Below, in pieces: positions 1-35,856 of a DNA stretch of 35,856 bases. Where the stretch lies: contig JASUSP010000018.1 in the NCBI GenBank assembly GCA_030446005.1, forward strand, positions 1-35,856, written 5' to 3'. This DNA comes from Tepidanaerobacteraceae bacterium. GTDB taxonomy: Bacteria; Bacillota; Thermosediminibacteria; Thermosediminibacterales; Thermosediminibacteraceae. The first letter of the stretch is position 1. The number at the start of each line of letters is the position of its first letter. Position numbers and translations under genes: made by a program. The notes under the pieces were generated by a model, which saw only the letters and a list, made by a program, of their open reading frames with translations, made no database searches and had not been told where the DNA came from.

Positions 1-1
1 G

Positions 2-100
2 CTGATAGCGCCGATAGCGATGGAAGAAGGCCTTCGTTTTGCTATCCGCGAGGGTGGCAGGACAGTAGGGGCCGGCGTGGTGACCGAGATAATTGAATAG
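2..100 (+). CDS. tuf: Elongation factor Tu, C-terminal end (partial)
   Basis: Only the last 32 codons lie in the window. They read through [16 protein letters not shown] and end in VVTEIIE before a TAG stop, which is the conserved C-terminal strand pair of domain III of EF-Tu. EF-Tu is the GTPase that delivers aminoacyl-tRNA to the ribosomal A site. rpsJ follows 35 bases later with no visible terminator, so readthrough from tuf into the S10 operon is likely. This matches the str-S10 arrangement (rpsL-rpsG-fusA-tuf-rpsJ) common in Firmicutes. The body of the gene lies outside the window. Confidence 0.95.
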
Positions 101-135
101 AGAAAAGAGGAAACTAAAGCCAAGGAGGGAGAAAA

Positions 136-444
136 GTGGCCCGACAGAAGATCAGAATACGCCTGAAGTCTTACGACAGCGGGATACTGGATAAGTCGGC
201 TCAAAAGATAGTGGAAACGGCAAAACGCACCGGGGCCAAAGTTTCGGGCCCCATTCCACTGCCCACCGAAAGGAGTCTCATAACCATATTGAGAGCTCCT
301 CACAAGTATAAGGATTCTAGGGAGCAGTTTGAGGTAAGGACCCATAAGAGGCTCATAGATATTCACGAACCGACTTCGAAAACCGTTGATGCTCTTATGA
401 GGCTTGATTTACCTGCAGGAGTTGATATAGAAATCAAGCTGTAA
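136..444 (+). CDS. rpsJ: 30S ribosomal protein S10 (uS10, NusE)
   Basis: The 102-residue protein has the usual S10 length and carries IRIRLKSYD near the N terminus and the mid-protein GPIPLPTE segment. S10 binds the 3' major domain of 16S rRNA in the small-subunit head. As NusE it also partners NusB in antitermination and NusG in transcription-translation coupling. The start is GTG, seven bases after an AAGGAGG site (122-128). It is the first gene of the S10 operon here, directly after tuf. Confidence 0.97.
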
Positions 445-467
445 TTTTGATTGAGGAGGTGGTAAGG

Positions 468-1097
468 ATGGCCAAAAAGGCTATACTGGGCATAAAATTG
501 GGGATGACGCAGATTTTCAATGAAGCGGGAGAAGCCGTGCCGGTTACCGTCGTGGAAGCTGGCCCCTGTGTGGTTATACAGAAAAAGACTCCGGAAAACG
601 ATGGATACAGCGCCCTGAAAGTGGGCTTCAAGGATGTGAAAGAAACAAGACTCACAAAACCGGTGCTGGGTCAGTTCAAAAAATACCAGTTAAAGCCGAA
701 AAAATACATCAGAGAGCTGAAAATGGACGACATTGACAAATACAATGTCGGCGATGAGATAAAAGTTGACATTTTCGAACCCGGCGAGAGGGTGGACGTT
801 ACCGGTATTACTATCGGTAAAGGTTTTGCCGGCGGCGTAAAAAGGTGGAATTTCAACCGGGGTCCCATGTCCCACGGCTCCATGTATCACAGGCGGCCCG
901 GTTCTGGCGGTGCTACCGACCCGGAAAGGGTCTTCAAGGGCAAGAGGATGCCAGGCCACCTGGGGCATGAAAAGGTAACTGTACAGAACCTGGAAATAGT
1001 GAAGGTGGACCCTGAAAGAAATCTACTCCTTATAAAAGGTTCAGTGCCCGGTACGAGAAAATCGCTGCTTTACATCAAGAGCACGGTAAAGAGCTAA
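468..1097 (+). CDS. rplC: 50S ribosomal protein L3 (uL3)
   Basis: This 209-residue L3 begins [17 protein letters not shown] and carries the conserved glycine- and histidine-rich loop [15 protein letters not shown], which reaches toward the peptidyl-transferase centre. L3 is one of the first proteins to bind 23S rRNA during large-subunit assembly. An in-frame TTG exists seven codons upstream at 447, but its codons overlap the GAGGAGG ribosome-binding site (453-459). The ATG at 468 is therefore the start, and it also gives the normal family length. It is second in the S10 operon. Confidence 0.97.
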
Positions 1098-1121
1098 ACC
1101 TAAGAAGAAAGGAGGAGCCCA

Positions 1122-1745
1122 ATGCCAAAAGTAGCTTTGTACAACATGCAGGGCCAGCAAATAGGAGAAGTAGAGCTTTCCGACAGTGTTTTCGGGGTTG
1201 AGGTAAAACCTGAAGTCATGCATCAGGTAGTGGTAAACTACCTGGCAAATCAGAGGGTCGGCACAGCTTCCACCAAAACCCGCGGAGAAGTCAGGGGAGG
1301 AGGCCGTAAGCCCTGGAGGCAGAAGGGCACCGGTCGGGCAAGGCACGGAAGTATCAGGTCGCCCCTTTGGAGAAAAGGTGGTATCGTGTTTGGCCCGAAA
1401 CCCCGCTCTTATAAATATACCCTGCCCAAAAAACTAAAGAGGCTCGCGCTGAAGTCTGCTCTGAGCGCGAAAGTCAGAGATAATGAAATAATTGTTGTAG
1501 ACAAGTTGACGATGGATGTTCCCAAAACCAAGGAAATGGTAAAAGTTCTAACAAACCTCAACGCCAACACCAAATCTCTCATAGTGCTTGAGAGTCCCGA
1601 TATTAACGTGGTCAAATCTGCCCGCAACATACCGGGGGTAACCACCACCACGGCGAATACCCTGAACGTCTACGATATCCTCAACCATGAAAAGCTCATA
1701 ATGACAATGGATGCGGTAAAGCGGGTAGAGGAGGTGTACGCATGA
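1122..1745 (+). CDS. rplD: 50S ribosomal protein L4 (uL4)
   Basis: The 207-residue protein carries the L4 signature region [19 protein letters not shown], the basic loop that lines the peptide exit tunnel. In Escherichia coli L4 also represses its own operon, but no equivalent leader structure is visible here because the gene lies inside a run of short spacers. The ATG start follows an AAAGGAGGAG ribosome-binding site. Its stop overlaps the rplW start in an ATGA arrangement (1742-1745), which implies translational coupling. Confidence 0.97.
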
Positions 1746-2035
1746 GCAAAGATCCGCATGACATAATAATTCGTCCATGGATTACCGAAAAATCCATGGC
1801 GATGAAAGAGCAAAGAAAATACACTTTTGTGGTTCACCCCGATGCAAACAAGACCGAAATTAAAAACGCTGTAGAGGCTATTTTCGGGGTAAAGGTAGAA
1901 AAGGTAAACACTATGAACGTAAGGGGCAAGAAAAAGAGGGTAGGCATTCACGAAGGCAAGCGCCCCGATTGGAAAAAAGCAATAGTTACCCTGAAAAAGG
2001 ACAGCAAACCTATTGAGTTCTTCGAGAGCTTATAA
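1742..2035 (+). CDS. rplW: 50S ribosomal protein L23 (uL23)
   Basis: This 97-residue protein begins [18 protein letters not shown], the conserved L23 opening, and has the [18 protein letters not shown] loop. L23 sits at the exit-tunnel mouth and docks trigger factor and the signal recognition particle. The start codon overlaps the rplD stop by four bases. A 64-base spacer follows before rplB. It is longer than most spacers in this operon, but I see no promoter in it, only the rplB ribosome-binding site. Confidence 0.97.
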
Positions 2036-2099
2036 GGAAGCAGCAACAAGGGGATGTTACGGCAAGTAGAACTGCAGACTGGAAAAGGAGGGATAACAG

Positions 2100-2927
2100 G
2101 TGGGTATAAAAAAGTTTAAACCCACATCGCCGGGCGTAAGATTCATGACAGTCTCCACCTTTGAAGAAATAACAAAGAAAGAGCCAGAAAAATCGCTGGT
2201 AGAGATTCTAAAGAAAAAAGCAGGCCGCAACATGCAGGGAAGGATTACCGCAAGACACCGGGGCGGCGGCCACAAGAGAAAGTACAGGATAATAGATTTC
2301 AAACGGGACAAAGACGGCGTTCCGGCTAAAGTGGCGGCTATAGAATACGACCCGAACCGTTCCGCGAGGATAGCGCTTTTGCACTACAAGGACGGGGAAA
2401 AACGTTATATACTGGCTCCGGTAGGACTAAAGGTGGGCGATATAGTAGAATCGGGCCCCAATGCAGACATCAAGCCGGGTAACGCGCTCCCGCTTTCTCA
2501 CATACCTGTGGGTACCATCGTCCACAACGTTGAACTTTATCCCGGGAGAGGCGGCCAGCTGGCAAGGGCGGCTGGTGCGGCGGCTCAGGTGATGGCAAAA
2601 GAAAACGGGTTTGCGACACTCAGGCTGCCGTCCGGCGAAATGAGGATGGTACCAGAAGAATGCAGGGCAACGGTCGGGCAGGTTGGAAACCTGGAACATG
2701 AAAACATCACCATTGGCAAAGCCGGGCGGTCAAGGTGGCTCGGGAGAAGACCTCATGTGCGCGGTTCTGCCATGAACCCGGTAGACCATCCGCATGGCGG
2801 TGGCGAAGGAAAAGCCCCGATTGGCCGCAAGCATCCCGTCACACCGTGGGGCAAACCTACATTGGGCTACAAGACTCGCAAAAAGAACAAGCCGTCGGAT
2901 AAGTACATTGTTAAGCGCCGCAAATAA
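2100..2927 (+). CDS. rplB: 50S ribosomal protein L2 (uL2)
   Basis: The 275-residue protein has the normal L2 length. It carries the C-terminal signature region [20 protein letters not shown], including the histidine near the peptidyl-transferase centre, and the N-terminal [12 protein letters not shown] segment. L2 is required for subunit association and peptide-bond formation. The start is GTG at 2100, after an AAAAGGAGGGA site. rpsS follows within about 20 bases. Confidence 0.97.
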
Positions 2928-2948
2928 CCGGTGAAAGGAGGTAGAATA

Positions 2949-3233
2949 ATGGGTCGCTCTGCAAAAAAGGGCCCCTTTGTGGACCCCAAACTGCTGAAGA
3001 AAATAAGGGCGATGAACGAAAAAAAGGAAAAAAAGGTAATTAAGACTTGGTCTAGAGATTCAACCATAATTCCTGAGATGGTGGGACACACTATAGCGGT
3101 TCACGATGGAAGGAAACACGTTCCCATATATATAACCGAAGACATGGTTGGCCACAAACTTGGAGAGTTTGCCCCCACCAGGACTTTTAGGGGTCACGGT
3201 GAGCATACGGAAAGGTCGACCGCATTGAAGTAA
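2949..3233 (+). CDS. rpsS: 30S ribosomal protein S19 (uS19)
   Basis: The 94-residue protein begins [18 protein letters not shown] and has the S19 motif [13 protein letters not shown] near its C terminus. S19 pairs with S13 in the head of the small subunit close to the A-site tRNA. A GTG at 2931 is in frame, but its first codons form the AAAGGAGG ribosome-binding site. The ATG at 2949 is the real start and gives the usual length. Confidence 0.97.
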
Positions 3234-3259
3234 ACACCGGGTAAAGGAGGTTAGTTAAG

Positions 3260-3598
3260 GTGGAAGCCAGGGCACAGGCGAGATACGTCAGAATCGCTCC
3301 GAGAAAAGTTAGGATTGTCTTGGACCTCATAAGGGGCAAAAAAGTCGATGAGGCCTTGAATATCCTGCAGTTTACACCCAAAAGGGCATCTAAGATAGTG
3401 GCAAAACTGATTCGCTCGGCGGTAGCTAATGCCGAAAACAACCACAATATGAATCCTGATGCACTGTACATCTACAGGTGCTATGCGGACCAGGGACCAA
3501 CGCTCAAGAGATTCAGGGCAAGGGCATTTGGCAGAGCAGCGATGATACGCAAGAAAACCAGCCACATTACGGTGGTATTAAAGGAAAAGGAGGGATAA
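3260..3598 (+). CDS. rplV: 50S ribosomal protein L22 (uL22)
   Basis: This 112-residue L22 begins [20 protein letters not shown] and ends with the conserved [20 protein letters not shown] hairpin, whose tip lines the exit tunnel and is a known site of macrolide-resistance changes. The start is GTG at 3260, eight bases after AAAGGAGGT. rpsC follows three bases after the stop, so the two are probably coupled. Confidence 0.97.
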
Positions 3599-3601
3599 AA
3601 T

Positions 3602-4318
3602 TTGGGCCAAAAGGTACATCCGCACGGACTGAGACTTGGAATCATTAGAGATTGGGACTCCCGGTGGTACGCGGAAAAGAACTTTGCCGACCTGGTGCTG
3701 GAAGATTACAATATCCGAAAGCTCATCAAGAACAAGTTTTATGCCGCAGGAATATCTAGAATCGAAATAGAAAGGGCGGCAAACCGCGTCCGGGTTACTA
3801 TAAATACCGCAAAGCCCGGTATGGTCATAGGAAAGGGCGGCACCGGCGTGGAGGAGCTCAGACGCGAGCTTGAAGCCATGACCGGCAAACAGGTGGCCGT
3901 GAACGTGGTGGAAATTAAGGAGCCCGACTTGGATGCCCAGCTGGTGGCGGAAAACATAGCGGCCCAAATCGAGCGCCGGATTTCCTATCGCAGGGCCATG
4001 AAGCAGGCAATTGCAAGAGCTCTCAAGGCCGGAGCGAAGGGTGTAAAGACGATGGTCAGCGGAAGATTGGCGGGTGCTGAAATCGCAAGGACCGAATGGT
4101 ACCGCGAAGGCACGATTCCGCTGCAAAAGCTCCGCGCCGATATAAGTTATGGCTTTGCCGAAGCCCATACCACTTACGGGCGCATAGGCGTGAAGGTTTG
4201 GATATACAGGGGCGACGTCCTCCCCACGAAGAAGGAGGAAAAACAGGCGGAAGGAGGAGAGGCCAATGTTAATGCCGAAGCGGGTAAAGTACAGGAAACA
4301 GCAGCGCGGCACAATTAA
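3602..4318 (+). CDS. rpsC: 30S ribosomal protein S3 (uS3)
   Basis: S3 forms part of the mRNA entry pore and helicase activity of the small subunit. The 238-residue protein begins [13 protein letters not shown], has a type II KH domain with the loop [13 protein letters not shown] (about residues 75-90), and a C-terminal S3 domain ending around [12 protein letters not shown]. The last 30 or so residues are a low-complexity Glu/Ala/Asn tail, longer than in many homologues. The start is TTG at 3602, after an AAAAGGAGGGA site. The 3' end overlaps rplP by 53 bases, and the end of the tail is encoded there. Confidence 0.96.
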
Positions 4319-4700
4319 AGGCAAGGCCACTCGCGGCACCGAGGTTACCTATGGCGAATACGGACTGCAGGCCCTTGAACCGGCATGGATAACCAGCAGC
4401 CAGATAGAAGCAGCGAGAATTGCCATAACCAGGTTTGTGAAAAGAGGAGGAAAGGTCTGGATAAAGATATTTCCCGACAAACCCGTGACGAAGAAGCCCG
4501 CGGAAACCCGTATGGGTAGCGGCAAGGGCTCTCCGGAATACTGGGTTGCGGTGGTAAAGCCAGGACGGATACTTTTTGAGCTGGCGGGAGTTCCGGAAGA
4601 TGTGGCAAAAGAAGCCTTGACACTTGCCTCCCACAAGCTACCGATAAAGACCAAGATAGTGAAACGTGAAGGGATAGGCGGTGATACAAATGAAGGCTAA
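4266..4700 (+). CDS. rplP: 50S ribosomal protein L16 (uL16)
   Basis: L16 organises the A-site region of the large subunit and is added late in assembly. The 144-residue protein begins [15 protein letters not shown], the classic L16 opening, so the start within rpsC is well supported. The segments [19 protein letters not shown] and [19 protein letters not shown] match the family. A GGAAGGAGGAG site sits upstream inside rpsC. The gene overlaps rpsC by 53 bases at its start and rpmC by 11 bases at its end. Confidence 0.97.
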
Positions 4701-4887
4701 TAAGATAAGGGAATTGTCAGACCAGGAATTGATTCAGAAGCTTAAGGACTTAAAAAGCGAACTTTTTAATCTTAGGTTCCAGTCGGCCACGGGCCAGCTG
4801 GACAACCCCAAGAGAATAAGGGAAGTAAGGAAAACCATAGCAAGAATAAAAACGATTTTAACGGAAAGAGAACGGGCTAGAGCTTGA
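4690..4887 (+). CDS. rpmC: 50S ribosomal protein L29 (uL29)
   Basis: The small helical protein (65 residues) begins [18 protein letters not shown] and has the L29 core [20 protein letters not shown], followed by an Arg-rich helix. L29 sits beside L23 at the exit tunnel and helps dock nascent-chain factors. An in-frame GTG at 4681 would add three residues. The ATG at 4690 gives the common family opening and better spacing from the weak AGGCGGTG site. The gene overlaps the end of rplP. Confidence 0.93.
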
Positions 4888-4916
4888 TGGATTTATGTGG
4901 TTAAAGGAGGGATAAA

Positions 4917-5174
4917 ATGGAAGAAAGGCCAAAAAGAAAGGTTCGCACGGGGGTAGTAGTGAGCAATAAAATGGATAAGACCATCGTGGTAGCTGTCGAG
5001 TCCATAATACGCCATCCCCTTTACGGCAAGACTATAAAGCGCACCAAGAAATTTAAGGCCCACGATGAACACAACCAGTGTCGGATAGGAGATGTGGTAA
5101 AAATTATGGAAACAAGGCCTCTGAGCAAGACTAAGCGCTGGAGGCTGGTAGAAATAATTAAGCGCGCCGAGTAA
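4917..5174 (+). CDS. rpsQ: 30S ribosomal protein S17 (uS17)
   Basis: This 85-residue OB-fold protein carries the S17 signature [17 protein letters not shown] and the later [23 protein letters not shown] region. It binds helix 11 of 16S rRNA early in assembly. The ATG start follows AAAGGAGGGA. It is the last gene of the S10 operon. rplN of the spc set follows after 25 bases with only a ribosome-binding site between, so the operons look merged. Confidence 0.97.
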
Positions 5175-5199
5175 CTATTGATGAGGGGAGGGTTTAAGG

Positions 5200-5568
5200 A
5201 TGATTCAGGTTCAGACGCGGCTCAACGTGGCAGATAACACTGGGGCAAAACAGATTATGTGCATTAGAGTTTTGGGCGGTTCGAATAGGAAGTTTGCAGG
5301 CTTGGGCGACATAATAGTGGCTTCGGTAAAAGATGCTGCTCCTGACGGAATGGTAAAAAAGGGGGATGTCGTCAAGGCCGTTATAGTGAGAACGAAAGCA
5401 CCTACCAGGCGTCCGGACGGTTCCTATATAAGGTTTGACGAAAACGCGGCCGTTATAATAAATGATGATATGAACCCGAAGGGAACGCGTATTTTCGGAC
5501 CGGTTGCACGCGAACTTAGGGAGAAGAACTTTATGAGGATAATTTCGCTCGCGCCAGAAGTCTTATAA
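5200..5568 (+). CDS. rplN: 50S ribosomal protein L14 (uL14)
   Basis: The 122-residue protein has the invariant L14 length and the opening [18 protein letters not shown]. The signature region lies around residues 60-86 ([20 protein letters not shown]). L14 contacts 16S rRNA across the subunit interface and is the target of the silencing factor RsfS. The ATG follows a GGGGAGGG site. It is first of the spc-type genes. Confidence 0.97.
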
Positions 5569-5581
5569 GGAGGTGTAATCC

Positions 5582-5908
5582 TTGGCGAAGGTCCACGTAA
5601 AAAAGGGCGATACGGTAGTAGTGTTATCGGGTAAGGACAAGGGCAAAAAAGGCAAGGTGCTTAAGGTTATTGCAAAAAAGGGAGTGGCTATCGTAGAAGG
5701 GGTAAACATGGCTACAAAGCACCAAAAGCCTTCTCCCAAAAATCCTCAGGGCGGTATAGTCCATCAGGAAATGCCGCTTAACACCTCGAAACTGATGGTT
5801 GTCTGCAACAAATGCGGGTCGCCCACCAGGATTGGGCATACTTTCCTAGCTGACGGCACAAAGGTCAGGACCTGCAAAAAATGCGGTGAGGTTCTAGACA
5901 GCAAGTAG
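5582..5908 (+). CDS. rplX: 50S ribosomal protein L24 (uL24), four-cysteine form
   Basis: L24 starts large-subunit assembly at the 5' end of 23S rRNA. The protein has an N-terminal KOW motif ([19 protein letters not shown], residues 6-24). Its C-terminal part carries paired cysteines at residues 75, 78, 98 and 101 (CNKC and CKKC), which resemble a zinc ribbon. This form occurs in various thermophiles and Firmicutes; metal binding is inferred. The start is TTG at 5582 after AAGGAGGTG. Length is 108 residues, normal for the family. Confidence 0.96.
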
Positions 5909-5928
5909 ACTTGAAAGGAGGGAATCTA

Positions 5929-6468
5929 ATGCCCAGGCTGAGGGAAAAGTATGAAAAAGAAGTTATTCCGGCCTTGATGAAGAAGTTTAATTACAAGAGC
6001 GTCATGCAGGTGCCGCGCCTGGAAAAAGTGGTACTGAACATGGGCATAAGCGATGCAAAGGAAAATCCTAAAGCCGTTGAGTCGGCTACCAGGGATTTAG
6101 CGATGATAACGGGCCAAAAGCCCGTAGTGACAAAGGCCAAAAAATCCATTGCATCATTTAAAATAAGAAAAGGTATGGCCATCGGTGCGAAGGTGACTCT
6201 GCGGGGCAACAGGATGTACGAATTCCTCGATAAGTTGTTCAATATAGCGCTGCCCAGAGTCAGAGACTTCAAAGGCCTTTCGCCCGATGCATTTGACGGT
6301 AGGGGCAATTATACCCTCGGGATAAGAGAACAGCTGATTTTCCCGGAAATAGATTACGACAAGATAGATAAAATCCGCGGAATGGATATTACTATAGTGA
6401 CGACGGCCAAAACCGACGAGGAGGCCCGCGAACTGCTGAAGGGCCTGGGAATGCCCTTTGCTCAATAG
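5929..6468 (+). CDS. rplE: 50S ribosomal protein L5 (uL5)
   Basis: The 179-residue protein is exactly the common L5 length. It begins [20 protein letters not shown] and carries the segment [19 protein letters not shown], followed by the [13 protein letters not shown] helix. L5 binds 5S rRNA with L18 and contacts P-site tRNA. A TTG at 5911 is in frame, but it precedes the AAAGGAGGGA ribosome-binding site, so the ATG at 5929 is the start. Confidence 0.97.
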
Positions 6469-6483
6469 AAAGGAGGACGAAGG

Positions 6484-6669
6484 ATGGCAAAGAAATCGCT
6501 TATAGCAAAACAGAAGAGGCCTCAGAAATACTCAACGAGATACTATAACCGCTGCAGAATTTGCGGCAGACCCAGAGCATATCTTCGAAAATTCGGCGTA
6601 TGCCGGCTGTGCTTTAGAGTTCTAGCACACCGCGGCGAGATACCAGGTGTAAGAAAGGCAAGCTGGTAA
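6484..6669 (+). CDS. rpsZ: 30S ribosomal protein S14 type Z, zinc-binding
   Basis: This is the short, 61-residue zinc form of S14 with cysteines at 24, 27, 40 and 43 (CRIC and CRLC). It ends with the conserved [11 protein letters not shown] tail. S14 helps assemble the head of the small subunit. Many Firmicutes also carry a longer cysteine-free copy used under zinc limitation; none is seen in this window. The ATG follows AAAGGAGGACG closely. Confidence 0.97.
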
Positions 6670-6694
6670 AAGAGTTGAAAGGAGGTTTCGCAAA

Positions 6695-7093
6695 ATGGCT
6701 GTTACCGATCCCATCGCAGACATGCTGACGCGCATAAGAAACGCAAACAGCGCAGGGCACCCGACGGTAGAAGTTCCTTGCTCAAAAATAAAGAAAGCAA
6801 TAGCTGAAACCCTGAAAAATGAAGGTTTCATCCAGGATTACGAAATAATCGACGACGGAAAGCAGGGAATAATTAAGATTCATTTAAAATACGGTCCCAA
6901 CAAAGAGAGAGTAATAACCGGTATAAAGAGGATTTCCAAACCGGGCCTTAGGATTTACGTGAGAAAAGACCAAATCCCCAAAGTACTAGGAGGATTGGGT
7001 ATAGCCATTCTCTCCACTTCAAAGGGGATTATGACCGACAAACAGGCAAGAAAAGAAGGAGTAGGCGGAGAGGTCATCTGCTACGTGTGGTAA
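6695..7093 (+). CDS. rpsH: 30S ribosomal protein S8 (uS8)
   Basis: The 132-residue protein opens with [18 protein letters not shown] and ends in the signature region [20 protein letters not shown], followed by CYVW. S8 binds the central domain of 16S rRNA. In E. coli it also represses the spc operon by binding mRNA near rplE. I did not identify an equivalent target structure here. The ATG follows AAAGGAGGT. Confidence 0.97.
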
Positions 7094-7117
7094 ACTTGAC
7101 AAGGAGGTGCCTGAAAA

Positions 7118-7657
7118 ATGTCGCGGATAGGCAAAAAGCCCATAGATATACCAAAAGGCGTGGAAGTAAAGATAGAAGGAAATGTTGTCACAGTAAAGGG
7201 CCCCAAAGGAACTATCACCAAGGAGTTTCACAAAGACATGCAAATTTTGCAGGAAGACGGCAAAATTATCGTAAAGCGTCCGTCGGACGACAAAGAACAC
7301 AAAGCGCTCCATGGTCTGACAAGAAGCCTTTTGGCCAATATGGTGAACGGTGTGGTAAACGGTTATGAAAAAACCCTGGTGCTGGAAGGCGTGGGTTACA
7401 GGGCCAACAAGCAGGGGAATAAATTGGTGCTCACCGTAGGTTATTCTCATCCGGTAGAAATTGAAGCGCCAAAGGGCATCGACTTCGAAGTACCTGCACA
7501 GAACAAAATTATCGTCAGGGGAATAGATAAGGAGCTGGTCGGCATAACTGCCGCCAGGATAAGGAGCGTAAAAGAACCGGAGCCTTACAAGGGCAAGGGT
7601 ATAAGGTACGAAAATGAAGTGATACGCCGCAAGGTAGGAAAAGCGGGAGGCAAATAA
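7118..7657 (+). CDS. rplF: 50S ribosomal protein L6 (uL6)
   Basis: The 179-residue protein has two tandem L6 folds. It begins [17 protein letters not shown] and carries the C-terminal motif [20 protein letters not shown]6 lies near the factor-binding GTPase centre and the sarcin-ricin loop. The ATG follows AAGGAGGTG. A 93-codon open frame overlapping its start on the same strand has no family resemblance and is discounted. Confidence 0.97.
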
Positions 7658-7680
7658 CGGTAGTAGGAGGAGGGGTGAAG

Positions 7681-8046
7681 ATGATTAAGAAAGAGTCCAG
7701 GAATGAAGCCCGAAAAAGACGGCATAAGAGAATACGTAAAAAGGTCTTCGGTACCGCCGAGAGGCCAAGGTTGAACGTCTTCCGCAGCTTGAAGCACATT
7801 TACGCCCAGATAATCAACGACGAAGAGGGAAGAACCCTGGTAGCGGCTTCTACGCTTGACCCGGCCATTCGGGACAGCGTAAAAGGATGCAACATAGAGG
7901 CGGCAGAAAAAGTTGGAGAACTAATTGCTAAGAGGGCCTTGGAAAAGGGCATAACAAAGGTAACATTTGACAGGGGTGGATATCTGTACCACGGGCGCGT
8001 AAAAGCCCTGGCGGATGCTGCAAGACGCGCCGGTCTGGAATTCTAG
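7681..8046 (+). CDS. rplR: 50S ribosomal protein L18 (uL18)
   Basis: L18 carries 5S rRNA into the large subunit together with L5. The 121-residue protein has a basic N terminus ([19 protein letters not shown]), the [16 protein letters not shown] core and the end [24 protein letters not shown] at 7675 is in frame. The ATG at 7681 is better placed relative to the GGAGGAGGGG site (7666-7675) and gives a typical length. Confidence 0.96.
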
Positions 8047-8062
8047 AAAAGGAGGTAGGCGG

Positions 8063-8563
8063 ATGCAAAGGGAAAAAGAACTGGAACACGAATTTTCGGA
8101 GAAGGTTGTTTCAATAAATCGTGTATCCAAGGTAACCAAGGGCGGCAAGAATTTTAGGTTTTCGGTCTTGGTCGTGGTGGGCAACAAGAACGGGAAAGTA
8201 GGAGTGGGAACAGGCAAAGCTCAGGAGATTCCCGACGCCATAAGAAAAGCCATAGAGGATGCAAAGAAAAACCTCATAGAAGTGCCGGTAATAAACGGCA
8301 CCATTCCCCATGAGGTGATAGGAGAATCCGGTGCCGGTAAAGTTCTGGTGAAGCCCGCGGTTGAAGGAACAGGTGTCATAGCCGGAGGCCCGGTCAGAGC
8401 CGTGCTTGAACTTGCGGGACTGAGAAATGTGGTCAGCAAGTCGCTCGGTTCGAATAACGCTAAAAACATGGTGGATGCCACGATTGACGCTTTAAAACAG
8501 CTGAAAAAAGCCGAACAGGTAGCGAAATTAAGGGGCAAAACCGTTCAGGAACTGTTAGGATAA
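8063..8563 (+). CDS. rpsE: 30S ribosomal protein S5 (uS5)
   Basis: The 166-residue protein has the double-stranded-RNA-binding-like domain with [19 protein letters not shown] and the C-terminal signature [19 protein letters not shown]5 contributes to the mRNA entry channel and decoding accuracy. An in-frame ATG at 8015 lies inside rplR and would add 16 residues. The ATG at 8063 has an AAAGGAGGT site just upstream and gives the usual length. rpmD, which normally follows, is absent; rplO begins 28 bases later. Confidence 0.97.
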
Positions 8564-8591
8564 AAGTTCAAACAGAACAGGAGGTGCGACG

Positions 8592-9032
8592 ATGAGACTT
8601 CACGACCTTAGGCCTGCAAAAGGCTCTAAAAAACGACCGAAAAGGGTTGGACGGGGCATAGGTTCCGGGCACGGCAAGACTTCAACCCGCGGTCACAAAG
8701 GTCAAAATGCAAGAAGCGGCGGGGGAGTGCGGCCCGGATTTGAAGGTGGACAGATGCCACTTGTCCGCAGGATACCGAAAAGAGGTTTTACAAATAAATT
8801 CAAGAAAGAATACGCCATAATAAACGTGGAGGACCTGAACGTCTTCGAAGAAAACACCAGAGTCACTCCGGAGCTCCTGAAGGAAAGGGGTCTCATAAAA
8901 CAGATTAAAGACGGAGTAAAAGTATTAGGCGATGGTGAGCTCAAAGTAAAGCTGGAAGTGGTAGCGCACGCGTTTTCCAGCTCCGCTAAGGAAAAGATTG
9001 AGGCTGCCGGCGGGAAAGCCGAGGTGATATAA
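8592..9032 (+). CDS. rplO: 50S ribosomal protein L15 (uL15)
   Basis: The 146-residue protein begins [20 protein letters not shown] and has the Gly/Arg-rich extension with [15 protein letters not shown] and the [15 protein letters not shown] segment that threads into 23S rRNA. The compact C-terminal domain includes [20 protein letters not shown]. The ATG follows CAGGAGGTG. Its stop overlaps the secY start by one base (TAATG), which implies coupled translation. Confidence 0.97.
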
Positions 9033-10288
9033 TGCTGGAAGCCCTGAAAAACGCCTGGAAAATCCCGGACTTAAGACGGCGCTTAAAATTCACCTTGCTT
9101 ATGCTGGTGGTGTTCAGGATAGGGGCTTTCGTGCCGGTGCCGGGCATGAACCCCGAAGCCGTAAGGCAGCTCATTGAAAGGGGTGCGCTTCTTGGCTTTT
9201 TCGACATAATCGCCGGAGGCGCTTTCAAACAGTTTTCAGTATTTGCCATGAGCATAACGCCGTACATCAACGCATCCATAATAGTCCAGCTTCTCACCAT
9301 AGTCATTCCCAGATGGGAAGAGCTGGCCAAAGAGGGTGTGGAGGGCCGAAAAGTTCTTGCGCGTTACACCCGGTACGGCACGGTAATCCTGGGCCTTATT
9401 CAGGCGACAGGTCTTGCCATAGGCTTCAGGAGCGCCCTCATGTATCCGGGATTTTTCGGCAGCCTCCTGGTCGTTATGAGCCTAACCGCTGGCACGGCAT
9501 TTTTGATGTGGGTCGGCGAGCAGATTAACGACAAGGGCATCGGTAACGGGATTTCCCTTTTGATATTTGCGGGTATCGTATCGAGACTTCCCGGCGGACT
9601 GTATCAGGTATACGAATACATCAGGGTAGGTACCACGAACGTTTTGATGGTGCTCCTGTTTGCGGTATTTGCCCTGGCTGTGATAGTAGGGGTTATAGCG
9701 GTTCAGCAGGCGGAGCGCCGGGTTCCCGTCCATTACGCCAAGCGGGTGGTAGGAAGGAGAATATACGGCGGCCAAACTACCCACATACCGATGAAATTAA
9801 ACGCTGCGGGCGTCATACCGGTGATTTTCGCGATGTCTATACTTCTTTTTCCGAGCACCATTGCGGGGTTTTTCCCTAACAGCAAGGTTGCTCTGAGCAT
9901 CGCCAATTTTGTAAAGCCCGGCGGATGGCTTTATGCAAGCCTGTATGCGCTGCTCATAGTGTTTTTCACCTACTTCTATACCGCGGTCACTTTTAACCCC
10001 GTGGATGTGGCCGAAAACATAAAAAAATACGGAGGTTTCATCCCGGGGATTAGGCCGGGCAGGCCCACGGTCGATTACCTAAACAGGATAATGAACAGGA
10101 TAACTCTAATGGGGGCCATTTTCCTTGCAGCCATAGCGGTTCTGCCGTATTTAATCACCGGCGTTACCAGCCTCAACATCTATTTTGGAGGTACCGCGCT
10201 CTTGATAGTCATAGGCGTAGCCTTGGAGACCATGAAACTCATAGAGGCCCAGATGCTCATGAGGCATTATCAGGGCTTCTTGAAGTAG
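9032..10288 (+). CDS. secY: Preprotein translocase channel subunit SecY
   Basis: SecY forms the protein-conducting channel of the Sec translocon in the cytoplasmic membrane, with SecE and SecG. The 418-residue protein has the expected ten hydrophobic segments, an N-terminal cytoplasmic helix, the FDIIAGGAFKQFSVFAMSI plug and TM2 region, and the conserved VGEQINDKGIGNGISL loop. A second family signature, NPVDVAENIKKYGGFIPGIRPG, is present in the large cytoplasmic loop. Its position between rplO and adk is the standard Firmicute order. Confidence 0.98.
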   Translation: MLEALKNAWKIPDLRRRLKFTLLMLVVFRIGAFVPVPGMNPEAVRQLIERGALLGFFDIIAGGAFKQFSVFAMSITPYINASIIVQLLTIVIPRWEELAKEGVEGRKVLARYTRYGTVILGLIQATGLAIGFRSALMYPGFFGSLLVVMSLTAGTAFLMWVGEQINDKGIGNGISLLIFAGIVSRLPGGLYQVYEYIRVGTTNVLMVLLFAVFALAVIVGVIAVQQAERRVPVHYAKRVVGRRIYGGQTTHIPMKLNAAGVIPVIFAMSILLFPSTIAGFFPNSKVALSIANFVKPGGWLYASLYALLIVFFTYFYTAVTFNPVDVAENIKKYGGFIPGIRPGRPTVDYLNRIMNRITLMGAIFLAAIAVLPYLITGVTSLNIYFGGTALLIVIGVALETMKLIEAQMLMRHYQGFLK

Positions 10289-10300
10289 GAGTTGATAAAA

Positions 10301-10951
10301 ATGCGCATCGTTCTCATGGGACCTCCCGGGGCCGGGAAGGGAACCCAGGCAAAGAAACTTGTCGAAACTTATGGCATTCCTCAGATAGCGACCGGCGATA
10401 TACTCAGGGCTGCGGTACAGGAAGGGACGGCTCTGGGAAAGAAGGCAAAGGAATACATGGAGCGGGGACTTTTAGTGCCTGATGACGTCATCACGGGAAT
10501 AGTAAAGGAACGCCTCAAAGAAATTGATGTAGAAAAGGGTTTCATCCTCGATGGCTTCCCCAGAACTATACCTCAGGCGGAAAGCCTGGAAAAAATCCTC
10601 GAAGAAATGGGGGTAAAACTGGACGCCGTAATAAACATCGTCGTTCCGCAGGATGAACTTATAGAGAGATTTACCGGGCGCCGGGTATGCGAGATATGCG
10701 GCGCTACCTATCACGTTAAGTACAACCCACCAAAACAGGAAGGCATTTGCGACAAATGCGGTGGGAGGCTAATCGTGAGGGCTGACGACGAGGTAAAGAC
10801 GGTTGAAAAAAGGATTGATGTTTACGAACGGGAAACAAAACCCCTAATAGATTACTACCGGAGCAAAAATCTGCTGGTAAACATTGACGGAAACAGGCCC
10901 ATTGAAGTGGTTTTCGAAGAGATAAAAGGCTTCCTAAGAGGAGAAGGCTGA
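10301..10951 (+). CDS. adk: Adenylate kinase, zinc-LID type
   Basis: Adenylate kinase interconverts ATP plus AMP with two ADP in the cytosol. The 216-residue protein has the P-loop [10 protein letters not shown] (residues 7-16), the FILDGFPRT segment (81-89) and the long LID. The LID carries cysteines at 130, 133, 150 and 153, the structural zinc site typical of Gram-positive enzymes. An in-frame TTG at 10292 is less suitable; the ATG at 10301 follows a TAGGAG site. The stop overlaps the map start by one base. Confidence 0.98.
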
Positions 10952-11697
10952 TGATAGTAATAAAATCAAAACGGGAAATTGAGATAATGAAAAGGGCCGG
11001 TAAAGTGGTGGCGTTGGTGCTGGAAGAGCTCAAAAATCACATCGAACCCGGCGTTACTACCGGGGAACTTGACAGGATTGCAGAAGAGATTATATTAAAA
11101 AACGGTGCTGTTCCTGCATTCAAAGGATACAGGGGTTTTCCTGCTACAATTTGCGCGTCAATCAATGAAGAGGTAGTACATGGAATTCCTGGATTAAGAA
11201 TCCTCCAAGATGGTGATATTATAAGTGTAGATGTAGGAGCCATAGTTGAAGGATACTTTTCTGATGCGGCGAGAACCTATCCGGTGGGGAACGTTTCGGA
11301 AAAAGCAAAAAAACTCATAGAAGTTACCGAGCGAAGCTTTTTTGAAGGGTTGGCCTTTGCAAAAATTGGATACAGGATATCCGACATTTCTCACGCTATC
11401 CAGACCTTTGTAGAAAGTCATAACTTTTCGGTGGTGCGAGAATGGGGAGGCCATGGTATCGGCCGTCAAATGCATGAAGACCCGCATGTGCCCAACTACG
11501 GCCCGCCCAACAAAGGGCCAAGACTAAAGCCGGGCATGACTCTGGCTATTGAGCCCATGGTAAACGCCGGGGGTTTTGAGGTCTACACGCGGGAGGATAA
11601 CTGGACGGTGGTCACCAAAGATGGAAGTCTTTCCGCCCATTATGAAAACACCATCGCAATCACCGATGGTGAGCCCGAGATATTAACCATTCTGTAG
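10951..11697 (+). CDS. map: Methionine aminopeptidase, type I
   Basis: This enzyme removes the initiator methionine from nascent proteins. The 248-residue protein lacks the N-terminal zinc-finger extension and shows the type I metal ligands: two aspartates in [20 protein letters not shown], the histidine of [19 protein letters not shown], and glutamates in [10 protein letters not shown] and HYENTIAI. The start overlaps the adk stop by one base. A KOW-domain gene follows 12 bases later. Confidence 0.97.
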
Positions 11698-11709
11698 GCA
11701 GGTGTTGCT

Positions 11710-11997
11710 ATGAAAGAAGTAGAACCGGGCCAGGTAGTCATGTCTTGTGCTGGGCGCGACAAAGGGCGTTTTATGCTGGTGGTAGGGATAATCGACTCAG
11801 AGTACGTATACGTTGCGGACGGCAAGCTGAGGAGAATAGAAAAGCCAAAAAAGAAAAAGTTGAAGCACCTCAAAATTTTAAACAGGAAATCAGGATTCAT
11901 ATACGAAAAAATCGTAAACGGACGGAAGGTTTACAACGAAGAAATAAGAAGAGCCCTCGAAGAATTGGTTGAAAAACCCGATGATAACAGGTCTTAA
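11710..11997 (+). CDS. KOW-domain RNA-binding protein, L14e-like
   Basis: The 95-residue protein begins with a KOW-type motif ([19 protein letters not shown]) and continues as a small beta-rich domain with a strongly basic stretch ([11 protein letters not shown]). It resembles the archaeal and eukaryotic L14e type of KOW protein. Small proteins of this kind are often encoded between map and infA in Firmicutes (ybzG in Bacillus subtilis). RNA binding is likely from the motif and charge, but the exact role is not established. A ribosomal or translation-related job is inferred from its place. The ATG follows a CAGGTG site. Confidence 0.85.
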
Positions 11998-12016
11998 AGG
12001 AGGGAGGAGGGCCTTT

Positions 12017-12235
12017 ATGTCCAAAGAGGATGTAATAGAAGTAGAAGGCACGGTTGTGGAGCCTCTCCCTAACGGGATGTTTCGAGTGGAATTGAAGAAT
12101 GGTCATAAGGTTTTGGCTCACGTTTCCGGCAAAATCAGGATGAACTATATAAGGATACTGCCAGGCGACAAAGTCACTGTAGAGCTTTCTCCCTACGATT
12201 TAACTCGAGGCAGAATAGTATACCGCTACAAATAA
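12017..12235 (+). CDS. infA: Translation initiation factor IF-1
   Basis: IF-1 occupies the ribosomal A site during initiation and works with IF-2 and IF-3. The 72-residue OB-fold protein begins [20 protein letters not shown] and ends [11 protein letters not shown], matching the family along its whole length. An in-frame ATG at 11969 lies inside the preceding gene and would add 16 residues that are not family-like. The ATG at 12017 follows GGAGGAGGG, so it is preferred. Confidence 0.97.
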
Positions 12236-12251
12236 AAAGGGGGAATTAACG

Positions 12252-12365
12252 TTGAAAGTTCGGCCTTCTGTGAAGAAAATATGTGAAAAATGCAAGATAA
12301 TAAAGCGCAAGGGCAGAATTATGGTAATTTGCGAAAACCCAAAGCATAAGCAAAGACAAGGTTAA
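12252..12365 (+). CDS. rpmJ: 50S ribosomal protein L36 (bL36), zinc-binding form
   Basis: This short 37-codon gene translates as [20 protein letters not shown] and ends [10 protein letters not shown]. It contains the zinc ligands Cys11, Cys14 and Cys27 and a histidine near 32, so it is the C+ form of L36. The start is TTG at 12252, preceded by an AAAAGGGGGAA site. L36 bridges 23S rRNA domains beneath the stalk base. Its place between infA and rpsM is universal in Firmicutes. Confidence 0.96.
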
Positions 12366-12380
12366 AGGAGGAGTGAGTGG

Positions 12381-12752
12381 ATGGCTAGGATTGCGGGCGT
12401 GGACCTGCCAAAAGACAAAAGGGTCGAAATAGCCCTGACGTATATATACGGCATAGGCAGGAGCCTTTCGAACAAGATACTGAAAGAGGCTGGGGTCAAT
12501 CCCGATACGAGGGTAAAAGACCTTACCGAAAAGGAGATATCCAATCTCAGGGATATAATAGAGAAGAACTACAAGGTCGAAGGAGATTTGCGCCGTGAAG
12601 TGGCAATGAACATCAAAAGATTGATAGAAATCGGGTGTTACAGAGGTATACGGCACAGAAAGGGATTGCCCGTTCGCGGGCAGAGGACCCGCACGAATGC
12701 CAGGACCAGAAAGGGTCCTAGAAAGACGGTTGGAGCAAAGCGCAGCAAATAA
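12381..12752 (+). CDS. rpsM: 30S ribosomal protein S13 (uS13)
   Basis: The 123-residue protein begins [20 protein letters not shown] and has the signature [20 protein letters not shown], with a basic tail reaching the P-site tRNA. S13 forms the bridge B1 contact with L5 and pairs with S19. The ATG follows AAAGGAGGAGTG. It opens the alpha-operon part of the cluster. Confidence 0.97.
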
Positions 12753-12779
12753 AGTAAAAAATTACGGGGGTGATGCAAA

Positions 12780-13163
12780 GTGGCTATGACTTCGAGAAAG
12801 CGCAGGGAAAAAAGACGCGTGGAAAAGGGCAAAGCCCATATCCACTCAACGTTCAACAATACGATAGTTACCATAACCGATGAGGCGGGAAATCCAATTA
12901 CGTGGGCCAGTGCGGGAACGGTAGGTTTTAAAGGTTCGAGAAAAGGCACTCCTTTTGCAGCCCAGCTGGCAGCGGAATCGGCTGCGAAGAAAGCCATGGA
13001 CTACGGCCTTAAAACCGTAGAGGTTCTCGTAAAAGGCCCCGGGCCGGGCCGGGAAGCGGCAATTCGTTCGCTTCAGGCAGCCGGATTGGAGATAAGCGTG
13101 ATAAAGGACGTAACGCCGATTCCCCATAACGGATGCAGGCCGCCTAAACGCCGTCGCGTGTAA
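12780..13163 (+). CDS. rpsK: 30S ribosomal protein S11 (uS11)
   Basis: The 127-residue protein carries [22 protein letters not shown] and ends with the signature region [22 protein letters not shown]11 lines the E-site platform near the Shine-Dalgarno helix. The start is taken as GTG at 12780, ten bases after a GGGGG stretch. An ATG two codons later (12786) is a possible alternative. Length is normal either way. Confidence 0.96.
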
Positions 13164-13193
13164 GCAATAAAAATCAGGAGGTGGAAATAAAGA

Positions 13194-13820
13194 ATGGCAA
13201 GATATACAGGTCCATCATGCCGCTTGTGCCGCCGTGAAGGAATAAAACTGTACCTGAAGGGTGAAAGGTGCTATACTCCAAAATGTGCCATAGACCGCAG
13301 AGGATATGCACCCGGTCAGCACGGACAGATGAAGAGGAAACTTTCCGAATACGGTTTGCAGCTCAGGGAAAAGCAAAAGGCCAAGAGAATTTACGGGGTG
13401 CTGGAACAGCAGTTCAAAATATACTTTGAGGAAGCTTCGAGAAGGAAGGGTGTAACCGGCGAAAACCTGCTTCGCCTTCTGGAATGCCGCCTGGACAATG
13501 TGGTATACCGCCTTGGATTTGCCAAATCTCGCGCGCAGGCAAGGCAAGTGGTAAGGCACGGGCACATTGAAGTAAACGGCAAAAAAGTAGATATTCCATC
13601 CTATCAGGTAAGACCGGGAGATGTAATTGCCGTCAGAGAAAAGAGCAGGTCTTTAGATTTATTCAAAGAGATGGCGGAGCTAGGCAAGGGCAGGGTATTA
13701 CCCGAATGGCTTTCTGTAAATTACGACACCCTTACCGGAGAGGTATTGAGGTACCCAAACCGGGAAGACATCGACGTGCCTATACAGGAGCACCTCATAG
13801 TAGAGCTATACTCCAAGTAA
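13194..13820 (+). CDS. rpsD: 30S ribosomal protein S4 (uS4), zinc-binding form
   Basis: The 208-residue protein begins [16 protein letters not shown] and has four N-terminal cysteines at 9, 12, 26 and 31, as in zinc-containing S4 proteins. The central S4 RNA-binding domain includes [21 protein letters not shown]4 starts assembly of the 16S 5' domain and in many bacteria regulates translation of its own operon. I cannot point to a specific autoregulatory pseudoknot here. The ATG follows AGGAGGTGG. Confidence 0.97.
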
Positions 13821-13863
13821 TGTGCCCTCATTCCAAAATTTCACGAGGAGGGTAATATTATTG

Positions 13864-14814
13864 ATGAATGAAGTTGAAAAGCCAAGGATAGAGCTGGTGG
13901 AGTTAAGCGAAGACAATACTTACGGTAAGATTGTAATCGAACCGCTGGAAAGAGGGTACGGAACTACCCTTGGCAACTCTCTAAGGAGGGTACTTTTATC
14001 CTCGCTCCCCGGGGCTGCTGTAACTTCTGTGAAGATAGAAGGGGTACAGCACGAATTTTCCACAATACCCGGGGTTCTTGAGGACACTGTGGAGATAATA
14101 ATGAATATAAAAGGCCTTGCCATAAAAATGTACAGCGACGAACCCAAGGTTCTAAGGATTGAAGCCCAGGGTGAAGGAGAGGTTAAGGCCAAAGACATCA
14201 TCTGCGATGCCGACGTGGAAATAGTGAACAAGGACCACCATATTGCCACTCTGGAAAAGGATGGCAGGTTCTTTGCGGAGCTGACGCTGGAAAAAGGCAA
14301 GGGCTACGTTACCGCGGATAAAAACAAAAAACCGGGTCAGCCCATCGGGATAATACCGATCGATTCCATATTTACACCGGTAATAAAAGCCAACTACACG
14401 GTGGAGCACACCAGGGTGGGCCAGGTGACCGATTACGACAAGCTCACCCTGGAAGTCTGGACTAACGGAACCATAAAGCCCGACGAAGCTGTAAGCGCCG
14501 CAGCCAAGATACTGGTTGATTATTTTAACTTGTTTACCACCCTCGATACCGAGGTCAAAAAAGCTGAACCTCCGGTAGAAAAGGAGAAAGACGAAAAAGA
14601 AAAGCTTTTGGAAATGCCCATTGAAGAACTGGACCTATCCGTCAGGTCGTATAATTGTCTGAAAAGGGCTGGCATCAACACGATAGGTGAGCTGATTCAA
14701 AAGACGCCTGAGGAGATAATGAAAGTAAGAAACCTGGGTAAAAAATCCCTTGAAGAAATTGAGGAGAAATTGGCGGCGTTTAACCTATCGTTCAAAAAAT
14801 CCGAAGAAGCTTAA
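13864..14814 (+). CDS. rpoA: RNA polymerase alpha subunit
   Basis: The 316-residue protein has the assembly domain (roughly residues 1-230) with the [19 protein letters not shown] motif, a charged linker rich in Glu and Lys, and the C-terminal domain (about 250-316) with [21 protein letters not shown] and [15 protein letters not shown]. The C-terminal domain contacts UP-element DNA and activators. A GTG at 13822 is in frame but lies before the GAGGAGGG site (13845-13852). The ATG at 13864, or possibly the adjacent TTG at 13861, is the start. Confidence 0.97.
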
Positions 14815-14829
14815 AAGGGGGTTGAGAGA

Positions 14830-15162
14830 ATGAGAAAATTGGGAAGGGACAGCGCGCACAGGAAGATGATGCTCAGGAACATGGTAACTTCACTATTTAA
14901 GCATGGCAGGATAATAACCACTGAAGCCCGTGCCAAAGAACTCCGCCGCCTTGCGGAAAAGATGATAACCCTTGCAAAGAGGAACGACTTGGCAGCCCGG
15001 CGCATGGTGTTGGCAGAAGTCCTGGATGAAACTACCGTTAAAAACCTTTTTGAGAAAATAGCTCCGAAATACAGCGACAGAAACGGCGGCTATACTCGAA
15101 TTTTGAAGATTGGCCCGAGGCGCGGCGATTCTTCTCCTATGGTAGTTATCGAGCTCGTGTAA
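14830..15162 (+). CDS. rplQ: 50S ribosomal protein L17 (bL17)
   Basis: The 110-residue protein begins [19 protein letters not shown] and contains the signature region [23 protein letters not shown]. The end [24 protein letters not shown] is typical. L17 sits near the exit tunnel. The ATG follows AAAAGGGGGTTGAG. The ECF transporter genes begin 33 bases later with no terminator, so they are probably cotranscribed with the ribosomal operon. Confidence 0.97.
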
Positions 15163-15195
15163 CCCTTATTTGTGATGAATGAAGGGGGCGGTACG

Positions 15196-16026
15196 ATGGC
15201 CGCCGAAATTTTAGCAGAAGGCGTCTGCTACCGGTACTCACAGGCGCCGGACATGGCTCTTAAAGACGTGGACCTGAGGATAAGAAAAGGGGAATTTGTC
15301 GCCATAATAGGCCCCAACGGCTCAGGCAAATCCACCCTGGCAAAGCTTTTCAACGGTCTTTTCGTGCCAACTAAAGGAAAGGTTACGGTGGACGGCCTTG
15401 ACACACGGGACCGGGACAACGTTTGGAAGATTCGCCAGAAGGCGGGTATGGTTTTCCAGAACCCTGACAATCAAATAGTAGCTACGGTAGTTGAAGAGGA
15501 TGTGGCTTTCGGCCCGGAGAACCTGGGTGTGCCTCCTGAGGAAATAAGAAGAAGAGTTGACGAGGCATTGGAAATAGTAGAACTTAAGGATTTTGCCCAA
15601 AAACCTCCCCATCTTCTGTCCGGAGGTCAAAAACAAAGGGTCGCTATAGCCGGTATAATTGCCATGAGGCCCGATTACATCATCATGGATGAGCCAACGG
15701 CTATGCTGGACCCGGTAGGACGCAAAGAAGTTATAAACACGGTAAAGCGTCTCAACAGGGAGGAAGGCAAGACCATAGTGCTCATCACGCACTTTATGGA
15801 AGAAGCCGTGGAAGCCGACAGGGTAATAGTCATGAGCGAAGGGTACGTTATAATGGAGGGCTCGCCCAGGGAGATATTTTCTAAGGTCGACAAGCTTAAA
15901 GCTATTGGTCTAGACATACCCCAGGTTACGGAGCTTGCACACAGGCTGAGAGGCCGGGGGTTAACAATCAGAAACGATGTTCTTACGATAGACGAAATGG
16001 TGGAATGCCTATGCCCATTATTGTAA
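15196..16026 (+). CDS. ecfA1: ECF transporter ATPase subunit EcfA1 (CbiO-like)
   Basis: This is one of the paired ATPases of the energy-coupling module that drives vitamin and metal-cofactor uptake through interchangeable S components. The 276-residue protein has Walker [10 protein letters not shown] (39-47), Q-loop [12 protein letters not shown] signature LSGGQKQR (141-148), Walker B YIIMDEP (161-167) and the switch histidine in LITHF. A GTG at 15172 is in frame, but the ATG at 15196 lies after a GAAGGGGG site. The gene overlaps ecfA2 by 16 bases. No S component is encoded nearby. Confidence 0.95.
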
Positions 16027-16874
16027 AAAATCTAACTCATGTATATATGCCCGGCACCCCTTTTGAGTCGGTGGCTTTACGTGATGTGAACTGGAATGTA
16101 GAAGATGGGGAGTTCTGGGGGCTTATAGGGCACACGGGTTCGGGAAAATCCACGTTGATACAGCATTTAAACGGCTTGTTGAAGCCCACGTCGGGTGAAG
16201 TAATAATTGATGGCGTGAACATTAACGAACGCGGTGTAAATCTTCGGGAAATAAGGCAAAAGGTGGGCCTGGTCTTTCAATATCCCGAGCACCAGCTTTT
16301 TGAAGAAACGGTTGAAAAGGACGTGGCATTTGGTCCCAAAAATTTAGGGCTTCCGGAGGAAGAAGTCACCCGGAGGGTTAGAGAAGCCCTTGAACTGGTG
16401 GGTTTGAAATATGACGAAATAAAGGACCGCTCTCCTTTCGAGCTCAGCGGCGGACAGATGAGAAGGGTTGCCATCGCCGGCGTGCTCGCTATGAAACCCA
16501 AAGTGCTCATACTAGACGAGCCCACCGTGGGGTTGGACCCAAGAGGCCGCGATGAAATATTGCGGCAAATAGTCAGGCTCCGGGAAAAGCAAAATATGAC
16601 CGTCATTCTTGTGTCTCACAGCATGGAGGATATAGCAAAACTCGTGGATAAGATTGCGGTGATGCATAAAGGACGGATGGTAGAAAGCGGCACTCCAAGG
16701 CAGGTGTTTAAAAATTACAAAGCCCTTGCTTCCATAGGACTTGATATCCCCCAGGTGACTCATTTGATGATAAAGCTAAAGGAAAAAGGGAAAAACGTCG
16801 CAACCGATGTGCTGACGGTGGAGGAAGCCGAGGCGGAAATTTTAAGGGCAGCGAGGGGGAAGGGGCATGCGTGA
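16011..16874 (+). CDS. ecfA2: ECF transporter ATPase subunit EcfA2
   Basis: This second ATPase forms a heterodimer with EcfA1. The 287-residue protein shows Walker [10 protein letters not shown] (40-48), Q-loop FQYPEHQLF, signature LSGGQMRR (145-152), Walker B VLILDEP (165-171) and LVSHSM. It begins inside the end of ecfA1. Two in-frame ATGs exist, at 16005 and 16011; the second has better spacing from a GGTGG site. It overlaps ecfT by eight bases. The two ATPases together with ecfT form the shared (group II) module. Confidence 0.95.
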
Positions 16875-17664
16875 GATAACTATCGGCCAGTATATACCTG
16901 GAAATTCGGTGATACACCGTTTGGACCCGAGGACCAAAATACTCATAACCTTCGCATTTATGGTTTTGCTCTTTGTGATAGACGATTTTGCTGGTTACGC
17001 TTTCCCCCTGATTTTTATATTAGTTGCCTCGCTGCTTTCTAGAATTTCGATAAAATACATGGTCCGGGGGCTCAGGCCGCTCGTAATCATTATACTGCTA
17101 ACTTTTGTGCTGAACCTTTTTATGATTAAGGGCAGGGTTATTTACGAAATCGGCCCTTTTAGCATAACCTACGAAGGACTTTATCAAGGAACGTTTATGG
17201 TGCTGAGGCTGGTGCTTTTAATAGTCGGGACATCGCTTTTAACACTTACCACCTCGCCCATCACGCTAACCGATGGAATCGAGAGCCTCTTAAAGCCCTT
17301 CAGCAAAGTCGGAGTACCGGCCCACGAACTTGCAATGATGATGACCATTGCATTGAGGTTCATACCGACTTTGATGGAAGAAACCGACAAGATAATGAAG
17401 GCCCAGATGGCCAGGGGCGCCGACTTTTCCAGCGGGAATATAGTAAAAAGGGCGCAGAATATGGTTCCGCTTTTGGTGCCGCTCTTTATCAGCGCCTTCA
17501 GGAGGGCTGATGACCTTGCCATGGCTATGGAATCCCGGTGCTACCGCGGCGGCGAAAACCGCACCCGAATGAAGACGCTCAAAATGACGCACGAAGATAT
17601 ATTTGCTTTCGTTGCCACCGGCTTTCTTGCCGCTGGGTGCCTGGCAAGCCGCTTTTTGTGGTAG
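16867..17664 (+). CDS. ecfT: ECF transporter transmembrane subunit EcfT
   Basis: EcfT couples ATP hydrolysis by EcfA1A2 to the substrate-binding S component in the cytoplasmic membrane. The 265-residue protein begins with the conserved [19 protein letters not shown], has several hydrophobic segments (about residues 25-125 and near the C terminus), and carries the coupling-helix motifs QMARGADF and ESRCYRGG. It overlaps ecfA2 by eight bases and abuts truA, an arrangement widespread in Firmicutes. Confidence 0.95.
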
Positions 17665-17673
17665 GTGACTGCT

Positions 17674-18405
17674 TTGAACGTCAAGATTTTGCTGGAATAC
17701 GACGGCAGCAATTACCACGGATGGCAAAGGCAAAAAAACGCCCTGACGATTCAGGAAGTAGTTGAAAAGGCCATTTTTAAAGTAACTGGAGAAGAGGTAA
17801 AAGTCATAGGTGCCGGGAGAACCGATGCAGGGGTTCATGCCCGGGGCCAGGTGGCAAATTTTTACACCAATTGCCGAATACCTGTGGAAAGGCTGCCTTA
17901 TGCCATAAACAGTCATCTTCCCGAAGATATAGTGGTGAAGGGTGCTGAAGATGTACCCGATGATTTTCACGCCCGCTACAGCGCTAAAGCTAAGGTTTAC
18001 ACCTACACAATATACAACGCGCCTTTTCCGTCGCCGCTTATGAGGAAGTACAGCTATTTTTGTCCCTACCCGCTCGATGTGGAAGCGATGCAAGAAGCGG
18101 CAAAGGCATTCGTAGGTGTGCACGATTTTACGGCATTCAGAGCGTCCGGGAGTCCGGTAAAGTCGTCGGTTAGAAATATCATGAGGCTTGAGGTTAAAAA
18201 AAGAAAGGAGATAATTATCATCGAAGTTGAGGCGGATGGATTTTTATACAACATGGTAAGGATAATCGCAGGGACCTTGCTGGAGGTTGGGAGCGGAAAG
18301 AGAACTCCCGATGAGATTCCCTCGGTGATTAACTCTAAGGACAGGGAGAGGGCTGGTGTAACGCTACCGGCTCATGGTCTTTGCCTCGAAAAAGTCGTGT
18401 ACTGA
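17674..18405 (+). CDS. truA: tRNA pseudouridine synthase A
   Basis: TruA converts uridines 38-40 of many tRNAs to pseudouridine. The protein (243 residues from this start) has the family opening ILLEYDGSNYHGWQRQ and the catalytic motif GAGRTDAGVHARGQ, with the nucleophilic aspartate at about residue 51. It ends GLCLEKVVY as in homologues. I favour the TTG at 17674, which follows a TAGGTG site. A GTG at 17665, directly after the ecfT stop, would add three residues but has no good upstream site. Confidence 0.95.
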   Translation: MNVKILLEYDGSNYHGWQRQKNALTIQEVVEKAIFKVTGEEVKVIGAGRTDAGVHARGQVANFYTNCRIPVERLPYAINSHLPEDIVVKGAEDVPDDFHARYSAKAKVYTYTIYNAPFPSPLMRKYSYFCPYPLDVEAMQEAAKAFVGVHDFTAFRASGSPVKSSVRNIMRLEVKKRKEIIIIEVEADGFLYNMVRIIAGTLLEVGSGKRTPDEIPSVINSKDRERAGVTLPAHGLCLEKVVY

Positions 18406-18414
18406 ATGAACTGC

Positions 18415-18443
18415 TTGACACCGATAGAGGCTTATAATAAAAT
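18415..18443 (+). promoter_or_regulatory. Promoter for rplM-rpsI
   Basis: A perfect -35 TTGACA (18415-18420) is followed by a 17-base spacer and a -10 TAAAAT (18438-18443). Transcription would start near 18450, leaving a leader of about 20 bases to the rplM ATG, too short for an autoregulatory leader. The promoter begins ten bases after the truA stop, so the L13-S9 pair can be expressed independently of the upstream cluster. Confidence 0.75.
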
Positions 18444-18469
18444 AACTTTGTGGTTTAAGGAGGGATAGG

Positions 18470-18904
18470 ATGAGCACGTACATGGCTAAAAAAGGTGAAA
18501 TAAAGCGGGAATGGTACGTTATAGATGCTACGGATAAACCTTTAGGAAGACTGGCCGCTCAGGTGGCAAAAATTTTGAAGGGAAAGCATAAGCCCATTTA
18601 TACTCCCCACGTGGATACTGGCGACCACGTGATAATAGTGAACGCCGAAAAAGTCATTCTTACAGGCAAAAAACTGGATAAAAAGATATACTACAGGCAC
18701 TCCCTTTATCCAGGCGGTTTGAGGGCCGAAACCTACCGGCACTTTTTGCAGAGAGCTCCCGAAAAGGCCATATACAAGGCGGTATGGGGCATGCTTCCCC
18801 ATAATTCTCTGGGACGGAAGATGATTAAAAAACTGAGGATTTACAGGGGACCAGAACACCCCCATCAAGCTCAGCAGCCTAAAGAATTGCAGTACGAGGG
18901 ATAA
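18470..18904 (+). CDS. rplM: 50S ribosomal protein L13 (uL13)
   Basis: The 144-residue protein begins [20 protein letters not shown] and has [20 protein letters not shown] and the signature [21 protein letters not shown]13 is an early-assembly protein of the large subunit. The ATG follows an AAGGAGGGATAGG site. It forms a two-gene unit with rpsI behind its own promoter. Confidence 0.97.
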
Positions 18905-18919
18905 GGAAGGAGGTTGGGC

Positions 18920-19309
18920 ATGAAAGAAGCTATCTTGACCACAGGTAGAAGGAAGACTTCCGTTGCCAAGGTGTGGTTGACACCAGGGACCGGCAAGATA
19001 CTTATAAACAAGAGGGCTTTTGAAGAATACTTTCCCCTTGAGGCACTGAGGAGCGATGTTTTAAAACCCCTGGTGGTCACCAACACTTTGGGCAAGTTCG
19101 ACATAATAGCCAGCGTTAAGGGCGGCGGCATATCGGGGCAGGCCGGTGCGGTAAGACACGGCATTGCAAGAGCTTTGGTGCAGGTGGACGAAGCGTACAG
19201 GCCGATGCTGAAAAAAGAGGGGTTGCTCACCCGCGATCCCCGAATGGTCGAAAGGAAAAAGTACGGCCTCAAGAAAGCTCGTCGTGCACCGCAGTTTTCC
19301 AAGAGGTAA
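18920..19309 (+). CDS. rpsI: 30S ribosomal protein S9 (uS9)
   Basis: The 129-residue protein has the opening [20 protein letters not shown], the signature [19 protein letters not shown] and the C-terminal [12 protein letters not shown] tail, whose last residues contact P-site tRNA. An in-frame TTG at 18914 directly abuts the AAGGAGG site (18907-18913), so the ATG at 18920 is chosen. An intrinsic terminator follows immediately. Confidence 0.97.
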
Positions 19310-19338
19310 AGAAGGACGTAGTCCTTCTTTTTTTTTTT
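19308..19338 (+). terminator. Intrinsic terminator after rpsI
   Basis: A ten-base-pair stem, AAAGAAGGAC (19308-19317) with GTCCTTCTTT (19321-19330), closes a three-base GTA loop and runs into a T tract to 19338. It begins at the rpsI stop codon. It ends the long plus-strand ribosomal region. Confidence 0.9.
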
Positions 19339-19378
19339 GACGCTGATAATTCTTTATATATTTTGACAAACTATAACT

Positions 19379-19406
19379 GGACAAAAATCTTATAAATATA
19401 TAGAAT
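19379..19406 (+). promoter_or_regulatory. Candidate promoter for trxB
   Basis: TGGACA (19379-19384) and TAGAAT (19401-19406) are separated by 16 bases, giving a start about 35 bases before the trxB ATG. A perfect TTGACA lies at 19363-19368, but its nearest good -10 (TATAAA at 19391) is 22 bases away. A promoter must lie in this AT-rich spacer because a terminator precedes it. The exact boxes are uncertain. Confidence 0.45.
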
Positions 19407-19449
19407 TAAATCAGATTCAAATTAATAGCATTTTTTAGGAGGGAACAGC

Positions 19450-20370
19450 ATGTATGACCTTGCTATAATTGGTGCAGGTCCTGCCGGACTTTCGGCCGCC
19501 ATTTACGGTGCCAGAGCCAGGCTTTCCACAGTAATTATCGAAAAGATGTATCCGGGTGGCCAGGCTGCGATTACGGACATTATCGAAAACTACCCCGGAT
19601 TTACCGAAGGTATAGGCGGGGCGGAGCTCACCGAGGCCATGAAAAAGCAGGCCGAAAGATTCGGCGCCCAGTTTTTAAACGGCGAAGTGGAAAAAATTGA
19701 AAAACAAAACGAAAAGTTTTTGTTGCACCTCAAAAATGAGACCATAGAGGCAAAGACGGTCGTGCTTGCGATGGGAGCCCAGGCGCGAAGGCTGGGCGTA
19801 AAAGGCGAAAAGGAGTTTACCGGCAAAGGGGTATCGTACTGCGCTACCTGCGATGGAGCCTTCTATACGGACAGGACCGTAATGGTCGTAGGCGGCGGCG
19901 ATACGGCCATTGAAGAGGCTCTTTTTCTCACCCACTTTGCCAGGAGCGTGACCGTAGTGCACCGCAGAAACGAACTTAGGGCCACAAAAATCCTGCAGGA
20001 AAGGGCTTTTAAAAACGAAAAGATTAAATTTATCTGGGATTCGGTGGTGGAGGAAATAAAGGGCGCCGATGCCGTGCAGGAGGTCGTGGTGAAAAACGTG
20101 AAAACCGGGGAGAAGACTTCTATTCCGGTGGACGGCATCTTTGTTGCTATAGGTTGGGACCCCAACACCGCCATTGTAAGGGATATGGTCAAGCTCAACG
20201 AAAAGGGATACATAGTCACCGATGAAAACATGGCAACCGGCGTGCCCGGGCTTTTCGCGGCCGGAGACATAAGGGAAAAGTCCCTGCGCCAGGTGGTAAC
20301 TGCAGTGGCCGACGGAGCGGTGGCGGCGGTTTCGGCCGAAAAGTACTTGGAAGAGCACCAGATGAGGTAA
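19450..20370 (+). CDS. trxB: Thioredoxin reductase (NADPH, FAD)
   Basis: This enzyme passes electrons from NADPH through FAD and a redox disulfide to thioredoxin. The 306-residue protein has the FAD motif GAGPAGLSAAIYGARA (8-23), the redox pair CATC (131-134), the nucleotide motif GGGDTAIEEA (148-157) and HRRNELR (171-177), whose arginines favour NADPH. The FAD-binding end is GLFAAGDIREK. The ATG follows AGGAGGGAACAGC. The gene is monocistronic, between the rpsI terminator and a terminator shared with the his operon. No thioredoxin gene is in the window. Confidence 0.93.
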   Translation: MYDLAIIGAGPAGLSAAIYGARARLSTVIIEKMYPGGQAAITDIIENYPGFTEGIGGAELTEAMKKQAERFGAQFLNGEVEKIEKQNEKFLLHLKNETIEAKTVVLAMGAQARRLGVKGEKEFTGKGVSYCATCDGAFYTDRTVMVVGGGDTAIEEALFLTHFARSVTVVHRRNELRATKILQERAFKNEKIKFIWDSVVEEIKGADAVQEVVVKNVKTGEKTSIPVDGIFVAIGWDPNTAIVRDMVKLNEKGYIVTDENMATGVPGLFAAGDIREKSLRQVVTAVADGAVAAVSAEKYLEEHQMR

Positions 20371-20557
20371 AGTAGCTTAACAAGGGAAAATGAAAAAGTT
20401 GCATGGGAGAAGACTAAAGAGCGTAGATAAGAGCGCTTTTGGAGTGGGTTTAGGAATATCAGGGAATGAAAAAAGTATAAAATATAGATAAAAGCATTGA
20501 TTGATTGGATTGATTTTAGAGACATCGGGGAATAAGCCTTAAAAATAAAAAAAGTAA

Positions 20558-20598
20558 AAAAAAAGGATTATGGTGTTTTGAACCATAATCCTTTTTTT
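20558..20598. terminator. Bidirectional intrinsic terminator between trxB and the his operon
   Basis: The 17-base arm AAAAAAAGGATTATGGT (20558-20574) pairs perfectly with ACCATAATCCTTTTTTT (20582-20598) around a seven-base loop. Each strand reads a hairpin followed by a T run, so it can stop transcription from trxB on the plus strand and from hisIE on the minus strand. The distal arm overlaps the hisIE stop codon. Confidence 0.9.
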
Positions 20599-21214
20599 AA
20601 CGTCTGTGACGGGATATCAGTTCATCGATGAGGTCGCTTAACCCCATGTCTTCCTCTACCAAAGCCATCATTAAGTGAAAAAGTAGATCCGCGCCTTCGT
20701 AGGCAATTTCCCGGTTGTCTTTATTTTTAGATGCGATTATAAATTCGCCCGCTTCCTCGGCCACTTTTTTTAAAATCCTGTCCTTTCCTTCGGAAAAGAG
20801 CTTTGAAGTATAGGAACCTTCTTTCTTAACTTCTTTCCTTTGCCTTAAAAGGTCTTCCAGATAATAAAGGAAATTACCCTTTGGGAAACTGGATTCCAAA
20901 ATTTTATTGAAAAAACAGCTTTTTTTGCCGGTATGACACGTCGGGCCCAGGGGTTTGGCCATAATCAACAAGGCATCGCAATCGCAGTCGGCGTAGACGG
21001 CCTTTACTTTCAGGTAATTCCCGGAAGTTTCACCCTTAAGCCAAAGTTTTTTGCGCTCCCGGCTGTAAAAATGTACAAGGCCGGTCTCCAGCGTTTTTTC
21101 AAAAGCTTCTTCATTTTGGTAGCCCAGCATGAGCACTTCGAAGGTCGCTTCATCCTGTACTACTACCGGCACAAGGCCCGAAAGATCTTTCTTTAAATCT
21201 TCAAATTTCAACAA
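20597..21214 (-). CDS. hisIE: Bifunctional phosphoribosyl-AMP cyclohydrolase / phosphoribosyl-ATP pyrophosphatase
   Basis: This fusion carries out steps 2 and 3 of histidine synthesis. The N-terminal HisI domain (about residues 1-115) has [11 protein letters not shown], the zinc and magnesium motif DCDCDALL and [11 protein letters not shown]. The C-terminal HisE domain (about 118-205) has the MazG-like helices with [16 protein letters not shown] and [17 protein letters not shown]. The start appears to be TTG at 21214 (or the adjacent TTG at 21211), with only a distant GGGGGT site. It overlaps hisF by 14 bases and is last in the his operon. Confidence 0.95.
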
Positions 21215-21965
21215 GGCGAACCGGTACCCCCTTTTCCTGCAGGAATTTTTTCGCCTCGCTTACGGTGCATGAGCCGTAATGAAAGATAGAGGCGGCGAGG
21301 ACGGCATCTGCTCCACCCAAAGTAAGGGCCTCGTAAAGGTGCTCAAGGCAACCGGCACCGCCGGAAGCTATAACGGGGATTTTGACGCTGCAAGTTATGA
21401 GTCCCAAAAGTTCAAGGTCGTAGCCCTTCTTCGTCCCGTCCCTGTCCATGCTGGTGAGGAGTATTTCGCCGGCGCCCAACGATTCGACCTCTTTTGCCCA
21501 GGATACCGCATCCATTCCGGTGGGAGTTCTCCCGCCGTCGATGTAAACTTCATAGAACTTTCCGTTAAATTTTGCGTCTATCGCCACGACAATGCATTGG
21601 CTGCCGAAAGTCATAGCTCCTCTTTTAATCAGGCTCCTGTCCCTTACAGCGGCGGAATTTATCGAAACTTTATCGGCACCCGCCCTTAAAATGGCCCTTA
21701 TATCCTCGATATCCGATATGCCACCGCCGATCGTGAAGGGAATGAACACCTTTTCCGCCGTCCTCCTGCAAAGTTCGACCACCGTCTTTCTTTTTTCGTA
21801 AGAAGCGGTGATATCAAGAAAGACCAGCTCGTCGGCTCCGGCCTCATCGTAAAACGCCGCAAGTTCTACGGGGTCTCCGGCATCCCTCAGCGATAAAAAC
21901 TCGACCCCTTTCACCACCCGGTTGTCCTTGACGTCAAGGCAGGGAATTATTCTTTTGGTCAGCAT
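21201..21965 (-). CDS. hisF: Imidazole glycerol phosphate synthase, cyclase subunit HisF
   Basis: HisF uses ammonia from HisH to close the imidazole ring, releasing IGP and AICAR. The 254-residue TIM barrel begins [20 protein letters not shown], with the catalytic aspartate in CLDV. The second catalytic aspartate is in [12 protein letters not shown]. Phosphate-binding loops [11 protein letters not shown] and [14 protein letters not shown] are present. It overlaps hisA by 32 bases and hisIE by 14, which suggests coupled translation through the operon. Confidence 0.97.
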
Positions 21966-22662
21966 AAGAAAGCACCTCTTTTATCCTTATCGTCCCCTCG
22001 TAAAGCGCCTTTCCTATTATCACGCCTGAAATTCGGGGAATTAAAAGTAAAACTTTTACGTCATTTTCGTCCCTTATGCCTCCGGAATAGATTATCCTGC
22101 CCCATAGCTTTGATATTAACGTTTCTATCCTTGCCTTTTCGAGGCCGGAGAGAGTTCCGTCGAGGTCGGTGTCGGTAACGACAAAACCCGAAGGTCCGGT
22201 ACTTTCCAGAACATCTTTTACCTTTTCAAAAGGGAGCGAACTTTCCCAGCCCTTTATCGCAAGCTCGTTACCCTTAAAATCAAGGGCTAAAAAAAGTTTA
22301 TCCGCCAATATTTCCCTGGCCTTAAAAAGGAAATCCGCAGAGGTGAGGGCTTTTGTTCCCACTATTATTCTGTCGACCCCCGTATCTTTTAACATTTTCA
22401 CCGCCTCAATGCTTCTTATTCCTCCGCCAACCTGTATCATGCCCGTAAATATTTTGCGGATTTCCAGAATGGTATCGATATTTTTCGGGACGCCTTCAAA
22501 GGCACCGTCTAAGTCCACCAAGTGGAGATATCTTATTCCCATATCCTGCCATTTCCTTGCAAACTCCACCGCATCGCCGTACACTTTGGCTGTGCTCCTA
22601 TCACCTTTATACAACCGGACGGCCTTTTTTCCCATTATGTCAATGGCCGCAATTATTTCCAT
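21934..22662 (-). CDS. hisA: ProFAR isomerase HisA
   Basis: HisA carries out the Amadori rearrangement of ProFAR to PRFAR. The 242-residue TIM barrel has the first catalytic aspartate in [17 protein letters not shown], the [12 protein letters not shown] loop, the second aspartate region [12 protein letters not shown] and the C-terminal [12 protein letters not shown]. The ATG at 22662 follows GGGAGGATTGTAT. A TTG two codons upstream (22668) is a weaker alternative. It overlaps hisH by 23 bases and hisF by 32. Confidence 0.96.
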
Positions 22663-23266
22663 ATACAATCCTCCCGAAGTTTTCTAAAATCTTAAGCCCC
22701 TTTTTGCCGCTTTTTTCTGGGTGAAACTGAAAAGCATAGATGTTTTCAAATTCTACAGCTGAGACGAACTTATACTGATAACTGGAAATGCCTAAAGCAA
22801 AAGGTGAATATTCTTTTAAAAAGGGGAGGTAATATGAATGGACGAAATAAAAAAACTCCTCGGCATTAAGGCCTCTTGCGATGGGCGAACTTTTTACAAA
22901 CGAAACAGAATTCCACCCCATGTGGGGGACTTTGACATCGCCTTTAAAAAGGATAAACCTCCCGGGAAACTTTGAAAACCCGGAATATTCGGGGCTTTCC
23001 TCACTTCCTTCGAAAAGAAGCTGCATGCCGAGGCAGATTCCAAGGAAAGGTTTTTCGGCGAGTGCATCTTTTATGGCCTGCCATAGGCCGCGGCTCTTTA
23101 TATTGGCCACGGCCTGCCCGAAATTTCCCACGCCCGGCAGCACCACGCCTTTTGCCTCTTTGATTTCGCTTTCTTCCGATACTATCCTGGCTTCGAAACC
23201 CAGGTGAGTAAAAGCTTTTTGGACGCTCATCAGGTTTCCCATACCGTAATCTACAATGGCTATCAT
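22640..23266 (-). CDS. hisH: Imidazole glycerol phosphate synthase, glutaminase subunit HisH
   Basis: HisH hydrolyses glutamine and channels ammonia to HisF. The 208-residue class I amidotransferase has the opening IAIVDYGMGNLMSV, the nucleophile cysteine in GICLGMQLLFEGSEE and the catalytic histidine and glutamate in FQFHPEKSG. The ATG directly abuts the hisB stop (TAAATG). No strong separate ribosome-binding site is seen, consistent with reinitiation after hisB. Confidence 0.96.
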   Translation of the reverse strand: MIAIVDYGMGNLMSVQKAFTHLGFEARIVSEESEIKEAKGVVLPGVGNFGQAVANIKSRGLWQAIKDALAEKPFLGICLGMQLLFEGSEESPEYSGFSKFPGRFILFKGDVKVPHMGWNSVSFVKSSPIARGLNAEEFFYFVHSYYLPFLKEYSPFALGISSYQYKFVSAVEFENIYAFQFHPEKSGKKGLKILENFGRIVYGNNCGH

Positions 23267-23842
23267 TTAAATCACGCCCTTGGTGGAAGGTATCCTGTCG
23301 TCGTAGAGTGCTTTTGCCGTTTTCAGACACATTCCGAGCCCCTTGAAGGCCGATTCCATGATATGATGGCCGTTTTCGCCGGACAGGCCCTTTATGTGAA
23401 GGGTCAGCTCCCCGCCTCTTACGAATCCCAGGAAAAATTCCTTAAAACTTTCGCCTTTTACCTTTCCCACCCATTCGGGAACGGGAAGATCGTAATTAAG
23501 GTGGGGCCTTCCAGAAAGGTCGAGGCTCACCAGAACCAATGCCTCATCCATGGGTACTGCCGACCATCCGAATCTGGCTATGCCCCTTTTATCCCCCAGG
23601 GCATCCTTTAAGGCCCGGCCCAGCACGATGCCCGTATCTTCCATCAGGTGGTGTTCGTCTACCTCCAAATCCCCCGATGCATGGGTTTCCAGGTCTATTT
23701 TTGAAAAAAAACAAAAAAGGGAAAGGAAATGGTTGAAAATCCCTATCGGAGTTTTTACGGTACTTTTACCGCTGCCGTCTAGATTCAAAACCACTTTAAT
23801 TTGAGTTTCGGTCGTTATTCTTTCTAATGCCGCGGTTCGCAT
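23267..23842 (-). CDS. hisB: Imidazoleglycerol-phosphate dehydratase HisB
   Basis: This monofunctional dehydratase converts IGP to imidazole acetol phosphate. The 191-residue protein has the manganese-binding pattern VDEHHLMEDTG and a second SGENGHHIMESAFKGLG. The first histidine motif reads GIFNHFLSL; many homologues have DH where this has NH, but the histidine is kept. There is no phosphatase domain, as usual in Firmicutes. It overlaps the 3' end of hisD by 19 bases. Confidence 0.95.
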   Translation of the reverse strand: MRTAALERITTETQIKVVLNLDGSGKSTVKTPIGIFNHFLSLFCFFSKIDLETHASGDLEVDEHHLMEDTGIVLGRALKDALGDKRGIARFGWSAVPMDEALVLVSLDLSGRPHLNYDLPVPEWVGKVKGESFKEFFLGFVRGGELTLHIKGLSGENGHHIMESAFKGLGMCLKTAKALYDDRIPSTKGVI

Positions 23843-25125
23843 CCCGCAAATTCCCTCCCGTTTCTAATTTTTAACGAAAGATGATGGGCCGGTAGGCCTT
23901 CGGCTTTAGCAATTTCGCCGGCACAGGGAGAAAGGGCATAAAAGCCTGCCGGAGTTACCGAGATTAGACTCGTTGCCTTCATGAAATCCTCGGTGGAAAG
24001 TCCCGAAGAAAACCGCGATGTTCCGCCGGTAGGCAGGACGTGGCTCGGACCTGCGATGTAATCGCCTAAGGACTCGGCTGAGAAAGGTCCGAGAAAGACG
24101 GCTCCAGCATTCTTTATATATCCGATATAAGCCCGGGGATTTTCTACCATAAGTTCCAAATGCTCCGGAGCGATTCGGTTTGAGATTTCAATGGCCTCAT
24201 ATACGTCTTTTACCTTAACGGCTCCACCCCATTTAGAGAGCGACGAAGAGGCGGTCTTTCCGCTTTCGAGGGTGGCAAGGAAGGACTCCAGAGCGACTCT
24301 TACTTCTTCTATTAAACTTTCGTCGCAGGACAGGAGTATTGAAGTGGAATTTTCATCGTGTTCCGCCTGTGCAAGCAAATCGGCGGCCACCCACCGGGGA
24401 TTGGCCGAGTTGTCGGCTATCACCACCACTTCTGAAGGACCGGCAAAGCCGTCAATTCCTACTACGCCCGATACTTCGCGTTTGGCTTCTGCCACATATA
24501 CGTTGCCTGGCCCCACTATTTTGTCGACTTTTGGAATGGTGTCCGTGCCGTAGGCGAGGGCGAAAATGGCCTGAGCACCCCCTACCGTGTAAAGCTCCGT
24601 TACGTTGCATAACTTTAAGGCGTACAAAATGGCGGGATGCGGGGGTTCGGCTTTAGGCGGCGTGACTGCGACTATTTTTTTAACACCTGCCACCAGCGCC
24701 GGCACTATGTTCATGAGGACGGACGAAGGGTAGGCGGCGCTGCCTCCGGGTATATAAACGCCGACGCTCTCAATAGGTATATAAATCTTTCCGATGAGGT
24801 TGCCGTAATCGTCGAAGAAAAGTTTGTTCTGGGGTTTTATCTTTTCATGAAAATCAAAAATCCTTTTAAAAGCCAGGTCAAGTGCCTCTTTTAAAGAAGG
24901 TGAGATGTACCTTTCGCTTTCTTCAATCCCCTTTGCCGGGAACTTCATGGTATTTTTGCTTAAATTTACCCCGTCCAGTTCCAAAGAAAGCTTAATTAAG
25001 GCATCGTCTCCGGAAGTGAGCACCATTTCTTTTATTTTTTTCACTGCAATGCGGGCTTTTTCAAAATTTTGTTCCCTTTTTCCCAATCGCGTAAAAAGCT
25101 CATCTTCTGTGATGGCCGGAAACAT
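23824..25125 (-). CDS. hisD: Histidinol dehydrogenase HisD
   Basis: HisD makes histidine from histidinol in two NAD-dependent oxidations. The 433-residue protein has the substrate and cofactor region GVYIPGGSAAYPSSVLMN, the signature region DGFAGPSEVVVIADNSANP, the zinc-ligand stretch LAQAEHDENSTS and the catalytic GPSHVLPTGGTSRF. Length is normal. The ATG at 25125 follows GGAGTGTGATGA. It overlaps hisG by 26 bases. In many operons hisC would follow; here hisB does. Confidence 0.97.
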   Translation of the reverse strand: MFPAITEDELFTRLGKREQNFEKARIAVKKIKEMVLTSGDDALIKLSLELDGVNLSKNTMKFPAKGIEESERYISPSLKEALDLAFKRIFDFHEKIKPQNKLFFDDYGNLIGKIYIPIESVGVYIPGGSAAYPSSVLMNIVPALVAGVKKIVAVTPPKAEPPHPAILYALKLCNVTELYTVGGAQAIFALAYGTDTIPKVDKIVGPGNVYVAEAKREVSGVVGIDGFAGPSEVVVIADNSANPRWVAADLLAQAEHDENSTSILLSCDESLIEEVRVALESFLATLESGKTASSSLSKWGGAVKVKDVYEAIEISNRIAPEHLELMVENPRAYIGYIKNAGAVFLGPFSAESLGDYIAGPSHVLPTGGTSRFSSGLSTEDFMKATSLISVTPAGFYALSPCAGEIAKAEGLPAHHLSLKIRNGREFAGCEPRH

Positions 25126-25765
25126 TCATCACACTCCTTTCCTCGATGTAAAAACGGGCTTTTTCAAAAAAATCAAGCATCACGTCCCTTTTTAGCTTCC
25201 AGCTGAAGGGATTGGCGATGAGCCGTGCGGAGGACGAAAAAAGAGGTTTTATTATGAAAAGGTTGTTTTCTTTTAATGTCCTGCCGGTGGCTACCAGGTC
25301 TACAATGTAAGTCGAAAGTCCGAGCAATGGCGCGAGTTCTATGTGGCCGTGCAACTTTATTATCCTTGCCCTTATCCCCTCTTTTGAGAGGAAGTGGGAA
25401 GCAAGATTGGGATACTTTGTGGCGACCCTTACGTTATTTAAAAACTTTGGGTCGTCCTTTTCTTTTCCGGCAAGACAGAGGGTGCACCGCCCGTATCTTA
25501 AATCCAAAAGTTCCATTACGTTCGGCTTCATCTCGGCAATTACGTCTTTCCCCACTATCCCGAAATCGGCAGCCCCGTGCTCGACGTATACGGGGACGTC
25601 GAAGTTTCTCGTTACGACGACTTTCATCTTTGCTCTCGTGTCCGTAAATATGAGCTTTCGGTTTTCGTCTTTCAGCTGATTTGCCGGGAAGCCGATGTAG
25701 TCGAGAAGTTTCAGACTTTCATCAAAAAGGTTGCCCTTAGGTACAGCTACGGTTAAGTACTCCAC
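25100..25765 (-). CDS. hisG: ATP phosphoribosyltransferase catalytic subunit, short form
   Basis: HisG catalyses the first step, joining ATP and PRPP. The 221-residue protein lacks the C-terminal regulatory domain of long HisG, so it needs HisZ, which is encoded just upstream. It has AVPKGNLFDESLKLLDYIGF at the N terminus, DFGIVGKDVIAE, and the PRPP-binding region IVDLVATGRTLKENNL. The start is GTG at 25765 after TAGGAGGAATACAAA. The C terminus (about ten residues, ending SGHHRR) overlaps hisD. Confidence 0.96.
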   Translation of the reverse strand: MEYLTVAVPKGNLFDESLKLLDYIGFPANQLKDENRKLIFTDTRAKMKVVVTRNFDVPVYVEHGAADFGIVGKDVIAEMKPNVMELLDLRYGRCTLCLAGKEKDDPKFLNNVRVATKYPNLASHFLSKEGIRARIIKLHGHIELAPLLGLSTYIVDLVATGRTLKENNLFIIKPLFSSSARLIANPFSWKLKRDVMLDFFEKARFYIEERSVMNVSGHHRR

Positions 25766-25777
25766 TTTGTATTCCTC

Positions 25778-26689
25778 CTACAAACCCAGGATGTAATTTA
25801 AATTCAGAGCTATTCCGAATCCATTTTTGTCAATGCCAAGCATTTTCGATAAAAAACCGTAACGGCCACCCTTGCCAATAGACGTTTTGTTTTGGTCGTA
25901 AATTTCGATAATGGGGCCTGTGTAGTAGTCGAAATCGAGGACGAGGGAGGGGTCGAAATCCACCGGAATATCAAAAAGGCTATTCTTTAACTTTTCCAGG
26001 AAATTTTCCATTTCGGGCCTAAAATCGACGGAATTCTTTCCGGACAAGAGGACGTCAAATAAATCCTCCCGTTGTTCGGGGAAGAGGGTTGAAGCTAGTT
26101 CGTTAAGCATTATAAAATCTCTGCACTTTATGGCATGAAGGATTTTTTCAAGGCTTTCCGCGGGGAGATGTTCGGCTGAAAGCAATCTTTTTAAGTATTC
26201 CGCCTCCGAAACCGAAATTCTGAAGCCTTTTACACCGGTTCCTTTTAAAAACTCAAAAATGCCCTCAATTAATTCTATTTCACCATCCACGTCTCCTCCT
26301 ATTATCTCTGCGCCGAACTGGATGATCTCCCTCGGCCTTCCCATGGACCCTTCGAAAAAACGAAAAACGCTTCCGCAGTAGAAGACCTTGAGAGGGAAGG
26401 AAATTTTTTCCGAGTTCATCTTTAAAAAGCGGGCTAGGGAAGTTGTGTAGTCCCACCTGAGCGCCAGTATATCGCCGGTTTTGTCTATGAATTTAAAAAT
26501 TTTGTTTTTTGGCACAAGGGAAAAATCGGAAAGCTCGTAGTTTTCTATGAGCGACGGGGAAAATTCTCGGTATCCCTTATTTACGAAGATATCCGCGAAA
26601 TTGTTTTCAAGCCTTCTTTTCGCGGCTGCTTTTTCGAATTCCAGGTCGAAAAAACCCGCCGGCAGCGAAAGTTCGTTTTTTAAATTCAT
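25778..26689 (-). CDS. hisZ: ATP phosphoribosyltransferase regulatory subunit HisZ, compact form
   Basis: HisZ is a catalytically dead paralogue of histidyl-tRNA synthetase that assembles with short HisG and mediates histidine feedback. The 303-residue protein has class II synthetase-like features: ILALRWDYTTSLARFL, YCGSVFRFFEGSMGRPREI, GAEIIGG and the C-terminal KGGRYGFLSKMLG. It lacks the HisRS anticodon-binding domain. It is shorter than many HisZ proteins (often 320-400 residues). The ATG is near an AAGGAGATGGTGG site. It is first in the his operon. Confidence 0.93.
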   Translation of the reverse strand: MNLKNELSLPAGFFDLEFEKAAAKRRLENNFADIFVNKGYREFSPSLIENYELSDFSLVPKNKIFKFIDKTGDILALRWDYTTSLARFLKMNSEKISFPLKVFYCGSVFRFFEGSMGRPREIIQFGAEIIGGDVDGEIELIEGIFEFLKGTGVKGFRISVSEAEYLKRLLSAEHLPAESLEKILHAIKCRDFIMLNELASTLFPEQREDLFDVLLSGKNSVDFRPEMENFLEKLKNSLFDIPVDFDPSLVLDFDYYTGPIIEIYDQNKTSIGKGGRYGFLSKMLGIDKNGFGIALNLNYILGL

Positions 26690-26715
26690 GCCACCATCTC
26701 CTTTTATATTTTAAC

Positions 26716-26744
26716 ATAGTAATATATTAAATTAAAAAAATCAA
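26716..26744 (-). promoter_or_regulatory. Candidate promoter of the his operon
   Basis: Read on the minus strand, TTGATT (26739-26744) and TACTAT (26716-26721) are separated by 17 bases. Transcription would begin near 26709, about 20 bases before the hisZ ATG. The leader is too short for a T-box or attenuator, so control is probably at initiation. The upstream flank is very AT-rich and could act as an UP element. Confidence 0.6.
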
Positions 26745-26777
26745 GGTGTTTTTTAAAAATTTATATAAAAAATTTTA

Positions 26778-26815
26778 GTTGCATATATATGCGATAATAT
26801 GTATAATTATAATAA
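26778..26815 (+). promoter_or_regulatory. argF promoter within two ARG-box-like palindromes
   Basis: TTGCAT (26779-26784) and TATAAT (26802-26807) are 17 bases apart, a near-consensus promoter for argF-argG-argH. Each box lies inside a palindrome: GCATATATATGC (26781-26792) and TATAATTATA (26802-26811), centred 20 bases apart. As 18-base units (26778-26795 and 26798-26815) they are separated by 2 bases, the layout of tandem ArgR/AhrC boxes. The first unit matches the general pattern TGnATwwwwATnCA except for its last base; the second matches mainly in its left half. ArgR binding is inferred. Confidence 0.6.
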
Positions 26816-26836
26816 CAAATCAAGGGGGTGAATCTG

Positions 26837-27799
26837 TTGAAGGCAGACGTCCTGGAATTTCAAAAGGATACGGACCTCAAAGGGAAAGACCTCCTGGGGA
26901 TGGGTGATTTGAGCAAGAGCGAGATTGCGGAAATCATAAAGTTTGCCCGGCTAATTAAGAGGATGAGAACGTACGGAGTAGATTTCAAACCGCTAAAAGG
27001 GAAGACCCTGGGAATGATATTTCAAAAACCCTCTACACGAACGAGGGTGTCCTTTGAGGTGGCCATGTGGCAACTGGGCGGCTATGCCCTGTTTTTAAAC
27101 AAAAACGACCTCCAGCTGGGGCGTGGAGAGACGCTGGAGGACACAGCCAGAGTCCTTTCGAGGTATCTGGACGGGATAGTCATCAGGGCGTATTCACATG
27201 AGGACGTGAAAATCCTCGCCGAATATGCGGATGTGCCGGTGATAAACGGGCTTTCCGATTTTGAACACCCCTGTCAGGTGCTGGCGGATTTTTTGACGAT
27301 ATTAGAAAAAAAGAACGCTCTTGCGGGACTTAAACTGGCCTTTATAGGCGATGGGGCCAACAATATGGCAAATTCCCTGATTTTTGGCTGCGCCAAGATG
27401 GGTATAAACCTAGCCATCGGGGCGCCGAAGGGCTACCAGCCGGAGTCGGAAGTGCTGGAGAAAGCGTTTTTCCATGCCAAATCAAACAATTCCCTCATTG
27501 TAGTGACGGAAGATCCGGAAAAAGCGGCAATGGACGCCGATATAATATACACCGACGTCTGGACCAGCATGGGGCAGGAAGCTGAAGAAAGTGAAAGGAA
27601 AAAGATATTTTCGGGATACCAGGTAAACGAAGAGCTTCTTAGAGCGGCAAAACCCGATGCCTTGGTCATGCACTGCCTGCCGGCACACCGGGGTGAGGAA
27701 ATCACAGAGGAGGTTATCGAAGGGCCCAATTCGGTGGTGTTCGACCAGGCTGAAAACCGCCTGCACGTCCAAAAGGCAATCCTTGCGCTCTTTTTGTGA
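26837..27799 (+). CDS. argF: Ornithine carbamoyltransferase
   Basis: This enzyme makes citrulline from ornithine and carbamoyl phosphate. The 320-residue protein carries the carbamoyl-phosphate loop STRTR (about 66-70), [10 protein letters not shown] and the ornithine-site motif [10 protein letters not shown]. The TTG at 26837 is preferred because AGGGGGTG (26823-26830) is its ribosome-binding site; a GTG at 26828 overlaps that site. An anabolic role is supported by argG and argH directly downstream and by the ARG-box-like promoter. Confidence 0.96.
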
Positions 27800-27828
27800 T
27801 TAAAAAACAGGATAAAGGGGGATGTCCC

Positions 27829-29025
27829 GTGAAAAAGGTAGTGCTTGCATATTCTGGAGGTCTCGACACCTCCGTTGCCATAAAGTGGCTGAAGGAAAAA
27901 TACGACTGTGAGGTTATAGCGTTTTGCGCCGACTTGGGAGAGGGAAAGGACCTGGATTTTATAAAGGAAAAGGCACTGCGCATAGGTGCAGAAAAATGTT
28001 ATGTAGCGGACGTGAGGGAAGAATTCATAAAAGATTACGCCTTTAAAGCACTGAAGGCTAACGCCCTTTACGAGGGGGTGTACCCCATCAGCACCGCGCT
28101 TTCAAGACCCCTTATCGCCAAATACCTGGTAGAAATCGCAAAGAAAGAAGGGGCATTTGCGGTTGCTCACGGCTGTACGGGAAAGGGCAACGACCAGGTG
28201 AGATTCGATTTGTCGGTAGCGGCACTGTCGCCGGAGTTGAAAGTTATAGCTCCGGTGAGGGAATGGTCCATGTCCCGGGAGGAAGAAATCGATTATGCTG
28301 CAAAAAACGGCATTCCCGTCCCGGTTGGGAAGGAAAATCCTTTCAGCATAGACCAGAACCTCTGGGGAAGGAGCATAGAATGCGGTGTTTTGGAAGACCC
28401 GTGGGTTGAACCTCCCGAGGAGGCCTTCGAGTGGACGATTTCTCCCGAGAAGGCCCCTGATGAACCCGCCTATGTCGAGATAACTTTTGAAAAGGGTACA
28501 CCCGTTGCCGTGGATGGAAAAGAGATGACACCGGCCGAACTTGTGGCAAATCTCAATAAAATTGCAGGAAGTCATGGTTTCGGAAGGGTAGACCACGTGG
28601 AGGACCGCCTTGTGGGCATAAAATCCAGGGAAGTTTACGAATGTCCCGCATCACTCTTGCTTATTGAAGCCCACAGACACCTGGAGAGCTTGACGCTGCC
28701 GAGGGAAGTTCTGCATTTTAAATACATCATCGAGCAAAAATACGCCGAAATTGTATACAATGGCCTGTGGTTTTCGCCGCTAAAAAAAGCCCTGGAAGCC
28801 TTTATAGAAGAGACTCAGGAAGTCGTGAGCGGCACCGTCAGGGTAAAATTATACAAAGGCAACGCTACGGTGGTGGGAAGAAAATCGCCCAATTCGCTTT
28901 ACGATGTAAAACTTGCCACCTATGCGGAAGGAGACCTTTTCAACCACAAGGCGGCAGTCGGTTTCATCACCCTGTGGGGACTGCCCACGAAGGTCTATGC
29001 ACAGGTAAATAAGAAGGAACACTAA
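27829..29025 (+). CDS. argG: Argininosuccinate synthase
   Basis: ArgG joins citrulline and aspartate using ATP. The 398-residue protein has the N-type PP-loop [15 protein letters not shown] near residues 6-20, the signature [14 protein letters not shown] and the substrate segment [14 protein letters not shown]. The start is GTG at 27829 after AAAGGGGGATG. A GTG at 27796 is in frame and overlaps argF but would add an unrelated 11 residues. It lies 29 bases after argF. Confidence 0.97.
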
Positions 29026-29044
29026 TAGTGGAGGGGAGTCTGCA

Positions 29045-30358
29045 ATGAAAAAGCTATGGGCCGGGAGGTTTGAAAAGGAAACCGACAGTCTTGTCGAAAA
29101 GTTCACCGCCTCCATAGATTTCGACAGGAAGCTCTACGAGCAGGATATATTGGGCAGCATGGCCCACGCCAGGATGCTGGCCAAAACGGGGATAATTTCA
29201 AAACAGGAAGCGGCGGAGATTATAAGGGGTCTACTTGAGATAAAGCTGGAGATAGAACGGGGTCAATTTCCCTTTACCTTCGAACTTGAAGACATCCACA
29301 TGCATATCGAAAAAAGGCTTTTTGAAAAAATAGGGCCGGTGGCCGGAAAACTCCACACCGCCCGGAGCCGAAACGACCAGGTGGCACTGGACCTGCACCT
29401 TTACGTGAAGCAAAAGATTTCCGAGGTCGTCGGGAAAATCGAAGAAGTAATGAAAGTCCTTTGGAAACTGGCGGAGGAAAACCGGGATGCGGTTATGCCC
29501 GGCTACACCCACCTTCAGAGGGCCCAGCCGGTCACCCTCGCCGTGCACTTCGACGCCTATTATCAAATGCTCAAAAGGGATAAGGAGCGCTTTTATTCGG
29601 CAATGAAAGGGGCGGACCTGATGCCCCTCGGGGCCTGTGCACTGGCCGGGACCACGCTTCCTATAGACAGGGAGTACACCAGGGAGCTTCTCGGTTTTTC
29701 TAAAATATACGAAAATACCATGGATGCCGTGAGCGACAGAGACTTCGTGATGGAATTCATATCCTGTTCGGCCATCCTCATGGTGCACCTTTCAAGAATG
29801 GCCGAAGACCTGATTTTGTGGAGCACTTCCGAATTCGATTTTATAGAGCTGGACGATGGTTTTGCGACCGGAAGCAGCATAATGCCGCAGAAGAAAAACC
29901 CGGACGTCCTGGAGCTAATCCGAGGGAAAGCCGGGCGGGTGTTCGGTAATCTGATAGCTGTCCTTTCGCTCATGAAAGGCCTGCCGCTCTCGTACAACAG
30001 GGATATGCAGGAGGACAAAGAGCCGCTTTTTGATACGGTGGACACTGTAATTTCCTGCCTGGAGGTGCTTCCCGGGCTTCTTTCGACCATGAAAATCAAA
30101 AAAGAGAACATGAAGAAGGCCGTCGAAGACAGTTTCGCCGACGCCACCTATTACGCCGAATACCTGGTGAAAAAAGGCATGCCCTTTCGTGCCGCCCACG
30201 AGACGGTGGGCAAGATGGTGTCCTACTGCATCAAAAAGAATAAAAAGTTGAGGGATTTGAGCCTTGTGGAATTCAAAAGTTTTTCCGAGCTTTTCAGTGA
30301 AGATGTGCTGGTACTTTCTTACACTCCTGAGGAAGTTAAAAATATAAAGGCTTTATGA
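29045..30358 (+). CDS. argH: Argininosuccinate lyase
   Basis: ArgH splits argininosuccinate into arginine and fumarate. The 437-residue protein opens MKKLWAGRFEKETDSLVEKF, has HTARSRNDQVALDLHLY, the helix with HLQRAQPV and the fumarase/aspartase-superfamily signature GSSIMPQKKNPDV (near residue 278). The ATG lies after a GGAGGGG site. It ends the argF-G-H operon. Genes for making ornithine and carbamoyl phosphate are not in the window. Confidence 0.97.
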   Translation: MKKLWAGRFEKETDSLVEKFTASIDFDRKLYEQDILGSMAHARMLAKTGIISKQEAAEIIRGLLEIKLEIERGQFPFTFELEDIHMHIEKRLFEKIGPVAGKLHTARSRNDQVALDLHLYVKQKISEVVGKIEEVMKVLWKLAEENRDAVMPGYTHLQRAQPVTLAVHFDAYYQMLKRDKERFYSAMKGADLMPLGACALAGTTLPIDREYTRELLGFSKIYENTMDAVSDRDFVMEFISCSAILMVHLSRMAEDLILWSTSEFDFIELDDGFATGSSIMPQKKNPDVLELIRGKAGRVFGNLIAVLSLMKGLPLSYNRDMQEDKEPLFDTVDTVISCLEVLPGLLSTMKIKKENMKKAVEDSFADATYYAEYLVKKGMPFRAAHETVGKMVSYCIKKNKKLRDLSLVEFKSFSELFSEDVLVLSYTPEEVKNIKAL

Positions 30359-30365
30359 AACTTAG

Positions 30366-30428
30366 CTCACCTTCCGGTGGAGTGACGTCCTTCCCTCAAT
30401 AAATTGAGGGGGGGGTTATTGCCCCTCG
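30366..30428 (+). other. Cluster of GC-rich hairpins after argH
   Basis: Several overlapping stems occur in about 60 bases: CACC/GGTG (30368-30379), CCCTCAA/TTGAGGG (30393-30410), and a competing pairing of CAATAA (30397-30402) with TTATTG near 30417-30422. A GAGGGG/CCCCTC pairing is also possible. Only a short ATTTTT follows, some distance away, so this is not a textbook terminator. It may still end the argFGH transcript. No gene is seen between 30359 and 30534. Confidence 0.4.
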
Positions 30429-30497
30429 TGCTCCCCATTTTTCTAACTCAAATCTCGAACAATATAAATAAAAAGGATTTAAGGGAAAAACACAAAA

Positions 30498-30528
30498 TGA
30501 AAAGCCGGGGGTATTTGATGTCCCCGGC
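30498..30528 (-). terminator. Intrinsic terminator of the brnQ operon
   Basis: GCCGGGG (30504-30510) pairs with CCCCGGC (30522-30528) around an 11-base loop. Read on the minus strand, the stem is followed by a T-rich stretch (TTTTCATTTTGTG). It lies just after the stop codon of the small membrane-protein gene, so brnQ and that gene end here. Confidence 0.7.
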
Positions 30529-30534
30529 AGGATG

Positions 30535-30816
30535 CTACAATCCGAGCAGTGTGAGCATGAAGCCCAGCACTATGAAAAATGCGATGGTGACCGTCAGGAA
30601 GACGTCGTATTTTCTTTTTAATAAAGCCGTAATTCCACAGTATAAAATTATAGACAGCATAATGGAAAAAATCACATAAATTGCTTTCAGCCCGAAAGTT
30701 TCAGTGAGCAAGGCGTGAATTTTTTTCAGTACGATGAACTTGGGCTCGATGTTTACTTCTATGAATTCTATTATCCTGTCGTTGATTTGGTGGTTCACGG
30801 GCAAAATCAACATCAT
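30535..30816 (-). CDS. Small membrane protein of unknown function, coupled to brnQ
   Basis: I do not recognise this 93-residue protein. The first 42 residues are mixed and amphipathic. Two hydrophobic segments follow, about 43-66 and 72-93, separated by the basic turn KRKYD. This predicts a two-pass membrane protein with almost no C-terminal tail. It starts with ATGATG, and the first ATG overlaps the brnQ stop (ATGA), so it is translationally coupled to brnQ and ends at an intrinsic terminator. A partner or accessory of the transporter is possible, but only context supports that. Confidence 0.75.
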   Translation of the reverse strand: MMLILPVNHQINDRIIEFIEVNIEPKFIVLKKIHALLTETFGLKAIYVIFSIMLSIILYCGITALLKRKYDVFLTVTIAFFIVLGFMLTLLGL

Positions 30817-32120
30817 TTTAAACCGTTTTCTTTTTCCAATTTTTTATTGAAAGCCGAATGGATCATGCCCAGCATGATTCCAAACATCGCCATATAAACC
30901 CAGGCGAAACCTTCCTTCACAAAGGGAAGATAATAGAAAGCTTCGTATACTTTATTGAGGTTTAACCCCGCGGCCGACAAACCGTCGACGATGCTTATAA
31001 GCAGCGTGAAAATGGCGGCGTATGCATAGCAGCGCTCGTTTTTGATGAACGAACTGAAGGCGTTCATTAAGATTAAAACTATGACCACCGGATATACCGA
31101 TACCAGAATGGGGACCGAAAATTTAATGATTTTTTCCACTCCAAACGCACCAATTAAAGCGCTGAAGAGGGATATTATTACCACCATGGCTTTGTAGCTT
31201 ATTTTGTTTTTTGTCAAACGGCTGAAGTATTCTGCCGAAGTTGCCGTTAAACCTACCGAGGTGGTAAGACAAGCGAGGGAAACCGCAAGACCGAGGGCTA
31301 CCTTTCCGAAACTGCCGAGTTCCTTTTCCACTATGGAAATTAATAATGCCGTTTTGCCGATTTCTCCGTCAAAGAGGGTCGAGGCGGTGGCCCCAAGATA
31401 CATAAGACCTCCGTATACGAAAAGCAGCCCGAGAGCGGCTATTAGTCCGGAAATAATCGTTAATTTAATCTTCTCTTTTGCTTTCTCATATACTCTTTCT
31501 TTTACCGCGTTTATTATTATCCCTGCAAAAACTATGGAAGCCAAGGCGTCCATTGTCTGGTATCCTTCGGAAAAAGACCTTCCAAAAGCATTCGATATAT
31601 TGGAAGAGGCAAAGCTGCCTACAGGGGCAATTATCCCTTTGATTATGATTACGGCCAGCATTAAAAGTAACGACGGGGTTAATATTTTACCTATGTTGTC
31701 TATTACCTTGGATCGGTTAATGGTAAAATATATATTTATTGCGAAATAAATGACCGATGCCGTCAATATGTTGAAATCCGGCATGATAGGGGCTATACCC
31801 ATTTCGTATGTGGTTGCTCCCGTTCTCGGGATTGCAAGAAGCGGACCTATGCACAAAACTATGGCGAAATAAAGTCCGCTAGCGAAAGCTTTTCCAACCT
31901 TTCCGGCGAAATTTTCAAAACTTCCTTCGTGTTGGGCCATCGTGATGATACCTAAAAGGGGTAGACCGATTCCTGTGAGCATGAAGCCCATTAGACCCAA
32001 AAACCATTTATCTCCTAGTTGAAAGCCTATGTATGGCGGGAAGATTAGGTTGCCCGCTCCGAAAAACATGGCAAAGAGGGCAAAGCCGATTACCATTACG
32101 TCGTTTATTTTTTTGTGCAT
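30813..32120 (-). CDS. brnQ: Branched-chain amino acid:cation symporter, BrnQ/LIVCS family
   Basis: The 435-residue protein is highly hydrophobic with about 12 predicted membrane segments. It has the family opening with GFALFAMFFGAGNLIFPPYIG and the segment LCIGPLLAIPRTGATTYEMG, both characteristic of BrnQ carriers that take up leucine, isoleucine and valine with sodium or protons. The ATG follows GGGAGGTATCAAACC. A small membrane protein gene overlaps its stop. The leader is short, with no room for a T-box or leucine riboswitch. Confidence 0.94.
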   Translation of the reverse strand: MHKKINDVMVIGFALFAMFFGAGNLIFPPYIGFQLGDKWFLGLMGFMLTGIGLPLLGIITMAQHEGSFENFAGKVGKAFASGLYFAIVLCIGPLLAIPRTGATTYEMGIAPIMPDFNILTASVIYFAINIYFTINRSKVIDNIGKILTPSLLLMLAVIIIKGIIAPVGSFASSNISNAFGRSFSEGYQTMDALASIVFAGIIINAVKERVYEKAKEKIKLTIISGLIAALGLLFVYGGLMYLGATASTLFDGEIGKTALLISIVEKELGSFGKVALGLAVSLACLTTSVGLTATSAEYFSRLTKNKISYKAMVVIISLFSALIGAFGVEKIIKFSVPILVSVYPVVIVLILMNAFSSFIKNERCYAYAAIFTLLISIVDGLSAAGLNLNKVYEAFYYLPFVKEGFAWVYMAMFGIMLGMIHSAFNKKLEKENGLK

Positions 32121-32186
32121 GGTTTGATACCTCCCGGGAATTGTAAATAATTTTTAGCATTGAAAAGCTTTTTTTAAAACAACAAC

Positions 32187-32195
32187 ATTATACCA
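32187..32195 (-). promoter_or_regulatory. Extended -10 promoter element of brnQ
   Basis: On the minus strand this reads TGGTATAAT, a perfect -10 with the TG extension. The best upstream -35 match (TTCGAA, 16 bases away) is weak, which fits an extended -10 promoter. Transcription would start near 32180, giving a leader of roughly 60 bases. Confidence 0.6.
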
Positions 32196-32228
32196 TAATT
32201 TTAATCCATTCGAACAGGAGCCTCAATT

Positions 32229-32270
32229 GACAAAAAAAGAAAAGAGCCGAACGTTTTAAATGCCGGCTCT
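32229..32270 (-). terminator. Intrinsic terminator of the cation-efflux gene
   Basis: AGAGCCG (32243-32249) pairs with CGGCTCT (32264-32270) around a 14-base AT-rich loop. On the minus strand the stem is followed by TTTTCTTTTTTTG. It lies just downstream of the cation-efflux gene and separates it from brnQ. Confidence 0.8.
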
Positions 32271-32272
32271 AA

Positions 32273-33166
32273 TTAATGGTTTTTTCGCTCTATAAAATCC
32301 GAATACGGTTCGATGTGAATTAGAATTTGATTTGCACCTTTGAATTTCTGTCGCAACTTTTCTTCTATGAGGTGATGAAGTCTGTGAGATTCCTGGACGG
32401 TCATGAAAGGGTTCACCAGTATATGAAGGTCGACTGAAAAATCATCCTCTCGGCCGCGAGTTCGGACTCCGTGGCAGTCCTTCACTCCATTTATGCCTTT
32501 TATGAACGAGATTATTTCCTCTGGTTCTATTACAGCGGCGTCGCAAAGTACCTTGCTGGTCTCTTTTATTATTTCGAAGCCTGTTTTTAAAATGAGCACT
32601 GCTATTATTAAGGAGATTAAAGGGTCTACCAGAGTATAGCCGGTTTTAACAGCCAGCAACCCTAAGAGGACTGAAAGGGAAACGTACACATCGCTTTTGG
32701 TATGAGCCGCATCGGTCAGCAAAATCTGGCTGTGCAGTCTTTTTCCTTCCCTGCTTTCGTAAAAAATTACCGCCAGGTTCACAAATATAGTTATAATCAT
32801 GACCAAAAAGCTGAAGGTATTTATTTCGGGAATCTGGGGGTGCAGGAACCTCTCGAAAGCACCTTTAATTATGTTGAGGCTTACGAAAAACAACATCAGG
32901 GCAAGCCCCGTGGCTGTAAATGCCTCGAATTTTCCGTGCCCGTAAGGATGGGTGGCATCAGCCGGTTTTGAAGCTATGGCAGCGCCGATGAGCCCTATTA
33001 CGTTGTTGCTGGCGTCGGAAAGGGAGTGAAAACCATCCGCGGCCATGCTGGAGGAGGATATAAAGTAACCCGCAGCTATTTTCAAAACGGCTACTGAAAG
33101 GTTGAAAAACATTACGCTCCATAAAACCTTTTTTATTTTTTTATAATTTGCTGTTGTGCCATTCAT
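32273..33166 (-). CDS. Cation diffusion facilitator (CDF) family metal exporter
   Basis: The 297-residue protein has six predicted membrane segments followed by a cytoplasmic domain (from about residue 205) of the CDF dimerisation type. The metal-site motifs are FHSLSD in segment 2 and HTKSD in segment 5, a His-Asp/His-Asp pattern usually linked to zinc. The substrate could also be another divalent metal such as Mn, Fe or Co. The ATG at 33166 follows GGGAGGAAAGACA; longer in-frame codons upstream to 33229 cross the promoter and are discounted. It is a single-gene unit with its own promoter and terminator. Confidence 0.93.
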   Translation of the reverse strand: MNGTTANYKKIKKVLWSVMFFNLSVAVLKIAAGYFISSSSMAADGFHSLSDASNNVIGLIGAAIASKPADATHPYGHGKFEAFTATGLALMLFFVSLNIIKGAFERFLHPQIPEINTFSFLVMIITIFVNLAVIFYESREGKRLHSQILLTDAAHTKSDVYVSLSVLLGLLAVKTGYTLVDPLISLIIAVLILKTGFEIIKETSKVLCDAAVIEPEEIISFIKGINGVKDCHGVRTRGREDDFSVDLHILVNPFMTVQESHRLHHLIEEKLRQKFKGANQILIHIEPYSDFIERKNH

Positions 33167-33191
33167 TGTCTTTCCTCCCGGGAAATCCGAG

Positions 33192-33246
33192 CGTGAAGCA
33201 CGGTGGCATTGTGATGAATTATAACACAACCGTGAAGTACGGTCAA
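33192..33246 (-). promoter_or_regulatory. CDF promoter with duplicated operator-like repeat
   Basis: On the minus strand TTGACC (33241-33246) and TATAAT (33218-33223) are 17 bases apart. The plus-strand 13-mer CGTGAAGTACGGT (33231-33243) lies in the spacer and enters the -35 box. A copy with one change, CGTGAAGCACGGT, lies at 33192-33204, just after the likely transcription start. The first extends to a 15-base inverted repeat, ACCGT-N5-ACGGT (33229-33243). The pair looks like tandem repressor sites; the regulator is unknown. Confidence 0.65.
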
Positions 33247-33361
33247 TATGGATGATTTTGTCGAAAAAAGGAGTATTAAAACTTTTATCTTTATAATAAC
33301 ATATTATATTTACAGTTGAGATTGTCGTTACTTAGTAAACCTAATTAAATATAGAAAATTC

Positions 33362-33390
33362 TTGACAGCAGTTTTTTGCTGCATTATAAT
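33362..33390 (+). promoter_or_regulatory. Promoter P1 of greA-lysS
   Basis: TTGACA (33362-33367), a 17-base spacer and TATAAT (33385-33390) form a perfect vegetative sigma-A promoter. The spacer contains the inverted repeat GCAG-N7-CTGC (33368-33382). Transcription would start near 33397 and make a leader of about 130 bases to greA. Confidence 0.8.
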
Positions 33391-33470
33391 AACAAAAGTA
33401 TGATGAGAGGGGCGAAGAGGTGTTAGGAGTGTAAATAGGCCTAAAAAAAAATAAATAAAAAATGAAGCTA

Positions 33471-33499
33471 TTGACATAGATTAGTATAAATATTGTAAA
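33471..33499 (+). promoter_or_regulatory. Promoter P2 of greA-lysS
   Basis: A second TTGACA (33471-33476) is followed after 17 bases by TGTAAA (33494-33499). It would start transcripts near 33506, about 24 bases before the greA ATG and right at the AAAGGGGAGAAAG ribosome-binding site. It is weaker than P1 by its -10 match. Confidence 0.55.
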
Positions 33500-33529
33500 A
33501 ATATTATTTTTTCAAAGGGGAGAAAGTAC

Positions 33530-34006
33530 ATGTCTAAAAAAGAAGTAGTGCTTACTCAAGAAGGGCTAAAAAAGCTAGAGGAAGAACTCCAGTACCTAAA
33601 GTCCGTAAAAAGAAAAGAAGTAGCCGACCGCATAAAACAAGCCATAGCCTTTGGCGACCTTAGCGAGAATTCCGAGTACGATGATGCCAAAAATGAGCAG
33701 GCATTTATTGAAGGCAAGATTGCCATGCTGGAAGAAAAGCTGAGAAACGCCAAAGTTATAGATGATGCCGATATATCTACGGAGATGGTTACTTTAGGCT
33801 CTAAGGTCATTGTAAGGGACTTGGACACTGATGAAGTTATAGAATATACCATCGTGAGTTCGGCGGAAGCCAATCCCATCGAGTTTAAGATTTCTAACGA
33901 ATCGCCCGTGGGCAAGGCCCTTATAGGGGCGAAGAAGGGGGACGTCATCGAGATAAATGTTCCTGCCGGACTGGTAAAGTATAAAATAGAGGAGATTAAA
34001 AAGTAA
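33530..34006 (+). CDS. greA: Transcript cleavage factor GreA
   Basis: GreA enters the RNA polymerase secondary channel and promotes cleavage of backtracked RNA. The 158-residue protein has the N-terminal coiled coil (about 10-75) with the acidic tip segment [14 protein letters not shown] (41-54). The C-terminal FKBP-like domain includes [20 protein letters not shown]. Length is typical. lysS follows 18 bases later in a common Firmicute pair. Confidence 0.96.
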
Positions 34007-34024
34007 TAAATGGAGGGTGAATAA

Positions 34025-35497
<1,473 letters not shown>

Positions 35498-35574
35498 ACC
35501 GAAGAAAAAAGAGATAAATAGAGGAAAACCGATTTTTATGCATAAATTTGTCGAATATGAACAAAAAATGAGTG

Positions 35575-35604
35575 TTGAAATATGAGCTGATTGTGTGGTA
35601 TATT
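35575..35604 (+). promoter_or_regulatory. rRNA promoter P1
   Basis: TTGAAA (35575-35580) and TATATT (35599-35604) are 18 bases apart. The -10 has a TGG extension (35596-35598). It lies about 200 bases before 16S rRNA. Confidence 0.55.
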
Positions 35605-35662
35605 ACTCCTTGCGACGTCACGAGAGATAAAGCAAACATCGAAAAAATAATTAAAGAAGGTA

Positions 35663-35691
35663 TTGACAAAAACAAAGCAACCTAATAAAAT
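35663..35691 (+). promoter_or_regulatory. rRNA promoter P2
   Basis: A perfect TTGACA (35663-35668), a 17-base spacer and TAAAAT (35686-35691) form the second promoter, preceded by A/T-rich DNA suited to an UP element. Initiation would be near 35698, about 105 bases before 16S. Tandem promoters are usual for rrn operons. Confidence 0.75.
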
Positions 35692-35801
35692 AAAAAACTG
35701 TGACGCGACGTTCCTTGAAAACTGAACAGTGCCACGCCTGAGAGTTTCAGCCGAAATGTGTGTAGGGAAAGCGAGCGTAAAGCTTGCTTTATGGGATTGA
35801 A

Positions 35802-35856
35802 ATAACCTGAGAGTTTGATCCTGGCTCAGGACGAACGCTGGCGGCGTGCCTAACAC
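35802..35856 (+). rRNA. rrs: 16S ribosomal RNA, 5' end (partial)
   Basis: The sequence contains GAGAGTTTGATCCTGGCTCA, then GGACGAACGCTGGCGGCGTG and CCTAACAC, which is the universal bacterial 16S 5' end. The exact mature end is estimated a few bases before GAGAGTTT by comparison with Bacillus. The gene runs out of the window. Confidence 0.95.

Follow-up and report, generated by a model that had tools for sequence, protein, structure and literature searches.

Carriers of the BrnQ type are regarded as single proteins, and the locus described here raises the question of what a small membrane protein encoded directly behind one might do. In the window, by which we mean the whole stretch of 35,856 nucleotides that was analyzed, an open reading frame on the minus strand (30535-30816; 93 amino acids counted from its first ATG) begins within the stop codon of brnQ. 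A sequence-only reading had taken it for a real gene, coupled to brnQ in translation, that could encode an accessory or regulatory peptide of the carrier. If the family does have a lineage-specific small subunit, then one carrier clade could be compared with and without its partner. The features of the locus are as follows:

30485 to 30528, minus strand: probable intrinsic terminator after the small gene, a hairpin (30504-30528) with a U-rich tail
30535 to 30798, minus strand: small membrane protein gene in its most likely coding extent, with a GTG start at 30798 and 87 amino acids, based on homologue alignment, dN/dS, a substitution test, hydropathy and a structure model
30799 to 30816, minus strand: six extra codons of the longer open reading frame, whose ATG at 30816 overlaps the brnQ stop as ATGA; probably a non-coding re-initiation or ribosome-binding zone
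30813 to 32120, minus strand: brnQ, a full-length branched-chain amino acid:cation symporter (LIVCS) of 435 amino acids, matched by PF05525 and TIGR00796
32121 to 32272, minus strand: gap upstream of brnQ and probable promoter of the two-gene unit, with TATAAT, TGG ahead of it, and GGGAGGT before the brnQ ATG, read directly from the sequence

Homologues and selection on codons

We searched 61 genomes, the window's own (G000) and 60 relatives, and found the small gene in five, G000 included, all of one family and representing Fervidicola, Thermosediminibacter and one Thermosediminibacteraceae MAG. Carriers include Fervidicola ferrireducens Y170 (G002), Thermosediminibacter litoriperuensis DSM 16647 (G008) and the MAG (G007). 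Identity to the window protein is 98% in G002, 71% in G006, 66% in G008 and 66% in G007, where the homologue is cut at 58 codons by the contig end. The remaining matches among the 61 genomes were weak (E >= 0.0019). A profile search of 26 genomes of the class recovered the same five genomes, and one of 398 genomes of the phylum returned four family members carrying the gene and one stretch with eight stops (E 0.0014). No homologue away from brnQ, or outside the family, turned up in these three sets or in viral contigs; the scatter of homologues away from transporters that the sequence-only reading had named as evidence against itself was thus not seen. Several of the weak matches (E 0.002-0.8) lie in long frames or contain stops, and some fall in open frames of about 100-160 amino acids, for example in G011, G012, G024, G047, G053 and G055, none of which has a brnQ match at 1e-20. 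Taken as a group, these matches were treated as chance.

By NG86, the small gene has a dN/dS of 0.12-0.17 across seven divergent pairs, while two further pairs, both with the 58-codon G007 sequence, gave no usable dS. This bears out the codon-level selection that had been proposed as a check; the values for brnQ between different genomes are 0.05-0.17. YN00 gave higher values for the small gene, 0.23-0.39 in 7 pairs. Its amino acids change about twice as fast as those of BrnQ (dN 0.161 versus 0.085, window versus G006). When substitutions were placed at random, 9 of 10 pairs had amino-acid changes as few as those observed in only 0 or 1 of 2000 placements; the tenth pair, window and G002 (189 of 2000 as low), is too similar to tell. 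Collectively, these comparisons show that purifying selection acts on the codons of the small gene. The four homologues, a dN/dS far below 1 and the shortage of amino-acid changes relative to random placement together mark the region 30535-30816 as a real gene, as had been claimed, and as one that is under selection and has no name. That it is a chance frame and no gene we consider next to impossible: the protein is known to none of the libraries and the opposite strand also carries a 91-codon open reading frame (30404-30679), but the four homologues, the dN/dS of 0.12-0.17 and the substitution simulations reject chance, and the frame has stayed open where, in simulations of nine divergent pairs, 1212-1754 of 2000 runs acquired a stop. 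That plus-strand frame, which overlaps the small gene, is itself taken as chance, the corresponding frame in L003 having a stop inside the overlap and that in L004 being broken just upstream.

The probable two-gene unit and its neighborhood

The carrier gene scores 417.6 bits against PF05525 (cut-off 22.3) and 374.4 against TIGR00796 (cut-off 243.4), spanning profile positions 3-427 of 429 and 1-403 of 405, respectively. At the far end of the unit, the proposed intrinsic terminator held up in part. The G+C-rich hairpin and its U-rich tail are present, but its folding energy (-15.1 kcal/mol, z -1.85, 9 of 200 shuffles equal) is on its own only mildly unusual. A simple terminator scan with a loop limit of 8 did not list the hairpin, whose loop is 11. 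The corresponding hairpin is stronger in G002 (-19.2) and similar in G008; G006 has no convincing one, and the G007 contig ends before the site.

The claim that translation starts inside the brnQ stop, at the ATGA, was not supported by comparison with the homologues. Past the preceding in-frame stop, the earliest start codon available to G006 and G007 corresponds to GTG 30798, residue 7 of the window frame, and the six-codon leader is not coding in either. G008, like the window, has an earlier in-frame ATG, and its leader (MRFVLH) differs from that of the window (MMLILP) in 5 of 6 residues. Because the aligned start is the only one possible in G006 and G007, we take GTG 30798 as the probable start; the ATGA overlap exists in the DNA but is probably unused. 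This GTG sits 14 nt after the brnQ stop, and across the homologues the aligned start lies 14-20 nt from it. In G006, G007 and G008, AAGGT or GAGGT precedes the aligned start by 11-12 nt, a rather wide spacing for a ribosome-binding site; the window reads GATGT in that place. Weak start signals and close spacing would fit re-initiation after brnQ, and from the spacing we infer that the small gene is translationally coupled to brnQ.

In describing the neighborhood, we use the names argH, greA, CDF-like, cobT-like and IS30-like as readings of translated open reading frames. The order in the window and G002 is argH (convergent), small gene, brnQ, CDF-like gene, greA. As the sequence-only reading would have it, homologues lie beside brnQ: the small gene is directly 3' of it in all five genomes that carry it. 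The gene on its far side varies, being argH in G000 and G002, a cobT-like frame in G006 and other frames in G008; the G007 contig ends inside the small gene. Since greA and the CDF-like gene are also near brnQ in most carrier genomes, part of the linkage between brnQ and the small gene is ordinary synteny.

Nine genomes represent the family. Both brnQ and the small gene occur in five of them and neither occurs in three (G003, G004 and G005); the ninth, G001, has a brnQ that extends past its contig end. In G003 and G004, which belong to the window's own genus, the small gene, brnQ and the CDF-like gene are all without a match and argH is directly beside greA (L078:1877-4014 and L079:1801-3930, respectively); of the missing block, only greA-adjacent sequence is recognizable in the gap. 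All that these genomes show for the small gene is a stretch broken by two stops in G003 (E 0.04) and one broken by a stop in G004 (E 0.013). G005 likewise has no match to any of the three genes. In G001 (81% complete), brnQ is next to greA, with no CDF match, and the small gene cannot be judged because the contig ends after 224 codons of brnQ. The BrnQ of G001, from the same genus as the window (L082:2540-3214), is 74% identical to the window's over 224 residues, below the 83-85% of G006 and G007 from other genera, and may be a transfer or an older paralogue.

Two carriers depart from the simple arrangement. G006 has tandem brnQ copies (L024:5188-8282; dS 0.13, dN/dS 0.284 between copy 1 and copy 2), and the first copy is followed by a small-gene-like start that meets a stop after eight codons, and then by a hairpin. 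This truncated start suggests that the pair was probably duplicated together; one small gene may now serve two carriers, or the partner may be dispensable. In G008, brnQ is split over two contigs (L025:5009-6265 and L081:2033-2759), both ending in IS30-like transposase sequence, and the small gene is intact although brnQ is interrupted by the IS30-like element.

To place the pair in a wider context, we surveyed brnQ genes outside the family, found at E 1e-45 or better in the 398 phylum genomes plus three of the same order. Of 73 such 3' ends (70 from the phylum set, 3 from the order), two had under 300 nt downstream and were dropped, leaving 71. We recorded frames of 40-150 amino acids, complete within the fragment, with a hydrophobic segment that start between -40 and +60 nt of the brnQ stop. 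None of the 71 has a frame of 75-150 amino acids with two hydrophobic segments near the stop. Six have a shorter or one-segment hydrophobic frame, which we take as chance level; two of these have two segments (54 and 60 amino acids), and L096 is a 78-residue one-segment frame. The nearest BrnQ outside the family (G017, same order, 53% identity) has no comparable frame after it. BrnQ outside the family thus does without a small partner, which points to an addition particular to this lineage, as opposed to a general subunit that had escaped notice; the partner appears, from gene content, to be a family-level innovation.

Protein anatomy and proposed role

The protein of 87 amino acids divides into the following segments:

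Residues 6-38: amphipathic N-terminal stretch
Residues about 39-60: first membrane segment (TM1)
Residues 61-65: KRKYD loop
Residues about 66-87: second membrane segment (TM2)

The two clear hydrophobic segments noted from the sequence are borne out by Kyte-Doolittle maxima of 2.47 and 2.59 (19-residue window), and the hydrophobic moment is 0.50-0.54 at residues 5-18 and 23-33 and lower in between. Among three divergent full-length sequences, 1 of the first five residues is invariant, as are 22 of 33 residues of the amphipathic stretch, 11 of 22 of TM1, all 5 of the loop and 17 of 22 of TM2. TM2 and the loop are thus better conserved than TM1, and more so than a bare membrane anchor should need. 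The helix IAFFIVLGFMLTLLG of the small protein is conserved. A structure model built from five sequences (mean pLDDT 69.5, pTM 0.47) has helices at 9-22, 24-41, 43-66 and 70-91 in the 93-residue numbering, with its highest confidence in the hairpin. By the positive-inside rule, the KRKYD loop would be cytoplasmic and both ends outside.

As had been said of it, the protein is recognized by no library: Pfam and NCBIfam, whose models presumably include the MetS, YhdT, DUF485 and DUF4212 families, gave 0 families each at E up to 10. Neither a profile search of PDB sequences (one match, E 2.7) nor a search of PDB folds (13 matches, lowest E 5.5) was convincing, and Rfam had no family at its gathering threshold within the window. 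Several known identities were considered. A catalogued small transporter subunit, of MetS type or other, finds no curated family match, although the gene lies beside a secondary transporter, as catalogued small subunits do, in all five genomes with it. An AzlD/BrnE small component would have four helices where this protein has two hydrophobic segments, and the neighbor here is a PF05525 protein. A split-off end of BrnQ is rejected, the best local match covering 14 residues (E 0.051, single comparison) and BrnQ itself being nearly full on its models. A phage holin or other phage protein has as its best PHROG score a weak E 0.15, and 0 of 244 candidate stretches in viral contigs were confirmed as relatives.

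What, then, might the protein do? It makes a good candidate helper or regulator of the BrnQ carrier, specific to this lineage, and we hold the chances about even that BrnQ in this family has in it an accessory or regulatory subunit, one that belongs to no catalogued family and works with BrnQ as MetS does with MetP. In such an arrangement, the two proteins would be made from one mRNA, with the small gene probably translated by re-initiation just after the brnQ stop. The helical hairpin of TM1, KRKYD and TM2, with the amphipathic N-terminal segment lying on the membrane, would then pack against BrnQ and might stabilize the carrier or tune its uptake. The reading as an accessory or regulatory subunit best accounts for a TM2 kept better than TM1 and for a gene that accompanies one carrier throughout and is missing along with it. 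We count for this reading the adjacency to brnQ in five of five genomes despite the changing far-side gene, the co-absence of both genes in G003, G004 and G005, the dN/dS range (0.12-0.17, versus 0.05-0.17 in brnQ), the contrast of TM2 and loop with TM1, the probable joint duplication in G006 and the 14-20 nt spacing. We count against it the small sample (five sequences, all of one family, including a pair with 98% identity and one truncated to 58 codons), the roughly twofold faster amino-acid change, the greA/CDF-like synteny, the first G006 brnQ copy without an intact small gene, BrnQ elsewhere without a partner, and the intact small gene beside the interrupted brnQ of G008, which would be strange in an obligate pair if the insertion did not happen recently. 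Of the original proposal of an accessory or regulatory peptide, what stands is a real and selected gene that is always next to brnQ; its confinement to one family narrows it.

The main rival, which we rate as a good deal less probable than an even chance, is that of an independent small membrane protein, acting for example in membrane stress or metal handling and perhaps with the CDF-like exporter, that shares the brnQ promoter and makes no contact with BrnQ. The CDF-like gene is upstream of brnQ in G000, G002, G006, G007 and G008, the three genomes without the pair (G003, G004 and G005) have no match to it, and the survival of the G008 small gene next to a broken brnQ suits independence too. 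But 152 nt and a terminator-like hairpin (judged by eye) part the CDF-like gene from brnQ, whereas the small gene begins no more than 20 nt from it; the tandem arrangement of G006 puts a second brnQ copy between the CDF-like gene and the small gene; and G001 has brnQ without a CDF match, though any small gene there would lie off the contig. Should it act alone, the protein would still come from a conserved gene for which Pfam and NCBIfam have no model.

Operon inertia in a family that is small and slow to rearrange, by which the linkage would reflect shared ancestry only and the protein's role would be unrelated, strikes us as improbable. The carriers are indeed all of one family, and the order greA, CDF-like gene, brnQ, small gene is common where visible, but congeners that have retained argH and greA have neither brnQ nor the small gene, an absence that is unexpected for a housekeeping gene. 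A membrane-active peptide, such as a toxin or holin-like protein, would match the short, hydrophobic, hairpin form but is very improbable given the weak PHROG scores, the lack of a relative in the viral contigs and the fixed position after brnQ.

Returning to the subunit reading, a stronger version, which we entertain only tentatively, is that this could be the first case of a LIVCS carrier with a second subunit. The protein would have been acquired a single time, in the family's ancestor, and through a conserved contact made by TM2 would alter BrnQ in its affinity, its coupling ion or its heat stability. G006, with two carriers and one partner, would form part of the natural comparison. In the open-licence literature, searched by title and abstract start, we found no paper on a small BrnQ partner.

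Comparison with known transporter systems

LIVCS carriers belong to the LeuT-fold superfamily. A study on B. anthracis places them in the MFS and describes BrnQ proteins of 433-451 residues with typically 12 helices (PMC8787487). The window's carrier is full length and typical, like an ordinary single-polypeptide BrnQ; unlike the 71 surveyed 3' ends outside the family, it has a comparable partner frame behind it.

AcrZ of E. coli is encoded away from its pump. This small membrane protein is described as binding a large transporter, AcrB, and modulating it (PMC7267776). The window protein differs from it in length and in transporter class.

The LIV-E branched-chain amino acid exporter BrnF-BrnE/AzlC-AzlD is an obligatory pair of a large membrane protein (251 residues, seven helices) and a small one (108 residues, four helices) (PMC8140960). 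The pair studied here is similar in joining large and small membrane proteins around branched-chain amino acids; unlike it, BrnF-BrnE/AzlC-AzlD is an exporter, and the window protein has no Pfam match.

The two-subunit methionine/alanine importer MetP-MetS of Corynebacterium is a member of the NSS family. MetS is its small and required subunit and has one membrane segment, whereas the window protein has two; the carrier here is LIVCS, not NSS, and the small protein has no Pfam match at E 10. Like MetP-MetS, the brnQ locus would be a gene pair that encodes an amino acid symporter together with its second subunit.
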